DNA of 64,000 nt from positions 124,001 through 188,000 of the forward strand of contig NZ_FNSO01000002.1 of assembly GCF_900105945.1 (NCBI RefSeq). The letters run 5' to 3'. Below, piece after piece: positions 1 to 64,000 of the stretch (position 1 is the first letter of the stretch; every line of letters starts with the position of its first letter). Both the position numbers and the translations under genes were made by a program. The notes below the pieces were generated by a model. The model saw only the letters and a list, made by a program, of their open reading frames with translations. It had not been told where the DNA came from and did not search any database. Source of the stretch: Amycolatopsis tolypomycina. Lineage in GTDB: Bacteria; Actinomycetota; Actinomycetes; Mycobacteriales; Pseudonocardiaceae.

Positions 1-341
1 CGGTGGCCCGCACCAAGATCGGCCTCTACACGCTCAGCGGCGCGCTCGCCGGCGTCGCGGGCATCCTCACCGCCGCGTACCTGCAGTCCGGCGTCACGGT
101 GATCGGCGTCGGCACCGAACTCGACGCGATCTCCGTCGTCGTCATCGGCGGCACGCTGCTCACCGGCGGCGCCGGCACGGTCATCGGCACGCTCGTCGGC
201 GTGCTGCTGCGCACGCTCATCCAGAACGTCATCAACCAGATCGGCACCCTCGACTCGAACTACCAGACGGTGGTGAGCGGGGCCTTCCTGCTCGTCGTCG
301 TGGTGATCCAGCGCCTGCTGGCGCGCTCCCGAACCCGCTGA
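1..341 (+). CDS. Sugar ABC transporter permease, C-terminal part
   Basis: This is the 3' end of a gene that begins before the window; about 112 codons are visible. The product is very hydrophobic, with glycine-rich membrane segments (a GGTLLTGGAGTVIGTLVGVLL stretch among them). This is typical of the C-terminal half of RbsC/BPD_transp_2 permeases, which import ribose, xylose and related sugars with an ATPase and a periplasmic-type binding protein. Only 29 bases separate it from the secreted GH2 enzyme that follows, so both probably belong to one carbohydrate uptake and breakdown operon. The substrate cannot be read from this fragment. Confidence 0.85.
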   Translation, partial: VARTKIGLYTLSGALAGVAGILTAAYLQSGVTVIGVGTELDAISVVVIGGTLLTGGAGTVIGTLVGVLLRTLIQNVINQIGTLDSNYQTVVSGAFLLVVVVIQRLLARSRTR

Positions 342-370
342 ACCCTGCTCCCCAACCAGGAGGTTCACCG

Positions 371-2830
371 ATGTTCCGCCCCGCCCGACTGGCCGCCGCG
401 CTGGCCATGGCCCTGACCGGACTCGCGGTGCCCGCCGCGCACGCCGAGTCCCCACCGCAGTGGCAACGGCTCGCCCCGCCGCTGTCCACGCCGTGGACGA
501 ACGACGTCTCCCCCGCCAACGCCCTCCCCGACTACCCGAGACCGCAGCTGACCCGCGCGAAGTGGCAGAACCTCAACGGTGTCTGGGAGTTCTCCTCGGC
601 GAAGCCCGGGGAAGCCGCCCCGATCGGCAAGACGCTCGGCGAGCGCATCCTCGTGCCGTACCCGGTCGAGTCCGCGCTGTCCGGGATCATGCGCCACGAG
701 ACGAACATGTGGTACCGCCGCACGTTCCAGCTGCCGCGCGACTGGCGCGGCCAGCGGATCCTGCTGCACTTCCAGGCCGTCGACTACGACACGACGGTGC
801 TCGTCAACGGCAAGACCGTCTCCCGCCACACCGGCGGCTACGACGCGTGGTCCGTCGACGTCACCGACGCCCTGACCACCGCGCGCGACCAGGAGTTGAT
901 CGTCGGCGTCGCCGACCCGAACGACACCGGCGGACAGCCGCTCGGCAAGCAGCGCAAACCCGGGGACGGCATCTTCTACACGCCGTCGTCGGGCATCTGG
1001 CAGACCGTGTGGCTGGAGCCGGTGGCGCCCGCGCGCATCGACCGCCTTGACCTCACGCCGGACCTCGGTTCGGTGACGGTGAACGCGGTCGTCGGCGGGC
1101 CGGCGCGGCAGCGCGTCGAAGCCGTCGCCTACGACCGCGGCCGCGTGGTCGGCCGCGTGACGGGTGACGCGAACAAGCCGTTGAAGCTCAAGGTGGACCG
1201 GCCGCACCTGTGGTCACCGGACGACCCGTTCCTCTACGACCTGCGGGTGAAGCTCGTCCCGTCGGGTGACGAGGTCGGCTCGTACTTCGGCCTGCGCACG
1301 GTCGGCCTCGGCAAGACCGCCGACGGCAAGCAGCGGATGCTGCTCAACGGCAAGTTCGTCATGCAGGTCGGCCCGCTCGACCAGGGCTTCTGGCCGGACG
1401 GCATCTACACCGCGCCGACCGACGCGGCGCTGAAGTTCGACCTGGAGCAGGAGAAGGCGCTCGGCTTCAACATGGTGCGCAAGCACATCAAGGTCGAGCC
1501 GGACCGCTGGTACTACCACGCCGACAAGCTCGGGTTGCTGGTGTGGCAGGACATGCCGTCGATGAAGGACGACATCGAGCCGCCCGCCGCCGCGCGCGTC
1601 ACGTTCGAGTCCGAGATGAAGCGGATGATCGACCAGCACCGCAGCTTCCCCTCGATCGTGAGCTGGGTGCCGTTCAACGAAGGCTGGGGCGACTACGAGG
1701 TCGGCCGCATCGCCGACCTGGTCAAGTCCTGGGACCCGACGCGGCTGGTGAACGCCGAATCCGGCGTCAACTGCTGCCGGTCGGAACCGGACAGCGGCCG
1801 CGGTGACATCTACGACGACCACAGCTACACCGGTCCGGGCACGCCCATGCAGACCGGCACCCGCGCGGCGGTCGACGGCGAGTACGGCGGCCTCGGCCTC
1901 AAGGTGGCCGGCCACGAGTTCGACCCGGCGGGCAGCTTCGCCTACGAGATGGAGCCCGACAGCGCGACGCTGACCCGGCGCTACGGCGAGCTGCAGCAGC
2001 GCCTGCTGCTGGTCGCGCAGCGGTGCGGCGTGTCCGCGGGGGTCTACACGCAGACCACCGACGTCGAGAAGGAGGTCAACGGCTTCTTCACCTACGACCG
2101 GCAGGTGAAGAAGATGGACTTCGCGGCGGTCCGCACGGCGAACCTCGCGGTGATCAAGGGTGCCACCGGCGCTCCGGTCGCCGGCCCTTCGGTGCCCGCC
2201 GGCACGCCCGGGATCGACGGCATCGCCGCGTACCCGTTCGACGAGAACGCGGGCACGGTGGCCGCGGACGTCGTCGGCGACCACGACGCGACGCTCGTCG
2301 GCGGCGCGTCCTGGACGGCCGGGAAGAACGGTTCGGCGTTGGCGGTGAACGGATCGGGCCAGTTCGCCGACACGGGCGCGGCCCTGCTGAACACCGAAGG
2401 CAGCTACAGCGCGGCGGCGTGGGTTCGCTTCAACGCCGTGGGCGACGGCTTCCAGACCGTCGTCAGCCAGGACGGCCCGAGCAACAGCGCGTTCTTCCTG
2501 CAGTACTCGGGTGCGGACCACCGGCTGGCGATGAGCTTCGTGGGCACGCGGGCCCTGGCATCCACGGCTCCGGAACCGAACCGCTGGTACCACGTCGTAG
2601 GCGTCCGCGACGCGGCATCGGGCACGCTCAAGCTGTACGTCGACGGTCAGCTGGCGGCCACGAAGAGCGTCTGCCTCGGCGAGGCATCGACGGGCCACAC
2701 GGTGATCGGCCGCGGCAAGTACGGCGGCAACCCGGTCGACTTCCTCAACGGAGCCGTCGACCAGGTCCACGTCTACGACCGGGCATTGTCCGACGCCGAC
2801 GTGAGCGCGTTGTACTCGAGCGGCAAGTAG
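371..2830 (+). CDS. Secreted glycoside hydrolase family 2 enzyme with C-terminal LamG domain
   Basis: The 819-residue product starts at ATG behind a good AGGAGG site. It has a signal peptide (cleavage near AHA, about residue 25), then the GH2 sugar-binding, immunoglobulin-like and TIM-barrel domains. The barrel holds FNEGW, with Glu437 as probable acid/base, and DGEYGG, with Glu504 as candidate nucleophile. From about residue 620 a concanavalin-like LamG module follows and probably binds glycan. GH2 members are beta-galactosidases, glucuronidases or mannosidases; specificity is not clear here. Position directly after a sugar permease suggests that it releases the sugar imported by that system. 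A strong hairpin follows the stop codon. Confidence 0.9.
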   Translation: MFRPARLAAALAMALTGLAVPAAHAESPPQWQRLAPPLSTPWTNDVSPANALPDYPRPQLTRAKWQNLNGVWEFSSAKPGEAAPIGKTLGERILVPYPVESALSGIMRHETNMWYRRTFQLPRDWRGQRILLHFQAVDYDTTVLVNGKTVSRHTGGYDAWSVDVTDALTTARDQELIVGVADPNDTGGQPLGKQRKPGDGIFYTPSSGIWQTVWLEPVAPARIDRLDLTPDLGSVTVNAVVGGPARQRVEAVAYDRGRVVGRVTGDANKPLKLKVDRPHLWSPDDPFLYDLRVKLVPSGDEVGSYFGLRTVGLGKTADGKQRMLLNGKFVMQVGPLDQGFWPDGIYTAPTDAALKFDLEQEKALGFNMVRKHIKVEPDRWYYHADKLGLLVWQDMPSMKDDIEPPAAARVTFESEMKRMIDQHRSFPSIVSWVPFNEGWGDYEVGRIADLVKSWDPTRLVNAESGVNCCRSEPDSGRGDIYDDHSYTGPGTPMQTGTRAAVDGEYGGLGLKVAGHEFDPAGSFAYEMEPDSATLTRRYGELQQRLLLVAQRCGVSAGVYTQTTDVEKEVNGFFTYDRQVKKMDFAAVRTANLAVIKGATGAPVAGPSVPAGTPGIDGIAAYPFDENAGTVAADVVGDHDATLVGGASWTAGKNGSALAVNGSGQFADTGAALLNTEGSYSAAAWVRFNAVGDGFQTVVSQDGPSNSAFFLQYSGADHRLAMSFVGTRALASTAPEPNRWYHVVGVRDAASGTLKLYVDGQLAATKSVCLGEASTGHTVIGRGKYGGNPVDFLNGAVDQVHVYDRALSDADVSALYSSGK

Positions 2831-2837
2831 GGCGCCC

Positions 2838-2867
2838 GTGACGGCCACCCGCCGTGGTGGCCGTCAC
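2838..2867 (+). terminator. Rho-independent-type hairpin after the GH2 gene
   Basis: GTGACGGCCACC (2838-2849) and GGTGGCCGTCAC (2856-2867) form a perfect 12-bp stem with a 6-base loop, starting 8 bases after the GH2 stop. No clear U-tract follows, as is usual in actinobacteria. It ends just before the -35 box of the next gene, so it separates the two transcription units. Confidence 0.75.
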
Positions 2868-2869
2868 GG

Positions 2870-2900
2870 TTGACCTGGAGCACGCTCCAGCCCCTAGCGT
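2870..2900 (+). promoter_or_regulatory. MerR-family-type promoter and operator
   Basis: A TTGACC -35 box (2870-2875) and a TAGCGT -10 box (2895-2900) are separated by 19 bases. The spacer region holds the palindrome CTGGAG-CACG-CTCCAG (2875-2890). A stretched 19-base spacer with a centred dyad is the hallmark of promoters untwisted by MerR-family activators. It drives the carboxymuconolactone decarboxylase-like gene at 2938. No MerR-family gene is present in the window, so the regulator would act from elsewhere. Confidence 0.75.
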
Positions 2901-2937
2901 CGATCGGGCAACGACGTACTGGGGAAAGGAACCCGCC

Positions 2938-3333
2938 ATGACCGACGCGCGCTTCGAACTCGGCCTGAAGACCTTGACCGCCATCGACGGCGAGAGCGGG
3001 CAGCGCGTGCTCGACAACCTCGCCGACGTCTCCCCCGCGCTGGCGGAAGCCGTCGTGTCGTGGGGCTTCGGCGAGGTCTACGCGCGGCCGGGCCTGGCGC
3101 CGCGTGACCGCCAGCTGGTGACGCTCGGCATGCTCACCGCCCTCGGCGGCTGCGAGCCGCAGCTGGAGGTGCACGTCAACGCGTCCCTCAACGTCGGGCT
3201 GACACCCGCGGAGATCGTCGAGGCGCTCCTGCACTCGGCCGTCTACTGTGGATTCCCGAAGGCGCTGAACGCGACCTTCACGGCCAAGAAGGTCTTCGCC
3301 GAGAGGGGGCTGCTGCCGGTGACGAGCGCATGA
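2938..3333 (+). CDS. Carboxymuconolactone decarboxylase/AhpD-family protein
   Basis: The 131-residue product starts at the ATG 6-7 bases after GGAAAGGA. It has the CMD-domain pattern: RDRQLVTLGMLTALGG, then a helix with a conserved His (EVHVNASLNVGLTPAEIVEALLHSAVYCGFPKALNA). The family includes gamma-carboxymuconolactone decarboxylases and AhpD-like reductases. The Cys of an AhpD-type CxxC pair is not evident here, which leans away from the peroxidase-partner role. It shares an ATGA overlap with the next gene, a Rossmann oxidoreductase, so the two are probably translated together. The upstream MerR-type promoter suggests induction by a small effector. Confidence 0.85.
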   Translation: MTDARFELGLKTLTAIDGESGQRVLDNLADVSPALAEAVVSWGFGEVYARPGLAPRDRQLVTLGMLTALGGCEPQLEVHVNASLNVGLTPAEIVEALLHSAVYCGFPKALNATFTAKKVFAERGLLPVTSA

Positions 3334-3992
3334 GGGTCGTCCTGTTCGGCGCGACCGGCATGGTCGGCCAGGGCGTACTGCGGGAATGCCTGCGCGACGA
3401 ACGGGTCGAGGAGGTGCTGGCGATCGGCCGGTCCCCGGCCGGCACCAGCCACCCGAAGCTGCGCGAAGCCGTCGAGGAGGACCTGTTCGCCCTCGAGCCG
3501 ATCACCGGGTACGACGCCTGCTTCTTCTGCCTCGGGGTGTCGTCGGTGGGCGTGGCGCCGGAGGAGTACGAGCGGATCACGTACCAGCTCACCCTTTCGG
3601 TGGCCCGCAAGCTCCCGGACGGCACCACGTTCGGGTACGTCTCGGGCGCGGGCGCCGACAGCACCGAGCGCGGCCGCGTGCGCTGGGCCCGCGTCAAAGG
3701 GGCGACCGAGAACGCGCTGGCACGGCTGCCGCTGCGGACGTTCGCCTTCCGCCCCGGCTACATCCAGCCGCTGCACGGCAGCACGTCGAAGACCCGGCTG
3801 TACCGGGTGCTCTACCGCGTCGCGATGCCGCTGTACCCGGTGCTGAAGCGGCTGTTCCCGCGCGCGGTGACGACCACCGAGGACATCGGGCTCGCGATGC
3901 TGGCGGTGGCTTCGGCGGGGTACGCGCGGCCGATCCTGGACAACGCGGACATCACCGCCCTCGCGCGACGAGCCCGGCCAGCAGGTTCGTGA
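3330..3992 (+). CDS. NAD(P)-binding Rossmann-fold oxidoreductase/epimerase-like protein
   Basis: The 220-residue product begins with a dinucleotide-binding motif, GATGMVGQG, right at the N terminus. This is typical of short atypical SDR or NAD-dependent epimerase-like proteins. A YVSGAGAD segment and a later RPGYI motif match the NAD(P)H-binding (NmrA/HTATIP2-like) group. It is translationally coupled to the upstream CMD-family gene. Its 3' end overlaps the convergent TetR gene by 41 bases. The substrate is unknown; in this setting it may reduce or protect the compound sensed by the unlinked MerR-type regulator. Confidence 0.8.
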   Translation: MRVVLFGATGMVGQGVLRECLRDERVEEVLAIGRSPAGTSHPKLREAVEEDLFALEPITGYDACFFCLGVSSVGVAPEEYERITYQLTLSVARKLPDGTTFGYVSGAGADSTERGRVRWARVKGATENALARLPLRTFAFRPGYIQPLHGSTSKTRLYRVLYRVAMPLYPVLKRLFPRAVTTTEDIGLAMLAVASAGYARPILDNADITALARRARPAGS

Positions 3993-4602
3993 GCCCTTCG
4001 GCCAGCCCGAACACCGGCGCGTCCCCCTGCTCGACGGCCGCCACGGCCGCCGTCGGGTGGGCCGCGGGCCACGAGCCCGACAGCAGGACCACGACCCCGC
4101 GGGCGAAGTGCCGGGCCGCGTCCGACGGCAGCTCCGGCACCCGGACCCGCACCAGCTCGCCCAGCCGTTCGGTGTTCGCCGCGGCCCGGCGCCGGAAGCT
4201 GCGGGCGAAGTCCACCGGGATGTTGCGCTCCAGCACCGGCGCCATCGAGCTCAGCAGCTCGCACAGCACCCGACGGCCGGTGAGCGTCGCCGCGATCGTC
4301 GAGGCGACCCGCTCCTCGCGCGCGAAGCCGGGCTCCGGCGGGCCCGGCTCGCCCAGCGCCTCCTCCAGCTCGTCCAGCCACGCCGTCCACGCGCTGTCGA
4401 GGACCTCCAGGAAGATCGCCTCGCGGCTGTCGAAGTACCGGATGACGTTGGACTTCGCCAGCCCGACGTGACAGGCCAGCTCCCGCAGGCTGATGTCGGC
4501 GACCGGACGCTCGGCGAGCAGCTCCCCCGCCGCGGCGAGGATCGCCCGCCGGCGCGCCTCGATCTGTTCGGGACGGCGGGCGCGCTGGAATCCGGCGCTC
4601 AT
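3952..4602 (-). CDS. TetR-family transcriptional regulator
   Basis: This 216-residue regulator has an N-terminal helix-turn-helix (about residues 15-60: ILAAAGELLAERP, then ISLRELACHVGLAKSNVIRYF). This matches the TetR family, with an Asn-Val-Ile recognition-helix variant. The C-terminal ligand-binding half is divergent. Its end overlaps the convergent oxidoreductase gene by 41 bases. It lies 10 bases upstream of a small membrane-protein gene on the same strand, so it may be cotranscribed with or read into 4613-5041. The ligand and targets are unknown. Confidence 0.88.
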   Translation of the reverse strand: MSAGFQRARRPEQIEARRRAILAAAGELLAERPVADISLRELACHVGLAKSNVIRYFDSREAIFLEVLDSAWTAWLDELEEALGEPGPPEPGFAREERVASTIAATLTGRRVLCELLSSMAPVLERNIPVDFARSFRRRAAANTERLGELVRVRVPELPSDAARHFARGVVVLLSGSWPAAHPTAAVAAVEQGDAPVFGLAEGLTNLLAGLVARGR

Positions 4603-4612
4603 GGCGCCGAGG

Positions 4613-5041
4613 CTACCGGTCGGTCGAGGCCTTGGTCCCGGTGTCGCGGCGCGTCTTGACCCGCTGATAGCTCCAGATCAGCAGCGCGAACAGGATCACC
4701 GACGACAGGATCAGGCTCGACCCGGTGCTCCAGCCGCTGAACGGCAGCGACTTGACCGTGCCCCAGACGATCCCGGCCGCCAGCAGCGCCAGCCCGGCCA
4801 GCACCGACCCGGCGATCCGCAGCGGCGACGACACGCTGTCCTCGGCCGCCTTCATCGCGCGGTCGCGCACCGGGTCGACGTACCGCTCGAGCGCCGGGAA
4901 CTCCGACGCCAGCACCAGGAGCCCGGCGAGCACGAGCAGCAGCCCGGGGCCGGGCAGGACGAGCAGCAGCACCCCGACCAGCAGCAGGACGGCCCCCGCC
5001 ACGGTGATCAGGATCCGCTTCGTCTGTTTGCCGATGCCCAC
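4613..5041 (-). CDS. PGPGW-type transmembrane protein
   Basis: The 142-residue product is read from a GTG start. Two hydrophobic segments flank LVLPGPGLLLVLAGLLVLASEF, the signature of the putative PGPGW transmembrane family. A second pair of membrane segments lies in the C-terminal half, and the tail is basic. The start lies 34 bases inside the end of the upstream serine hydrolase gene on the same strand, which suggests coupled translation. The function of the family is not established. Confidence 0.75.
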   Translation of the reverse strand: MGIGKQTKRILITVAGAVLLLVGVLLLVLPGPGLLLVLAGLLVLASEFPALERYVDPVRDRAMKAAEDSVSSPLRIAGSVLAGLALLAAGIVWGTVKSLPFSGWSTGSSLILSSVILFALLIWSYQRVKTRRDTGTKASTDR

Positions 5042-6432
5042 TCGGTGTCTCCCGTCGTCCTGTCCGATTGTTCCTGGTCGCGGCCTCGCGTGCCACTCAC
5101 GAGGGCCCGTGCCCTGGCCGCGGCCACGGTCAGGCCCGCCAGCGCGACCACGCCGAGCGCGACCACGAGGCCCGGCCAGACGTGCAGCACCTGGCTGTAG
5201 GTACCCCGCCGTCCGGCGAATACCCACCCGAGCAGCTGCGGCAGGAAGACCAGCGGAACGAGCGGCAGCAGCGGCGGCACGACCCGCCACCACGCGCGCT
5301 TCCGGGCCCGGCGCACACCGAGCACGGCGAGCCCCACCGCGACCAGGGCCAGCGCGCCGAGCACCCGGTCCGCGACCACCCCGGCGGGTAGTGCGGGTTC
5401 CGGCGCGCCGCCTTCCAGCAGGCTCGCGAGGTCCTGTGCCAGCAGCTCGGCCTCGTTGTCCAGGGCCATCCCGGTGTTGGCGAGCACGGCGACGCCGTAG
5501 CCGCCGGGCAGCAGCAGCTGCGCCGCGGTGTGGGAGAACCACTCGCCGGTGTGCCCCACGCGGCCGTCCCGGACGCGCCAGCCCAGCGCGTAGTCGCGGC
5601 CGGCCGCGGGGGTGTGCGCGCCGCGGACCGACTCGGGGGTCAGCACCCCACCGCCGTCCTGCTGCGCTCGCAGCCACTTCGCCAGGTCTTCGGCGGTGCT
5701 GAGCACGCCGTGGCTGCCACCGGTGAACCAGTCCGGTTCGGACACGGGCACCTCGATCCCGAAGGCCCGCACGTACCCCTCGGTCCCGGACGGCGGCGCG
5801 TCGGCGGAGGCGCTGTGGGTCATGCCGAGCGGCCGGAAGACGTGCCCGTCGAGGTAGTCCGCGAACGGCCGCCCGCCAACGACTTCGACGATCCGCGCGG
5901 CGACCTCGTAGTTCGGGTTGTGGTAGTGGAACCGCGCACCCGGCTCGTCGGCGAGTGGCGCGTCCCGCAGCCGGGCGACGGCCTCGGCAAGGGTGTGCGG
6001 CTGCGGCAGCGTCAGATCGGGGAAGGCTTCGTCGGCCATGCCGGAGGTCTGTTCCAGCAGCATCCGGACGGTGATCCGGGCACCGCGCGGATCGGCGAGC
6101 CGGAAGTCCGGCAGGTACCGCGTCACGGGATCGTCCAGGTCAATTCGGCCGTCCTCGACGAGCCGAAGGACGGCAAAGGCGGTCATGGACTTGCTCACCG
6201 ACGCGATCGGCAGCCGAGTAGACGCGGTCATGGGGTTGCCGTCGGCATCGTGGCCATAGCCCGCGACGCGGACGACGTCGTCGCCGTGCGTGACCGCGAT
6301 GGCGGCGCCCGGCAGGCCGGTGTGGTCGAGGTAGGCGCGGACGTAGCCGTCGATGTCAAGCGGAGCGGCCGCGCGCGCCGGGGTCGCGGTGGCGAGCAGC
6401 AGGGCTGCGAGCAGGAGGAAGAGCCTGGTCAT
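5008..6432 (-). CDS. Secreted serine hydrolase of the beta-lactamase/penicillin-binding (class C) fold
   Basis: I start it at ATG 6432, because a clean signal peptide (MTRLFLLLAALLLATATPARA) follows; the open frame further upstream has no such feature. The 474-residue protein shows SVSK (active-site Ser-x-x-Lys, near residue 75), a YHNPNYE segment (the Tyr-x-Asn element) and HTGEW (in place of Lys-Thr-Gly). This is the serine beta-lactamase/D-alanyl-D-alanine carboxypeptidase-like fold. Three to four hydrophobic segments after about residue 340 anchor it in the membrane, with the catalytic domain outside. Related proteins are esterases or peptidases; the substrate here is not known. Confidence 0.87.
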   Translation of the reverse strand: MTRLFLLLAALLLATATPARAAAPLDIDGYVRAYLDHTGLPGAAIAVTHGDDVVRVAGYGHDADGNPMTASTRLPIASVSKSMTAFAVLRLVEDGRIDLDDPVTRYLPDFRLADPRGARITVRMLLEQTSGMADEAFPDLTLPQPHTLAEAVARLRDAPLADEPGARFHYHNPNYEVAARIVEVVGGRPFADYLDGHVFRPLGMTHSASADAPPSGTEGYVRAFGIEVPVSEPDWFTGGSHGVLSTAEDLAKWLRAQQDGGGVLTPESVRGAHTPAAGRDYALGWRVRDGRVGHTGEWFSHTAAQLLLPGGYGVAVLANTGMALDNEAELLAQDLASLLEGGAPEPALPAGVVADRVLGALALVAVGLAVLGVRRARKRAWWRVVPPLLPLVPLVFLPQLLGWVFAGRRGTYSQVLHVWPGLVVALGVVALAGLTVAAARARALVSGTRGRDQEQSDRTTGDTEWASANRRSGS

Positions 6433-6620
6433 GCCGCTGAAGGTAGGTGCCGGGCACCCCGGCTGACTGCTGCCGGACGGCGGGTACCACCCCCTACTTT
6501 CGGCACCCCCTGCGCTCGTCATGTGGAGATTCGTTGCAGCGTAAGGGTTTATGCATTCTTGACATCGGCAACCACCTGATCGAGTGATGACTTTTGTTCG
6601 ATAGCAGGTAGTTTGGAGGT

Positions 6621-7655
6621 ATGACCGGCAACGCGGCTCACTCCTCCTCCGAAGCGGTGGCATTCGCCGACCGCATCGGTGAGCTGCTCACGACCATACG
6701 CTCCGCCGAGGCCGAACTTGGTGCGCTGCTGGTGGAAATCGAGCAGCGTGGAGTGCTGGAGCTGTTCGGATACCGTTCTGCAGCACGGCTTCTGGAGCAC
6801 CTCGCCGACGAGCCCAAGCCTTTCGTGGAACGTCTGATGAAGCGTGCCCGCTTGGTCAATCCCGGCCGCAACCTCGATGGCAGCCCGATTCCCGCCCTGG
6901 CACCCGCGACCGGTGTCGCTGCCCGGGCTGGGCGGCTGAGCAACCCGATGATCGACGTGATCACCGATGTCCTGACCCAGGTTCCGCCCGAGCATCGGTT
7001 GAGTGCCGAGGCCAACCTGCTGACCTTCGCCGAGGAGGCTGGCCACAAGCAAGTTGCCGCTCTCGGTGCCCGCATCCTCGCCCATCTCGTCCCCGACGGC
7101 CCCGCCCCCGACGACACCGAGCCGGTGGCGCCGACGCGGGAGTTGTTCCTGCGCCGGAAAAGAACCGGGGTATGGGAGCTGAGCGGCCGGTTCGACGACG
7201 AAACCGGCACCCGCGCCAACGCGTTGCTCGACGCCCTGGCCGAACGCCGCACCGGAGACGACGGCCCCGACTTCCGCACCACCCCGAAACGCTACGGTGA
7301 TGCCTTCTCCGACGCCGTGGATCTCGCCCTCAACTCCCCGGACCTGCCGATGCAGGCCGGGGAACGCGCCCACGTCATGGTCGCCGTGTCGTTGGCGGAT
7401 CTGAGGTCCGGGGTCGGGAAGGCCACCCTCGGCGACACCGGGACGATGACTGCCGCCGAGGCCCGGGTCCACGCCTGCGACGCCATGATCATCCCCGCGG
7501 TCCTGGGCGAGAAAAGCGAACCCCTCAACCTCGGCCGCCTCCGGCGCCTGATCTCCGCAGGCCTCCGCCGAGCCCTGTTCCTCCGCGACCGAGGCTGCGC
7601 CTTCCCCGGCTGCCACCGCCCACCCCGACACTGCCAGGGCCACCACATCCGGCAC
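6621..7655 (+). CDS. DUF222/HNH endonuclease, 5' exon (gene interrupted by a group II intron)
   Basis: These 345 codons start at ATG 6621 after GGAGG. They encode an N-terminal DUF222 (13E12-repeat) helical domain, then the beginning of an HNH nuclease: CAFPGCHRPPRHC and the His-His-Ile-Arg-His of the first HNH strand. The coding sequence then runs into GTGCG, the start of a group II intron. Without splicing the frame stops at 7748 and the product lacks the Asn and final His of the nuclease site. Joining codon 345 to position 9813 restores HHIRHWADGG and a 410-residue protein, the normal length for this family. Such genes are multicopy in Pseudonocardiaceae and mycobacteria; their role is unsettled. 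Confidence 0.88.
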
Positions 7656-8242
7656 GTGCGCCATGAGGCGCGTGTTTATCCGATCGGAGGTGCAAGACCT
7701 CCGACGCTGGATCGTCACAGCGGTTCGGTGAAGCTGAGGGCAGCCTGACCTGCGGGAATGGGCAGGTTGAGGTGGCAAGCGGCCCTGACAAAGTCGAGTC
7801 GTGCCAGTATCGCCAGATGGTGCGGGCTCGGTGAGCGAGACGAGAAGGTATACGAATAGGAATCAGTGTCTGAAGCCTCGTTATGTGGAGCCGACTCGAA
7901 CCTGGCGGATATGGGTCGGTAGTGCAGTGCGCGTGAACCAAGTGGTAGGGGTAGCGTCCGCCCGGGAATTGTTCTCGGGCAGCCTGTGGAGAAAGTCTGT
8001 GGCGTATTCACAGGGACTGCCGGGGTAAAGCTGGGTGCCTCACTCGTCGATCGGGAACACGTGAACATGGGAACCACCGCAAGCCTTCCATAAACGGGTC
8101 ACAGCCGGTGGTCTGATGACGGATAGGCGCATTGCCTGCCGAGAGGCTTGCGATGGGGCGGAGTCGCCGTAGTACTCCGAGGACGGGAAAGCCGTCCACA
8201 TGGGGAAGGGCGACAGCGAGACGAAGCAGGGAAGTTGAGGTA

Positions 8243-9700
8243 ATGCCAGAAGAAGCCTCACCGGTGAACATCGGTGATCTGCTGTTGGTGCCGTTCACCG
8301 CAGGGCAGCGGGTACTGGGAATGCAAACGAAGCTGCACCGTTGGGCGGCGGCCGATCCCGGCCGCCGGTTTGATGATCTCTATAACCTCGTGGCCGACCC
8401 CGCATTCCTCGTCACGGCGTGGGAACGGGTGTCGGGGAACACCGGAGCACGCAGCGCGGGTGTCGATCGGCGGACTGTCCGCTCGATCACCGAATCGAAA
8501 CTGGGTGTTGTCGGGTTGTTGGAGGAAATCCGGGCTGATCTGAAGGCTCGGGCGTTCCGTCCGCTCCCGGTCCGGGAACGGCACATTCCCAGAACCGGCG
8601 GGAAGACGCGCCGGCTGGGGATACCGACCGTGACCGATCGGGTCGTTCAAGCCTCGCTGAAGCTGGCCCTGGAACCGATCTTCGAGACCGGGTTCCGGGA
8701 CTCCAGTTATGGTTTCCGGCCCAGGCGCCGGGCCCAGGACGCCGTCGAGGAGATCCGCCACTATGCCCAGCAGGGCTATGAGTGGGTCTTCGAGGGCGAC
8801 ATCGCCGCCTGTTTCAACGAGATCGACCACACCGCCCTGCTCGGGCTGGTGCGGAAACGGATCAAGGACAAGCGGATCCTGGAGCTGATCAAGGCGTTCC
8901 TGCGCGCGGGAATCCTCAGCGAGGACGACGCCGACCGGGACACCCATTCCGGAACCCCTCAGGGCGGCATTCTGTCGCCACTGCTGGCCAACATCACTCT
9001 CTCCGAACTGGACGACTATTTCCACCAGATCTGGGAGAACCACAGGAACTCCTGGACCCGGGCGCGCCATCGCCAACGCGGCGGCGCAACATTCCGGCTG
9101 ACCCGTTATGCCGACGACTTCGTCGTCCTGGTCAACGGAACCCGAGACCACGCGGAGAAACTATGGGATGAGATCGGTGCGATCCTGGACCGGATCGGGC
9201 TTCGGCTCGCCCCGGAAAAGACACAGATCGTGCACATCGACGAGGGATTCGACTTCCTGGGATTCCGCATCCAGCGGCACACTCAATACGGAAGCGACCG
9301 GAAACTGATCTACACCTATCCGTCGAAGAAGTCGATGACTTCCATCAAACGGAAGGTGAAGGCAGCGACCAAGCGGATCACCCATCAGGACGCGGACCGA
9401 CTGTTCCGGCAACTCGGGACGATGACCCGCGGATGGGCCCAGTACTTCCGGCACAGTTCCTCCAGCAAGGCCTACCACCATCTCCAGCACTACCTGTGGT
9501 GGCGGGTCTGGGAATGGCTGAAGAACAAACACCCCCGCACCAGCAGACGGTGGATCATCCGCCGCTACTACAACCGGTGGTGGCCGGAATACAACAGTGT
9601 CGCACTCTGGCAACCCGCCACGATGACCATTCAGCGTTATCGCTACCGGGGCCACCGGATACCGACACCATGGGACAAACCAGGCGTCTCGCCTGCCTGA
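8243..9700 (+). CDS. Group II intron reverse transcriptase/maturase
   Basis: The product is 485 residues from ATG 8243 (TTGAGG just upstream); an in-frame ATG at 8132 would add 37 residues that do not look conserved. Reverse transcriptase blocks are present: RHIPRTGGKTRRLGIPTVTD, YGFRP, a GDI segment ending in FNEIDH, GTPQGGILSPLLANI, and the catalytic YADD at residues 289-292. The maturase domain X follows (RGWAQYFRH and the WWRVWEWLK region). After it I see no Cys-rich HNH endonuclease domain, so the protein is of the En-minus type. It should help its own intron splice and reinsert by reverse splicing, priming cDNA synthesis from host DNA ends. Confidence 0.93.
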   Translation: MPEEASPVNIGDLLLVPFTAGQRVLGMQTKLHRWAAADPGRRFDDLYNLVADPAFLVTAWERVSGNTGARSAGVDRRTVRSITESKLGVVGLLEEIRADLKARAFRPLPVRERHIPRTGGKTRRLGIPTVTDRVVQASLKLALEPIFETGFRDSSYGFRPRRRAQDAVEEIRHYAQQGYEWVFEGDIAACFNEIDHTALLGLVRKRIKDKRILELIKAFLRAGILSEDDADRDTHSGTPQGGILSPLLANITLSELDDYFHQIWENHRNSWTRARHRQRGGATFRLTRYADDFVVLVNGTRDHAEKLWDEIGAILDRIGLRLAPEKTQIVHIDEGFDFLGFRIQRHTQYGSDRKLIYTYPSKKSMTSIKRKVKAATKRITHQDADRLFRQLGTMTRGWAQYFRHSSSSKAYHHLQHYLWWRVWEWLKNKHPRTSRRWIIRRYYNRWWPEYNSVALWQPATMTIQRYRYRGHRIPTPWDKPGVSPA

Positions 9701-9714
9701 CGGCGACTCGTGGA

Positions 9715-9812
9715 GAGCCCGGTACTCGGAAACGGGTACGCCGGGTTCGGGAAAGCGGCAAGGGGAAACGACCCGGCGAAATCCGGACACCACGCCCCCT
9801 GCCGACTCTCAC
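9715..9812 (+). ncRNA. Group II intron domains V and VI
   Basis: Domain V (9715-9748) begins GAGCCCGG and closes with CCGGGTTC around a GGAAAC tip. It has the AGC triad and a two-base bulge opposite, as in catalytic domain V. Domain VI (9749-9812) folds as a stem, pairing GCGGCA (9754-9759 region) with TGCCG (9800-9804 region). Its base pairs GAAAG with CTCTC, leaving A9805 unpaired 8 bases from the 3' end. That is the expected position of the branch-point adenosine. The pairing was worked out by eye. Confidence 0.85.
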
Positions 9813-10010
9813 TGGGCAGACGGCGGCCCCACAAACTTGAACAACCTGATCCTGATATGCGCCCACCACCACCGGCTCCTGCACCGCTCCGGCTGGGAAG
9901 TCCGCATCGCCCCCGACGGCCTCCCCGAATTCCTCCCACCAGCATTCATCGACCGGCGCCGAAAACCGCGGCGCAACAACCTCCACGAACCCCTGCCATT
10001 CGCAGCCTGA
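9813..10010 (+). CDS. DUF222/HNH endonuclease, 3' exon
   Basis: These 65 codons and a stop continue the HNH protein after intron removal. They begin with WADGG, then NLNNLILICAHHHRLLH, which supplies the Asn and the final His cluster of the HNH site. The tail ends in LHEPLPFAA, a typical end for this family. There is no start codon or ribosome site of its own, so it is expressed only through splicing. A hairpin at 10021-10046 ends the transcription unit. The lack of any frameshift or stop suggests that the interruption is recent or that splicing is maintained. Confidence 0.88.
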   Translation, partial: WADGGPTNLNNLILICAHHHRLLHRSGWEVRIAPDGLPEFLPPAFIDRRRKPRRNNLHEPLPFAA

Positions 10011-10020
10011 ACACGGGAAA

Positions 10021-10046
10021 GGCCCGCAGCCACACGGCTACGGGCC
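10021..10046 (+). terminator. Hairpin terminator after the HNH gene
   Basis: GGCCCGCAGCC (10021-10031) pairs with GGCTACGGGCC (10036-10046) with one internal mismatch and an ACAC loop. It starts 11 bases after the stop codon of the 3' exon. It supports reading 6621-10010 as one transcription unit that includes the intron. Confidence 0.7.
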
Positions 10047-10182
10047 CACACCCACGCCCGCCGAACTCAGCGAACCGATCCCGGAAATCTTCACTCAACC
10101 GCCCGAGGCGACAGCCCCCGACTCGCAACAACCTCAGCCCGACCACCAGCCGGCCCCCGCGTCACCGCGACGGCCGGCCGCG

Positions 10183-10770
10183 TCACTCCGCTGCCAGCAA
10201 CTGTTCGAACGGAACGAAATCCGGCTCCTTCGCCACCGCAACCCGCCCCTCGGCCGCCGATGCCAGTTCCGCGCCCGCCTTCTCGATCCGCCGCTGCAAC
10301 GCCCCCGCCGCCTCGCCACTGCCCCAGTCGGACGAAGCCGCGTACACGCCCGTCGCCACTGGAGCCGCCTTCAAGTACCCGAACAGCGGCCGCAACTGGT
10401 AGTCCACCACCAGGGAATGGCGTTCCGTCCCGCCCGTCGCCGCCAGCAGGACCGGCTTGCCCACCAGCGAATCCGTGTCCAGCACGTCGAAGAACGACTT
10501 GAACAGCCCGCTGTACCCGGCCGTGAAGACCGGCGTCACCGCGATCAGCGCGTCCGCGGACACCACCGTCTCGATCGCCGTGCGCAGCTCCGGGCTCGGG
10601 AAGCCCGTCAACAAGTTCTTCGTGATGTCCAACGCGATGTCCCGCAGCTCCACCACGGAAACCTCGACCGGCGCCCCGGCCGCGGCGGCAGTCGCCGCGG
10701 CCAGGCGGTCGGCCAGCAGGCGGGTCGACGATGGCACCGACAGACCCGCCGTCACCACTGCGAGCTTCAT
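10183..10770 (-). CDS. NAD(P)H-dependent FMN reductase paired with an LLM monooxygenase
   Basis: The 195-residue product has a flavodoxin-like fold with an N-terminal GLSVPSSTR loop for FMN phosphate. A VTPVFTAGYSGLFKSFFDVL segment follows, typical of the NADPH-dependent FMN reductase family, CE1759-like subgroup. It overlaps the upstream LLM-class monooxygenase gene by 4 bases (ATGA). Such pairs work as two-component systems in which the reductase supplies FMNH2 to the oxygenase. The shared operon and fixed partner order support that role. The oxidised substrate is unknown. Confidence 0.87.
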   Translation of the reverse strand: MKLAVVTAGLSVPSSTRLLADRLAAATAAAAGAPVEVSVVELRDIALDITKNLLTGFPSPELRTAIETVVSADALIAVTPVFTAGYSGLFKSFFDVLDTDSLVGKPVLLAATGGTERHSLVVDYQLRPLFGYLKAAPVATGVYAASSDWGSGEAAGALQRRIEKAGAELASAAEGRVAVAKEPDFVPFEQLLAAE

Positions 10771-11879
10771 ACCCCAGCCTCCACCGAAGCCGAAGCCGAA
10801 GCCGCCGCCGAAGCTGCCGCCTTGAGAGACTCGTGGGTCGGCGCGTCCGGCACATGAGCCGGCCGCATGGCGTCCAACTCCTTCCGCAGCACCGGAATGA
10901 CCTCCGAGCCGAGCAGGTCGAGCTGCTCCAGGACCGTCTTCAGCGGCAGCCCCGCGTGGTCCATCAGGAACAGCTGGCGCTGGTAGTCACCGAAGTGCTC
11001 ACGGAACGTCAGCGTCTTCTCGATGACCTCCTGCGGGCTGCCCACCGTCAGCGGCGTCTGCGAGGTGAACTCCTCCAGCGACGGCCCGTGCCCGTACACC
11101 GGCGCGTTGTCGAAGTACGGCCGGAACTCGTTCCACGCGTCCTGGGAGCGGGGCCGGATGAACGCCTGCCCGCCGAGGCCGACGATCGCCTGGTCCGCCG
11201 AGCCGTGGCCGTAGTGCTCGAAGCGCTGGCGGTAGAACGCGATCAGCTGCTGGAAGTGGGACGTCGGCCAGAAGATGTGGTTGGCGAAGAAGCCGTCACC
11301 GTAATACGCGGCCTGCTCGGCGATCTCCGGGCTGCGGATGGACCCGTGCCACACGAACGGCGGAACTCCGTCCAGCGGCCGGGGCGTCGACGTGAAGCCC
11401 TGCAGCGGGGTGCGGAACTTGCCTTCCCAGTCCACCACGTCCTCGCGCCACAGCCGCCGCAGCAGCGCGTAGTTCTCGACTGCTAGGGGGATGCCCTGGC
11501 GGATGTCCTGGCCGAACCACGGGTACACCGGGCCCGTGTTGCCGCGGCCCATCATCAGGTCCACGCGGCCGTCGGCGAGGTGCTGCAGCATCGCGAAGTC
11601 CTCGGCGATCTTCACCGGGTCGTTCGTCGTGATCAGCGTCGTCGACGTCGACAGGATCAGCTTGGACGTCTGCGCCGCGATGTAGCCGAGCATCGTCGTC
11701 GGGGACGACGGGACGAACGGCGGGTTGTGGTGCTCGCCCGTCGCGAAGACGTCGAGGCCGACCTCCTCCGCCTTGAGCGCGATGCGGACCATCGCCTTGA
11801 TCCGCTCGTGCTCCGTCGGCTCGGTGCCGTTGGTGGGATCGGTCGTGACGTCGCCCACCGTGAAGATTCCGAACTGCAT
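10767..11879 (-). CDS. LLM-class flavin-dependent monooxygenase (CE1758-like)
   Basis: I use the ATG at 11879, which opens MQFGIFTVGDV, a family-typical N terminus; the preceding 14 in-frame codons look untranslated. The 370-residue protein is a luciferase-like TIM barrel. Its landmarks are FATGEHHNPPF, STSTTLITTNDP, a DLMMGRGNTGPVYPWFG segment and a C-terminal EEFTSQTPLTVGSPQEVIEKT region. It uses reduced FMN, probably from the coupled reductase downstream. The C terminus ends in an alanine-rich tail of low complexity. The reaction is presumably an oxygenation or C-S/C-N bond cleavage; the substrate cannot be inferred. Confidence 0.88.
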   Translation of the reverse strand: MQFGIFTVGDVTTDPTNGTEPTEHERIKAMVRIALKAEEVGLDVFATGEHHNPPFVPSSPTTMLGYIAAQTSKLILSTSTTLITTNDPVKIAEDFAMLQHLADGRVDLMMGRGNTGPVYPWFGQDIRQGIPLAVENYALLRRLWREDVVDWEGKFRTPLQGFTSTPRPLDGVPPFVWHGSIRSPEIAEQAAYYGDGFFANHIFWPTSHFQQLIAFYRQRFEHYGHGSADQAIVGLGGQAFIRPRSQDAWNEFRPYFDNAPVYGHGPSLEEFTSQTPLTVGSPQEVIEKTLTFREHFGDYQRQLFLMDHAGLPLKTVLEQLDLLGSEVIPVLRKELDAMRPAHVPDAPTHESLKAAASAAASASASVEAGV

Positions 11880-11986
11880 GACCTGCTCCCTTCGCGAGCC
11901 CCATCTTACATGCGCGTTCAACTACTTCCAAGCAAGAGATATTCCGGCCGACAAGTGCCTTGGGGGCACCGGCTAAGGTCGGGGAC

Positions 11987-13492
11987 ATGGACGCGGAGCT
12001 CGCTCGGCTGGGTTTGGCAGAACGTTCGGTACGACTACTCGCCGGTCGCGACATCTGGGCCTCGATCACCCCCTTGCTCGCCCCGCGCCGGAACCTCGTG
12101 GCCGCCTTCGGTCACGTCGGGCCCGGCGCGGCGGCCCTGCTGCCCTTGCAACCCGGCGACACGCTGATCACGGACGCGAGCCTGGACACCGTGCTGTCCG
12201 GCGCGACCAGCCCGCACGCGCTGCTGCACTGGGTCAAGGCGGGCGTGATCGTGCACTCGCTGCGGGGGCTGAACGCGAAGCTGGTGATCGCCGAGGACGA
12301 CCCGTCGTTCGTCGTGGTCGGCTCGGCCGACGTCACCGCCGCCGGCCCGCGGCAGCTGTTCGAGGCCGTCACCGTCTCGCACGAGCGGCACACCGTCGAG
12401 GAGGCCCAGGAGGCCTGGCTCGAGTGGTGCGACCTCGCCGGCCCGTCGCTGACCGCCGGCGACCTGGAGCCGCTGCTGGAGCAGTACGGCGCCGGCAAGC
12501 CGGTCACGGCCCGCCCGGCCACGACCCGGCCCGCCCCCGCACCCGCCCGCCCGGTGGTGACCAGCCGCCCGGCGACCCCGGTCCGCCCCGCGGCCGCGAC
12601 GCCGCCGCCATCGCCGGTCCGCCCGGCAGCCCCGACGCCACCACCCTCGCCGGTCCGCCCCGCGAGTCCCGCCGCCGGTTCCCCGGTGCGCCCCGCGAGC
12701 CCCGCCGCCGGTTCCCCGGTGCGCCCGGGTGCGCCGGAGCACACCGGCACCGCGGCCCAGCCCGGCACGGCCCTATCGCCCGCCTCTCCGGCGCAGCCGG
12801 GGGCAGGCACGCCCGGGCCCGCAACGTCCCCCACCGCACCGGCCGGCCCGGCGCAGCCGGGCGCGGGCGTCCCGGCGGCCGCCCAAGCCGGCGAGCCCGG
12901 CGCCGGGGCCCCGGCGGACACTTCCGCAGCGCCCGCCACCACGGAACCGGTTGCGACAGCCGAGCCGGAAGCCCCCGAAGCCACCGACGTGCCCCGCCCG
13001 GCCTGGCCGCGCCCGGCCGAGCTCTACCTGGTCAGCCTCGTCGAAGGCGGCGAACCGTCCGCCGAGGCCGAGTACCGGCTCGAAGAGCTGCAGCGCGAGT
13101 ACACCCACCCCGGCGAAAACGGCGAATCACCGTTCCGGGTCGAGCTGCTCTGGGCCGACGACGGCCAGGGCCAGGACCCGCCGCGCACCCTCCGCGCCGG
13201 CGTGCACGTGATCCCCGTCTACAGCCAGAAGCAGGGCCGTCCCCTCGTCGGCTCCCGGATCGAGGCACCCGGCCTCGTCCTGCAGGCGCACATCGACGAA
13301 TTCGCCTACCCCCGCCGGACGTACTGCTACGTCCTGACCCGGCAGTCGGCCGCCAAACCGGCCTTCGGCGACCTCCGCAAGGCCCTCGCCGCGATCGGCG
13401 AGAAGCCGAACTTCCGGAACAGCTTCCAGGTCCCGCGGAAGATCGAAGCCCTGCTGGGCCTGTGGCCCGACCTGGGCTACGACCCCCGTTAG
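11987..13492 (+). CDS. Proline/alanine-rich protein with degenerate phospholipase D-like N-terminal domain
   Basis: The 501-residue protein starts at ATG 11987. Residues 1-170 resemble a PLD-like nuclease half (LHWVKAGVIVHSLRGLNAKLVI, then VVVGSADVTAAG). The catalytic His-x-Lys is replaced by Asn-Ala-Lys, so activity is doubtful. About 170 residues of Pro/Ala-rich linker follow, with a duplicated PASPAAGSPVR unit. A compact C-terminal domain (from about 335) contains YCYVLTRQSAAKPAFGDLRKAL. I do not recognise that domain. No signal peptide or membrane segment is seen. It lies upstream of the topoisomerase IV pair but is separated from it by a promoter. Its role is unknown. Confidence 0.75.
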   Translation: MDAELARLGLAERSVRLLAGRDIWASITPLLAPRRNLVAAFGHVGPGAAALLPLQPGDTLITDASLDTVLSGATSPHALLHWVKAGVIVHSLRGLNAKLVIAEDDPSFVVVGSADVTAAGPRQLFEAVTVSHERHTVEEAQEAWLEWCDLAGPSLTAGDLEPLLEQYGAGKPVTARPATTRPAPAPARPVVTSRPATPVRPAAATPPPSPVRPAAPTPPPSPVRPASPAAGSPVRPASPAAGSPVRPGAPEHTGTAAQPGTALSPASPAQPGAGTPGPATSPTAPAGPAQPGAGVPAAAQAGEPGAGAPADTSAAPATTEPVATAEPEAPEATDVPRPAWPRPAELYLVSLVEGGEPSAEAEYRLEELQREYTHPGENGESPFRVELLWADDGQGQDPPRTLRAGVHVIPVYSQKQGRPLVGSRIEAPGLVLQAHIDEFAYPRRTYCYVLTRQSAAKPAFGDLRKALAAIGEKPNFRNSFQVPRKIEALLGLWPDLGYDPR

Positions 13493-13533
13493 GGGGCGGC
13501 GCACGCCACTCCGGGAGCGGGAGCGCGCGAAAG

Positions 13534-13556
13534 TTGTCGGGGGTGGCGGATATCCT
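13534..13556 (+). promoter_or_regulatory. Putative DNA-damage (PafBC/RecA-NDp-type) promoter
   Basis: TTGTCGGGG (13534-13542), an 8-base gap and TATCCT (13551-13556) match the mycobacterial LexA-independent damage promoter pattern, TTGTCRGTG-N8-TANNNT. One base differs in the first box. It lies 71 bases upstream of the GTG start of the topoisomerase subunit B gene and points toward it. This would link the second type II topoisomerase to the DNA-damage response. The functional link is inferred from the motif alone. Confidence 0.6.
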
Positions 13557-13626
13557 GCACTACGGTGCAGGCGAGTCCGCACCACCACCAGCACTTTCGC
13601 GAGCCACGATCCGGGAGAACGACCCT

Positions 13627-15678
13627 GTGACTGCCGAGACCTTGTACGGGGCCGACGACCTGACGCATCTCGAGGGTCTCGAAGCCGTCCGCAAACGCCC
13701 CGGGATGTACATCGGCTCCACCGACAGCCGGGGCATCAACCACCTCTTCTCCGAGGTGGTGGACAACTCGACCGACGAGGGTGTCGCGGGCCACGCGACG
13801 AAGATCGTCGTCACCCTGCACGCCGACGGCAGCGTCCAGGTCGACGACGACGGCCGCGGCATCCCCACCGGCACCCACGCCAAGTCCGGTTTGTCCGGCG
13901 TCGAGCTGGTGCTCACGCGGCTGCACGCCGGCGGCAAGTTCGGCGGCTCCGGCTACAAGACCTCCGGCGGTCTCCACGGCGTCGGCGCCTCCGCGGTCAA
14001 CGCGCTGTCCCACCGCTTCGACGTCACGGTGAAGCAGGACGGCAAGGTCCACCAGATGTCGTTCAAGCACGGCGTCCCCGGCACGTTCGACGCGCCCGGG
14101 CCGAAGGCGAAGTTCACCCGCCGCTCCGGGCTGAACGTCGTGGGCAAGATGAAGCGCGGCGAGCGCAGCGGCACCTCCATCCGCTACTGGTACGACGCGC
14201 GCTACTTCGAGTCCGGCGCGGCGCTCGACGTCGAAGGCGTGCGGGCCAAGCTGCGCAACACCGCCTTCCTCGTCCCGGGCGTCACGTACGTGCTGCGCAC
14301 CGCGATCGAAGACACGATCAACGAGGAGACCTTCCACTTCCCGCACGGCCTGGCCGACATGGTCGACTTCCTGGCCCCGTCGGGCGAGAAGCCGGTCTGC
14401 GGCACGCTGCTGATCACCGGCGAAGGCACGTACAAGGAGAACGCGGCCGACGCCGCGGGCGTCATGCAGTCCAATGTGGAGCGCCACGCCGAGGTCGAGG
14501 TGGCGCTGCGCTGGGGCACCGGCTACGAGCGCACGGTCGAGTGCTTCACCAACACGATCCGCAACGTCCACGGCGGCACCCACCGCCGCGGCTTCGACCG
14601 CGCGGTCACCAAGGCGTTGCAGGAGGCCATCTCCAAGACCCGCGGGCTGCTCAAGCCCAAGGAGGACATGCCGACGATCGAGGACGTCCTCGAGGGCATG
14701 ACGGCCGTGATCCACGTCCGGCTGCCGGAGCCGCAGTTCACCTCGCAGACCAAGGACGAGCTGTCCACCGCCGGCATCACCCGGGTCCTGCAGGGCATCG
14801 TCGACAAGCACGTCAAGGCCTGGACCGAGGACCGCAAGACGAAGTCCGAGGCCAAGGTCGTGCTGCAGAAGGTGGTCGACGCCTCCCGCGTCCGGCTCAC
14901 CCAGAAGCAGCAGAAGGACGCCGCCCGGCGCAAGACCGCGCTCGAAGGCGCGGCGATGCCGCCGAAGCTGGTCGACTGCCGCACCACCGGCGTCGCCCGC
15001 AGCGAGCTGTTCCTGGTCGAGGGCGACAGCGCGCTGGGGTCGGCGCGGATGGCGCGCGTCTCGGAGTACCAGGCGCTGCTGCCGCTGCGCGGCAAGATCC
15101 TCAACGTGCAGAAGGCGTCGCTGGGCGACACGCTGAAGAACGCCGAGATCGCGTCGATCGTCCAGGTGCTCGGCGCGGGCACCGGGCGCACGTTCGACCT
15201 GTCGACCATGCGCTACGGCCGGGTCATCCTGATGGCCGACGCGGACGTCGACGGCTCGCACATCCGCACGCTGCTGATCACGCTGTTCGCGAAGTACATG
15301 CGCCCGGTGATCGAAGACGGCCGGCTGTACGCGGCGATGCCGCCGCTGCACAAGCTCGTCACGAAGGGCCGCAACCCGGAGACGCACTTCACGTACACGC
15401 AGCAGGAGATGGAGACGAAGTACGCCGAGCTGGAGCGGGCCGGCAAGAGCATCGTCACCCCGGTGCCGCGGTTCAAGGGTCTCGGCGAGATGGACGCCGA
15501 CGAGCTGTGGGAGACCACGATGAACCCGGCCACCCGCTCGGTCCGCCGCATCACCATGGACGACGTCGAGGCCGCCGAAGGCGCGCTCGAACTGCTGATG
15601 GGCGAGAAGGTCGAGCCCCGGCGCAACTGGCTGGTCGCCTCTTCGGACCGGATCGACCGCGAAGCCATCGACGCTTAA
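13627..15678 (+). CDS. DNA topoisomerase IV-like subunit B (second GyrB/ParE homologue)
   Basis: The 683-residue product is read from GTG 13627 after GGGAG. The GHKL ATPase has VVDNSTDEG (Glu as general base), DDDGRGIP and GGLHGVGASAVNALS. The transducer follows, then a TOPRIM domain with LVEGDSALGSA, PLRGKILNV and DADVDGSHI. Gyrase B usually reads EGDSAGGSA; the Gly-to-Leu change here marks a divergent paralogue. With subunit A, 28 bases downstream, it should form an A2B2 enzyme that passes one duplex through another using ATP. Actinobacterial gyrA/gyrB usually lie near dnaA, so this is probably the second, decatenase-type set. Streptomyces species carry a comparable extra pair. Confidence 0.92.
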   Translation: MTAETLYGADDLTHLEGLEAVRKRPGMYIGSTDSRGINHLFSEVVDNSTDEGVAGHATKIVVTLHADGSVQVDDDGRGIPTGTHAKSGLSGVELVLTRLHAGGKFGGSGYKTSGGLHGVGASAVNALSHRFDVTVKQDGKVHQMSFKHGVPGTFDAPGPKAKFTRRSGLNVVGKMKRGERSGTSIRYWYDARYFESGAALDVEGVRAKLRNTAFLVPGVTYVLRTAIEDTINEETFHFPHGLADMVDFLAPSGEKPVCGTLLITGEGTYKENAADAAGVMQSNVERHAEVEVALRWGTGYERTVECFTNTIRNVHGGTHRRGFDRAVTKALQEAISKTRGLLKPKEDMPTIEDVLEGMTAVIHVRLPEPQFTSQTKDELSTAGITRVLQGIVDKHVKAWTEDRKTKSEAKVVLQKVVDASRVRLTQKQQKDAARRKTALEGAAMPPKLVDCRTTGVARSELFLVEGDSALGSARMARVSEYQALLPLRGKILNVQKASLGDTLKNAEIASIVQVLGAGTGRTFDLSTMRYGRVILMADADVDGSHIRTLLITLFAKYMRPVIEDGRLYAAMPPLHKLVTKGRNPETHFTYTQQEMETKYAELERAGKSIVTPVPRFKGLGEMDADELWETTMNPATRSVRRITMDDVEAAEGALELLMGEKVEPRRNWLVASSDRIDREAIDA

Positions 15679-15706
15679 GTTTTCGTAGCTACCAAGGAGT
15701 TCTGCC

Positions 15707-18190
15707 GTGGCACGCCGCAAGGGCACCACCACCAAGGTCGATCCCAGCGCGTTCGACTCCCCCGGTGCGCACGTCTTCGACAACTCGCTCAAGACCGAGA
15801 TCGAAGACTCCTACCTGGAGTACGCGTACTCGGTCATCCACTCGCGCGCCCTGCCGGACGCGCGAGACGGGCTGAAGCCGGTGCACCGCCGGATCCTGTA
15901 CTCGATGAACGAGAACGGCTACCGCCCCACGCACGCGTACGTGAAGTCGTCGCGCGTGGTCGGCGACGTGATGGGCAAGTACCACCCCCACGGCGACGTC
16001 GCGATCTACGACGCCATGGTGCGGCTGGCGCAGGACTTCTCCCTGAACGTCCCGCTCATCGACGGCCACGGCAACTTCGGCTCCCCCGACGACGGCCCGG
16101 CCGCCTCGCGGTACACCGAAGCCCGCATGTCGCCGGAGGCGATGCAGCTGGTCGGCGAGCTCGGCGAGGACACCGTCGACTTCCGCCCGAACTACGACGG
16201 CTCGCTCGAAGAGCCGTCCGTGCTGCCCGCGGCGTTCCCGAACCTGCTGGTCAACGGCACGTCCGGGATCGCGGTCGGGATGGCGACCAACATGATCCCG
16301 CACAACCTCGGCGAGGTCATCGCCGCGGCGCGGTGGCTGATCACGCACCCGTCGGCGACGCTCGACAAGCTGATGGAGTTCGTGCCCGGCCCCGACCTGC
16401 CCACCGGCGGCAAGCTGCTGGGCCTCGACGAGGTCCGCCGCGCGTACGAGACCGGCCGCGGCGTGGTCCGGATGCGCGCGAACGTCGAGACCGGGCCCCT
16501 CGAAGGCAGCCGCGGGCGGCAGGCGATCACCGTCACCGAGCTGCCCTACGGCGTCGGCCCGGAGAAGGTGATCGAGAAGATCACCGACGAGGTCAACAAG
16601 TCGAAGCGGCTCACCGGCATCGCCGACGTCAAGGACCTCACCGACCGCGAAAACGGCACCCGGCTGGTCATCGAGTGCAAGGTCGGCGTCAACCCGCAGG
16701 CCCTGCTCGCCGACCTCTACCGGCTGACGCCGCTGGAGCAGTCGTTCGGCATCAACAACCTGGTCCTCGTCGACGGCCAGCCGCAGACGCTGGGCCTGAA
16801 GGAACTCCTCGAGGTCTTCCTCCGCCACCGCTACGACGTCGTCACGCGGCGCACCAAGTACCGCCGCCGCAAGCGCGAAGAGCGCCTGCACCTGGTCGAC
16901 GGCCTGCTGATCGCGCTGCTGAACATCGACAAGGTGATCCGGCTCATCCGCGAGAGCGAGAACGCGCAGGCCGCGAAGGACGGCCTGATGACGCGCTTCA
17001 AGCTGTCGGAGATCCAGGCCACGTACATCCTGGACACGCCGCTGCGCCGGCTGACCAAGTACGACCGCCTCGAACTCGAGTCCGAGCAGGAGCGGCTGCG
17101 CGAGGAGATCGCGGAGCTGACCAAGATCCTCGACGACGAGTCGGTGCTGAAGAAGCTCGTCTCCTCGGAGCTGGCGAAGATCGCGAAGGACTTCCCGACC
17201 GAGCGCCGCACCGCGCTGATCGACGGCGACCTGAAGGAGGTCCTGGCCGCGTCGAAGCCGTCCGGACCCCTCGAAGTCGCGGACGACCCGTGCCAGGTGA
17301 TCCTCTCGGCGACCGGCCTGGTCGCCCGCACCGCTGCCGAGTCCGAAGAAGCCACCGAGACGCGCCGCCGCAACGGCCGCGTGAAGCACGACGCCGTGGC
17401 GGCGCTGGTCCACACGACCGCCCGCGGGCAGGTCCTGCTGGTGACCAGCCGCGGCCGCGCGTTCAAGACGGACGTGCTGCCGCTGCCGGTGCTGCCCGAG
17501 CAGGCCGGCACGGTGTCACTGCGCGGCGGCATGGCGGCTCGCGAGCTGGTTCCCCTGGAAAAGGGCGAGACGGTGATCGGCATCGCGCCGCTGGGCGAGC
17601 AGGCGGCCGGGTCGCCGGGCCTGGCGCTGGGCACGAAGGCCGGCGTCGTGAAGATCTGCGCGCCCGAGTGGCCGGTCCGCTCGGACGAGTTCGAAGTGAT
17701 CTCGCTGAAGGACGGCGACGAGGTCGTCGGCGCGACCTGGCTGACGGACGGTTCGGAGACGCTGGCGTTCGTGTCGTCGGAGGCGTCGCTGCTGAAGTAC
17801 GCGGCGTCCCTGGTCCGCCCGCAGGGCCTGAAGGGCGGCGGCATGGCGGGGATGAACGTGGGTTCGGGATCGGTGGTGTTCTTCGGCGCGGTCCGCACGG
17901 ACGACGACGAGCACGGCGAGCCGCTGGTGATCACTTCGACGGGCCAGAGCGTGAAGGTGACGCCGTTCAGCGAGTACCCGGCCAAGGGCCGCGCGACGGG
18001 CGGTGTCCGGGCGCAGCGGTTCCTCAAGGGCGAGACGGCGCTGCGCGTGGCGTGGATCGGCCCCCGCCCGGCGGGCGCGGCCCGCAACGGAGACCCGGTG
18101 GAGCTCCCGGAGATCGACGTCCGCCGCGACGGCTCCGGCCACGCCCACCCCGGCCCGGACGTGGTGGGTCACCTCATCGAACGCGACTGA
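15707..18190 (+). CDS. DNA topoisomerase IV-like subunit A (second GyrA/ParC homologue)
   Basis: The 827-residue product starts at GTG 15707 with AAGGAG 7 bases upstream. The breakage-reunion domain contains [30 protein letters not shown] and SRYTEARM, whose Tyr136 should form the covalent link to DNA. The coiled tower lies near residues 380-480. A C-terminal beta-pinwheel follows from about residue 510 (repeat-like [13 protein letters not shown] and GTKAGVVKI strands). I see no clear GyrA box, consistent with a topoisomerase IV role rather than supercoiling. It is cotranscribed with the B subunit and is followed by a long hairpin. Confidence 0.93.
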
Positions 18191-18194
18191 CGCT

Positions 18195-18236
18195 CGTGAG
18201 TGGTAAGGCGCGTTAGAACCCGCCTTACCACTCACG
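18195..18236. terminator. Long perfect hairpin, likely bidirectional terminator
   Basis: CGTGAGTGGTAAGGCG (18195-18210) and CGCCTTACCACTCACG (18221-18236) form a perfect 16-bp stem with a 10-base loop. It begins 4 bases after the topoisomerase A stop. Its distal arm contains the stop codon of the small convergent gene at 18232-18417. The perfect arms are unusual for a plain terminator and could mark a dispersed intergenic repeat. Confidence 0.7.
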
Positions 18237-18417
18237 ACCGCGGCAGGCCGTAGAACTCCCGCAGCCGGCGGACCAGTTCTTCGGCCGCCGCCGGGCCGGT
18301 TTCGCGCGGCCGGGTTCCGGCGGGATCGTCGTCGCCGAACACGGCGACCAGCCCGCCGGTCCGCTGACCGGCTTCCGCCGTCGAGATCGCCCGCACCCGC
18401 ACCCTCCGACCGTTCAT
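18232..18417 (-). CDS. Small hypothetical protein
   Basis: A 61-residue frame with an ATG start, rich in Arg, Ala and Glu, ending FYGLPRS. No family is recognised. Its stop codon lies in the hairpin arm after the topoisomerase A gene. The start region overlaps the inverted repeat CATGAA-GAATG-TTCATG (18415-18431), which could be an operator or an mRNA structure. Coding potential is plausible because it fills an otherwise empty gap, but it could be noncoding. Confidence 0.4.
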   Translation of the reverse strand: MNGRRVRVRAISTAEAGQRTGGLVAVFGDDDPAGTRPRETGPAAAEELVRRLREFYGLPRS

Positions 18418-18455
18418 GAAGAATGTTCATGTTAGTCGGGGGTGCGGGGCGAACG

Positions 18456-19724
18456 CTAGGCGACCTTGAACGACTGAGCGGCGCTGCCGCTACAGGCCGC
18501 CTGGACCAGCTGGACGCTGTCCGCGGTGGACGCGCCGGGCACGGTCAGGCACTTGCCGCTGTGGCGGGCGACGAAGTGGTAGTGGCCGCCGCCCTCGGAC
18601 ACCGGCTGCCACTGCTGGTTGCCGCCGCCGCTGTAGGACCACAGCTGCAGCCCGGCGTTGTCCGCGGTCGAGACGTCGGTGACGTCGACGACCTGGGCGG
18701 CGTTCGTCCGGTTGTTGATCCGGTCGTAGCCGCCGCTGGTCGGGGCGAACTGGTACTGCTGGGCCGTCGTGCCGTTGCAGGTGTACTGCTGGATCACGGT
18801 GCCGTTGGCGCTGCCGGCCGCGCGGGCGTCGACGCACTTGCCGGACGCCTTGTTCGTCACCGCGTACCAGGCCGCGGGGTCGATCGTGCCCGGGTCGGTC
18901 GGGGTCGTCGAGCCGCCCCTGAGCCACTTCAGGCCGTCGAGCACGAACCGGTTCTGGTCGGCGCTTTCGAACGTCGACGACAGCGCGGTGTTCGTCTCGT
19001 AGTTCATCGCGTTGTGGCCGAAGTTGGCGTAGAGCATCTTGTAGTTCTTGTTCGTCCACGCGATCGGGTAGTAGCCGCTGTACCAGGTCTGGTTCGGGTC
19101 GGTGCCGATCGGGAAGGTCGACGAATCCATCGACGCCAGGATGGAAATGTTCGAGTTCTGGCGCAGGTCGTACTGCCAGGCGTACCACTCCGACGTCGAC
19201 GACCGGATCGTCGCCGGCAGGTTCGCCGTCGCCGGGTGGGTGCGGTTCTCGATCCGCAGCGTCTCCGGGGTCGGGCCCCACGTGTTCGACGTGAACCGGC
19301 CGGTGCCGAGGAAGTCGTTGTGGAACCAGTTCGCGTACGACGGCGTCGAGCTGTCGTTGTAGGCGGTCACGTGGAAGCCGAAGAACCCGCCGCCGGCCTG
19401 CATGTACCGCTGGAAGCCCTGGAACTGCGCCTGCGACTGCGGCTGGTCGTCGAGGAACAGCACCACCTGGTACTGGTCCGGGGTGATCGTGGTGAGCTGG
19501 TTCCAGTTGGTCGTCGCGGTGTAGGTGAAGCCGTTGGCCGCCGCCTGCTGCGGGAACCAGACGTTCGCTTCCTTCTCGAAGCTGATGTGCGCGGCGTCGT
19601 AGCTGCCGCTGTAGAAGGCCAGCACCTTGAACGGGGTGGCGGCCTCCACGGCCGGGGCGCCGAGGGCAAGCCCCAGACAGGCGGCGAAGAAGGCCAGGAT
19701 TCTGAGCACGGGACGGCGGGGCAT
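18456..19724 (-). CDS. Secreted ThuA-domain protein with ricin-type beta-trefoil lectin domain
   Basis: I start it at ATG 19724, which has GGAAAGG upstream and opens a signal peptide (RILAFFAACLGLALGAPAVEA). The 422-residue protein has a ThuA-like class-I glutamine-amidotransferase-like fold (about residues 30-275; VLAFYSGSYDAAHISFEKE, GGGFFGFH). A short Thr/Pro linker precedes a ricin-type lectin domain (about 300-422) with repeated QxW-like elements (LQLWSYSGGGNQQW). ThuA members take part in disaccharide catabolism in some bacteria. The lectin module suggests that this one works on extracellular polysaccharide. It lies 29 bases downstream of a secreted GH3 enzyme and is probably coexpressed. 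Confidence 0.88.
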   Translation of the reverse strand: MPRRPVLRILAFFAACLGLALGAPAVEAATPFKVLAFYSGSYDAAHISFEKEANVWFPQQAAANGFTYTATTNWNQLTTITPDQYQVVLFLDDQPQSQAQFQGFQRYMQAGGGFFGFHVTAYNDSSTPSYANWFHNDFLGTGRFTSNTWGPTPETLRIENRTHPATANLPATIRSSTSEWYAWQYDLRQNSNISILASMDSSTFPIGTDPNQTWYSGYYPIAWTNKNYKMLYANFGHNAMNYETNTALSSTFESADQNRFVLDGLKWLRGGSTTPTDPGTIDPAAWYAVTNKASGKCVDARAAGSANGTVIQQYTCNGTTAQQYQFAPTSGGYDRINNRTNAAQVVDVTDVSTADNAGLQLWSYSGGGNQQWQPVSEGGGHYHFVARHSGKCLTVPGASTADSVQLVQAACSGSAAQSFKVA

Positions 19725-19753
19725 GCGTGAACCTTTCCGGTGGGGGCGGGGGA

Positions 19754-21565
<1,812 letters not shown>

Positions 21566-21678
21566 CCGGGTCCTCCTCGTCGAGAGACCAAAATTCACGC
21601 CTTGGATTAAGACACAGCGCGCAGCAGTTGGTCCAGACCTCTCAACGAACTCGGGTACCGCTCACCGGGACCGGCCGC

Positions 21679-22185
21679 TCAGCGGTCCGAGCGCAGCGAA
21701 GCCGGGTCGAAGCTCTCCCAGTAGGCGTCCTCGTCCTCGACGCTGCTCGCCGGAGCCGGAGCCGGCGCCGCCGCCGCGGGCGCCTCACCCAGCCGCTCCG
21801 CTCGCAGCCGCTGGAACTCCTCCACCGTCATCCCCGGGTCGTCGTCCTCCGCGCGGGCCGGTGCCGGCATTCCCGTCATCTGCTCGATCATGAACGTCAT
21901 GTCCTCGCCGAGCAGCAGGGCGACCTTGTTGTACCCGTCCTGCGTCGCCTCGCGCATGGCCGCCCGGGTGACCTCCACGATCAGCGGCCCCAGCTGCTCG
22001 CCCACGTTCACCGCCGACGGTGCCAGCCACAGCCGCAGCAGCTTGCCCCGCGCGTCGACCGTCACCTCGACCTGGCCGTCGCGGTCGTGCGCCGTGCCCG
22101 AGGCCGACGCCAAAAGCTCCTCCACGCGGGCCATCGCCTCTTCGCGGGCGCGGGCCTGGGCGATCAGCTGGCGGGTCGTGATCAC
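21679..22185 (-). CDS. YbaB/EbfC-family protein with acidic tail
   Basis: The 168-residue product has a YbaB-like core (residues 1-110): an N-terminal helix, DGQVEVTVDARGKLLRLWL strands and a long C-terminal helix. It ends in a Pro/Ala- and Asp/Glu-rich tail. Classical YbaB is a small nucleoid-associated DNA-binding protein. In actinobacteria, longer relatives cluster with WXG100/EspC-like genes, as here, and may act in secretion. It overlaps the upstream YbaB-like gene by 4 bases and is last of a four-gene set. DNA binding is not demonstrable from sequence. Confidence 0.78.
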   Translation of the reverse strand: MITTRQLIAQARAREEAMARVEELLASASGTAHDRDGQVEVTVDARGKLLRLWLAPSAVNVGEQLGPLIVEVTRAAMREATQDGYNKVALLLGEDMTFMIEQMTGMPAPARAEDDDPGMTVEEFQRLRAERLGEAPAAAAPAPAPASSVEDEDAYWESFDPASLRSDR

Positions 22186-22565
22186 CGCGGTCCCCCTCCG
22201 TACGAATACGTCTCGGCGTCCGGGTCGTCGTCCGGGATCGGCTCGTAGCCCAGGGTTTCCAGCTGTTCGCGGTCGACCACCGGAGCCAACGCGTGGTACA
22301 TCCGGTCGCCCGCCCGCCGGGTCGCGCGCTGGGCCAGCTCGAAGATCTGGTCGGCCAGCACCGCCGACCCGTGCCGCAGGGCCGAGCGGTGGATGCTCAG
22401 CCCCGTCAGCAGTCCGCCCGGCGCCACCTGGACTTCGATCCCGTCGGCAGCCGCCTTGCCCACCACCGGGCCCGAACGCGCGAACCGCGCGGACGCCTCG
22501 GATTCCGCCCGTGCCGCCTGCTCCGCGATCCGCGCGGAAGCCAGCTCGACGTCGAATTCAGCCAC
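22182..22565 (-). CDS. Second YbaB/EbfC-like protein
   Basis: The 127-residue product keeps a YbaB-like pattern: an N-terminal alpha helix with Arg/Glu, a beta segment GIEVQVAPGGLLTGLSIH, then a helix FELAQRATRRAGDRMY. Its tail is acidic and Tyr-rich. It overlaps its downstream neighbour by 4 bases and follows the NlpC/P60 gene by 3 bases, so all are cotranscribed. Two different YbaB-like proteins in one operon suggest a heteromer. Function beyond the family fold is unknown. Confidence 0.72.
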   Translation of the reverse strand: MAEFDVELASARIAEQAARAESEASARFARSGPVVGKAAADGIEVQVAPGGLLTGLSIHRSALRHGSAVLADQIFELAQRATRRAGDRMYHALAPVVDREQLETLGYEPIPDDDPDAETYSYGGGPR

Positions 22566-22568
22566 AAC

Positions 22569-23681
22569 TCACCCCGTGGGCCGGTAGAAGCCGATGAACG
22601 ACTGCCCCGCGTTCGTGGTGCGGATCTTGCTGATCTGCACCGGATCACCCGCCTCGACCATCTGGCCGTCGCCGATCACCATCGCCACGTGGCCGGACCA
22701 CACGACGAGGTCGCCGGGCAGCAGCTGGTCGATCGACGGCACCTCGGCGCCGACCGTCTGCTGCGCCGCCGTCCGCGGCAGCTGCATCCCCGCGTCCTGG
22801 TAGGACGTCATCACCAGGCCGCTGCAGTCGAGGCCGACACCCCGCGCGGTCCCGCCCCAGACGTACGGCACGCCGAGCTGCGAAAGCGCCGCGCGCACCG
22901 CCTTCGCCGCCGTCTCGTTCGGCGCCATCACCTGCTTGCCGCCGGGCAGGTTGATCGCGACGCCGGAGCCGGGCTGCGGCGGGATCGCCACCGGCAGCCG
23001 CGGCTTGTGCACGGCGCCGCCGCCCCCACCGCCGCCGCCCCCGCCGTCGGAGCCGCCCGAATAGCCGCTGCTGCTGTTGAACGACGACCCGACCTTGGTC
23101 GCGGACGCCGATGACGACGACGTCGTCTGCTCCTCGCCGCCGAGGCGGGTGCCGATCGCGGTGAGCTCGTTGATCGTCTGCTCGCTGAACGTCGCGGCCT
23201 GGCCGGTCAGCTGGGTGATCTTGGTCTGCAGCTTCATCAGGATGTCGCGCGACGCGGCCCCGCGGCTCTCCGGCGGCTGGATCGACTTCACCGCCGCCAG
23301 CGCCTTCATCGACGCCGCGATCTCCTTGACGATCTGGTCGCGGATCTGGTCGTTCTTGATCTCGCCGACGTGCAGTGCCTCGGCCGCCTCGGTGACGGCC
23401 TTCTCGATCTCGGCGCTCTCGTCGAGGAGGTCCTGGACCTCCTTCTCCAGGCTCTGCGACGTCGCGGTGGCGCGGTCGGTCGTCGAGCCCGAGCTGGCCG
23501 AAGCCAGGTTGACGCGCTGCTCCGAAGCGACGTCGCGGCTGCGGCCCACCGACGTCTGCAGGGCGTAGTGCGCGTCACGGGCGCCGCCGATCGCGGCCGG
23601 GTCGTGACGCAGCTTCTGCGCGAACTGGTTCGTGGTGTCCAGGCCGTGCCGGACGAGCTGGCCGGTCTCGTGCTCGGTCAC
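22569..23681 (-). CDS. NlpC/P60-family peptidoglycan hydrolase with N-terminal helical domain
   Basis: The 370-residue product has a long helical N-terminal region (residues 1-200) without an evident signal peptide. A Ser/Gly-rich linker follows with nine or more consecutive glycines. The catalytic NlpC/P60 domain starts at about residue 260. It holds LDCSGLV (catalytic Cys), GHVAMVIGDG (catalytic His) and a following VEAGD segment. Such domains cut D-Glu-meso-diaminopimelate bonds in cell-wall peptides. The helical N terminus and the EspC-like partner suggest export by a type VII (ESX)-like route, though no ESX core genes lie in the window. Confidence 0.85.
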   Translation of the reverse strand: MTEHETGQLVRHGLDTTNQFAQKLRHDPAAIGGARDAHYALQTSVGRSRDVASEQRVNLASASSGSTTDRATATSQSLEKEVQDLLDESAEIEKAVTEAAEALHVGEIKNDQIRDQIVKEIAASMKALAAVKSIQPPESRGAASRDILMKLQTKITQLTGQAATFSEQTINELTAIGTRLGGEEQTTSSSSASATKVGSSFNSSSGYSGGSDGGGGGGGGGGAVHKPRLPVAIPPQPGSGVAINLPGGKQVMAPNETAAKAVRAALSQLGVPYVWGGTARGVGLDCSGLVMTSYQDAGMQLPRTAAQQTVGAEVPSIDQLLPGDLVVWSGHVAMVIGDGQMVEAGDPVQISKIRTTNAGQSFIGFYRPTG

Positions 23682-24019
23682 GCGTCCCGCCCGAGGTCAC
23701 CGCCGAGCCGCCGGACGACGTCGCCGTGCTCGCCCTCGACCGCCGCGTAGTTGCGGTCGGTCTGCCGGGCGGCCTCGCCGACCTGCCGCCAGCCGCCGCC
23801 GACGCGGTGCAGCTTCTCCTGCAACGCCCGCATCCGGCCGCTGTAGGCGCCGGAGAACCCGGCCTCGCTGCCCATCTCCGAGAAGCCGTGGCCGCCGAGC
23901 GTCACGTGCGGGCCGACGTGCTTGTCGGCCGCCCCTTTGACGTCGTCCCCGAGCGGGTCGACTTCGCGCGCATACCGCGTGTACGCGCCGTCCTCGACGT
24001 GAAAACCCGAACCGTCCAC
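23678..24019 (-). CDS. EspC/WXG100-like small secreted protein
   Basis: The 113-residue product is read from GTG 24019. Its pattern is a short N-terminal GFHVEDGAYTRYAREVDPLGDDV helix, a glycine-rich centre and a C-terminal helix with GGGWRQVGEAARQTDRNYAAVE. It resembles the excreted virulence factor EspC/DUF2580-like group. In place of the central WxG turn there is GGGW, later in the chain. It overlaps the NlpC/P60 gene by 4 bases and is first of the operon 24019-21679. A role as an ESX substrate or chaperone is inference. Confidence 0.72.
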   Translation of the reverse strand: MDGSGFHVEDGAYTRYAREVDPLGDDVKGAADKHVGPHVTLGGHGFSEMGSEAGFSGAYSGRMRALQEKLHRVGGGWRQVGEAARQTDRNYAAVEGEHGDVVRRLGGDLGRDA

Positions 24020-24033
24020 TGGCCCTCCCTGTC

Positions 24034-24067
24034 ACCGGGGGTGCGACGCGCGCGCGGCACCCCCGGT
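24034..24067 (-). terminator. Hairpin between the DsbA-like gene and the EspC-like operon
   Basis: ACCGGGGGTGC (24034-24044) and GCACCCCCGGT (24057-24067) make a perfect 11-bp stem with a 12-base GC-alternating loop. On the minus strand it lies 63 bases after the DsbA-like stop and just before the EspC-like start, so it separates these two transcription units. Confidence 0.7.
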
Positions 24068-24129
24068 TCCCCTGCTCAGGGAATCAGCCTAGTCCACAGT
24101 CCTTACCCGAGTGGGCGAATTGCCCGGAG

Positions 24130-24933
24130 TCAGCCGATGACCTTCTTGAGCCAGTCCGGGTCCTGCCAGGACACGATCGAGCCGTTCGCGGTGACCGTCG
24201 GCGTGCCGAACCCGCGCTGCCCGCCGCCGAAGTCCTGCGCCAGCTTCGGGTCGTTCTCGATCTGCTGGAACGCCGTGTTGAGCTGCTGGTCGTAGGTGCC
24301 GGCGTTGACCGTCTGGGCGAACGCCGGGTCGGTGATGCCGACGTTCTTGCCGAGCTCGATCAGCTGCGCCTTGTCGTAGCCGCGCTTGCCCTCTTCGGGC
24401 TGGTTGGCGAACAGCGCGTCGTGGAACTGGAGGAACTTGCCGGCGTCGGCCGCGGCCAGCGCCGCGTTCGCCGAGTCGAGCGAGTAGCCCGGCGGGCTGG
24501 AGCGCTGGTTCAGCAACGGCACCATGTGGTAGCGCACCTGCAGCTTGCCGTCGTTGATCGCCTGCTCGACCTCGCCCTTGTACTGCTTCTCGAACTCGCC
24601 GCAGATCGGGCAGAGGAAGTCGGCGTAGACGTCGATCGTGGCCTTGGCGCCGGCCTTGCCCACGGTGACGACGACGCCGTCGCGCTTCTGCGTGACATCA
24701 CCCGCCAGCGAGCTCGTCGTGCCGGCGTCGATGACCTTGCCCTCGGTCTTGTTCCGGTCCGAGATCGTCCAGATCACGCCGCCGATCACGAGCGCGGCCA
24801 CGACGACGACGGCCCCGATCCCGATGATCCACTTCCGCCGGTCACCGGACGTCCCCCTGGCCTGCGCGACCACGTTCGAACCGGCCTGCGCCGCCTGACG
24901 ACGCTTCCGAGCGGTCCGCTCAGCTCCACCCAC
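24130..24933 (-). CDS. Membrane-anchored DsbA-family thiol-disulfide oxidoreductase
   Basis: The 267-residue product has a basic cytoplasmic start, one transmembrane helix (WIIGIGAVVVVAALVIGGVIW, about residues 35-55) and an extracellular thioredoxin-like domain of the DSBA/thioredoxin_4 type. The active site is FLCPICGEFE (CPIC), and the cis-Pro region is GFGTPTVTANG. It should oxidise or isomerise cysteines in exported proteins. Six bases separate it from the upstream MauE/DoxX-like membrane protein, a common actinobacterial pairing that probably recycles the enzyme. Confidence 0.88.
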   Translation of the reverse strand: MGGAERTARKRRQAAQAGSNVVAQARGTSGDRRKWIIGIGAVVVVAALVIGGVIWTISDRNKTEGKVIDAGTTSSLAGDVTQKRDGVVVTVGKAGAKATIDVYADFLCPICGEFEKQYKGEVEQAINDGKLQVRYHMVPLLNQRSSPPGYSLDSANAALAAADAGKFLQFHDALFANQPEEGKRGYDKAQLIELGKNVGITDPAFAQTVNAGTYDQQLNTAFQQIENDPKLAQDFGGGQRGFGTPTVTANGSIVSWQDPDWLKKVIG

Positions 24934-24939
24934 TGTGTA

Positions 24940-25467
24940 TCAGTTCCCTTCCGCGATACCCGAGTAGTCGGGTTCGGGTTCGCCCGAGTTCCCGCGACCT
25001 CGCGCCAGCCAGCCGTCGAGCGACAGCCACGTGCGCGGCCGCACCACCAGCCAGACGGCGAGCAGCGCGAATCCCGTGTCGCGGAGGATCTCCTGCGGGT
25101 ACTCGGTCTGCCCCGCCGCCACCTGGCCGCCGCCCCCGAAGCACCCGCAGTCGATGCTCAGGCCGCGCGCCCACGACTGGGCGATGCCGGCGATGAGCAC
25201 GACGAGCAGCCCCAGCGAGGCCGCGGCGGCCCACCGGGTCGCCAGGCCCGCGAGCAGCGCCAGCCCGAGCACCAGCTCGACGAGCGGCAGCGCGAGGGCC
25301 ACCACGTTTTCGAGTGCGCCCGGCAGCACCTGGTACGCCTGCACGGCGATCAGGGTCTGCCCGGGATCCGCCAGCTTGATGGCGCCGGAAACGAGCCAGA
25401 CGGCCGCCAGCCCGAGCCGGGCGAGCGTGCCGACGGTGTTCAGCACGGGTTGGGACGGTCGCACCAC
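24940..25467 (-). CDS. MauE/DoxX-family redox-associated membrane protein
   Basis: The 175-residue product has four hydrophobic segments. A conserved IDCGCFGGGG loop, with two cysteines near the membrane surface, is typical of MauE-type proteins. The family supports maturation of disulfide-bearing proteins, passing electrons in a way comparable to DsbB or VKOR. The tail is hydrophilic (GNSGEPEPDYSG). It lies 6 bases from the membrane-bound DsbA-like gene in the same operon, consistent with a redox partner. It is divergently oriented to the binding-protein gene at 25523. Confidence 0.85.
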   Translation of the reverse strand: MVRPSQPVLNTVGTLARLGLAAVWLVSGAIKLADPGQTLIAVQAYQVLPGALENVVALALPLVELVLGLALLAGLATRWAAAASLGLLVVLIAGIAQSWARGLSIDCGCFGGGGQVAAGQTEYPQEILRDTGFALLAVWLVVRPRTWLSLDGWLARGRGNSGEPEPDYSGIAEGN

Positions 25468-25522
25468 GCACTTAGGCTAGCGGGGGGACCTGAGAACAAC
25501 GTGAGGCGGAGGGAGCGGCCGG

Positions 25523-26353
25523 ATGCGGTGGCGCGCGCTGCTCGGCTCGGCGTTGCTCCTGGTCACGGCGTCGGCGTGCGGTCCGGCGAAGGTGTCGCCG
25601 ACGGACTCGCTCGTCACCCGGGCGAGTGCCACGGATCACCTGACGATCGGCATCCGGTTCGACGCGCCGGGGCTTTCGGAACGCACGATCGACGGCCGGT
25701 TCGTCGGGTTCGACGTCGATGTCGCGACTTTCGTCGCGAGTGAGCTCGGCGTTCCCGCGAAGGACATCACGTGGCGGGAAACGACGTCGGCGACGCGGGA
25801 GACCGACCTCACCTCCGGCGCCGTCGACCTGGTGGTGGCGAGCTACTCGATCACCGACAAGCGCAAGGAGCTCGTGGCGTTCGCCGGCCCGTACTTCACG
25901 ACCGGGCAGGACCTGCTGGTGCGGCGGACGTCGGCCGACATCACCGGGCCGGAGGTCCTCAACGGGCGGCGGCTGTGCTCGGTCACCGGCTCGACGCCGG
26001 CGCAGCAGGTGAAGGACAAGTTCGCCCAGGCCGTCCAGCTGGTCGAGTACCCGCGGTACTCCGACTGCGTGACCGCCCTGCTCGCCGGGCAGATCGACGC
26101 GGTCACCACGGACGCGGTGATCCTCGCCGGCTACGTCGCGCGCGACCCGGAGCTGTTGAAGATCGTCGGGAAGCCGTTCTCGAAGGAGAACTACGGCGTC
26201 GGCCTGCGCAAGGGCGACACCCAGGGGGTGTCCGCGGTCGACGACGCGATCCGGAAGATGATCTCCTCCGGCGAATGGCTGCGCTCGCTCAACGCGAACA
26301 TCGGCCCGTCCGGCTACCAGCTGCCCCCGCCCCCCGAGGTCACCGCGAAGTGA
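25523..26353 (+). CDS. Glutamate/polar amino-acid ABC transporter substrate-binding lipoprotein
   Basis: The 276-residue product begins with a lipoprotein signal (LLGSALLLVTASACGP; the Cys at the lipobox should be lipidated). It continues as a family-3 solute-binding protein: LTIGIRFDAPGLSE, GFDVDVATFVASELGV, SYSITDKRKELVAFAGPYF and YPRYSDCVTALLAGQIDAVTTD. This fold captures glutamate, glutamine or aspartate outside the membrane. Permease and ATPase genes are absent nearby. It either serves a transporter encoded elsewhere or acts as a sensor. Its stop overlaps the hrpB start. Confidence 0.88.
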   Translation: MRWRALLGSALLLVTASACGPAKVSPTDSLVTRASATDHLTIGIRFDAPGLSERTIDGRFVGFDVDVATFVASELGVPAKDITWRETTSATRETDLTSGAVDLVVASYSITDKRKELVAFAGPYFTTGQDLLVRRTSADITGPEVLNGRRLCSVTGSTPAQQVKDKFAQAVQLVEYPRYSDCVTALLAGQIDAVTTDAVILAGYVARDPELLKIVGKPFSKENYGVGLRKGDTQGVSAVDDAIRKMISSGEWLRSLNANIGPSGYQLPPPPEVTAK

Positions 26354-28734
26354 AGCTCCCCGACCTGCCGGTCCGGTCCGTGCTGCCCGACGTCCTGGCC
26401 GCGCTGGACTCCCACGGTGCCGCCGTGCTCGTGGCGCCGCCCGGCACGGGCAAGACGACGCTGGTGCCCCTCGCGCTGGCTTCGGGTGACGGCCGGGTCG
26501 TGGTCGCCGAGCCGCGGCGGCTGGCGGCCCGCGCCGCGGCGGCCCGGATGGCGGCCATCCTCGGGGAGCCGGTCGGCGAGACCGTCGGGTACGCGGTGCG
26601 CGGCGACCGGAAGGTGTCCGCGCGGACCCGGATCGAGGTCGTGACGTCGGGGTTGCTGGTGCGGCGCGTGCAGGGCGACCCGGAACTGCCCGGCGTCTCG
26701 ACGGTGCTGCTCGACGAGTGCCACGAGCGGCACCTGGACGCCGACCTGCTGCTGGCGCTGCTCCTGGACGTCCGCGCCGGGCTGCGCGAAGACCTGCGGC
26801 TGCTGACGACGTCGGCGACGGTCGCGTCCGGCAGGCTCGCGGCCCTGCTCGGCGACGCCCCGGTCGTCACGGCCACGGCCCGGACGTACCCGGTGGAGTT
26901 CTCCTACGTCCCGCCGGCGCGCGGTGAGCGTGTCGAGGCGTGTGTCGCGCGGGCGGTGCGGACGGCGTTGGCCTCGGGCGACGGCGACGTGCTCGCGTTT
27001 CTGCCCGGAGCCGGGGAGATCGCGCGGACCGCCGGGTTGCTGCGACTGTCCGAATTGGACACTGTGGACGTCCTCCCGCTGCACGGCCGGTTGTCGGCGG
27101 CGCACCAGGACGACGCGCTGCGGCCGCGTGACCGGCGCCGGGTGGTGCTGGCGACGGCGGTGGCGGAGTCGAGCCTGACGGTGCCGGGCGTGCGCGCGGT
27201 GGTGGACTCGGGACTGGCGCGCGTGCCGCGGGTGGACCACCGGCGCGGGCTGCCGGGCCTGGCCACGGTCCGCGTGTCGGCCGCGGTCGCCGCCCAGCGG
27301 TCCGGACGCGCGGGCCGCGAGGCGCCCGGGCGCGCGTACCGCTGCTGGGCCGAGCACGAGCAGGCGACGCTGCCGGCGTACCCCGAGCCGGAGATCCGCA
27401 CGGCCGAGCTGGCCCGGCTGGCGTTGGAGCTGGCGTGCTGGTCGACCCCCGACGGCAGCGGCCTCGCCTGGTGGGACCCCCCGGGCGAAGGAGCCTTGGC
27501 GGCGGGCCGGGCGCTCCTGGCGACACTGGGCGCGACCGCCGAAGACGGGACGGTGACCCCGCGCGGGCGGCGGATGGCGGACCTCGGCCTGCACCCACGG
27601 CTGGCCCGCGCGCTGCTGGACGGAGCTGCCGAAGTCGGCGCCCGCAACGCGGCCGAGGTGGTGGCGCTGCTGGACGCGGGCGCGACCCTGACGGACGTGC
27701 ACGCGGAGCTGCGCCGCCTGCGCTCGGCGGGCGACGAAGGCGCGCGGCGCTGGAAGCGCGAGGTGGACCGCCTCGCCAAGCTGGTCACCGGGACGGGACA
27801 GCCGGATCCCGCGCTGGTCGTCGCCCTCGCGCATCCCGAGCGGCTGGCCCGGCGGCGTCCGGGTGGCGCGCCCGTCTACCTCATGGCGGGCGGCACCGCG
27901 GCCGAACTCCCACCCGGCAGCGGCCTCGACGCCGAGTGGCTGGCCGTCGCCGAAGCCACCCGCGACCCCGGCCGCGTCCACGGCACCATCCGCCTCGCCG
28001 CGGCCGCCGACGAACGCCTCGCCACCCGCGTCGCCGGGGTGTCCGAAGTGGACGAAGTCACCTGGGACGGCGACGTCGTGGCCCGGCGCGTCCGCAAGCT
28101 CGGCGCCATCACGCTGTCCGGGAAGCCGCTCGAGGACGCCGACGTGCACGACGCGCTCGTCGCCGGGCTCCGCGCCGAGGGCTTGGGCCTCCTCAGGTGG
28201 AGCCAGGACGCGACCCGCCTCCGCGACCGGATGGCGTTCCTGCACCGCGTCCTCGGCCCGCCGTGGCCCGCGGTGGACGACGCCACCCTGCTGTCCGATG
28301 TGGACAGCTGGCTGAACCTCGGCACCGCCCGCCGGAAGGCGGACCTCGCGAACCTCGACGCGGGCACGGCGCTGAAGGCGCTGCTCCCCTGGCCGGAAGC
28401 CGCGAAGCTCGACGACCTCGCTCCGGACCGCCTCGAAGTGCCGTCGGGGTCGCACATCCGCGTCGACTACACCGGCGACCAGCCGGTCCTGGCGGTGAAA
28501 CTCCAAGAGACGTTCGGCTGGACCGAAACGCCCGTGCTCGCCGGCGTCCCGGTGGTGCTGCACCTGCTCTCCCCCGCCGGCCGCCCGGCCGCGATCACCG
28601 CCGATCTGGCGTCTTTCTGGACGTCGGGCTACCCGGCCGTGCGCGCCGACCTGCGCGGCCGCTACCCCAAGCACCCCTGGCCGGAGGACCCGGCCGGCGC
28701 CGTCCCGACCCGGCACACGCGCCGCCGCACCTGA
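26350..28734 (+). CDS. hrpB: ATP-dependent helicase HrpB
   Basis: The 794-residue product starts at GTG 26350, overlapping the upstream TGA. Superfamily 2 helicase motifs are in order: LVAPPGTGKTTL (Walker A, about residue 33), DECHERHLD (the DEAH-type box as DECH), TTSATV, and LATAVAESSLTVPGV with QRSGRAGREAPG in the second RecA-like domain. The HA2 winged domain and the long HrpB C-terminal domain follow. HrpB is an RNA/DNA helicase whose biological role remains poorly defined. Overlap with the lipoprotein gene implies cotranscription, though no functional link is apparent. Confidence 0.92.
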   Translation: MKLPDLPVRSVLPDVLAALDSHGAAVLVAPPGTGKTTLVPLALASGDGRVVVAEPRRLAARAAAARMAAILGEPVGETVGYAVRGDRKVSARTRIEVVTSGLLVRRVQGDPELPGVSTVLLDECHERHLDADLLLALLLDVRAGLREDLRLLTTSATVASGRLAALLGDAPVVTATARTYPVEFSYVPPARGERVEACVARAVRTALASGDGDVLAFLPGAGEIARTAGLLRLSELDTVDVLPLHGRLSAAHQDDALRPRDRRRVVLATAVAESSLTVPGVRAVVDSGLARVPRVDHRRGLPGLATVRVSAAVAAQRSGRAGREAPGRAYRCWAEHEQATLPAYPEPEIRTAELARLALELACWSTPDGSGLAWWDPPGEGALAAGRALLATLGATAEDGTVTPRGRRMADLGLHPRLARALLDGAAEVGARNAAEVVALLDAGATLTDVHAELRRLRSAGDEGARRWKREVDRLAKLVTGTGQPDPALVVALAHPERLARRRPGGAPVYLMAGGTAAELPPGSGLDAEWLAVAEATRDPGRVHGTIRLAAAADERLATRVAGVSEVDEVTWDGDVVARRVRKLGAITLSGKPLEDADVHDALVAGLRAEGLGLLRWSQDATRLRDRMAFLHRVLGPPWPAVDDATLLSDVDSWLNLGTARRKADLANLDAGTALKALLPWPEAAKLDDLAPDRLEVPSGSHIRVDYTGDQPVLAVKLQETFGWTETPVLAGVPVVLHLLSPAGRPAAITADLASFWTSGYPAVRADLRGRYPKHPWPEDPAGAVPTRHTRRRT

Positions 28735-28738
28735 GCGA

Positions 28739-28756
28739 CCCCGACGAAAGTCGGGG
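28739..28756 (+). terminator. GAAA-tetraloop hairpin after hrpB
   Basis: CCCCGAC (28739-28745) and GTCGGGG (28750-28756) pair perfectly around a GAAA tetraloop, 5 bases after the hrpB stop. This is a stable terminator-type hairpin. It lies 58 bases before the ABC ATPase start, so a new promoter for that gene should lie between them. Confidence 0.65.
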
Positions 28757-28814
28757 GCGGTCCACGACCGTCGTCCGATGCCCGCGCACCCCCGCCAGCC
28801 GCAGACTTCGAGGC

Positions 28815-29729
28815 ATGATCACACTCAGGGGACTCACGAAGCGCTACGGGGAGAAAACCGTCGTCGACGCGCTCACCTGTGACGTCGCACCGGGGCAGGT
28901 GACCGGTTTTCTCGGGCCCAACGGCGCCGGGAAGTCGACGACCATGCGGATGACGGTCGGGCTCGACCACCCGCAGGCGGGCGAGGTCCTGGTCGGCGGG
29001 AAGCGGTACGCCGAGCTGCGGCACCCGCTGCGGGAGGTCGGCGCGCTGCTCGACGCCAAGGCCCTGCACCCCGGCCGCAGCGCCGGGAAGCACCTGCTGG
29101 CCATGGCGCGCAGCAACGGCATCGCGGCGAGCCGCGTCGAGGAGGTCCTGGCGACCGTCGGGCTGTCCGACGTCGCCGGCAAGCGGGCCGGCCAGTTCTC
29201 CCTCGGCATGGGGCAGCGGCTGGGCATCGCGGGCGCGCTGCTCGGCGACCCGGGGGTGCTGCTGTTCGACGAGCCGGTCAACGGCCTCGACCCGGACGGC
29301 GTCCGCTGGGTGCGGCAGCTGATGCGCTCGCTGGCGGCCGAGGGGCGGACGGTGTTCGTCTCCAGCCACCTGATGAGCGAGATGCAGCTGACCGCCGACC
29401 ACCTCGTGGTGATCGGCAAGGGCAAGCTGCTGGCCGACGCCCCGGTGCCGGAGTTCATCGCGGGCAACTCCCGCACCACGGTCGCGGTCCGCGTCCCGGC
29501 CGCCGCCGAGCTTTCCGCGTTGGACGCACGGCTGCGCGCCGAGGGCGGGCTGACGCACCCGGGCGAGCCGGGCGAGCTGGTGGTGGACGGCATCGCCGTC
29601 ACCCGCGTCGGCGACCTCGTGCACGAGCTGGGGATCCGCGTGCACGGGCTCGCCGAGCGGACGGCGTCGCTCGAGCAGGCGTACATGGAACTGACGGCTT
29701 CTTCGGTGGAATACGGGGTTTCGGCATGA
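28815..29729 (+). CDS. ABC transporter ATP-binding protein (drug/lantibiotic exporter type)
   Basis: The 304-residue product has Walker A (GPNGAGKSTT), a Q-loop near AKALHPG, the signature FSLGMGQRLGIA, Walker B (VLLFDEPVNGLDPDG) and the switch His in SSHLM. The C-terminal 90 residues form the extra domain of CcmA/DrrA-like exporters. It powers the permease encoded next (ATGA overlap) and probably exports a hydrophobic compound or antibiotic. Start ATG 28815 is supported by the conserved MITLRGLTKRYG opening. Confidence 0.92.
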   Translation: MITLRGLTKRYGEKTVVDALTCDVAPGQVTGFLGPNGAGKSTTMRMTVGLDHPQAGEVLVGGKRYAELRHPLREVGALLDAKALHPGRSAGKHLLAMARSNGIAASRVEEVLATVGLSDVAGKRAGQFSLGMGQRLGIAGALLGDPGVLLFDEPVNGLDPDGVRWVRQLMRSLAAEGRTVFVSSHLMSEMQLTADHLVVIGKGKLLADAPVPEFIAGNSRTTVAVRVPAAAELSALDARLRAEGGLTHPGEPGELVVDGIAVTRVGDLVHELGIRVHGLAERTASLEQAYMELTASSVEYGVSA

Positions 29730-30511
29730 CGGCATCGGTGGAGGTACGCGGCGGCGGCCTGTCGGGCGCGGTGGCTTCGGAGTGGACGAAGTTCTGGTCG
29801 GTCCGCGCCACGTGGTGGTGCCTGGTGGCGGGAACGGCGCTGATGTTGTTCTACGGAACGCTGTCGGCCATCGCCCAGCGCGTCGGCGACGACCCACAGG
29901 GCGCCCACACGGTGGCCCTCGGCGGCGGGTTTTATTTGACCCAGTTCGCGGTGATCGCCCTGGCAACGCTGTTCGTGACGAGCGAGTACGCGGGCGGAGG
30001 CATCCGGTCGACGCTGCTGTGGACCCCGGTCCGGTCCCGGGTGGTCCTGGCGAAGGCGGCGGCGCTGGCCCCGGTCCTGTTCGCGTACGGAGTGCTGCTG
30101 TCGTCAGCGGGAATGGCACTGGCCACAACGGTGATGGACGGCCACGGCCTGCCGACGTCGTTCGAAGCGGCCTTCACGACGGCATCGGGCATGGGCGGGT
30201 ATTTCGCAGTGCTGGGCCTGCTGTGCACGGGCATCGCCTGGGCCCTGCGCAGCGCGGCGGGCACGCTGGTGTCGGTGATCGTGCTGCTGGTGCCGTTGCC
30301 GCTGATCGTGGCATCGCTGGGCTTGCCGGAGGCGATGCCGTACTTCCCGGGGATCGCGGGCGTGAACGCGATGGTCGAGGCAGGCCAACCAAACCCGATC
30401 ACGATGACGGTGGCCCCGTACGCACCCTGGGTCGGGCTGGTGATCTGCGCGGCGTGGGCCGCAACGGCGCTGGTGACGGGCGCGGCGGTGTTGCGCAGGC
30501 GGGACGCCTGA
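29726..30511 (+). CDS. ABC-2 type transporter permease
   Basis: The 261-residue product has about six transmembrane helices. It starts with an amphipathic SGAVASEWTKFWSVRATWW segment, the usual membrane-entry region of ABC-2 permeases paired with CcmA-type ATPases. An FVTSEYAGGGIRSTLLWTPVR motif follows the second helix and is typical of the family. Its start overlaps the ATPase gene, so the two form one exporter. Many Ala, Ser and Val codons in the 3' half end in A or G, unlike the C-ending use upstream. Confidence 0.88.
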   Translation: MTASVEVRGGGLSGAVASEWTKFWSVRATWWCLVAGTALMLFYGTLSAIAQRVGDDPQGAHTVALGGGFYLTQFAVIALATLFVTSEYAGGGIRSTLLWTPVRSRVVLAKAAALAPVLFAYGVLLSSAGMALATTVMDGHGLPTSFEAAFTTASGMGGYFAVLGLLCTGIAWALRSAAGTLVSVIVLLVPLPLIVASLGLPEAMPYFPGIAGVNAMVEAGQPNPITMTVAPYAPWVGLVICAAWAATALVTGAAVLRRRDA

Positions 30512-30530
30512 CGTCGGCGGCGGGGACCGG

Positions 30531-30588
30531 AATTGTCGGTGCCTTCCGGTAGCGTGGAAACCGGGGGGCGCCCCCGCGGGGTCGGCAC
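30531..30588 (+). repeat. Short repeat carrying a damage-type promoter and a GC hairpin, copy 1
   Basis: TTGTCGGTG, an 8-base gap and TAGCGT (30533-30555) match the PafBC/RecA-NDp promoter pattern exactly. They are followed by the self-complementary CGGGGGGCGCCCCCG (about 30562-30577). A second copy, about 85 percent identical by eye, lies at 42374-42428. No gene on this strand follows within 600 bases; the next coding sequence is on the other strand. If active, the promoter would make a short transcript ending at the adjacent hairpin. Confidence 0.6.
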
Positions 30589-30592
30589 GAAA

Positions 30593-31135
30593 TCACGCCA
30601 CGCCGATCCCCGCCAGGATCTCCCGGGCGCTCGCCACCAGCTCCTCCAGACTCGGCGGCGCCAACGATCCGGTCCCCGCCAACGCCCCGAAGATCGTGCC
30701 CTCCATCCAGTCCACCACGATCCGCGCGTGCCGCTCGGGGTCCGCCGAACCGGACGCCGCCAGCACCGCCGTCGCCTGGCGCCGGATCTGGAGGCCGCCC
30801 TCGTCGTACGTCGCGCGCAGCTCCGGGCGCCGCGTGGCCTCCAGCGCGAACTCGTACCGCGCCAGCATCCGCGTCCGGCCCGAAGTGATCGCGTCGAACG
30901 CGTATCCCGCGACGAACTCCGCCAACGACCCCGACGACTTCGGCGCCGCCTGGTCCAGCACCACGATCCGCGCGATCGCCAGCTCCAGCAGCGCCGCCCG
31001 GGTGCGCGCGTAGTACGACGTCGAGCCCACTGGCAGGCCCGCAGCGCGGTCCACCGCCCGGTGGGTCAGGCCGCGCATGCCCTCCGCCGCGATCACCTCG
31101 ATCGCTGCGTCCGCAATCACGTCCACGCGTTCCAC
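30593..31135 (-). CDS. TetR-family regulator of the adjacent flavin monooxygenase
   Basis: The 180-residue product starts at GTG 31135 and keeps a TetR helix-turn-helix (DAAIEVIAAEGMRGLTHRAVDRAAGLPVGSTSYYARTRAALLE). The C-terminal domain resembles the TetR_C group found with short regulators (DWMEGTIFGAL). It is divergent from the FAD-monooxygenase gene at 31188. The 52-base gap contains two adjacent 18-base palindromes, probably its own operators. It should repress both genes until a ligand, perhaps the monooxygenase substrate, binds. Confidence 0.87.
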   Translation of the reverse strand: MERVDVIADAAIEVIAAEGMRGLTHRAVDRAAGLPVGSTSYYARTRAALLELAIARIVVLDQAAPKSSGSLAEFVAGYAFDAITSGRTRMLARYEFALEATRRPELRATYDEGGLQIRRQATAVLAASGSADPERHARIVVDWMEGTIFGALAGTGSLAPPSLEELVASAREILAGIGVA

Positions 31136-31143
31136 GAGACCGC

Positions 31144-31179
31144 ACTCTACAGGTGTAGAGTCCTCTACAGATGCAGAGG
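31144..31179. promoter_or_regulatory. Two tandem TetR-type operators
   Basis: ACTCTACAGGTGTAGAGT (31144-31161) and CCTCTACAGATGCAGAGG (31162-31179) abut each other. Each has 7-base arms (one mismatch pair in the second) around a 4-base centre. They fill the gap between the divergent TetR and monooxygenase starts. The second site overlaps the monooxygenase ribosome-binding region, so a bound dimer would block both genes. Confidence 0.78.
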
Positions 31180-31187
31180 AGGCGGAC

Positions 31188-32324
31188 ATGCACGCGATAG
31201 TGGCCGGCGGCGGCATCGGCGGCCTGGCTGCGGCGGCGGGGCTGCACCGGGTCGGCTGGACGGTCACCGTCCTCGAGAAAGCCCCCGCATTCGGCGACGT
31301 CGGCGCCGGGATCTCGCTCTGGCCGAACGCGCTCCGCTGCCTCGACGAACTCGGCGTCGACCTCGGCGAGCACCTGGCCCCGCAGCGCGAGGGCGGCTTC
31401 CGCGACCGGCGTGGCCGCCGCATCACCCGCTTCGACAGCGCCGAATTCACCCGGCGGCACGGCCGCCCGCTCGGCGCGATCCACCGGCGGGACCTCATCG
31501 CCGCCCTCCGCGACGCCGTCCCGGCCGGAAGCCTCGAGACCGGCGCCGAAGTCACCGAAGTCCGCGAAGACGGCCTTGTCCGCGTAGGGGGCGAAGAACT
31601 GCGCGCCGACCTCGTCGTCGCGGCCGACGGCATCCACAGCCGGGCCCGCCACCTGCTCTTCCCCGGCCACCCGGAACCGGTGTACGCCGGCAGCACGGCG
31701 TTCCGCGGCGTCGCGCACCTCCCCGGCACCGGGCTGAGCACGAGCTTCGACCGCGGCACCGAGGTCGGCGTCCTCCCGCTCACCGGCGGCGACGTCTACT
31801 GGTGGCTCTCGACCCTCGCCGAGCCGGGCACCCGCCGGGCCGACCTCGAGCAGGCGTTCCGCGGCTGGCACGAGCCGATCCCGGCCCTGCTCGCCGCCAC
31901 CCCGCCGGACGCCGTGCTGCACCACGACCTCTACTACCTGGGCACGCCACTGTCCGCCTACACCCGCGGCCGGGTCGCGCTGCTCGGCGACGCCGCCCAC
32001 GCCATGCCGCCGTTCCTCGGCCAGGGCGGCTGCCAGGCCATCGAGGACGCCGTCGTGCTCGCCCACGCCGTGTCCACAGAGGACAGTGTCGCGGCGGCGC
32101 TCGAAAGCTACGACCGGCGGCGACGGCCGCGCAGCCAGAAGGTCGTCCGCGAGTCCGTCCGGATGGGCAAGCTGGGCCCGCAGCTGACCAATCCGATCGC
32201 GACCGCCCTGCGCACGGCCGTGCTGAAGCGGCTGCCGGCCAAGACGACGGCGCGCGTCGGCGCGGGCATCACGGGGTGGACGCCGCCGCGTCTCCCCCGA
32301 CCAGTCCCGCCTCGTACGCCGTGA
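31188..32324 (+). CDS. FAD-dependent monooxygenase (salicylate hydroxylase-like, class A)
   Basis: The 378-residue product starts at ATG 31188 after GAGGAGG. It has the FAD-binding GGGIGGLAAAAGL motif, an acidic end to the second strand (VLEKAP), the DG motif region (VVAADGIHSRAR) and LLGDAAHAMPPFLGQGGCQAIEDA, which binds the FAD ribityl chain. These are class A flavoprotein hydroxylases acting on aromatic substrates with NAD(P)H and oxygen. Control is probably by the divergent TetR through two operators. Its 3' end overlaps the convergent response-regulator gene by 56 bases. Confidence 0.9.
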   Translation: MHAIVAGGGIGGLAAAAGLHRVGWTVTVLEKAPAFGDVGAGISLWPNALRCLDELGVDLGEHLAPQREGGFRDRRGRRITRFDSAEFTRRHGRPLGAIHRRDLIAALRDAVPAGSLETGAEVTEVREDGLVRVGGEELRADLVVAADGIHSRARHLLFPGHPEPVYAGSTAFRGVAHLPGTGLSTSFDRGTEVGVLPLTGGDVYWWLSTLAEPGTRRADLEQAFRGWHEPIPALLAATPPDAVLHHDLYYLGTPLSAYTRGRVALLGDAAHAMPPFLGQGGCQAIEDAVVLAHAVSTEDSVAAALESYDRRRRPRSQKVVRESVRMGKLGPQLTNPIATALRTAVLKRLPAKTTARVGAGITGWTPPRLPRPVPPRTP

Positions 32325-32943
32325 TCGCCGCCTGCACCCGGTTCTTCGCGCCGAGCCGGGTCAGGATCGTGCTCACGTGCGCCTTCACCGTGCCCTCGAC
32401 GACGAACATCTTCGCCGCGATGTCCGCATTGGACAGTCCGGATCCCAGTAGTGTCAGCACTTCCCGCTCACGCGGGGTCAACGCGGCGATCCGCTCCCGG
32501 GCCGCGGCGGCACGGGCCAGCTGACCGCCGGACAGCCGGGCGATCACCCGCTGCGCCACCTTCGGCGAGAGGAAGGCGGCACCGCCGGCGACGGCGTGGA
32601 TGCCGGAGAGCAGCTCGCGCGGGTCGCCCGACTTCAGCAGGAACCCGCCCGCACCCAGGCTCAGCGCGCGCTCGATGTAGTCGTCCTCGCCGAACGTGGT
32701 CAGCATGATCACGCCGGTCGCGGGCAGCAGCCGGCGGATCTCGGCGGCGGCGCCGAGGCCGTCCAGCCCGGGCATCCGGATGTCCAGCAGCACGACGTCC
32801 GGGTGCGTGGCGAGAACCTGCGAAACCGCTTCCCGGCCGTCGGACGCCTCGGCGACGACCTCGATTCCGGCATCGGCGGCCAGGATCGCCGCCACGCCGG
32901 CCCGCATCATCGCTTCGTCGTCGGCCAGCACGACCCTGATCAC
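32269..32943 (-). CDS. NarL/LuxR-family response regulator
   Basis: The 224-residue product is read from GTG 32943, which overlaps the kinase stop (GTGA). The receiver domain has the acidic pair Asp8-Asp9, phosphoacceptor Asp54 (VVLLDIRMPG) and the conserved Lys in FLLKSGDP. The C-terminal LuxR helix-turn-helix (LTPREREVLTLLGSGLSNADIA, then VKAHVSTILTRLGAKNRVQA) binds DNA. The kinase that should phosphorylate it is encoded immediately upstream. The adjacent ABC exporter at 28.8 kb is a possible target, as such pairs often control exporters, but nothing here proves it. Confidence 0.92.
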   Translation of the reverse strand: MIRVVLADDEAMMRAGVAAILAADAGIEVVAEASDGREAVSQVLATHPDVVLLDIRMPGLDGLGAAAEIRRLLPATGVIMLTTFGEDDYIERALSLGAGGFLLKSGDPRELLSGIHAVAGGAAFLSPKVAQRVIARLSGGQLARAAAARERIAALTPREREVLTLLGSGLSNADIAAKMFVVEGTVKAHVSTILTRLGAKNRVQAAITAYEAGLVGGDAAASTP

Positions 32944-34502
32944 GGCGCCCCCTCGGCGAACTTGTCCTTGGCGACCAGTTTCCCATCGGCGAAACACAGC
33001 CGGAAGGCGGCGTAGTCGTTGTCGAGCCACGACCGCCCGGTGCCGTAGTACTCGCACGCGACGCCGGCCACGGCCGGCCGCGGCGGCTCGCCCCGCACCG
33101 GCCGGGCGGCGCGTTCGCGCTCGGGCAGCTGCGGCGCCACGTCGGCCCGCGGCTGCCCGATCCGCAGCTGCTCGTAGACGCCGGCGGGCAGCTCCGACGA
33201 GTTCCACTGGTGGAGGAACGCGATCCCGGCGACCGCGAGGACCATGGCGAACAGGCCGAGCGGCACGGCGACGGCCTGGATCAGGCTGCGCCGCACGTCG
33301 CGCCGGGCCAGCTCGAGCTCCCGGGCCGACGTCGACACCTCGGCCTCGTCGTCACTCTCCTGCCGCTCGACCGGCGCGGCCCCGTGCGGCAGCGTCGCGG
33401 TGACGGCGAACCCGCCGGCGTCGTCGGGCCCGGCCCGCAGCGTCCCACCGGCGAGCCGGACGCGCTCGCGCAGCCCGATCAGCCCGACGTGCCCGGACGC
33501 GGCCCCCGGCAACGGCCCGGCCGGCGGCGGCGCGTTGACGACGCGGACATCGGTCCGCGCGCCATCACTGGTCACCCGCACGGTCACGGCGGCCCCCGGC
33601 GCGTGCTTCGCCACGTTCGTCAGCGCTTCCTGCACGACGCGGTAGGCGGCGCGAGCCACCATCGGCGGCACGCCATCGGTGTCTACTGTGGACTCGATGA
33701 GCAGCCCAGACGCCCGCGCCCTGGCGATGAGTTCGCCGAGATCGCCCTGCACGGGCTCCACGGGCGCGGCATCCTCCCGCAGCACGCCGATGATTTCGCG
33801 CAGCCGCTCGGTCGCCGTCGCGGCACTGGTCCGCAGCTGCGCGGCGGCGTCACGCTGGGCATCGTCAAGCCCACCGGCAACTTCGAGCGCGGCGGCGCGG
33901 ACGGCGATCAGGCTCAGCTCGTGCCCGAGCGAGTCGTGCATGTCGCTGGCAATCCGCGCACGCTCCCGCAGCCGCGCCTGTTCGGCGACCAGCCGTTGCC
34001 TGCTTTCCATTTCTTCGGCCCGGCGCCAGCCCGCGCGGGCGAGCTCACCGCGCACCCGGACGTACCGCCCGAGCAACCACGGCGACAGCCCGGCGAAGAC
34101 GAGGATGGCGACCATCGCCGCCCAGTCACCGAGGCCGTCTTGGCCGAACACGAGCGCGATCGGCAGCCCCAGCACCGCGCAGGCAATACCGGTGAGGATG
34201 CCCGGGCGAGCCCGCGGCATCCGCAGGCCGGCCTGGTAGCTCATCGCGACCAGCACGAAGACCACCCACACGGGGACGTGGTCCCCATAGGGAAACGGCA
34301 CAGCAAGCGCCCCGGCCAAGGCAACCCCGAGCGAGACGGTGGGATACCGCCGAGCGGTCCCCACCGACCCGACCACGACGGCAAGCCCACCGGCCAGCTC
34401 CCAGTAGGACCGGCTCTCCAGCGTCCCCACGACGACGGTGAACGCGAGAAAGACCCCGATCGCGACGTCGAGCGCCACCCGCCACCTGCGCTTCGTCACC
34501 AT
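32940..34502 (-). CDS. Sensor histidine kinase with C-terminal membrane helix and extracytoplasmic domain
   Basis: The 520-residue product starts at ATG 34502 (GGCGGGG upstream; GTG 34508 is an alternative). Four to five membrane helices occupy residues 1-145. HisKA_3 follows (IASDMHDSLGHELSLIAVRA; phospho-His in DMHDS), then the ATPase with EALTNVAKHAPG and GHVGLIGLRERVRLAGG. Unusually, residues after about 395 add another membrane helix (VAVPLGLFAMVLAVAGIAFL). A roughly 90-residue tail with IGQPRADVAPQLP and two Cys (VACEYYGTG, FRLCFADGKL) follows, predicted outside the cell. It may be the sensing part. The kinase is coupled to the response regulator downstream. Confidence 0.88.
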   Translation of the reverse strand: MVTKRRWRVALDVAIGVFLAFTVVVGTLESRSYWELAGGLAVVVGSVGTARRYPTVSLGVALAGALAVPFPYGDHVPVWVVFVLVAMSYQAGLRMPRARPGILTGIACAVLGLPIALVFGQDGLGDWAAMVAILVFAGLSPWLLGRYVRVRGELARAGWRRAEEMESRQRLVAEQARLRERARIASDMHDSLGHELSLIAVRAAALEVAGGLDDAQRDAAAQLRTSAATATERLREIIGVLREDAAPVEPVQGDLGELIARARASGLLIESTVDTDGVPPMVARAAYRVVQEALTNVAKHAPGAAVTVRVTSDGARTDVRVVNAPPPAGPLPGAASGHVGLIGLRERVRLAGGTLRAGPDDAGGFAVTATLPHGAAPVERQESDDEAEVSTSARELELARRDVRRSLIQAVAVPLGLFAMVLAVAGIAFLHQWNSSELPAGVYEQLRIGQPRADVAPQLPERERAARPVRGEPPRPAVAGVACEYYGTGRSWLDNDYAAFRLCFADGKLVAKDKFAEGAP

Positions 34503-34685
34503 CCGCACCCCGCCGAAGTTACAACCCGTGACGGCGGCCGACCACTGCCGAAAGTCAACCTTTCAGCGTGTTCCCGAACGCTCGAGTCTCCGGCCAGGAC
34601 CGCGCGGCGGCGGTGCGCGATCGCCGCGTCTTACCTCGCGGGGTCGCTAGCCCGGCTCGGCCTCCACTCCTGATCGTCGGCAACC

Positions 34686-35530
34686 GTGAGCAGTGCTCTC
34701 GAATCAGATCACCGCCCGCAGCCGAGGGGAGATCACTGCTCTCTCTTCAGAGCAGCGACATCGAGCAAGTCGCGAGCAGCGCTCTCAACCGCGACCACCG
34801 ATCTTCACATGCGCGCGAGCAGTGCCCCCAGCGTCACCCGCCGCGCACCGAACAGGAGAGCAGTGCTCTCAAACGCGACCGCTGCCCCCCGACAGCCCGA
34901 GAGCAGTGCTCTCGAAGCTGAGCACTGCCCACCCTCACAGCGAGAGCAGTGCTCTCGATAGCGACCACCGATCTTCCCGTGCGCACGAGCAGTGGCCCAG
35001 CATCGCCCACCGTACAGCAATACAAGAGCAGTGCTCTCAATCGAGACCAGCGATCTAACTACACATGAGAGCCGTGGCCCATCATCAGCCGGCGTCCACG
35101 CCAGGACCCGAGCAGGGTTCCAACACCAGTCGGCGTCCACGCCAGACCCAAGCAGCATTCCCAGCCCAAGTCGGCGTGCACACCAGGGCCCGCGCAGCAT
35201 TCCCAACGCCAGCCGGCGCGCGCACCAGGGCTCGAGCAGATTTCCCAACGCCAGTCGGCGTCCACAGCAGGGCCCAGCAGCGCCCTCAGCGCCAGTCTGC
35301 ACGCGAACCGGCGCCCGAGCAGGGCTTCCAACGTCGGTCGGCGCACACCGGCACCCGACCAGCGCCAGCCGTCGCGCACCGAACACGAGAGCAGTGCTCT
35401 CAAACGAGACCACCGCTTCCCATAGCCCGAGAGCAGTGCTCTCAAACGCGACCACCGCTCCCCAGGCGCCCAAGAGCAGTGCTCTCGAAGCTGAGCACCG
35501 CCCACCCCCGCGACGAGAGCAGTGCTCTCA
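34686..35530. repeat. Tandem array of about twenty 40-43-base units based on a palindrome
   Basis: The 1,121-base gap 34503-35623 contains no convincing gene, but an array fills most of it. Two blocks (34686-35080, 35387-35529) repeat the odd palindrome GAGAGCAGTGCTCTC every 40-43 bases. Exact copies are at 34856, 34899, 34942, 35387, 35429 and 35515; one-base variants are at 34686, 35024 and 35472; more distant ones are at 34729, 34772, 34815, 34984 and 35067. The text between palindromes is also related (AAACGCGACC or GAAGCTGAGCAC versions). The middle block (35087-35380) keeps the spacing and AGCAG core but has CGGCGTCCACGCCAG instead of the second arm. Unit lengths vary, which breaks any reading frame. 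Confidence 0.85.
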
Positions 35531-35623
35531 CCACCCGGCCCAGGACGAACCCGACACGGTCGGCGGACCTCTCGGCACGCATATCCGCACACCAGCGCCC
35601 GCGGTGTTGCATGATGATCCACC

Positions 35624-35833
35624 ATGGCCGAGCGCACACTCGCCGACCAGTTGGGCGGCTACCTCCCCGAAGGCATCGAGGCCCTCGAAGAGCACGAGCG
35701 GCAGGACCTCGCCAACGCCCTGCGCGACGCGCGCAGGCGGCAGGCGAAGGCGCTCGCCGAAGCGGGCGAAGAAGGCCTTCGGTACGTTCCCGCGCTGCTG
35801 CGCGGCGCCGTCCGGAAGGCAGTCGGCCTGTGA
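35624..35833 (+). CDS. Small charged helical protein
   Basis: The 69-residue product starts at an ATG within CACCATGG. It is very rich in Ala, Arg, Glu and Leu and is predicted almost wholly helical (LEEHERQDLANALRDARRRQAKALAEAGEEG). It overlaps the next gene by GTGA, so the two are translated together. No family is recognised. The immediate upstream neighbour is the palindromic repeat array. A regulatory or adaptor role for the 256-residue partner is possible; no evidence picks one. Confidence 0.68.
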   Translation: MAERTLADQLGGYLPEGIEALEEHERQDLANALRDARRRQAKALAEAGEEGLRYVPALLRGAVRKAVGL

Positions 35834-36600
35834 CGGCGGACAAACGGACGCAGAACTACGCGGCCGAGGCGGAGATCCTCAAGCTGGCCCGCGTCCTCGA
35901 CGTCGAGCCCGCGCGCCTGGCGTACCTCGCCCGCGTCGACGCCGATGATCTGCAGGCCTTCCGGGAGCAGGTCACCGACACGCTGTTCGACGCCAACGCC
36001 GCCGTGCTGCAGCGGATGGCGCTGGCCGCGCGGATCGTCCCGGTCGCGGTGCTCGCCAAGATCGCCGAGAAGGTCTTCGGCCCCCTTCTCTGCGCCCGGA
36101 TCGCCGGGCTGGTCGACGTCGGGCGCGGTGTCGACGTCGCCAAGCGGCTGAGTCCGCGGTTCCTCGCCGAGGTGGCGGCGGAACTCGATCCACGGCGGGC
36201 GAGCGCGATCATCAGCCGCATTCCGCTGGACACCGTCCTCGCCGTCGCGGCCGAACTGGCGCTCAGACAAGACTGGATCACCCTCGGCCGGTTCGTCGGG
36301 CACCTGCCGGACCTCACCGTGCGGCGGGCCCTGGAGCAGATCGACGACCCGGCGCTGCTGCGGATCGCGTTCGTGCTCGATGACAAGCACCGCATCGACC
36401 ACGTCGTCGGCCTGCTCCCGGCGCACCGGCTCGGCCGGCTGGTCACCGCGGCGAGCAAGAACGAAGACCTCTGGACACCGGCGCTCGATCTCCTGACCCA
36501 CTTGGGCGACGCGCGGCGCGCCACGCTGGCACCGCTGGTCGCCGGCCTGCCCGACGGCTTCCGGGAACGCGTGCAGGCGACGATCAGGGAGCTGCCGTAG
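35830..36600 (+). CDS. Helical-repeat protein resembling MgtE N-terminal/FliG-like domains
   Basis: The 256-residue product starts at GTG 35830, overlapping the previous stop. It lacks signal and membrane segments. The central part has repeated units of about 25 residues, such as LSPRFLAEVAAELDPRRASAIISRIPLD and the next copies around LVGHLPDLTVRRALEQIDDPALL. These resemble the right-handed superhelix of MgtE_N. Such domains bind partners or sense magnesium in MgtE; here there is no transporter part. Coupled to the small helical protein upstream, it may form a two-part complex. Its function is unknown. Confidence 0.75.
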   Translation: MTADKRTQNYAAEAEILKLARVLDVEPARLAYLARVDADDLQAFREQVTDTLFDANAAVLQRMALAARIVPVAVLAKIAEKVFGPLLCARIAGLVDVGRGVDVAKRLSPRFLAEVAAELDPRRASAIISRIPLDTVLAVAAELALRQDWITLGRFVGHLPDLTVRRALEQIDDPALLRIAFVLDDKHRIDHVVGLLPAHRLGRLVTAASKNEDLWTPALDLLTHLGDARRATLAPLVAGLPDGFRERVQATIRELP

Positions 36601-36660
36601 GCGAGCGAACTCCCGGCCGAGCCCGGCGTCGCCACGATCCCGGCGACGACGAACGGGGTG

Positions 36661-36693
36661 GGGTAAACCACACCAAAACAGTGCGGTTTGCCC
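36661..36693 (+). terminator. Possible hairpin terminator
   Basis: GGGTAAACC (36661-36669) can pair with GGTTTGCCC (36685-36693), with one G-U pair and a 15-base loop. It lies 60 bases after the stop of the MgtE_N-like gene and before the Lnt-like gene. The stem is modest in strength. Confidence 0.45.
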
Positions 36694-36748
36694 CAATGTG
36701 CCCACCCCCGCCGCCTGGAACCCTCGAGGTCGGGCGAAAGGGGCCACG

Positions 36749-38158
36749 ATGAACAAGCTGGGATGGGCAATGGCCGCGACGGTGACGTCGGCGGTGTTGT
36801 TCTTCTTCGGCACGGGCTTGGCCCCGGTGCCCGAACTGGCCTGGCTGGCACCGCTGCCGATCTTGCTGCTCGCGCCCCGCGTTCCCGGCGCCGCCGCAAT
36901 GGCGTGCGCGTTCGTCGCCCACCTCGCGGGCAGCGCCGGAAGCTGGACCTACTTCTGGCATTCCCTGGCGATCCCACGGCCCGCGGCGATCGCGATCCTC
37001 GGCGGCAGCGCACTCCTGTTCGCCCTCTCCGCAGGCCTGTTCCGGCTGCTCGTCCGGCGCGGGCACGGATTGCTCGCCTCGCTCGCCGCGCCCGCGTTGT
37101 GGACCGTGGTGCTCTACACGATTTCCCTCCTCAACCCGACCGGCGTCATGGACACCCTCATGACGACGCAGGCCGACCGGCCGTCCGTGCTGCGGCTCGC
37201 CGCGGTCACCGGCGGCTGGGGCGTCGAGTTCCTCGTGCTGTTCGTCCCGGCCGCCGTGGCCGCCGCGCTCGCTCCGGGCGTTCGCGGTCTCCGCCGGCTC
37301 GCCGGGCTGGTCACCGTCGCCGCCGCGCTGGGCGCGCTGGTCTTCTGGACCACGCCGGTGCCGGCCGGGCCGTCGACGCGGGTGGCGCTGGTCGCGCCCG
37401 GCCAGAGCCGCTGGGCGGTCGACGTCGCCACGCCGGACGGCCAAGCTCTCGTCCTGTCCTATGTGGACCAGATCGGCCGGTTGCCCGGCGGCGTCCAGGC
37501 CGTGGTGCTCCCCGAAGCCGCCTTCGCGGTGGACCAGGCCAGCCGGCCGCGGCTCGTCGAAGCCTTCTCCGACGTTGCCCGCACGCGGAATCTCAACGTC
37601 GTCACCGGCGTCGTCGACACGACGCCGGACGGCCGGTTCAACGCCGCGCTGGCGATCCCGCCGTCCGGGCCACCGGTGGAATACCGCAAGTGGCACAACG
37701 GGGACTCCCCGAACATGGCGTCCGGCACCCAGCTCGCGCACCTCGCCGGGATCGGGCTGATGGTGTGCATGGACGTCAACTTCGGTGACCCGAGCCGCGA
37801 TTACGGCCGGGCCGGCACGGGCCTGGTGCTCATCCCGGCGTCCGACGAAGACGTCGACGGCTGGGCACACAGCCGCACCGCGCTCATCCGCGGCGTCGAA
37901 AACGGCTTCTCGGTGGCGTGGAGCGCGGCCCGCGGGACGCCGATGCTCGCGGACTCGCGCGGCCACGTCCTGGCCGACGCCCACACCGGCGGCAGCCCGT
38001 TCACGGTGGTCGTCGCCGACGTCCCGATCGGGCCGGGGAAGACGCCGTACGCACGCTTCGGCGACTGGTTCGCCTGGCTCTGCGGCCTGGTCGCGCTGGC
38101 CGGGATCGTGACGGCCGCGAGCAGGCCGTCACACGTCGAGAGCGCGAGCGTTGCGTAG
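36749..38158 (+). CDS. Apolipoprotein N-acyltransferase-like membrane nitrilase
   Basis: The 469-residue product starts at ATG 36749, followed by about six membrane helices (residues 1-200). A carbon-nitrogen hydrolase domain follows, with a catalytic triad: Glu in VVLPEAAF, Lys in YRKWHNGDS and Cys in MVCMDVNF. A final helix lies near the C terminus. This is the architecture of Lnt, which adds a third acyl chain to lipoproteins on the outer face of the membrane. Actinobacteria often carry several Lnt-like paralogues, so exact activity is uncertain. Its end overlaps the convergent hydrolase by 30 bases. Confidence 0.85.
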   Translation: MNKLGWAMAATVTSAVLFFFGTGLAPVPELAWLAPLPILLLAPRVPGAAAMACAFVAHLAGSAGSWTYFWHSLAIPRPAAIAILGGSALLFALSAGLFRLLVRRGHGLLASLAAPALWTVVLYTISLLNPTGVMDTLMTTQADRPSVLRLAAVTGGWGVEFLVLFVPAAVAAALAPGVRGLRRLAGLVTVAAALGALVFWTTPVPAGPSTRVALVAPGQSRWAVDVATPDGQALVLSYVDQIGRLPGGVQAVVLPEAAFAVDQASRPRLVEAFSDVARTRNLNVVTGVVDTTPDGRFNAALAIPPSGPPVEYRKWHNGDSPNMASGTQLAHLAGIGLMVCMDVNFGDPSRDYGRAGTGLVLIPASDEDVDGWAHSRTALIRGVENGFSVAWSAARGTPMLADSRGHVLADAHTGGSPFTVVVADVPIGPGKTPYARFGDWFAWLCGLVALAGIVTAASRPSHVESASVA

Positions 38159-38929
38159 CACCTTCGACCACGCCGGATCCGCGCAGAGCGCGCAGCCCGG
38201 GCCGAAGAAGACCCCGCGCGCCTGCTCGTCGCCGGCCAGCCAGAAGCGGAACCACGCGGTGATCGCGCCGCGGAAGCCGCCGCCGTCGCCGGCCGGGGTG
38301 AAGTGGGTGGCGCCGGCGAGCTCGCCGTAGACCGCGGGGACGTGCGACGCGGCGTAGTAGCGCGGGATCACCAGCAGCGCGGGCGGCACGATGATGTCGA
38401 GCTGGCCGCCGAGGAAGAGCACCGGGCCGTGCAGTGCTTCGACGGACCCGAGCGGTCCCGGCTCGATGGGGACGGTGGTGGTGACGAGCGGGTCGGCGCC
38501 CGCGGCGATGGCCCCGCCGCCGCCCTGGGAGTGCCCGGTCGCGCCGATGTGCGCGGTGTCGATCCGGCCGAAGTACCGGCTGCCCGGCCGGGCGTTTTCC
38601 GCGACGAGCGTGCGGGCACCGTCGAGCATTTCCCGGCCGGTTCCGGAGTTCACCGTGTTCGCGGCGGCCACGACGAACCCGTAGGACGCGAGGTGCCGCA
38701 GCAGTCCCGCGTAGACGGCCGGAACGGCTCCGGTGCCGTTGCCCCACACGATCACGGGGTGCTTGCCGTCGCCGAGGTCGGCCGGGCGGAAGACGGTGTG
38801 GGTTGCGTCGAGAGCCTCGCTGACGACGGCGAAGGGACCTGGCTGATCCCACTGCACCGGCGCCGCCTGGGCGGGCTGCGGAGTCACGAAAAGGACCGTC
38901 AAGAGCACCACGAGCCACAGCCGTCGCAT
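38129..38929 (-). CDS. Secreted alpha/beta hydrolase (cutinase/PET-hydrolase-like group)
   Basis: The 266-residue product has a signal peptide (LWLVVLLTVLFVTPQPAQA) and an alpha/beta hydrolase fold with HPVIVWGNGTGA (oxyanion strand), GHSQGGGGA (nucleophile Ser) and a late GATHFTPAG His. Asp in LGGQLDIIVPP is the probable third triad member. The layout resembles dienelactone-hydrolase and cutinase-like enzymes secreted by actinobacteria. A GCALCADPAW segment near the C terminus has two Cys that may form a disulfide. Esters of lipids or polyesters are plausible substrates. Confidence 0.85.
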   Translation of the reverse strand: MRRLWLVVLLTVLFVTPQPAQAAPVQWDQPGPFAVVSEALDATHTVFRPADLGDGKHPVIVWGNGTGAVPAVYAGLLRHLASYGFVVAAANTVNSGTGREMLDGARTLVAENARPGSRYFGRIDTAHIGATGHSQGGGGAIAAGADPLVTTTVPIEPGPLGSVEALHGPVLFLGGQLDIIVPPALLVIPRYYAASHVPAVYGELAGATHFTPAGDGGGFRGAITAWFRFWLAGDEQARGVFFGPGCALCADPAWSKVLRNARALDV

Positions 38930-39112
38930 GTCTTCTCCCTGTCACGTCGCCGGAACAGCCGAAGACATGATCGGTCGGGAACGCCCTCACCCTGATTGTG
39001 ACCCGACACAAAGAACGGCCGCGATCTCTGATCGTTTTCCCAGGTCGACTCCAGGGAAATGTGACCGATCATGATCTGCGTCACGTACTGACGGGTAACT
39101 GGAGGCAACGGA

Positions 39113-39976
39113 ATGCGGGTCACCAACGGCGGTGCCAAGCGGATCCTGGCCGTGCTCACCGCGGCGCTCACCTTCGGCGCGATCGCCCCGGCGGTCGCGG
39201 AGGCAGCCCCGAGCAGCGGCTGGAACGACTGGGGTTGCCGCCCGTCCGCCGCGCACCCGGAGCCCGTCGTGCTGGTGCACGGCCTCGGCGCCAACGACAC
39301 CGTCAACTGGTTCTTCCACGCCCCGAAGATCGCGGCCCAGGGCTACTGCGTGTTCTCCCTGACGTACGGCACGGGCATCCTCGGCCCGGGTGTCGGCGGC
39401 CTGGCCTCGATGCGTGACAGCGCCGCACAGCTCGGCCGATTTGTCGACAAGGTCACGGCCACGACCGGCGCGGCGAAGGTGGACATCGTCGGCCACTCCG
39501 AAGGCAGCACGATGCCCGCGTACTACCTGAAGTACGGCGGCGCGGCCAAGGTCGCGCACTTCGTCGGCTTCGGCGCGAACTACCGCGGCACGACGCTCGG
39601 CGGCCTCGGCGCGCTGGCCAAAGCCCTCCTGACGACGGTGCCCGGCCTCGCCACGGTCCTGCGCACGGCGTGCGGCGCCTGCTCGGAGTACCTGGCCCCC
39701 TCGGCGTTCCTCGACGACCTCGCCCGCGGCGGCGTCCACGTGGCCGGGCCGACGTACACGAGCATCGTGAGCAGGTACGACGAGGTGGTGACGCCGTACA
39801 CGAGCGGAATCCTCGGCGAACCGGGGACGACGGACATCGTGCTGCAGGACTTCTGCTCCGCCGACGCGTCGGGCCACCTGAGCCAGGCGATCGACCCGAA
39901 CGTCACCGGGCTGATCCTGCACGCACTGGACGCGTCCTACGCGCCGACGTGCACGCCGTTCACCCTGCCACTCTGA
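39113..39976 (+). CDS. Secreted lipase/esterase (LipA/EstA, class 2 type)
   Basis: The 287-residue product starts at ATG behind CTGGAGG. It has a signal peptide ([15 protein letters not shown]), [17 protein letters not shown] (oxyanion region), [15 protein letters not shown] (nucleophile Ser129), a [11 protein letters not shown]sp and [10 protein letters not shown] with the catalytic His. This is typical of the EstA/lipase class 2 family related to Streptomyces triacylglycerol lipases. Several Cys pairs ([21 protein letters not shown]) suit an exported protein. Its 3' end overlaps the convergent hutI by 17 bases. Confidence 0.9.
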
Positions 39977-41108
39977 CCCCGGCGCGCCACACCGCGCGGG
40001 TCAGCGGCACGCCCGGCCGGTACGCCAGGTGTGTCACCGAAGGCGCGTCGAGGACGTGGACGTCGGCCCGCGCGCCGGGCCGCAGGACGCCCACGTCCTC
40101 GCGGCGCAAGGCCTTCGCCCCGCCCGCCGTCGCCGCCCAGACCGCTTCCTCGATCGTCATGCGCATCTGCAGCACCGCCGTCGCGACGCAGAACGCCATC
40201 GACGTCGTGTACGAGCTGCCCGGGTTGGCATTGCTGGCCAGCGCCACCGTCGCGCCCGCGTCGAGCAGGCGGCGCGCCGGGGCGAGGGGCTGGCGGGTCG
40301 ACAGGTCGCACGCCGGCAGCAAAGTCGCCACCGTCTCGGACGCGGCCAGCGCCGCAACATCCGCGTCCGAAAGGTACGTGCAGTGGTCGACGCTCGCCGC
40401 GCCCAGTTCCACGGCCAGCCGGACGCCGGGGCCTTCGCCGAGCTGGTTGCCGTGCACCCGCAGGCCCAGCCCGCGCTCGGCCGCAGCCTTCAGCACCCGC
40501 TCCGACTGGGCTTCGTCGAACGCCCCCGTCTCGCAGAACACGTCCGCCCAGCGCACGCTTTCCGCCACGGCGTCGAGCATCTCGCCGCACACGAGGTCCA
40601 CATAGGACTCCGCAGCGGCGCCGGGTGGCACCAGGTGCGCGCCGAGGAACGTCACCTCGTCGGCCACCTCGCCGGCGATCCGGGCGCTCCGCGCTTCGTC
40701 CGCGACCGTCAACCCGTAGCCCGTCTTGGTCTCCAGGCAGGTCGTCCCCTGCCGGGCCGCTTCGTCGACGTGGCGGCGCAGGTTCGCCGCCAGCTGCTCG
40801 TCGGACGCCTCCCGCGTCGCCCCGACCGTGATCGCGATTCCGCCTGCCGTGTAGGGCTTCCCGGCCATCCGCGCCTCGAACTCGGCCGTGCGGTCGCCGG
40901 CGAAGACGAGGTGCGTGTGGCTGTCGACCCAGCCCGGGAGCACCGCGCGGCCGTCGACGTCGACGCGCTCGTCGGCGTCCGGCGCGCTCGCCGCCGGGCC
41001 CACCCAGGTGACGCGCGCGCCGTCGAGCACCAGGGCGGCGTCGGTCAGCCTGCCCAGGGCCGGGTCGTTGGTCGTGAGCTCGCCGATGCCCGTGATCAGG
41101 ACTGCCAC
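39960..41108 (-). CDS. hutI: Imidazolonepropionase
   Basis: The 382-residue product is read from GTG 41108, 13 bases inside the end of hutF. It shows the metal-binding amidohydrolase motif [25 protein letters not shown], plus [28 protein letters not shown] and a [10 protein letters not shown] segment. HutI opens the imidazolone ring to give N-formimino-L-glutamate, the third step of histidine breakdown. It is last of the five-gene hut operon and is translationally coupled to hutF. Confidence 0.93.
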
Positions 41109-42457
41109 AGTGCCTCGATCTCCTTCGCCAGCACGGTTTCCGGTCGGTCGATCAACTGGTGGACGCCGTCCCGCACGACCTCGCGGCCCGCGACGACGAC
41201 GTGCCGGACGTCGGGTGCCGACGCCGCGAACACGACACCGGACGGCTCGATCCCGGCGGTCCGCACCGAATCCAGGTTCGCGGTGACGAAGTCCGCGCCC
41301 GCCCCCTCGGCGAGCGCGCCGACCTCGCCCCACCCGATCGCCGCGTGGTCCGTGCCCGCTTCGAGGAGCTCGTCGGCGCTGAACCGGCCGCGTTCCTCGC
41401 TGGCCAGCCGGTCGTCCAGCTCCAGCGCCCGGATCTCCTCGAAGGCGTCGACGACGGCGTTGCTGTCACTGCCGATGCTCAGCCGCACGCCGGCGTCCCG
41501 CAGGGCGCGGGCCGGGCCGATGCCGTCGCCGAGGTCGCGTTCGGTGGTCGGGCAGAAGCACGCCCGCGCGCCGCTCAACCGCTCGATGTCCGACGCCGTC
41601 AGGTGCGTGGCGTGCACGGCGACCAAACGCTCGGTCAGCACGCCGTGGTCGTCCAGCAGCTCGGTGGGCGTGCGGCCGTAGGCGGCCTGGCACTGCTCGT
41701 TTTCCGCGCGCTGCTCGGAAAGGTGGATGTGCACGACGCGCTTGCTGTCCACAAGCGACAGCTGATCCGCCGGCACGGCCCGCACCGAGTGGATGGCCGC
41801 GCCGACCCGGAACAGCTCGTCTTCCTTCAGCTCGGAGACCCGCGAGGCCCACGCCGACGCCGAGCCGTCGGAGAACCGCCGCTGGACCTCGTCGGGCGCG
41901 ACGCCGATCCCGCCCGCCAGGTAGCAGGTGTCGAGCAGCGTCAGCCGGATCCCCGCGTCGGCCGCGGCCTGCCGCAGCGCCGCCCCCATCGCGTTCGGGT
42001 CGGCGTAGGGCTTCCCGCCGGGCGCGTGGTGCAGGTAGTGGAACTCGCCCACGCTCGTGTACCCGCCGAGCACCATCTCGGCGTACACGCCGCGGGCCAG
42101 CCGGTAGTACGCGTCGGGGTCGAGCCGCGACGCCAGCGCGTACATCCGCTCGCGCCACGTCCAGAACGTGCCGCGCTCGTGGTGCGTCCGGCCCCGCAGC
42201 GCCCGGTGGAAGGCGTGCGAGTGGCCGTTCGCGAACCCCGGCAGGGTGAGCCCGGGCAGGACGGTGCCCGCGCGCGGTGCGTCCGGTGTCACCGCGGTGA
42301 TGCGGCCGTCGGCGACGTCGATCCGCACGCCGGACGCGATGCCGCCGGGCAGCCAGGCTTGGTTGCACCAGAAAACTGTCGGTGCCGCGCGATACGCTGG
42401 AACCGGGGGGCGCCCCCGCGGGTCGGGAGTCGGGTCTGGGGTCAGTTCGGGGGTCAC
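41096..42457 (-). CDS. hutF: Formimidoylglutamate deiminase
   Basis: The 453-residue product is an amidohydrolase-superfamily protein: [19 protein letters not shown] (metal ligands), [24 protein letters not shown] and [15 protein letters not shown]. HutF removes ammonia from N-formimino-L-glutamate, giving N-formyl-L-glutamate. The GTG start overlaps the M20-family stop (GTGA). Its first 25-30 residues (Pro/Arg-rich, [21 protein letters not shown]) are encoded partly by a short repeat found elsewhere in the window (30531). They precede the family's usual [11 protein letters not shown] start, so this extension looks acquired. No start codon lies between. Confidence 0.9.
42374..42428 (+). repeat. 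Short repeat with damage-type promoter and GC hairpin, copy 2, inside hutF
   Basis: CTGTCGGTG, an 8-base gap and TACGCT (42376-42398) are followed by CGGGGGGCGCCCCCG (about 42404-42418). This matches the copy at 30531-30588 along about 55 bases, with one-base gaps. Here it lies antisense to the first codons of hutF and supplies residues of its N-terminal extension. A promoter here would run against the hut operon. Confidence 0.65.
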
Positions 42458-43646
42458 CGCGCCAGCCGCTCCAGCACCGTGGCCAAAGCCGCGGCGCCCG
42501 CTTCGACGTCGTCGGCCTCGGCGAACTCCTCCGGCGAGTGGCTGATTCCCGTCGGGTTGCGCACGTAGAGCATCCCGGACGGCACGAACCCGGCGAGGAT
42601 GGCCGCGTCGTGGCCGGCGCCCGTCGGCAGCTCCGGCGGTGCGCCGAGCCAGCCGCCCAGGTCACGCCGGAGGGCGTCGTCGAACACGACGTCGTCCGAA
42701 TAGGACTCGCGCGTCACCGTCACCCGGCAGCCCTCCGCCCGCGCCGCTTCCGAGGCTGCTCGCGCGATTTCCTCGACGAGCGCCGGGGTCGCGGTTCCGG
42801 GCACCCGCGCGTCGAGCCACAGGTCCACAGTGGACGCGATGACGTTGGTGCCGCCCGGTGTCGGCACCAGCCTGCCGACCGTCGCCCGCGCGTCCGGGAC
42901 GGCCGCCGCCAGCCGCCGGACGGCGGTGACCGTCGCGGCGGCGGGCAGCATCGGGTCGGCGCGGTCGGCCAGCAGCGTCGCCCCGGCGTGGTTCCCCTGT
43001 CCCGCGAAGGAAAACCGCCACCGCCCGTGCGCGATCACCGTGCTGCCGACGGCCACCGGCGAGCCGAGGTCGATCAGTCCTCGGCCCTGCTCGACGTGCA
43101 GCTCAAGGAACTTCCCGACCAGCCCGAGCCGCTCGGGATCGGCGCCCACCAGGGCGGGGTCGAACCCGGACTTCGCGGCCGCTTCGGCGAACGTCACGCC
43201 GTCGGTGTCCCGCAGCCCGCGCGCCTTGTCGGCGTCGATCGTGCCGGTGAGCAGCCGCGAGCCGAGGCACGGGACACCGAACCGGCCGCCCTCTTCCTCG
43301 GCGAACACGACGACGGCGAACGGCTTCCCGGGCCGGAACCCGCGTGCCTGCAACGCTTCCACCGCGGCCAGCGCGCTCGCGACGCCGAGCGGGCCGTCGA
43401 AGGCGCCGCCGCCGGGGACCGAGTCGAGGTGGCTGCCGGTGACGACGGCGTCCGGCCCCGGCGGGCCCCACCAGGCCCAGATGTTGCCGTTGTGGTCGGT
43501 GTCGACGTCGAGCCCGAGGCCGAGCGCGCGCTCGCCGAACCACGCCCGCAGGTCCTGCTCGGGCGCGTCGAAGGCGTGCCGCGAGTAGCCGCCGCGCTTC
43601 GGGTCGCGCCCGACGTCGGCGATCTCCCCGAGCAACCCCGAGGCGC

Positions 43647-43650
<4 letters not shown>
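42454..43650 (-). CDS. M20-family amidohydrolase (allantoate amidohydrolase-like) in the hut operon
   Basis: The 398-residue product starts at GTG 43650, overlapping the hutU stop. It has the two-zinc M20 pattern [40 protein letters not shown] and SGAGHDAAI (written TGAGHDAAI here). Relatives cleave N-carbamoyl or allantoate amide bonds. HutF upstream would yield N-formyl-L-glutamate, and no HutG deformylase gene is present in the cluster. I therefore infer that this enzyme hydrolyses formylglutamate to glutamate and formate. Confidence 0.88.
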
Positions 43651-45299
<1,649 letters not shown>

Positions 45300-45301
45300 T
45301 C

Positions 45302-46828
45302 TCAGACCTCCAGACGGGCGGCGTCGAGGACGGCGCCGGAGCGGACGAGTTCTTCGGCGGCCGCGATCTCGGGCGCCAGGTGGCGGTCGGGGCCGGGGCC
45401 CGCGACCTTCGTGCGGAGCAGGTCGCGCACCGCGCCGGTGACCGGCGACGGCGCCAGCGGCGCGCGGAAGTCCAGGGCCCGGGCCGCCGTCAGCAGCTCG
45501 ATGGCCAGGACGGTGGTCAGGCCGTCGACGGCCTTGCGCAGCTTCCGCGCGGCCGACCAGCCCATGGAGACGTGGTCCTCCTGCATGGCGCTGCTCGGGA
45601 TGGAGTCGACCGACGCCGGGACGGCGAGCCGCTTGAGCTCGCTGACCACGGCGGCCTGCGTGTACTGGGCGATCATGTGGCCGGAGTCGACGCCGGGGTC
45701 GTCGGCGAGGAACGGCGGCAGGCCGTGCGAGCGCGCCTTGTCGAGCATCCGGTCGGTGCGGCGCTCGGCGATGCTGGCGACGTCGGCGATCGGGATGGCC
45801 AGGAAGTCCAGCACGTAGGCGACGGGCGCGCCGTGGAAGTTGCCGTTGGACTCGACGCGGCCGTCGGCGAGGACGACCGGATTGTCCACAGCGGACATCA
45901 GCTCGCGCTCGCCGACGAGCTCGGCGTGGGCGAGGCTGTCGCGGGCGGCGCCGTGGACCTGCGGGGCGCAGCGCAGCGAGTAGGCGTCCTGGACGCGGTT
46001 GCAGTCCGGGCCGCGATGGCTCTCGACGATCTTCGAGCCCTGCAGCGCCTGCCACATCCGGGCCGCGGACTTCGCCTGGCCGGGGTGCGGGCGCAGGGCC
46101 TGGAGGTCGGCGGCGAACGCGCGGTCGGTGCCGAGGAGGGCTTCGACGCTCATCGCGGCGGTGAGGTCGGCGATGTCGAACAGCCGGTGCAGGTCGGCGG
46201 CGGCGAGCAGGAGCATGCCGAGCATGCCGTCGGTGCCGTTGGTGAGCGCGAGGCCCTCCTTCTCGGCGAGGACGACCGGCTCGATCCCGGCCTGCTTCAG
46301 CGCTTCTTCCGCTTTCACGACTTCGCCGCGGTACGTCACTTCGCCCTCGCCCATGAGCGCGAGCGCGACGGCCGCCAGGGGCGCGAGGTCGCCGGAGCAG
46401 CCGAGCGAGCCGTACTCGTGGACGATCGGGGTGATGTCGGCGTTGAGCAGGGCCGCAAGCGTTTGCGCGGTGCCCGGCCGGACGCCGGTGTAGCCGCTGG
46501 CGAGGGTCCGCAGCCGCAGCAGCATCAGCGCGCGGACGACCTCGGGCTCGACGGCGGGCCCGGCGCCGGCGGCGTGCGAGCGGATCAGGCTGCGCTGCAG
46601 CGCGGTCCGGCTCTCGACCGGGATGTGACGGGTGGCGAGCGCGCCGAAGCCGGTCGAGACGCCATAGGTCGGCGTGACGGCGTGGGCGAGGTTCTCGATG
46701 TGCTGGCGGGTCGCGGCGAGGTTCTTCTCGGCCGCGTCCGTGAGCCCGACGGGCGCGTGGCCACGGACGACGTCGACGACCTGGGCGGCGGTCAGTGGTT
46801 CCGGGCCCAGGAGCACTTTTTCCGGCAT
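45302..46828 (-). CDS. hutH: Histidine ammonia-lyase
   Basis: The 508-residue product starts at ATG 46828 ([12 protein letters not shown]). It carries [15 protein letters not shown], then [17 protein letters not shown], whose Cys-Ser-Gly (Ser145) should cyclise to the MIO electrophile; many homologues have Ala-Ser-Gly instead. [15 protein letters not shown] and [12 protein letters not shown] follow. It converts histidine to urocanate and ammonia and begins the operon. The intergenic region to the divergent IclR gene holds a large inverted repeat (46913-47001) and is the likely control site. Confidence 0.95.
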
Positions 46829-46912
46829 GGGCTCATTGCACCCCTTCGGAACCGCTGGTGGGATGCCCCACGGAGTGGTTCTGTCTGGTATTCCAGACAC
46901 CCGGGTACCCTT

Positions 46913-47001
46913 ATGCGCCCCAATGTGGCGTTGGTTGCGTCCAACGCACCCAATGTGGCGTTCGGTGCGTTGGACGCACCGAACGCCACATTGGGGCGCA
47001 T
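46913..47001. repeat. Complex inverted repeat between hutH and the IclR gene
   Basis: A 22-bp perfect stem (46949-46970 with 46974-46995, three-base TGG loop) is built from CCAATGTGGCGTT and its complement. Another copy of that unit at 46913-46932, starting ATGCGCCCCAATG, can instead pair with 46982-47001. The region therefore has three related arms and can form alternative hairpins. It lies between hutH (start 46828) and the IclR gene (start 47014), close enough to affect both. Operator sites for IclR may overlap it, but it also looks like a dispersed intergenic repeat. Confidence 0.7.
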
Positions 47002-47013
47002 GAGGAGGTGAGC

Positions 47014-47796
47014 GTGGGCGAAAGCAGCGAGGTGCCGGCACTGCGCCGCGGCCTGGCGGTGCTGCGCCTGCTGGCGACCCGGCCAGGCCCGGTCACCGCG
47101 GCGGCCATCGCCCGGGAGGCGGGCCTCCCCCGCTCGACCACGTACCACCTGCTCAACGAGCTGGAAGCGGCCGGTTTCGTGGTGCACCTGCCCGCGGAAC
47201 GCCGCTACGGCCTTGGCATCGCGGCGTTCGAGCTGGGCTCGGCCTACCTGCGCCACGACCCCCTGGAGCGCCTGGCCGGGCCGTTGCTGCGCAAGCTCGT
47301 CGACCGCGTCGGGCACACCGCCCACCTCGGCGTCCTGCACGGCAACGAGTCCCTGTACTTGATCAAGGAGCGCCCGGCCCGCCCGGAGACGCTGGTGACG
47401 GAGGTCGGCGTCCGGCTGCCGGCCCAGCTGACCGCGTCCGGCCGGGCGATCCTGCGGCACCTGCCCGCCCCCCACGTCCGCGCGCTGTTCCCCGCGGCGT
47501 CGGCGTTCGTGCTCCGCACCGGCCGCGGCCCGCGCACGCTGGCCGAGCTGCGCCGCACCCTCACCGCGGAACGCCGCCTCGGCTGGTCGGTCGAGGACGG
47601 CCACGTCACGGCCGGCTTCGCCTCGGTGGCCTGCCCGGTCTTCGACCACGGCGCCCGCCCGCTGGCCGCGATCAGCGTCACCCTGCGCCACCACTGCACG
47701 GCCGAGCCGTGCCTCCAGACGTGGCCGGACCTCGCCGCCGCCGTCGCCGCGACGGCAGCCGAGCTGACCACCCGGATCGGCGGCCACCCGGCCTGA
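47014..47796 (+). CDS. IclR-family regulator, probably of the hut operon
   Basis: The 260-residue product is read from GTG 47014 with GAGGAGG 5 bases upstream (GTG 47008 is an alternative). An N-terminal winged helix-turn-helix (LRRGLAVLRLLATRPGPVTAAAIAREAGLPRSTTYHLLNELE) precedes the IclR effector domain (RLPAQLTASGRAILRHLP, FASVACPVFDH). It is divergent from hutH, the usual place of a pathway-specific regulator. Urocanate or histidine is a likely effector, by analogy with other hut regulators. Confidence 0.9.
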   Translation: MGESSEVPALRRGLAVLRLLATRPGPVTAAAIAREAGLPRSTTYHLLNELEAAGFVVHLPAERRYGLGIAAFELGSAYLRHDPLERLAGPLLRKLVDRVGHTAHLGVLHGNESLYLIKERPARPETLVTEVGVRLPAQLTASGRAILRHLPAPHVRALFPAASAFVLRTGRGPRTLAELRRTLTAERRLGWSVEDGHVTAGFASVACPVFDHGARPLAAISVTLRHHCTAEPCLQTWPDLAAAVAATAAELTTRIGGHPA

Positions 47797-47890
47797 CGCG
47801 CTGCGGCGAACGGGGCAACTGTCACCGAACGGCTCGATTCCACTCCGGTGGGTGATTACCGTGGTGGGGCTGCGGTTTCGAGGGGCCCCG

Positions 47891-49108
47891 ATGGATGACG
47901 CACGCGTGGACAGGGTCGGTTTCGGCGCGGTGCTCGCCGTCGCCGAGTTCCGGGCGATGTGGGGCGCCGAACTGCTGTCCGTGTGTGGTGACCAGCTCGC
48001 CCGGGTCGCGCTCGCGGTGCTGGTCTTCCAGCAGACTTCCTCGGCCGCGCTGACCGGCCTGACCTACGCCCTGACGTACGTGCCTTCGCTGCTCGGCGGC
48101 ATCCTGCTGGCCGGTGCGGGCGACCGGTGGCCGCGCCGGGACGTCATGGTCGCGACCGACCTGGCGCGGGCCGCGCTGGTCGCCGTCATCGCGGTTCCCG
48201 GTGTCCCGCTGTGGGTGCTGTGCGTGCTGGTCGCGGTGCTGACGGCGCTCGGCGGGCCGTTCAAGGCGGCGCAGCAGGCGCTGTTGCCGTCGGTTCTCGA
48301 CGGCGAGCGCTACCTCGTCGGGATGGCCCTGCGGAACGTGACGATCCAGGGCACGCAGCTGGCCGGGTTCGCCGGCGGCGGCGTGCTGATCGCCGCGCTC
48401 GCGCCGTCCGCGGCGCTGGCGCTGGACGCGGTGACGTTCCTGCTCTCGGCGGTGTTCCTGGTGACCGGCGTCCGGCGGCGGGCGGCGATCGCGCAGGCGG
48501 TCCGGCCCGCCTGGCCGGCCACGACCGGCGCGGGTCTCCGGCTGATCTGGCGCGACCCGGCGCTGCGGACGCTGGTGGCGCTCAACTGGCTGGCCGGGTT
48601 CTACGTCGTGCCGGAGGCGCTGGCCGCGCCGTACGCGGCGGGTATCGGCGCGGGCGCGACGCTGGTGGGGCTGCTGATGGCGGCGGATCCGGCGGGCAGC
48701 GTGCTCGGCGGCGTCGTGTTCGGCAAGTGGATCCCGGAGCACCGCCAAGTCCGGGTGCTCGGGCTGCTCGGGATCGCGGCGGGCCTGCCGCTCGTGCTGT
48801 TCGCCTTCCGGCCGGGCCTGGTCGTGTCGGTGGTGCTGCTGGCGACGTCCGGACTGCTGGCGACCGGCTACAACATCACCGGCACGGTGTCGTTCATGCG
48901 GCGGGTGCCGGACGAGCACCGCGCGCAGTGCGCCGGCGTCAACTCGGCGGGCCTGATCACGGTGCAGGGGGTCGGCGCGGCCGCGGCGGGTGCGCTGGCC
49001 GACGTGCTGGGCCCGGCGCACACCGTCGCGGCGGCCGGGGCGGCGGGTGCCGCCGTGGCCGTGCCGATCGCGAGGGCGTGGCGCCGGGTCGGGTGGGAGG
49101 ATCGTTGA
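47891..49108 (+). CDS. Major facilitator superfamily transporter
   Basis: I start it at ATG 47891 (GAGGGG six bases upstream), giving 405 residues. About twelve hydrophobic segments fill the protein. A motif-A-like LAGAGDRWPRRDVMVATDLAR lies between helices 2 and 3 and a YNITGTVSFMRRVPDEHR loop lies in the second half. The sequence resembles enterobactin exporter-type and related drug-efflux MFS proteins. The 95-base gap after the IclR gene suggests its own promoter. The substrate is unknown. Confidence 0.87.
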   Translation: MDDARVDRVGFGAVLAVAEFRAMWGAELLSVCGDQLARVALAVLVFQQTSSAALTGLTYALTYVPSLLGGILLAGAGDRWPRRDVMVATDLARAALVAVIAVPGVPLWVLCVLVAVLTALGGPFKAAQQALLPSVLDGERYLVGMALRNVTIQGTQLAGFAGGGVLIAALAPSAALALDAVTFLLSAVFLVTGVRRRAAIAQAVRPAWPATTGAGLRLIWRDPALRTLVALNWLAGFYVVPEALAAPYAAGIGAGATLVGLLMAADPAGSVLGGVVFGKWIPEHRQVRVLGLLGIAAGLPLVLFAFRPGLVVSVVLLATSGLLATGYNITGTVSFMRRVPDEHRAQCAGVNSAGLITVQGVGAAAAGALADVLGPAHTVAAAGAAGAAVAVPIARAWRRVGWEDR

Positions 49109-49187
49109 CCTCAGTTGTCGCGTCCGCACATGGTGCGCCTCCCTTCACCACGCCGAGCCGGACCGGCTCCGTCACCGGCCGGACACC

Positions 49188-50486
49188 ATGAGTATGCGGA
49201 CCGGGGGCGGGGTCCCGCGTACTGTGCCGCGTTTTCGTGACGTGCTCGTGGCACCGCGGCGCTGGGCACTCTGGCGCCAGGGTCCGCGGGTCATCGTCTA
49301 CTGCCTGGCGAGCGAAGTGGTGGCGGTGGTGCTGACGCTGCGCCCGTCCCCGATCGCGGTGGACCGCCGGACGCTGGCGATCCTGGCGGTGCTGCTCGTG
49401 CTCGGGGTGGCGCAGTCGGAGACGGGCCGGCGGGTGGAACGCATCCGCCGTCGCGTTTCGGGGACACCGCACATCAACATGACGTCGGTGTGGACGTTCG
49501 CCGGCGTCCTGCTGCTGCCCCCGGTGCCGCTGGCGGTCCTGGTCGCCGGTTTGTACGCGCACCTGGCGGTCCGCAGCTGGTACCGCCTGCAGCGCGTCCC
49601 GGCCTCCCGGACGGTCAGCAACGCGGCGATCATCGTGCTGTCGTGTTACGCGGCCCAGTCGGTCCTGCGGCTTTCGGGCTTCGCCGACGTCCGTGCGGCC
49701 ATGGCGCACGCCTGGCTCGGCACGCCGGCCATCGCGGCGGCGGGGGTGACGTTCTTCGCGGTGAACGCCCTGCTGGTGCTCCCGGCCCGCCGCGAGGTCG
49801 GCCGGACACCGGAGGCGTTGTTCGGCACGTGGTCGGACAACGGTCTCGAGGTGGCGACGCTGTGCCTGGGTGCGCTGAACGCCGTGGCCATGGCGACGTT
49901 GCCGGGCCTGGTGGCGCTGGTGTTCCCGCCGTTGCTGCTGTTGCACCGGACGGTGCTGGTGAAGCAGCTGGAAGTGGCGGCCCACCGCGACGAGAAGACG
50001 GGGCTGTACAACACGAGCGGCTGGCACGCCCTGGCGGAGCGCACGCTCGCGGCGACCGCCCGCCAGCGCGGCACGTTCGGCCTGCTGATGCTGGACCTGG
50101 ACCACTTCAAGCAGGTGAACGACACGTACGGTCACCTGGCGGGCGACACTGTCCTGAAGGCGGTGGCCCAGTCGATCATCTCGGCGGTCCGGGGCCGAGG
50201 TGACGCCGTGGGCCGCTTCGGCGGCGAGGAGTTCGTGGTGCTGTTGCCGGGGATCACGCAGCCGGACATCGGCGCGGTGGCCGAGCGAATCCGCCGGGCG
50301 ATCAGCGCCTTGCAGGTGCCGGCGGGCCAGTTGTCGGTCACGGGCCTGTCGGTCTCGATCGGCATAGCCGTCTACCCGACGGCGGGCACGTCATTGCAGC
50401 GTCTGCTGGACGCGGCGGATACGGCGCTGTACCACGCGAAGGCGACGGGCCGGAACAAGGTGGTCCACGTGGCGGACCTGGTGTGA
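49188..50486 (+). CDS. Membrane-bound diguanylate cyclase (GGDEF domain)
   Basis: The 432-residue product starts at ATG 49188 (ATG 49194 also possible). About six to seven membrane helices form an N-terminal sensory part (residues 30-250). The GGDEF domain follows from about 275: DEKTGLYNTSGWH, LLMLDLDHFKQVNDTYGHLAGD and GRFGGEEFVVLLPG (active GGEEF signature). It should make cyclic di-GMP from two GTP. The RxxD inhibitory site is not evident at its usual place (GRGDAVGRF precedes GGEEF). No EAL domain is present. Confidence 0.92.
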   Translation: MSMRTGGGVPRTVPRFRDVLVAPRRWALWRQGPRVIVYCLASEVVAVVLTLRPSPIAVDRRTLAILAVLLVLGVAQSETGRRVERIRRRVSGTPHINMTSVWTFAGVLLLPPVPLAVLVAGLYAHLAVRSWYRLQRVPASRTVSNAAIIVLSCYAAQSVLRLSGFADVRAAMAHAWLGTPAIAAAGVTFFAVNALLVLPARREVGRTPEALFGTWSDNGLEVATLCLGALNAVAMATLPGLVALVFPPLLLLHRTVLVKQLEVAAHRDEKTGLYNTSGWHALAERTLAATARQRGTFGLLMLDLDHFKQVNDTYGHLAGDTVLKAVAQSIISAVRGRGDAVGRFGGEEFVVLLPGITQPDIGAVAERIRRAISALQVPAGQLSVTGLSVSIGIAVYPTAGTSLQRLLDAADTALYHAKATGRNKVVHVADLV

Positions 50487-50491
50487 GTGCC

Positions 50492-50737
50492 TCAGGCGGT
50501 CTTGTGCCGCCGCCGGCCGGCATCGAGCCCGAGCATGGCGAGCAGTTCGGCACATTCCCGCGAGTCGGAGGAGTGCCCGGCAACGGTCAGCACGGCCCGA
50601 TCGTTCTGTTCACCAAGCCGAACGGCCTCTTCAGCCCGGATGACACCCATCCGGCTGTCTTCGTCGTTGGCAAGGGAGCTGCCACTGCGTCGGGCCCAGG
50701 TCATCTGGCCACCTACTTCCGGCCCCTGCGGAGCCAT
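50492..50737 (-). CDS. Small hypothetical protein
   Basis: An 81-residue frame starting at ATG 50737, with the core MTWARRSGSSLANDEDSRMGVIRAEEAVRLGEQN and TVAGHSSDSRECAELLAML. Charge distribution and codon use look coding, unlike the opposite strand. I do not recognise a family. It ends 6 bases from the convergent GGDEF gene stop, which also suggests a real gene. Start choice is uncertain; a second ATG lies 14 codons in. Confidence 0.55.
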   Translation of the reverse strand: MAPQGPEVGGQMTWARRSGSSLANDEDSRMGVIRAEEAVRLGEQNDRAVLTVAGHSSDSRECAELLAMLGLDAGRRRHKTA

Positions 50738-50851
50738 GGTCGGACCCCCAGCATGACACTAACGAAAATTTCACCCACAAGTGGCCCCCGCCACACCGCC
50801 CCGAGCAGGCTGACCCCGAACGGGAGCGCCCCACCCAACGCGACCACACCC

Positions 50852-50905
50852 GGGGGTCCAGGGGGCGGAGCCCCCTGGCGGGGGTTTGGGGGTCCGACCC
50901 CCAAA
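50852..50905. repeat. GC-rich double-hairpin repeat, copy 1 (near ssrA)
   Basis: The repeat reads GGGGGTCCAGGGGGCGGAG, then CCCCCTGGCGGGGGTTTGGG, then GGTCCGACCCCC. It can fold as two adjacent hairpins. It lies beyond the terminator of the tmRNA gene. Copies at 60841-60897 and 63225-63282 keep the same order and orientation, each beyond an initiator tRNA gene. I infer a dispersed repeat that settles downstream of stable RNA genes. Confidence 0.75.
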
Positions 50906-50922
50906 AGACACGACAGAACGAA

Positions 50923-50958
50923 GGAAAGGCCCAGCCCCGAAGGGGCGTGGGCCTTTCC
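50923..50958 (-). terminator. tmRNA terminator
   Basis: GGAAAGGCCCA (50923-50933) pairs with TGGGCCTTTCC (50948-50958). An inner GCCCC/GGGGC pair extends the stem, with a GAA loop. On the minus strand it lies 11 bases after the tmRNA 3' end and is followed by TTCGTTCTG, a modest U-run. It fits a terminator for ssrA. Confidence 0.8.
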
Positions 50959-50969
50959 GCGAAGTGCCG

Positions 50970-51334
50970 TGGAGGTGCCGGGAATTGAACCCGGGTCCTC
51001 TGGCGTATCAACAGGGCTTCTCCGTGCGCAGTCCGCTACGTCTCTGCTTGGCTCCCTCGGTCACGCGAACAAGCCGAGGTGACGAGCCCAGCCACTGTTT
51101 GCTTCACGACTGTTCCCCGTGGCCGGGACAGTCGCTGAGCCTCCTAGCTGATGCCGGTACCCGGGCCGGAGGCGAACCCGGGCCGACAGAGTCGCACTCG
51201 CTCAGGCGGCGAGGGCGAACTCGCGCTGACTGGAGTCGGCGCTTATTTGGTTGCGATGACGCTTACGGTGGTCTCTCGCCTGCACCGGCACGCTTCTCCT
51301 GAATCAACGTCCAAAGTCGAAACCGTTCACCCCC
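50970..51334 (-). ncRNA. ssrA: tmRNA (transfer-messenger RNA)
   Basis: On the minus strand the RNA begins GGGGGTGAACGGTTTCGAC and ends with a TTCAATTCCCGGCACCTCCA acceptor arm. The first seven bases pair with CACCTCC (one G-U), and a terminal A is left as discriminator; CCA is not encoded. The tag reading frame ends in DSSQREFALAA and TGA, the actinobacterial degradation-tag ending. About 365 bases is normal length. With SmpB, encoded 5 kb away, it rescues ribosomes stalled on broken messages and marks the products for proteolysis. The first tag codon is not certain from sequence alone. Confidence 0.96.
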
Positions 51335-51350
51335 TTGTTGGGTCGTAGCC

Positions 51351-51356
51351 ATCATA
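51351..51356 (-). promoter_or_regulatory. tmRNA promoter -10 box
   Basis: On the minus strand TATGAT stands 16 bases before the mature 5' end, preceded by GC-rich spacer and an ACTAAAGC stretch at the -35 distance. It matches the actinobacterial housekeeping sigma -10 consensus (TANNNT). The leader between -10 and the mature end would be removed by RNase P. Confidence 0.6.
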
Positions 51357-51480
51357 ACGCCCGGCGCGACCGCTTTAGTCCCGGAGGGGTGGGGCCTGCC
51401 CTACCGCGGGGATGCCCGCTCGCACCATGTCGCCCACCTCGGCCGGCCGCGATGCTGGGAGGCGTCGAAAGGAGTGCGTC

Positions 51481-52155
51481 ATGGTGAGCGAGAGGCGGGA
51501 TCCGCCGTTCGGTGGTTCGGTGGTGTTCCTGCTGATGAACCTGCCGCTGGGGGTGCTGGCGTTCGGGTTCCTCACGGCCCTGGTCTCGGCGGGGGTGGGG
51601 ACCGCCGTGGTGTGGGTCGGGGTGGGTTTGCTCGCCGTCGTCGTGCTCGGGGTGCGGGGGGCCGCGCGGCTGGAGCGGGCCCGGGTCTACGCGCTGCTGG
51701 ACCGCTACATCGACCTCCCCTACCTGCCGCTGCCCGCCGGCAAGCAGTCCGCGCGGTGGAAGGGGCGGCTGAAGGACCCCGCTACCTGGCGGGACTTCGC
51801 CTACTTCGCCCTCCTCTTCCCGGTGGGCCTGGTCGAGTTCGTGCTCGTGACGACGTTCTGGTCGACGAGCCTCGCGCTCGTCTTCCTGCCCGTCTACTTC
51901 CGGTGGCTGCCGGGCGGCGAGTACCGCTTCCCGGACTGGGAGGTGCCGTGGCTGACCGTGGACTCCACCGTCGAAGCGCTACCGTGGGCGGCGGTGGGGG
52001 TGTTGTTCGTCGCGTTGTCGGTGGCGCTGACCAAGGCGCTGGCGGGGACGCACGCCCGGCTGGCGCACGCGCTGCTGGGGCCGACGGTGGGGCAGCGCCG
52101 CCGGATGGAGCGCTGGTGGGCCGAGGCGGAAGAGAAGAACCTGGTGGCGGGATGA
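51481..52155 (+). CDS. Membrane protein with putative sensor domain
   Basis: The 224-residue product starts at ATG 51481 with AAAGGAG upstream. Four membrane helices are arranged as in the putative sensor domain found at the N terminus of actinobacterial histidine kinases. The loop RYIDLPYLPLPAGKQSARWKGRLKDPATWRDFAYFALLFPVG is near-homologous to the same region in the kinase encoded next. It overlaps that kinase by ATGA. It looks like a free-standing copy of the kinase's sensory part, perhaps forming a mixed complex with it. Confidence 0.82.
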   Translation: MVSERRDPPFGGSVVFLLMNLPLGVLAFGFLTALVSAGVGTAVVWVGVGLLAVVVLGVRGAARLERARVYALLDRYIDLPYLPLPAGKQSARWKGRLKDPATWRDFAYFALLFPVGLVEFVLVTTFWSTSLALVFLPVYFRWLPGGEYRFPDWEVPWLTVDSTVEALPWAAVGVLFVALSVALTKALAGTHARLAHALLGPTVGQRRRMERWWAEAEEKNLVAG

Positions 52156-53285
52156 GCGAGGGGCAACAGCTGGAACACCCGCGGCCGCACCCGGCTCGCA
52201 CGATCCTCTACATGATCGTCAGCTTCGTCTTCCGGCTCGTGCAGTTCGTGCTGATCGTGGTCGGCATGGCGGTGGGCATCGCGACGGCGGTGATCTGGGT
52301 CGGGTTCCCGATCCTGCTGGCGACGACGAGTTTCGTCCGCTGGTCCGGCGACCGTGAACGCGGCTGGGCCGGCCGGTTGCTGAGCGTGCCGCTGCCGCCG
52401 GTGCAGCGGCGGCCGTACGCGGAGGGGCAGCCGCTGCTGCGCCGGTGGGTCACCCGGTTGAGCGACCCGACGACGTGGCGTGACCTCGCATACCTGATGG
52501 CGGCGTTCCCGCTGGCGTGCGTGGAGCTCGCGATCGCGCTGGCGTCGATCGTGCTGCTGCCGATGGCGATCTGGGTGACGCCGTGGCTGGGCTGGCTGCA
52601 CGGCGAACTGGCGCTGGCGCTGCTCGGGCCGGATCGCACGAAGCGGCTGGAGCAGAAGGCCGAGCGGCTGCAGGCGTCCCGGGCGCGCGGGGTCGACGCG
52701 GCCGAAGCCGAACGCCGCCGCATCGAGCGTGACCTGCACGACGGCGCGCAGCAGCGGCTGGTGGCCGTCGCGATGAGCCTGGGGCGCGCGAAGTCGAAGT
52801 TCGACCAGGACCCGCAGGCGGTGCGGGAGCTGATCGACGAGGCGCACATGGACGCGAAGCTGGCCGTGTCGGAGCTGCGTGACCTGGCGCGCGGCATCTA
52901 CCCGGCCGTCCTCGGCGACCGGGGGCTGGACGCGGCGCTGTCCGCGCAGGCGGCGAAGTCGCCGATCCCGGTCGACGTCTCGGTGGACGTGGACCCGCGC
53001 CCGCCGGCCGCGGTGGAGACGACGGCGTACTTCATCGTCGGCGAGACGCTGACGAACATCGCCAAGCACTCCGGGGCGACCGAAGCCGGCGTGAAGGTGT
53101 GGCGGACCGACGACCACGTCGTCGTCGAGATCACCGACAACGGCCACGGCGGCGCGGAGGTGCGTCCCGGCGGCGGGCTGGCCGGCCTGGCCGACCGCGC
53201 CGCGACGATCGACGGCGTCATCACCGTGGTGAGCCCCGTCGGCGGGCCGACCGTGATCCGGGCTGACCTGCCCTGCCAGTGGTGA
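52152..53285 (+). CDS. Sensor histidine kinase (putative-sensor/HisKA_3 type)
   Basis: The 377-residue product starts at ATG 52152. The first 165 residues form a putative sensor domain with four membrane helices. HisKA_3 follows with RRRIERDLHDGAQQRLVAVAMSLG (phospho-His in DLHDG). The ATP domain has GETLTNIAKHSGA, ITDNGHGGAEV and GGGLAGLADR. It should phosphorylate the LuxR-type response regulator encoded 39 bases downstream. The upstream sensor-domain protein shares its loop sequence and is coupled to it. The signal is unknown. Confidence 0.92.
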   Translation: MSEGQQLEHPRPHPARTILYMIVSFVFRLVQFVLIVVGMAVGIATAVIWVGFPILLATTSFVRWSGDRERGWAGRLLSVPLPPVQRRPYAEGQPLLRRWVTRLSDPTTWRDLAYLMAAFPLACVELAIALASIVLLPMAIWVTPWLGWLHGELALALLGPDRTKRLEQKAERLQASRARGVDAAEAERRRIERDLHDGAQQRLVAVAMSLGRAKSKFDQDPQAVRELIDEAHMDAKLAVSELRDLARGIYPAVLGDRGLDAALSAQAAKSPIPVDVSVDVDPRPPAAVETTAYFIVGETLTNIAKHSGATEAGVKVWRTDDHVVVEITDNGHGGAEVRPGGGLAGLADRAATIDGVITVVSPVGGPTVIRADLPCQW

Positions 53286-53324
53286 ATAGGCTGGACCCCG
53301 TTCATCCACGAGCTTGGGGGCCGG

Positions 53325-53966
53325 ATGCGGGTAGTCATCGCCGAGGACGCCGTGCTGCTGCGGGCCGGGGTGACCCGCCTGCTCGCCGACGAGGGCATCG
53401 AGACGGCAGCGGCCGTCGACAACGGGGACGACCTCCTCGGCGCGATCAAGGAACACCGTCCTGACCTGGCGATCGTCGACGTCCGCATGCCGCCGACGTT
53501 CACCGACGAGGGCCTGCGCGCGGCGCTGGCGGCGCGCAAGGAGATCCCGGGCCTGCCGGTGCTGGTGCTGTCGCAGTACGTCGAGGAGTCGTACGCGGTC
53601 GAGTTGCTCTCCGGCGGCGCGGGCGGTGTGGGCTACCTGCTGAAGGAGCGCGTGGCGGACGTCGCGGACTTCCTGGACGCGGTCCGCCGCGTGGCGAACG
53701 GCGGCACGGCGATCGACCCGGACGTCATCGCCCAGCTGATGGCCCGCGGCCGCCGCAACCCCCTCGACGCGCTGACCGCCCGCGAATCCGAGGTCCTCGG
53801 CCTGATGGCGCAGGGCCTGTCCAACACGGCTATCGCGAATTCCCTGGTGGTTTCGCACGGCGCGGTGGAGAAGCACATCGGCAACATCTTCTCGAAGCTC
53901 GGGCTCGAAGCCAGCGCGGAGGAACACCGCCGCGTGCGTGCGGTGTTGACGTACCTGGGCCGCTGA
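53325..53966 (+). CDS. NarL/LuxR-family response regulator
   Basis: The 213-residue product has the receiver domain (acidic Glu7-Asp8, phosphoacceptor Asp52 in IVDVRMPPTF, Lys in YLLKERV) and a LuxR helix-turn-helix (LTARESEVLGLMAQGLSNTAIANSLVVSHGAVEKHIGNIFSKLGLEA). It is third in the operon after the sensor-domain protein and the histidine kinase, its cognate partner. Its targets are not marked in this window. Confidence 0.93.
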   Translation: MRVVIAEDAVLLRAGVTRLLADEGIETAAAVDNGDDLLGAIKEHRPDLAIVDVRMPPTFTDEGLRAALAARKEIPGLPVLVLSQYVEESYAVELLSGGAGGVGYLLKERVADVADFLDAVRRVANGGTAIDPDVIAQLMARGRRNPLDALTARESEVLGLMAQGLSNTAIANSLVVSHGAVEKHIGNIFSKLGLEASAEEHRRVRAVLTYLGR

Positions 53967-54081
53967 GCAACAGCGCGTGACCGGAAGTCCCGTAGGGTGG
54001 ACGCCGAGTCACCCGTTCCGCGGGCGGCACCGGTGTGAGCGCTCACCTACCATGAGCGGACCCGTCGAGAGGAGCGCGCAG

Positions 54082-54312
54082 ATGTCCGACGAGACCCGCT
54101 GCGTCCGTTTCTTCGGCGGCCCGCTCGACGGCCGCGTCCAGGAGCTCGGGGACGCCGAACCGGTGCCCGGCACGGTCATCCGGCACATCCACCTCCACGG
54201 CGGCCCGAAGATCGAGACCCGCTACGAGCTCGGCCTCACCGAACACGGCTGGGAGTACCGCCTGGCCGCGACGCAGCACGAGCCCGAACCCGAGCCGGAC
54301 GGCCTGCGCTAG
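54082..54312 (+). CDS. Small hypothetical protein
   Basis: The 76-residue product starts at ATG 54082, with GAGAGGAG 8 bases upstream; ATG 54052 would add 10 residues. It shows CVRFFGGPLDGRVQEL and THGW-like EHGWEYRL segments, a pattern common in short actinobacterial proteins of unknown role. An acidic EPEPEPDG tail ends it. No domain function is known to me. A hairpin follows at 54321. Confidence 0.7.
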   Translation: MSDETRCVRFFGGPLDGRVQELGDAEPVPGTVIRHIHLHGGPKIETRYELGLTEHGWEYRLAATQHEPEPEPDGLR

Positions 54313-54320
54313 TAGGGAGA

Positions 54321-54341
54321 ACCCCCGTATCCACCGGGGGT
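54321..54341 (+). terminator. Short hairpin after the small gene
   Basis: ACCCCCG (54321-54327) pairs with CGGGGGT (54335-54341) around TATCCAC, 8 bases after the stop codon. It is short but all GC and can serve as a terminator. It lies 69 bases before the acyltransferase start and could also lie in that gene's leader. Confidence 0.5.
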
Positions 54342-54409
54342 GAACAGGACCCCGAAGACGCCGGTCAGCACCGCTGTTTTCCCCGGTCGAAGCGACCAAG
54401 CTGATCAGC

Positions 54410-55711
54410 ATGCACACGAGCCGGGACAGGTTTCTCGACGTCGTCCGGGCGGGGGCCATCCTCGCCGTCATCGCCCAGCACTGGACCATGCCGGTGCTCT
54501 CCTACTCCGACGGGCACCTCGCCACCGGCAACGCCCTCGCGACGCCGGGCTGGTGGATCGTCACGTGGCTCAGCCAGGTCATGCCCTTGGTCTTCTTCGC
54601 CGGCGGCGCGGCGAACCTGATCTCGTTCCGCCGCGCGGCGTCCACCCGGCTGTGGCTCGCCGGGCGCATCAAGCGCCTGATGGTGCCGGTGCTGCCGCTG
54701 CTGGCGGTCTGGCTGGTCGTGCCGGACTTCCTGCGCGGCCTGGGCGTCCCGCCGCAACCGCTGCAGGTCGCCAGTGCGATCGCCGCGCAGCTGCTGTGGT
54801 TCCTCGCGGTGTACGTGCTCGTCGTGCTGCTGACACCGCTCATGGTCGCCGCGCACCGGCGCTGGGGCCTGAAAGTGCCGCTCGCCATGGGCGCGGCGGG
54901 CATCCTCGTCGACGTCGCCCGCTTCAACGACCTCGGCTACATCGGTTACGCCAACGCGATCTTCGTCTGGGTGGCGGTGCACCAGCTCGGTTTCCACTAC
55001 GTCGAAGGCCGCCTCGGCTCGCTGACCCGCCGCGGCGCGCTGGCGCTGTCCGCCGCCGGGTTCGGCGTCACCGCGCTGATGGTCGCGTTCGGGCCGTACC
55101 CGGCCAGCATGATCGGCATGCCGGGCGCGCCGGTGTCGAACATGAGCCCGCCGACCGTGCTGCTCGCGTTCCTCGCCGTCGGCCAGGTCGGCCTGCTGCT
55201 CGCCTTCCGCCCGCAGCTCAACGCGCTCGCCGCCCGTCCCGGCGTCGGCGACGCCCTCGGCTGGCTCGGCGCGCGGTTCATGAGCGTCTACCTCTGGCAC
55301 ATGCCGGCGCTGATTGTCGTGGCGGGCGTGACCGTGTACGGACTGGGTTACCAGACCCCGGCACCGGGCACGGTGTTCTGGCTGGTCATGGCGCCCGGCT
55401 GGTTCGCGGCGTGCGGGCTCGTGCTGCTGGGACTGCTGCGGCTGTTCGCCCACTTCGAGGTGCAGCGCGACACCGGCGCACTCACCGTCCGGACGCCGCA
55501 GCTGGTCGTGGCCGGGCTCATGGTGTCGGGTGGCCTGCTCGGCCTGGCGGCGCACGGGTTCGCCCCGCTCTCGGACGGCATCGCCCGCGGCCCGGTGCCG
55601 TGGGTGCTGCTGGCAACGGCCGGGTTCCTCCTGGCGGGCAAGCAGATCCCGGTGGCCGACCTGCTCGGCCGCGCGGTCGCCGTCAGCGAACGAGCTGTGC
55701 TCAAGCGCTGA
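54410..55711 (+). CDS. Membrane acyltransferase (acyltransferase family 3)
   Basis: The 433-residue product has about ten membrane helices. Typical motifs are RDRFLDVVRAGAILAVIAQHW at the N terminus (Arg and His needed in the family) and a RLMVPVLPLLAVW segment. FFAGGAANLISFRRA and SVYLWHMPALIVV lie in later helices. Family members O-acetylate or succinylate cell-wall sugars, exopolysaccharides or natural products. Its end overlaps the convergent amidohydrolase gene by 11 bases. The acceptor molecule is not known. Confidence 0.86.
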   Translation: MHTSRDRFLDVVRAGAILAVIAQHWTMPVLSYSDGHLATGNALATPGWWIVTWLSQVMPLVFFAGGAANLISFRRAASTRLWLAGRIKRLMVPVLPLLAVWLVVPDFLRGLGVPPQPLQVASAIAAQLLWFLAVYVLVVLLTPLMVAAHRRWGLKVPLAMGAAGILVDVARFNDLGYIGYANAIFVWVAVHQLGFHYVEGRLGSLTRRGALALSAAGFGVTALMVAFGPYPASMIGMPGAPVSNMSPPTVLLAFLAVGQVGLLLAFRPQLNALAARPGVGDALGWLGARFMSVYLWHMPALIVVAGVTVYGLGYQTPAPGTVFWLVMAPGWFAACGLVLLGLLRLFAHFEVQRDTGALTVRTPQLVVAGLMVSGGLLGLAAHGFAPLSDGIARGPVPWVLLATAGFLLAGKQIPVADLLGRAVAVSERAVLKR

Positions 55712-56600
55712 GCAGGCGTGACGGCGTGTCGTGCAGCACGGCCCGCAGGAACGGCTCGCCCAGGCGATCGTCGGCTGCCGCCCAGCCGGCGATCGCCTGC
55801 AGCTGCGTCGCGTACGGGTACGGGATGTTCGGGAAGTCCGTGCCGAGCACGACGCGGTCGGCGTACGCGGCCAGCCGGGCGGTCCAGTCCGGCGGCAGCG
55901 GCGCCATCGCCTCGGCGAACGGCACCCCGACCATCGTGGTGTCCAGGTGCACCCGCGGGTACTTCGCCAGCAGGTCGAACGCCGTCCCGAACTCCGGCAT
56001 CGCCGCGTGCGCGAGCACCGCCGTCAGCTTCGGGTGCCGCGCCAGGACTTCTTCGAAGACCGACAACCCGGTGAAGTCGCCCCGCAACGGACCGTGTCCA
56101 CAGTGGACGACGACCGGGACGCCGGCGTCGGCCAGCGCGCCCCACACCGGGGTCAGCTGCGCGTCACGCGGGTCGTACGCGCCCACCTGCACGTGCGCCT
56201 TGAACACCCGGGCGCCGGCCCGCAGGGCACCGTCCACAGCGGACCCGGCGCCGGGCTCGGGGTAGAACGTGCCGGTCGGCACCGCGGCCGGCACGCGCGA
56301 AGCGAATTCGAGCGCCCACTCGGTCAGCCACTGCGCCATCCCCGGCTTGTGCGGGTAGACCAGCGGCGCGAAGCGGGTGACACCGAGCGAACGCAGTGTC
56401 GCGAGCCGCTCTTCTTCGGACGTGCGGTAGAACACCGGCCACTCGGTGCCGTAGTGCGCCGAAGCCCGGTCGAAGTACGCCCAGACCTTGTCCAGCACCG
56501 GCTTCGGCAGGAAGTGGACGTGCAGGTCGACCAGGCCCGGCAGCCCCAGCGACGCCGTCCAGCCGGCGACGTCGGCATCGGAGGCCGGGCCGGGCGTCAC
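55701..56600 (-). CDS. Amidohydrolase-family (TIM-barrel) enzyme
   Basis: The 299-residue product is read from GTG 56600, overlapping the smpB stop (GTGA). It shows [11 protein letters not shown] (metal ligands His-x-His), [20 protein letters not shown] and [12 protein letters not shown] with the catalytic Asp. This is the PF04909 amidohydrolase-2 group, which includes decarboxylases (such as ACMSD-like) and lactonases. It is coupled to smpB, an arrangement that is probably incidental. The reaction is unknown. Confidence 0.84.
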
Positions 56601-57079
56601 TCCGTGAACCGGCCCTTGAGCGCGCGGCCCATGGCCTTCCTGATGTCGCGCTCCGCGTCGCGCTTGGCGAGCGTCTGCCGCTTGTCGTAGGCCTTCTTGC
56701 CCTGGGCCAGCGCGATCTCGACCTTGACCTTGCCGTCCTTGAAGTACATCGACAGCGGCACCAGGGAGAGCCCGCTCTCCTTGGTCTTGCCGATGAGCTT
56801 CTCGATCTCGCGCCGGTGCAGCAGCAGCTTCCGGGTGCGCCGCGGCATGTGGTTGGTCCACGTGCCCTGCGTGTACTCCGGGATGTGCACGTTGCGCAGC
56901 CACACTTCGCCGTCGTCGACCGTCGCGAACGCGTCCGCCAGCGACGCCTTGCCCTCGCGCAGGCTCTTGACCTCGGTGCCGACGAGCACGAGACCGCACT
57001 CGTAGGTGTCGAGGATGGAGTAATCGTGCCGCGCCTTGCGGTTCGACACGATCACCTTCTGGCCACGTTCCTTGGGCAT
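56597..57079 (-). CDS. smpB: SsrA-binding protein SmpB
   Basis: The 160-residue product has the SmpB core: [53 protein letters not shown], and a basic C-terminal tail ([25 protein letters not shown]) that enters the ribosomal A site. It carries tmRNA to stalled ribosomes. The gene lies about 5.2 kb from ssrA, in conserved actinobacterial order after ftsX. It is cotranscribed with the amidohydrolase downstream. Confidence 0.96.
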
Positions 57080-57125
57080 ACGACCACTCTACGTGATTCC
57101 GACAGTGACAAGCAGCCGGTTAAAT

Positions 57126-58019
57126 CTAGTGCCGGACGTACAGCCGCAGCGTGACGTACCCGGTGATGGCGGAGATCAGCACGGACACCCCGAGCAGGAT
57201 CGGCGCGACCGGGAACAGCAGCTCCAGCGTGGTGATCTTCGGGAAGACGTCGCCGGTGAACACCGAGTCGAGGAAGCTCACCTTGGTGAGCACCAGCATG
57301 ACGATCCCGAGGACCGCACCGACCACGCCGGCGACCACCGCCTCCAGGAGGAACGGCAGCTGCGTGTACCACCGCGTCGCGCCCACCAGCCGCATGATGC
57401 CGACCTCGGTGCGCCGGGTGAACGCGGACACCTGGATCGTGTTGGCGATGAGCAGCAGCGCGGCGACGGCCATGATGAGCGCGGCGCCGAAGGCCATGTT
57501 GCGGACGCCGTTGAAGGCGTTGAAGACGCGGTCGAGGAACTTCTTCTGGTCGTCGACCTTCCGCACGCCCGGCTTGTTCGCGTACTCCTGCACGATCGCG
57601 TCGCTGCGGTCCGGGTCCTTCAGCTTCACGTGCAGCGACGCGGGCAGCGACTCGGGGCCGGTGAGCGCGATCAGTTCCGGCTGGCTCTCGAAGATCTTCT
57701 TGAACCGGTCGAAGGCCTGGTCGCGGTTCTCGAACACGACCGACTCGACACCGTTGTTGCTCTGCAGCGAAGTCCGCAGCGACTGGCACAGCGCCTGCGT
57801 GCAGTTCTTGTCGTTCGCGCTGATGTCGTCGGTGAGGTAGACCGAAACCTCGACGTCGGCGAGGAAGTTGGACTTCATCTTGTCGATGGTGCGCACGGCG
57901 AGGAGGCCGCCGCCGAGCATGGCGAGCGACACGGCCGTGGTCAGCATCATCGCGATGGTCATCGTGACGTTCCGGCGCAGGCCGGTGACTACCTCACTGA
58001 AGACGAAACTGGCGCGCAT
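57126..58019 (-). CDS. ftsX: Cell-division protein FtsX (permease-like)
   Basis: The 297-residue product has one N-terminal membrane helix (TMTIAMMLTTAVSLAMLGGGLLAV), an extracellular loop of about 130 residues with two Cys (NCTQALC) and three C-terminal helices. A GVRNMAFGAALIMAVAALLLIANTI stretch starts the last three. FtsX with FtsE activates peptidoglycan hydrolases (RipC-type in mycobacteria) at the division site. It follows ftsE by 49 bases and precedes smpB, the usual actinobacterial order. Confidence 0.95.
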   Translation of the reverse strand: MRASFVFSEVVTGLRRNVTMTIAMMLTTAVSLAMLGGGLLAVRTIDKMKSNFLADVEVSVYLTDDISANDKNCTQALCQSLRTSLQSNNGVESVVFENRDQAFDRFKKIFESQPELIALTGPESLPASLHVKLKDPDRSDAIVQEYANKPGVRKVDDQKKFLDRVFNAFNGVRNMAFGAALIMAVAALLLIANTIQVSAFTRRTEVGIMRLVGATRWYTQLPFLLEAVVAGVVGAVLGIVMLVLTKVSFLDSVFTGDVFPKITTLELLFPVAPILLGVSVLISAITGYVTLRLYVRH

Positions 58020-58068
58020 GGCGGGTGCAGGTCCTTGGGTTCGGGGGCGGCTGGGCGGAGCGGGGTGG

Positions 58069-58758
58069 TCAGCGGCCGATGCCGTAGACGCCGCGGGCGT
58101 CGTCGCGGATCACCCGGCCGAGCTGCAGCTCGACGACTCGGCGCCGCATGGAGTCCACGATGGAGTGATCGTGGGTGGCCATCAGGACGGTGGTGCCGGT
58201 GCGGTTGATCCGCTCCAGCAGCAGCATGATGTCCTGGCTGGTGTCGGGGTCCAGGTTCCCGGTCGGTTCGTCGGCGAGCAGCACCAGCGGGCGGTTCACG
58301 AACGCGCGCGCGATCGCGACGCGCTGCTGCTCACCACCGGAGAGCTCGTTGGGGAGCCGGTCCGCCTTGCCGTCGAGGCCGACGAGCTCCAGCACCTCGG
58401 GGACGACCTTCTTGATGGTCGGACCGGGCTTGCCGATGACCTCGAGGGCGAACGCCACGTTCTCCGCGACGGTCTTGTTCGCCAGCAGGCGGAAGTCCTG
58501 GAAGACGCAGCCGATGGTCTGCCGCAGCCGGGGGACCCGGCGGCGGGCCAGCTTGGCGACGTCGAAGTTGGACACCATCACGCGGCCCTTGCTGGGCGTC
58601 TCTTCGCGCAGCAGCAGCCGGAGGAAGGTCGACTTCCCCGATCCCGAGGGACCGATGAGGAAGACGAACTCACCCTTTTCGATGTCGACGGACACCCGCT
58701 CGAGCGCGGGCCGCGTCGAGGTCTTGTAGACCTTGGAAACCTCTTCGAGCCGGATCAC
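58069..58758 (-). CDS. ftsE: Cell-division ATP-binding protein FtsE
   Basis: The 229-residue product starts at GTG 58758 ([12 protein letters not shown]), matching the known length of FtsE. It has Walker A ([10 protein letters not shown]), signature [15 protein letters not shown], Walker B ([13 protein letters not shown]) and the switch His in THDHSIVD. It supplies ATP-driven force to FtsX at the septum. A strong hairpin (58821-58863) separates it from prfB upstream, so ftsEX probably has its own promoter in 58759-58820. Confidence 0.96.
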
Positions 58759-58820
58759 GATTCGGCATACTACCCACCGGTCTCGTGAAGCCCCGGTTGC
58801 CCGGTCCACCCGGGTGGAGC

Positions 58821-58863
58821 AGCGGGTGTTTGCGTACGGTGAGCGGTCGGGCAAACACCCGCT
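58821..58863 (-). terminator. Terminator between prfB and ftsE
   Basis: AGCGGGTGTTTGC (58821-58833) and GCAAACACCCGCT (58851-58863) form a perfect 13-bp stem with a 17-base loop. On the minus strand the stem starts 7 bases after the prfB stop. It marks the end of a prfB transcript. Confidence 0.75.
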
Positions 58864-58870
58864 GCGCCGA

Positions 58871-59974
58871 TCAGACGGTGGCGCTCTGCTTCCGCCAGCG
58901 GATACCGGCGTCGAGGAAGCCGTCGATGTCGCCGTCGAGCACCGCGGTCGGGTTGCCGACCTCGAACTCGGTCCGCAGGTCCTTCACCATCTGGTACGGG
59001 TGCAGCACGTAGGAGCGCATCTGGTTGCCCCAGCTGGAGCCGCCGTCCTTGAGCGCGTCCATCTCCTTGCGCTCTTCTTCCTTTTTCCGCTGCAGCAGCC
59101 GCGCCTGGAGGACCTTCATCGCGGCCGCCTTGTTCTGCAGCTGCGACTTCTCGTTCTGGCAGGAGACGACGATGTTCGTCGGGATGTGCGTGATGCGCAC
59201 CGCGGAGTCGGTCGTGTTCACGCTCTGCCCACCGGGGCCCGACGAGCGGTAGACGTCGACCCGGATGTCCTTCTCCGGGATGTCGACGTGGTCGACCTCT
59301 TCGACCTCGGGCAGCACCTCGACGTGCGCGAACGACGTCTGGCGGCGGCTCTGGTTGTCGAACGGCGAGATCCGGACGAGCCGGTGGGTGCCCTGCTCGA
59401 CGGAGAGGGTGCCGTAGACGTAGGGGGCGCTGACCTTGAACGTCGCCGACTTGATGCCCGCCTCTTCGGCGTAGGAGATGTCGTAGACGTCGGTCGGGTA
59501 GCCGTGGCGCTCGGCCCAGCGCAGGTACATGCGCAGGAGCATCTCGGCGAAGTCGGCCGCGTCGACGCCGCCGGCCTCGGAGCGGATGGTGACGACGGCG
59601 TTGCGGTCGTCGTACTCGCCCGAGAGCAGCGTGCGGACCTCGAGGCCGTCGATGGCCTTGCCGAGGTCGGCGAGCTCGGTTTCGGCCTCGCCCATGCTGC
59701 CGGAGTCGCCTTCGGCCTCGGCGAGCTCGTACAGCACGCCGAGGTCGTCGAGCCGCTGGCGCAGGTCGGAGACCCGGCGCAGCTCGCCCTGCCGGTGGGA
59801 CAGCTGGCTGGTGACCTTCTGCGCCGCCTCCGGGTCGTCCCAGAGGGTTGGGCTGGAGGCCTGCTGCTCCAGGTCGGCCACCTGGGCACGCAGCGCATCC
59901 AGGTCCATCACCGACTCGATCTGCGTCAGCTTGCCGGTCAGGTCCCTCATTGCCGCGTCGAACTCATCGCTCAC
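58871..59974 (-). CDS. prfB: Peptide chain release factor 2
   Basis: The 367-residue product is read from GTG 59974. It has the stop-recognition SPF motif ([16 protein letters not shown]) and the catalytic [10 protein letters not shown] loop, whose Gln acts in peptide release. RF2 reads UGA and UAA. The reading frame is continuous, so the programmed +1 frameshift seen in many bacteria is absent here, as is common in actinobacteria. It begins the conserved prfB-ftsE-ftsX-smpB block. Confidence 0.96.
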
Positions 59975-60037
59975 GTTTGTCAAGGTTACGGCAAAACCCA
60001 CGACCGGTTGCGAGGACCGGTCGTGGGCGCGCGAACC

Positions 60038-60538
60038 TCAGGCCGCGGGGATGGCGTCGAGCAGCTTGAGCGCGGCCTTGGCCTGAGCCTGGGCGAACTC
60101 GGCGACGGCCTTCTCGTACGGCCCCTCGGCCGCCTTCGTGGCCGCCTTGGCGTCGTCGAGCTGCTGGCTGTAGCTCGAGCGCGCCGACTCGAGCAGCGTC
60201 TGGCGCTGCTTCGCCGTCAGCGAGCCCGCGTGCACGAGCCGCAGGATGAGCGGGCTGCGCAGGTGGTCGGGGCCGGCTTCGGAGGTCAGCCAGGCCTTGA
60301 AGGCCTTCTTGCCGGCGGCGGTGATCAGGTACTGCTGGCTGGAGCGCGGGCCCTGCTTGCCGAGCCGGACGAGGCCTTCCTTGGACAGCGCCGGGAGCTC
60401 CCGGTACACCTGGCTGCGGGTGACGCTGAAGAAGGCACCGAACCGCTCTCCGGCTCCGGCGACGAGCTGCCCGCCGGTGGCGGGACCGTCGTGGAGCAGA
60501 CCGAGCAGGGCGGCGGCTGTTGCATTCAATTCGGACAC
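60038..60538 (-). CDS. PadR-like transcriptional regulator
   Basis: The 166-residue product is read from GTG 60538. The winged helix-turn-helix (AALLGLLHDGPATGGQLVAGAG, then SRSQVYRELPALSKEGLVRLG, read here as TRSQVYREL) is typical of PadR. A C-terminal helical dimer part follows (HLRSPLILRLVHAGSLTAKQRQTLLESARS). PadR proteins often repress stress or efflux genes and themselves. Three similar palindromic sites lie in the 130 bases upstream and may be operators. Confidence 0.85.
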   Translation of the reverse strand: MSELNATAAALLGLLHDGPATGGQLVAGAGERFGAFFSVTRSQVYRELPALSKEGLVRLGKQGPRSSQQYLITAAGKKAFKAWLTSEAGPDHLRSPLILRLVHAGSLTAKQRQTLLESARSSYSQQLDDAKAATKAAEGPYEKAVAEFAQAQAKAALKLLDAIPAA

Positions 60539-60569
60539 GCCTCCTAGATTCCCACTTATCGGCCGCTGT

Positions 60570-60665
60570 GTCCACAGTGGTCAGCGGATCTGTCCATTGT
60601 GGCTAGTGAGATCCCCTCGTTCGGCCCAATGCGACCAGGTCCACTGTGGACCTGAATACGCTCTG
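60570..60665. promoter_or_regulatory. Cluster of TCCAC-type palindromic sites upstream of the PadR gene
   Basis: TGTCCACAGTGG (60570-60581), TGTCCATTGTGG (60592-60603) and AGGTCCACTGTGGACCT (about 60648-60664) share the TCCAnnGTGG core; the third is a perfect odd palindrome. They lie 30-130 bases upstream of the PadR start. The first also resembles the actinobacterial DnaA box (TTGTCCACA). Operators for PadR are the simplest reading; the spacing of the first two, 22 bases, is two helical turns. Confidence 0.5.
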
Positions 60666-60840
60666 CAACCGCTCCCAGGTTTTTTTGGTCCAACCAGACG
60701 CACCCAGGCCGCCCCGGCAACCTCCAGGCAGGTGAGTTCGCCGGCCGGCACTCCCCGGCTTGGCGCACCGCGGACACACACCGCAACCACCCACACCGGA
60801 CGCCCACATCGCGAGATTCGTAGCGAGAGGCGACCACCAC

Positions 60841-60897
60841 GGGGGATCCAAGGGGGCGGAGCCCCCCTTGGCGGGGGTTTGGGGGTCCGACCCCCAA
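60841..60897. repeat. GC-rich double-hairpin repeat, copy 2 (near tRNA-fMet 1)
   Basis: It has the same arrangement as at 50852 (GGGGGATCCAAGGGGGCGGA, then GCCCCCCTTGGCGGGGG, then TTTGGGGGTCCGACCCCC). The compensated change of CCAGG to CCAAGG with CCTTGG on the other arm keeps the stem paired. This suggests that the RNA or DNA hairpin is maintained. It lies beyond the terminator of the first initiator tRNA gene. Confidence 0.75.
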
Positions 60898-60907
60898 TAC
60901 AATGCGA

Positions 60908-60948
60908 AAGAGGCGTGTGCGAACGCTTTCCGTTCGCACACGCCTCTT
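60908..60948 (-). terminator. Terminator of the first initiator tRNA gene
   Basis: A perfect 18-bp stem joins 60908-60925 (starting AAGAGGCGTGTGCG) with 60931-60948, around a CTTTC loop. It lies 8 bases after the tRNA 3' end on the minus strand. The second tRNA copy has a related but imperfect hairpin at 63295-63332. Confidence 0.8.
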
Positions 60949-60955
60949 ACCTCTG

Positions 60956-61029
60956 TAGCGGGGACAGGATTTGAACCTGCGACCTCTGGGTTATGAGCCC
61001 AGCGAGCTACCGAGCTGCTCCACCCCGCG
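60956..61029 (-). tRNA. Initiator tRNA-Met (CAU), copy 1
   Basis: On the minus strand the 74-base gene starts CGCGGGGTGGAGCAGCTCGG and has a CTCATAA anticodon loop (CAU). It is an initiator because three G-C pairs close the anticodon stem (GGG and CCC flanking) and the first acceptor pair is a mismatch (C1 with U72). TTCAAATC is the T loop. CCA is not encoded. An identical copy lies at 63341-63414. Confidence 0.95.
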
Positions 61030-61107
61030 CCGTTGTGGTACTTGAATAGATTACATGGGGTCGCCAAGGGCTTTACACCGGGGGTCCAAAAGCACTCTGA
61101 CCAGCCG

Positions 61108-61692
61108 TTACGCCGTCTCCAGCCACTGGCGGGCTCCACTGAGGACCATGGCGAGCCCGTCCTCGAACCGCGCGTCGGCGTCGCCCAGCACCGCCTCCCC
61201 GGCGGACTCCCGGTACCGCTCGTCGAACTCGCCGGGCATGGGCCGCACGGCCTGCTCCTCGATGACGTACCCGACGACGAAGCAGTAGACGGTGAAGGTG
61301 GCCCGGCCGGCCAGCCGTTCGTCGAGCCCGGCCTCGATGCTCCGGCGCAGCGGATGCTCCCCGACGAGACTGGTGTCACCCAGGTACGTACCAGCGAAAA
61401 CCTTGCCGCCGTCCCGGTAGGCGAGCATCATCCGCCGCAGCGCACGGGCACTGTGGGCCACACCCTCCCACTCCCCCAGCGACGCCGGCGGCCGCCGATC
61501 GCCGGCGGAGTCCCGGTACATCTGCGTGGCCATCTCGTCGAGCAACTCCTGCTTGTTCTTCATGTGCCAGTACAGCGCGGGCGCCTTCACGCCGAGGTCG
61601 CCGGCGATCAGCCGCAGCGTGAGCCCGTTGAGGCCCACTTCGTTAAGCAACTTGAGCCCGGACCGAGCAATGTTCTCCCTGGTCAGAGCCAT
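61108..61692 (-). CDS. TetR-family regulator of the adjacent flavin monooxygenase
   Basis: I start it at ATG 61692, before the classic opening MALTRENIARSGLKLLNEVGL; 194 residues. The helix-turn-helix (LTLRLIAGDLGVKAPALYWHMKNKQELLDEM) and the TetR_C-type C-terminal domain place it in the tetracycline-repressor subgroup. It is divergent from the monooxygenase at 61787. The gap contains two TTAAC-N3-GTTAA palindromes that should be its operators. A substrate of the monooxygenase is the likely ligand, as with TetR-controlled resistance enzymes. Confidence 0.9.
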   Translation of the reverse strand: MALTRENIARSGLKLLNEVGLNGLTLRLIAGDLGVKAPALYWHMKNKQELLDEMATQMYRDSAGDRRPPASLGEWEGVAHSARALRRMMLAYRDGGKVFAGTYLGDTSLVGEHPLRRSIEAGLDERLAGRATFTVYCFVVGYVIEEQAVRPMPGEFDERYRESAGEAVLGDADARFEDGLAMVLSGARQWLETA

Positions 61693-61727
61693 CTTTGCGC
61701 TACTCCTCACGATCACCGCTTGACAAT

Positions 61728-61776
61728 TTAACGATGTTAAGGCCATCCTCGGGTCAGGTCAATTTAACGTTGTTAA
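61728..61776. promoter_or_regulatory. Two TetR operators and a promoter
   Basis: TTAACGATGTTAA (61728-61740) and TTAACGTTGTTAA (61764-61776) are perfect 5-base-arm palindromes, 36 bases apart. TTGACA (61720-61725) lies just before the first, and CATCCT about 18 bases further is a possible -10 for the monooxygenase. The second operator lies next to the AAGGAG ribosome site. Binding would block both divergent genes. Confidence 0.8.
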
Positions 61777-61786
61777 GGAGCTGGGG

Positions 61787-63208
61787 ATGCGGAAGATGAC
61801 GACCGAGGTGGTGGTGGCCGGCGCGGGCCCGACGGGTCTGATGCTGGCGAACGAGCTGGCACTGGCCGGAGTGGACACCTCGGTGCTCGAGCGGATGCAC
61901 GAGCGAACGGGCCTGTCGAAGGCTCTGAACCTCCAGCCGCGCACGGCGGAAGTGCTGGATCTGCGGGGTTTGCTGCCGCGCGCGAAGGACCGCTCGTTCG
62001 CGACTGTCGCGGACGGACACTTCGCGGTGATCCCGGTGTGCTACGCGGGCTGGGACACCCGCCACCCGTACCAGCTGGGCATCCCGCAGGCGGAGGTGGA
62101 GGCGGCGCTGGAGGAGCGCCTGGCGGAGCAGGGCGTGCGGGTGAGGCGAGGCCACGAGCTGACGTCGTTCACGCAGGACGCGGACGGCGTCACGATCACG
62201 GCGGGAGAGCTGCAGATCCGAGCGAAGTACCTGGTGGCGTGCGACGGCGGCCGCAGCACGATCCGCAAGGCCCTGAACATGCGCTTCGAGGGCATCGAAG
62301 GCCAGGGCCACGGCGTGGCAGCGGACGTCCGGTTCAAGCGAACACCCCCGGGAGTGCCCACGCAGTGGCGTTCGACGACGAACATGGTGACGTCACAGAG
62401 CCCGGGCAAGTTCATCGGAGTGATCCCCTTGAACGAGCCGAACCTGTACCGCATCAGCTTCGGAGACCGCCTGAACCGCCCCGAAAACCTCCGAGCAAAG
62501 GCGACAGACAACGAAGTCCGCGACGCGGTCACCGAACGCTTCGGCCCCGAAGCGGAGATCGAAGAGATCCGCTGGGCATCCCGCTTCTCCGACGACAGCC
62601 GTCTGGCCGAGCACTACCGGGTAGGCCGTATCTTCCTGGCCGGCGACGCGGCCCACACCCACTTCCCGGCAGGAGGCCAGGGCCTGAACCTGGGAATCCA
62701 GGACGCAATGAACCTGGGCTGGAAGCTGGCAGCGACGCTCCACAACCACGCAGCCCCGAATCTCCTGGACACCTACGAAGCGGAGCGCCGCCCAGTAGCC
62801 CAAAAGGTCCTGGACAACGTAGCGGCCCAGAACGCCCTGATCCCCACAACCCCAAACCAGCGAGCGCTAAGAGCCCTCTTCCGAGACCTGACAGCCCTCC
62901 CCGAGGTCCAGCACCACCTGTCCGGAATGATCTCAGGCCTCGCCATCACCTACAAAACAGAGGATCCCCACCCAGCAGCAGGCACCCGCCTCCCGGACCT
63001 ACTGCTACCCAACGGAGACCACGCAAGCTCCTTGTTCCACAAGGGAAAGTGGGTCCTCCTGACAAAAACCCCAGAAGCCCAACCACACACAGAGGTAGTC
63101 GTAGCAGAGCTCCCAGAACTCCCCTGGCCAGAAATCACAAGGGTCTTGATCCGCCCAGACGGCTACGTGGCAAACACAACAGGAGAAACAAAAACCTGGC
63201 TGACATGA
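61787..63208 (+). CDS. FAD-dependent monooxygenase (class A aromatic hydroxylase)
   Basis: The 473-residue product starts at ATG after AAGGAGCTGGGG. It has VVVAGAGPTGLMLANELALAG (FAD), the middle YLVACDGGRSTIRK (DG motif) and FLAGDAAHTHFPAGGQGLNLGIQDA. The family includes PgaE/RdmE-type polyketide hydroxylases and rifampicin or tetracycline monooxygenases. The usual thioredoxin-like C-terminal domain is present but short. From about 62700 codons ending in A become far more frequent than in the 5' part. Control is by the divergent TetR. It may detoxify or tailor an aromatic compound. Confidence 0.88.
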   Translation: MRKMTTEVVVAGAGPTGLMLANELALAGVDTSVLERMHERTGLSKALNLQPRTAEVLDLRGLLPRAKDRSFATVADGHFAVIPVCYAGWDTRHPYQLGIPQAEVEAALEERLAEQGVRVRRGHELTSFTQDADGVTITAGELQIRAKYLVACDGGRSTIRKALNMRFEGIEGQGHGVAADVRFKRTPPGVPTQWRSTTNMVTSQSPGKFIGVIPLNEPNLYRISFGDRLNRPENLRAKATDNEVRDAVTERFGPEAEIEEIRWASRFSDDSRLAEHYRVGRIFLAGDAAHTHFPAGGQGLNLGIQDAMNLGWKLAATLHNHAAPNLLDTYEAERRPVAQKVLDNVAAQNALIPTTPNQRALRALFRDLTALPEVQHHLSGMISGLAITYKTEDPHPAAGTRLPDLLLPNGDHASSLFHKGKWVLLTKTPEAQPHTEVVVAELPELPWPEITRVLIRPDGYVANTTGETKTWLT

Positions 63209-63224
63209 CAACGCAACCAGACAC

Positions 63225-63282
63225 CGGGGGGTCCAGGGGCGGCGAAGCCCCCCTGGCGGGGGTCTGGGGGTTCGACCCCCAG
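63225..63282. repeat. GC-rich double-hairpin repeat, copy 3 (near tRNA-fMet 2)
   Basis: Same pattern as the copies at 50852 and 60841 (GGGGGGTCCAGGGGCGG, then GCCCCCCTGGCGGGGG, then CTGGGGGTTCGACCCCC). It lies 17 bases after the monooxygenase stop and beyond the tRNA terminator. Similarity to copy 2 continues through the hairpin into the tRNA gene, about 190 bases in all. Confidence 0.75.
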
Positions 63283-63294
63283 GACAAATGCGAA

Positions 63295-63332
63295 GGAGGC
63301 GTGGTTCGCGCCCTCCGCGAACACACGCCTCC
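63295..63332 (-). terminator. Terminator of the second initiator tRNA gene
   Basis: GGAGGCGTG (63295-63303) pairs with CACGCCTCC (63324-63332), and inner TTCGCG with CGCGAA, with a small bulge. It is the counterpart of the perfect hairpin at 60908-60948. Confidence 0.7.
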
Positions 63333-63340
63333 TACCTCTG

Positions 63341-63414
63341 TAGCGGGGACAGGATTTGAACCTGCGACCTCTGGGTTATGAGCCCAGCGAGCTACCGAGC
63401 TGCTCCACCCCGCG
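63341..63414 (-). tRNA. Initiator tRNA-Met (CAU), copy 2
   Basis: It is identical over all 74 bases to the gene at 60956-61029, including the C1-U72 mismatch, three G-C pairs below the CAU anticodon loop and the lack of an encoded CCA. The sequence immediately upstream of the gene differs (TTGTGGCTCCTACC compared with TTGTGGTACTTGAA), so the promoters are not identical. Confidence 0.95.
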
Positions 63415-63481
63415 TTGTGGCTCCTACCTTACGCCTGCCTTTCGGGCGGGTGCAAAGCAGGTGCCGGTTCGGTAATGGACG

Positions 63482-64000
63482 TCACCCTCCGGGCTGGGTG
63501 CTGGGGGGTGGGGTGCTGGTGCCGGGTGCTGCGGTCTTGGCTGCTTCGTAGGCCTTGGCGGCTGCGTCGAGGGCTGCGAGTGCGGCGCCTTGGTCGGTGA
63601 AGTTGCCGGATTGCTGGGCGGCTTTGAGTTTGGCGAGGGCCGATTGGATGTCGGCGACCGCCCGGTCGAGGGCCGCGTTGCCGCCGCCGTTGTTCGGGGG
63701 TGGCGTGGTGGTGGGGTTGGTGGAGCTGGCCGGCGGGTTCGTGGTGGGCTGCCCGGCTTGGGGTGGTGTGGTGGTGGCTTCGCCGGTGCCGGGGCCGAAG
63801 ACCTGGTCGAGGGCTTCCTGGAGGGTGGCGCCGTAGCCGACCTTGGGTCCGTAGGAGACGAGGACGCGGGCCAGCTGCGGGTAGCTGTTCTGGTTGCGCT
63901 GCCGGATGTAGACGGGTTCGACGTAGAGGAAGCCGTCGGCGACCGGGAGCGTGATCAGGTTGCCGTAGATGGGGGTGACGTTGGGGTTGTTGAACAGGGT
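63482..64000 (-). CDS. UPF0182 family membrane protein, C-terminal part
   Basis: The last 172 codons of a gene that continues beyond the window. The frame reads TLFNNPNVTPIYGNLITLPV, then FLYVEPVYIRQRNQNSYPQLARVLVSYG and a YGATLQEALDQVFG helix, which match the end of the UPF0182 (COG1615) family. Seven membrane helices would lie in the missing N-terminal half. A Thr/Pro-rich linker follows, then a helix (VADIQSALAKLKAAQQSGNF) and a Pro-rich end. The function of the family is unknown. Between the tRNA gene and this stop, 63415-63481, I see nothing. Confidence 0.88.
   Translation of the reverse strand, partial: TLFNNPNVTPIYGNLITLPVADGFLYVEPVYIRQRNQNSYPQLARVLVSYGPKVGYGATLQEALDQVFGPGTGEATTTPPQAGQPTTNPPASSTNPTTTPPPNNGGGNAALDRAVADIQSALAKLKAAQQSGNFTDQGAALAALDAAAKAYEAAKTAAPGTSTPPPSTQPGG

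Follow-up and report, generated by a model that had tools for sequence, protein, structure and literature searches.

The window, a 64,000-nucleotide stretch of the Amycolatopsis tolypomycina genome, holds a DUF222/HNH nuclease gene whose HNH motif is broken off in mid-frame. The question is what entered the gene at this point and how it came to choose it. A preliminary description proposed that a group II intron splits the gene at 7656-9812, and the features it named are present there (Table 1).

Table 1. Features of the interrupted DUF222/HNH gene and its intron, in window coordinates.
Feature	Position	Strand	Details
5' exon of DUF222/HNH gene	6621..7655	+	345 codons open, to ...CQGHHIRH
IBS2, CCACAT (exon -13..-8)	7643..7648	+	6/6 pairing with EBS2
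Group II intron	7656..9812	+	2157 nt, GTGCG...AC
EBS2, ATGTGG	7883..7888 (intron positions 228-233)	+	aligns with EBS2 of relatives
Shortened hairpin at EBS1 place	7957..7982	+	26 nt, no match to exon -6..-1
Intron-encoded RT/maturase	8243..9700	+	485 aa; TIGR04416, RVT_1 + GIIM
Domains V + VI	9713..9812	+	Rfam RF00029, 46.5 bits (cut-off 40)
3' exon, WADGGPT...	9813..10010	+	remaining HNH domain and stop codon; in-frame continuation, layout as in uninterrupted paralogues

The insert has the anatomy of a group II intron. Its ends follow the 5' GUGYG and 3' AY consensus, the reverse transcriptase (RT) contains YADD, and the branch-site A at 9805, 8 nt before the intron end, is unpaired in the fold, all as first described. 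The covariance-model search proposed at that stage found domains V and VI, a stretch that folds with a z-score of -3.75; with the Rfam models for D1-D4 the best match, at 27.3 bits, was below the threshold of 35. The RT/maturase scored 374 bits against TIGR04416 (cut-off 300), and its closest solved chain by sequence is 6me0_C. A Pfam search of this protein returned RVT_1 and GIIM (61 bits) and nothing else, with no endonuclease domain found. A TTG-started version of the same frame opens at 8132.

The host gene is equally recognizable. PF02720 matched at 95 bits within 6621-7748, and taking out the intron joins HHIRH to WADGG in a single frame of 410 residues. This junction, 7655/9813, was to be checked against unsplit genes, and it is confirmed because 14 uninterrupted DUF222/HNH paralogues in a second genome of the genus (G001) all read across it. 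One of them matches PF02720 at 150 bits and then PF01844 at 20.2 bits, just below the cut-off of 21.4; the latter match covers residues 327-366, and the junction follows residue 341. The order of DUF222 and then HNH is that of the 13E12-type family, and the residues of the HNH motif have roles that we take to be catalytic. The host genes are multicopy and dispersed, and they have the look of a gene repeated at scattered places, possibly a mobile one, rather than of a housekeeping gene.

A search for further copies, also suggested by the preliminary description, found seven full-length introns in the A. tolypomycina genome (G000), 99-100% identical to each other, and six in G001, whose RTs are 86-87% identical to that of the first intron. 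All seven in G000 lie at one same codon in seven different DUF222/HNH paralogues, which a pattern search bears out, and all six in G001 lie at the same site in a divergent DUF222 subfamily, so that 13 of 13 full-length copies over two genomes share one insertion site. The RT frame is uninterrupted in every copy of both genomes. With the RF00029 and TIGR04416 matches, the site shared by 7/7 and 6/6 copies, and the 14 uninterrupted paralogues, chance or an annotation artefact was rejected as a source of the pattern. The HNH-specialised lineage has so far been seen in these two genomes only, although metagenome contigs encode RTs that are 82-91% identical (P0001-P0016). A shorter site pattern matched 1 of 397 genomes in a sample of the order, A. 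tolypomycina itself with seven matches (G001 is absent from the genomes listed for that sample), and the insertion-site pattern had no match in viral contigs.

The copies could in principle descend from a single insertion, followed by duplication or gene conversion of an already split gene. The host genes do exist in several dispersed copies, and the exons in G001 look mosaic, which suggests that conversion between paralogues may occur; after insertion, such conversion could have changed exon positions -7..-1. The exons of the A. tolypomycina copies, however, are 84-96% identical against 99.4-99.9% for the introns, and their pS values are 0.41 and 0.32 against 0.006 for the RT, a synonymous difference 50 to 70 times as large. 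Exons so much more divergent than the introns they flank indicate that the copies arrived by separate and recent insertions. Outside the host genes the DNA is unrelated between loci, barring short stretches at the gene ends, and the 14 paralogues in G001 are still empty, three of them (L164, L165 and L168) matching occupied genes (L032/L036) across exon -40..-1. Spread by duplication of a split gene was rejected on the synonymous divergence, and the single-insertion account as a whole is very improbable. The 13 shared sites and their separate insertions thus strongly support the idea that the intron can reuse the conserved HNH sequence of a multicopy gene for homing.

Whether insertion favours one strand with respect to replication was also considered. 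In G001, replication meets all six intron copies head-on, assuming a terminus opposite dnaA; it meets 13 of the 14 empty paralogues in the same way, which makes the bias one of the host gene, and a bias of the intron was rejected.

What the intron reads at this site is suggested by its EBS2. The paired IBS2 starts on the third base of the first His codon, takes in the whole second His codon and stops after two bases of the Ile codon, and EBS2, as AUGUGG, pairs at 6/6 positions with the His-Ile/Val codons of all 27 sites, 13 occupied and 14 empty. Only 2 of the 4096 possible hexamers can pair with all 27, and the intron carries one of them. Intron position 228, at the EBS2 place, is the only 6/6 match common to both introns. 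Judged by these sequences, an RNA segment reading the codons of the two active-site histidines apparently guides the intron. Other 6/6 matches to neighbouring exon windows exist, for example at 464, 497 and 498 in G001 and at 116, 452 and 453 in G000. The EBS2 place is also informative among relatives, where it forms at least 6 pairs in 34 of 63 against a mean of 13.8 and a maximum of 23 in 1000 shuffles of the exons. Seven near relatives that have other targets carry here a hexamer pairing at 4 or 5 of 6 positions in the same register. One relative, L122, carries the same ATGTGG at a different place in an HNH gene, where only 4/6 positions pair, which suggests that the guide letters are partly inherited.

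The guide next to the insertion point is harder to see. No EBS1-IBS1 pairing was found: the hairpin in the EBS1 place gives 4 and 5 pairs in the two HNH introns, and in the aligned relatives this hairpin measures 34-38 nt, apart from L043 with 26 nt. A search anchored on the hairpin found at least 6 EBS1 pairs in 35 of 63 relatives (shuffles: mean 14.0, maximum 24); an unanchored search gave a weak signal, with 16 of 70 rows above the 95% null. Seven near relatives have a hairpin of full length. Of these, only L123 and L127 reach an EBS1 match of 6 or 7 pairs, while L124-L126 and L122 have two and L128 has four. Matches in 2/7 of the nearest relatives weaken the case for a loss of EBS1 special to the HNH lineage.

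Given this patchiness, exon recognition may be ordinary, with an EBS1 that is weak or now lies in another D1 loop nearby, such as GUGGU at intron position 287 in G000. Of the four A. tolypomycina exon variants examined, three pair 5/5 with the GTGGT there over exon -5..-1 and the fourth 4/5, and the stretch around 287 differs between the G000 and G001 introns; GTGG words at 117, 344 and 453, however, pair equally well. Nor does any hexamer pair fully with exon -6..-1 at all occupied sites of either genome, because position -4 is both C and G, and in G001 identical introns adjoin ATCCCC and GTGTTC. We regard a weak or moved EBS1 as possible but doubtful.

The near relatives also suggest where the lineage came from, since most are inserted in transposase genes. 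The targets found among transposase-homing relatives are of mutator type (L123-L127), and include HTH_21/IS3-type targets (L008, L041, L042, L045, L046, L050 and L055), ISL3-type targets (L038 and L090) and DDE_Tnp_1 targets (L102 and L109). Pfam assigned a family to 18 of 30 host flanks of relatives and none to 12 (L049, L051, L052, L053, L054, L064, L066, L071, L084, L111, L113 and L116). Beyond the Pfam names, we take the targets to be elements named IS3, IS256, ISL3, IS5, IS630 and IS1380. The transposase-homing relatives share with the HNH introns a related RT and insertion in conserved host regions; they differ in their targets, in an EBS1-place hairpin of 34-36 nt and in having an EBS1 match in some cases. 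Several of them lie in conserved parts of transposase genes, so the location within a conserved motif, first taken to be exceptional, is not. The case as a whole suggests a switch of target inside a clade that homes to transposons, comparable to RmInt1 in ISRm2011-2.

RmInt1 of Sinorhizobium meliloti resides in the ISRm2011-2 transposase gene, according to the accessible parts of three papers (PMC4238363, PMC3123198, PMC8914252). As in RmInt1-like introns without an endonuclease (En-less), the present RT/maturase lacks that domain and the intron homes into multicopy, possibly mobile genes. As far as those portions describe RmInt1, the two share an En-less RT/maturase, a repeated mobile host gene, site-specific spread and a host product that needs splicing, which here would follow from the frame. 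They differ in the host, an IS transposase against a DUF222/HNH gene, and in that RmInt1 needs EBS1-IBS1, whereas here the visible match is EBS2 on catalytic codons.

Ll.LtrB of Lactococcus lactis is a IIA intron with an endonuclease domain. It lies in a conjugative relaxase gene and restrains the mobile element, in the available text of PMC6003770. Both introns, on that text, sit inside the gene for a DNA-cutting enzyme of a mobile element, but Ll.LtrB occupies one plasmid gene and the present intron every target copy in a chromosomal multicopy family. A search mostly outside subscription journals turned up no paper that treats group II introns together with DUF222, and none of the titles listed for group II introns, 13E12 and HNH endonuclease dealt with such an intron.

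The claim that the nuclease depends on splicing fares less evenly: it follows from the frame, but no EBS1-IBS1 pairing was found, and upstream of the intron the host gene is broken in 3 of 13 cases. Both points would also fit an intron that homes by EBS2 without EBS1 and disrupts its hosts without splicing, leaving truncated nucleases behind. In RmInt1 itself, EBS1-IBS1 pairing is reported, in the accessible part of PMC3123198, to be both necessary and sufficient for excision, and correctly ligated exons in vivo to stay below 1%, in that of PMC4238363. An intron that cannot be excised cannot copy itself by retrohoming, however, yet copies abound and are of recent date; in 10 of 13 hosts the frame is open both before and after the intron over the stretches examined, and domains V/VI and the RT are intact. 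Disruption without splicing is therefore unlikely. We infer instead that retrohoming was the route and that the intron splices in the cell, in which case the nuclease would be made only from spliced RNA.

Altogether this is probably a mobile group II intron of a lineage that has specialised, by retrohoming, on multicopy DUF222/HNH genes and there on the codons of the HNH active site. The excised intron RNA and its RT/maturase would reverse-splice into DNA where the codons for HHxxx end and that for W begins, with EBS2 AUGUGG pairing with the Y-CAY-RU codons of the His-(Ile/Val) motif. At the variable codon positions the guide has G, which would pair with C or U, or U, which would pair with A or G, so synonymous changes would not hide the site. 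For the IBS1 bases beside the insertion point, no matching guide was found. A bolder version, which we offer only tentatively, is that the lineage has abandoned EBS1-IBS1 and that EBS2 alone homes onto the codons of the catalytic His pair, its G and U bases absorbing all the codon variation seen. What the intron would then read is a motif of the protein and not one fixed DNA sequence; it would occupy every such nuclease copy of a genome (no uninterrupted DUF222/HNH copy bearing the His pair was found in A. tolypomycina) and place repeated nucleases under splicing control.

One lineage here offers 13 occupied natural sites beside 14 empty ones, so that a direct comparison can show which bases make a homing site. 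The pairing suggests that wobble allows an RNA guide in a mobile intron to be tuned to an amino-acid motif, and the universal need for EBS1 is put in question, with a bearing on programmable intron tools. For the family itself, the relatives may mark a possible route for introns between transposase and nuclease genes.

The preliminary description had proposed an HNH gene split by a group II intron, and the features it named are all present: the insert boundaries, domains V and VI, an unpaired A (at 9805), the RT/maturase and the rejoined frame. Without the insert, HHIRH joins WADGG in a frame of 410 residues; unspliced read-through would end the gene at 7748, with the remainder of the HNH domain missing. 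The domain V/VI stretch folds well below shuffled controls. Pfam matches of the RT/maturase are RVT_1 and GIIM only, and by sequence its closest solved structure is chain 6me0_C, a maturase.

Coordinates of the intron parts and of other RNA genes in the window
Feature	Position	Strand	Remark
Insert	7656-9812		2157 nt; GTGCG at start, AC at end
RT/maturase	8243-9700		485 residues; 374 bits with group II RT/maturase model
Domains V/VI	9713-9812		Rfam match
tmRNA gene	50967-51334	minus	
tRNA gene	60956-61029	minus	
tRNA gene	63341-63414	minus	

The window's own genome, G000 (10.36 Mb, 4 contigs), contains seven full-length copies of the intron, that of the window included, at 99-100% identity to it. 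After orienting, all seven lie at a common codon in seven different DUF222/HNH genes, and a pattern search recovered the same seven junctions. Five of these hosts keep an open frame through the join; L002 and L005 are broken within the 5' exon. Of the ten DUF222 Pfam matches in this genome, eight fall within the seven hosts; the other two are a remnant and an uninterrupted gene (C4:221816). Since the protein of that uninterrupted gene lacks the His pair, and the HNH motif pattern has no match in three truncated DUF222 remnants, the intron occupies all seven genes found with the target. A second intron of the same genome (L008, G000:C4:4370084-4371753; RT identity 55%) follows WITDI in a transposase gene of IS3 type, and a remnant of another group II intron (L179, G000:C4:267430-267701) has only the RT C-terminus and domain V/VI.

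Judged by sequence, the HNH intron insertions are separate and recent. The seven introns are 99.4-99.9% identical to each other, and their exons 84-93% (last 300 nt of the 5' exon) and 84-96% (first 190 nt of the 3' exon). At synonymous sites the exons differ by 0.41 and 0.32, against 0.006 for the RT. DNA beyond the host genes is unrelated, save short stretches at gene ends.

At E <= 1e-200 the RT was found in 2 of the 80 genus genomes searched, G000 and G001. The latter, a second species, has six copies (RT 86-87% identical to the window's), all at the same codon in hosts of a divergent DUF222 subfamily, with frames open across the join in five of six in the stretch examined (L034 is not open). 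Among 16 further stretches fetched from G001 for this DUF222 subfamily, 14 have an uninterrupted HNH motif reading straight over the junction, and L169 and L174 have no HNH motif by pattern. Exon positions -40 to -1 of the empty L164, L165 and L168 are identical to those of the occupied L032/L036. The junction proposed for the rejoined gene is thereby borne out, as uninterrupted paralogues join at that point.

At E <= 1e-190, with few candidates scored per genome, 7 of 390 family, 3 of 397 order and 2 of 394 class genomes matched, the own genome being in each; the further RTs are 63-65% identical to the window's. A genome_contigs scan, which may omit records near the window's genome, gave 160 relatives, and no insertion at the HNH site was seen among the best 80 of these (45-60% identical). 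Metagenome relatives, compared at the protein level, reach 91% identity. The site-specific HNH lineage is carried by two genomes.

When 71 intron 5' regions were aligned, 65 of them with distinct exons, complementarity to the exon peaked near intron positions 228-235. At that place the HNH introns carry AUGUGG, which pairs six of six with exon -13 to -8 in every variant of both genomes. This segment begins in the last part of the first His codon, takes in the second and runs into the Ile/Val codon. Three of its positions vary among the sites (13 occupied, 14 empty), as C/T, C/T and A/G, and opposite each the guide has a G or U. Only AUGUGG and GUGUGG, among 4096 hexamers, pair fully with all 27 sites. 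Shifted exon windows also matched fully elsewhere in one intron or the other; the AUGUGG match is the only full one common to both, and its position is that of EBS2. Seven near relatives that insert at other targets have a hexamer here that forms 4 or 5 of the 6 possible pairs with exon -13 to -8. The HNH pattern, run on 28 DUF222 loci, some of them from G000 and G001, found ten motifs; nine pair fully with AUGUGG (four G001 copies already counted, five from G026) and one, from G004, pairs 3/6.

EBS1 is less regular. In 35 of 63 relatives, a count that averaged 14.0 and reached at most 24 in 1000 shuffles, its hairpin forms six or more pairs with exon sequence whose end is at -1 or -2. The hairpin measures 34-36 nt in all of these relatives other than L043, where it has 26 nt. 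The two HNH introns have hairpins of 26 nt and 27 nt at this place, pairing in runs of 4 and 5 bases. The shortening belongs to the HNH lineage, because the hairpin is 34-38 nt in the seven nearest relatives. Two of those have an EBS1 match (L123 six pairs, L127 seven); L124-L126 and L122 have two pairs each and L128 four. For either genome taken alone, no hexamer exists that pairs with exon -6 to -1 of all occupied sites, and L032 and L033 of G001, with introns 100% identical, adjoin ATCCCC and GTGTTC. For RmInt1, EBS1-IBS1 pairing is described in one account as required and sufficient for excision (PMC3123198). Either the HNH lineage does without EBS1, or it has a weak substitute, or the exons were altered by later gene conversion.

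In a 90-row RT tree, the window and G001 pair (100/100) within a nine-row clade (97/87) that also holds L122 to L128. In L123 and L124 the insertion falls at position 260 of the 379-position Transposase_mut profile; L125 and L126 share flanks and RT with L124, and L127 has a similar flank, so the assignment is by profile for the first two and by flank likeness for L125-L127. These mutator-transposase introns insert after CxxHLIRN. The L128 host looks transposase-like by eye. L122 lies in a DUF222/HNH gene at the second His motif (HHRYK|HHAT) and carries the same ATGTGG, which pairs only 4/6 at its own site. The L124 exon CACCTGATCCGCAAC and CACCACATCCGCCAC differ at three of 15 bases, and such likeness may plausibly have been a bridge for target switching.

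Pfam gave a family for 18 of 30 host flanks and none for 12. Nine of the 18 have a named transposase and six HTH_21 alone, which we take to be IS3; the others are a set of helix-turn-helix domains (L086), a tyrosine recombinase on the opposite strand (L107) and DUF222 (L122). Nine rows were labelled IS3-type, seven for HTH_21 and two by motif; they share one side of a 100/98 branch with L039/L040 and rows that carry no label. L038 and L090, distant in the tree, have a common insertion point, 87 of 240, in the ISL3 transposase profile. L107, L110, L111, L116 and L076 lie antisense to an apparent HDLRHT motif of tyrosine recombinases, with Pfam support for L107, no Pfam match for L111 and L116, and motif reading for L076 and L110. 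By eye, L059, L072 and L105 lie antisense in tRNA-like sequence.

The DUF222/HNH genes themselves resemble a mobile unit. In 11 uninterrupted G001 copies (L180-L190) the shared sequence starts TCACYCGATCGTG, about 84 nt upstream of the first Met (roughly 69 nt for L190); similarity is lost at the stop codon or close to it, and the flanks are unrelated. Assuming a terminus opposite dnaA, and by hand count, DUF222/HNH genes are mostly head-on to replication in G001 (19/20 HNH-bearing copies) and G223 (10/11 best-scoring copies); the tendency weakens in G026, and G002 shows both orientations.

The closest precedents are RmInt1, said in one account to limit its host IS through poor exon ligation (PMC4238363), and Ll.LtrB, for which lowered relaxase expression is described (PMC6003770). 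By analogy, HNH protein would be made at a low level from spliced RNA. The intron most likely persists by retrohoming into a repeated, possibly mobile host gene.
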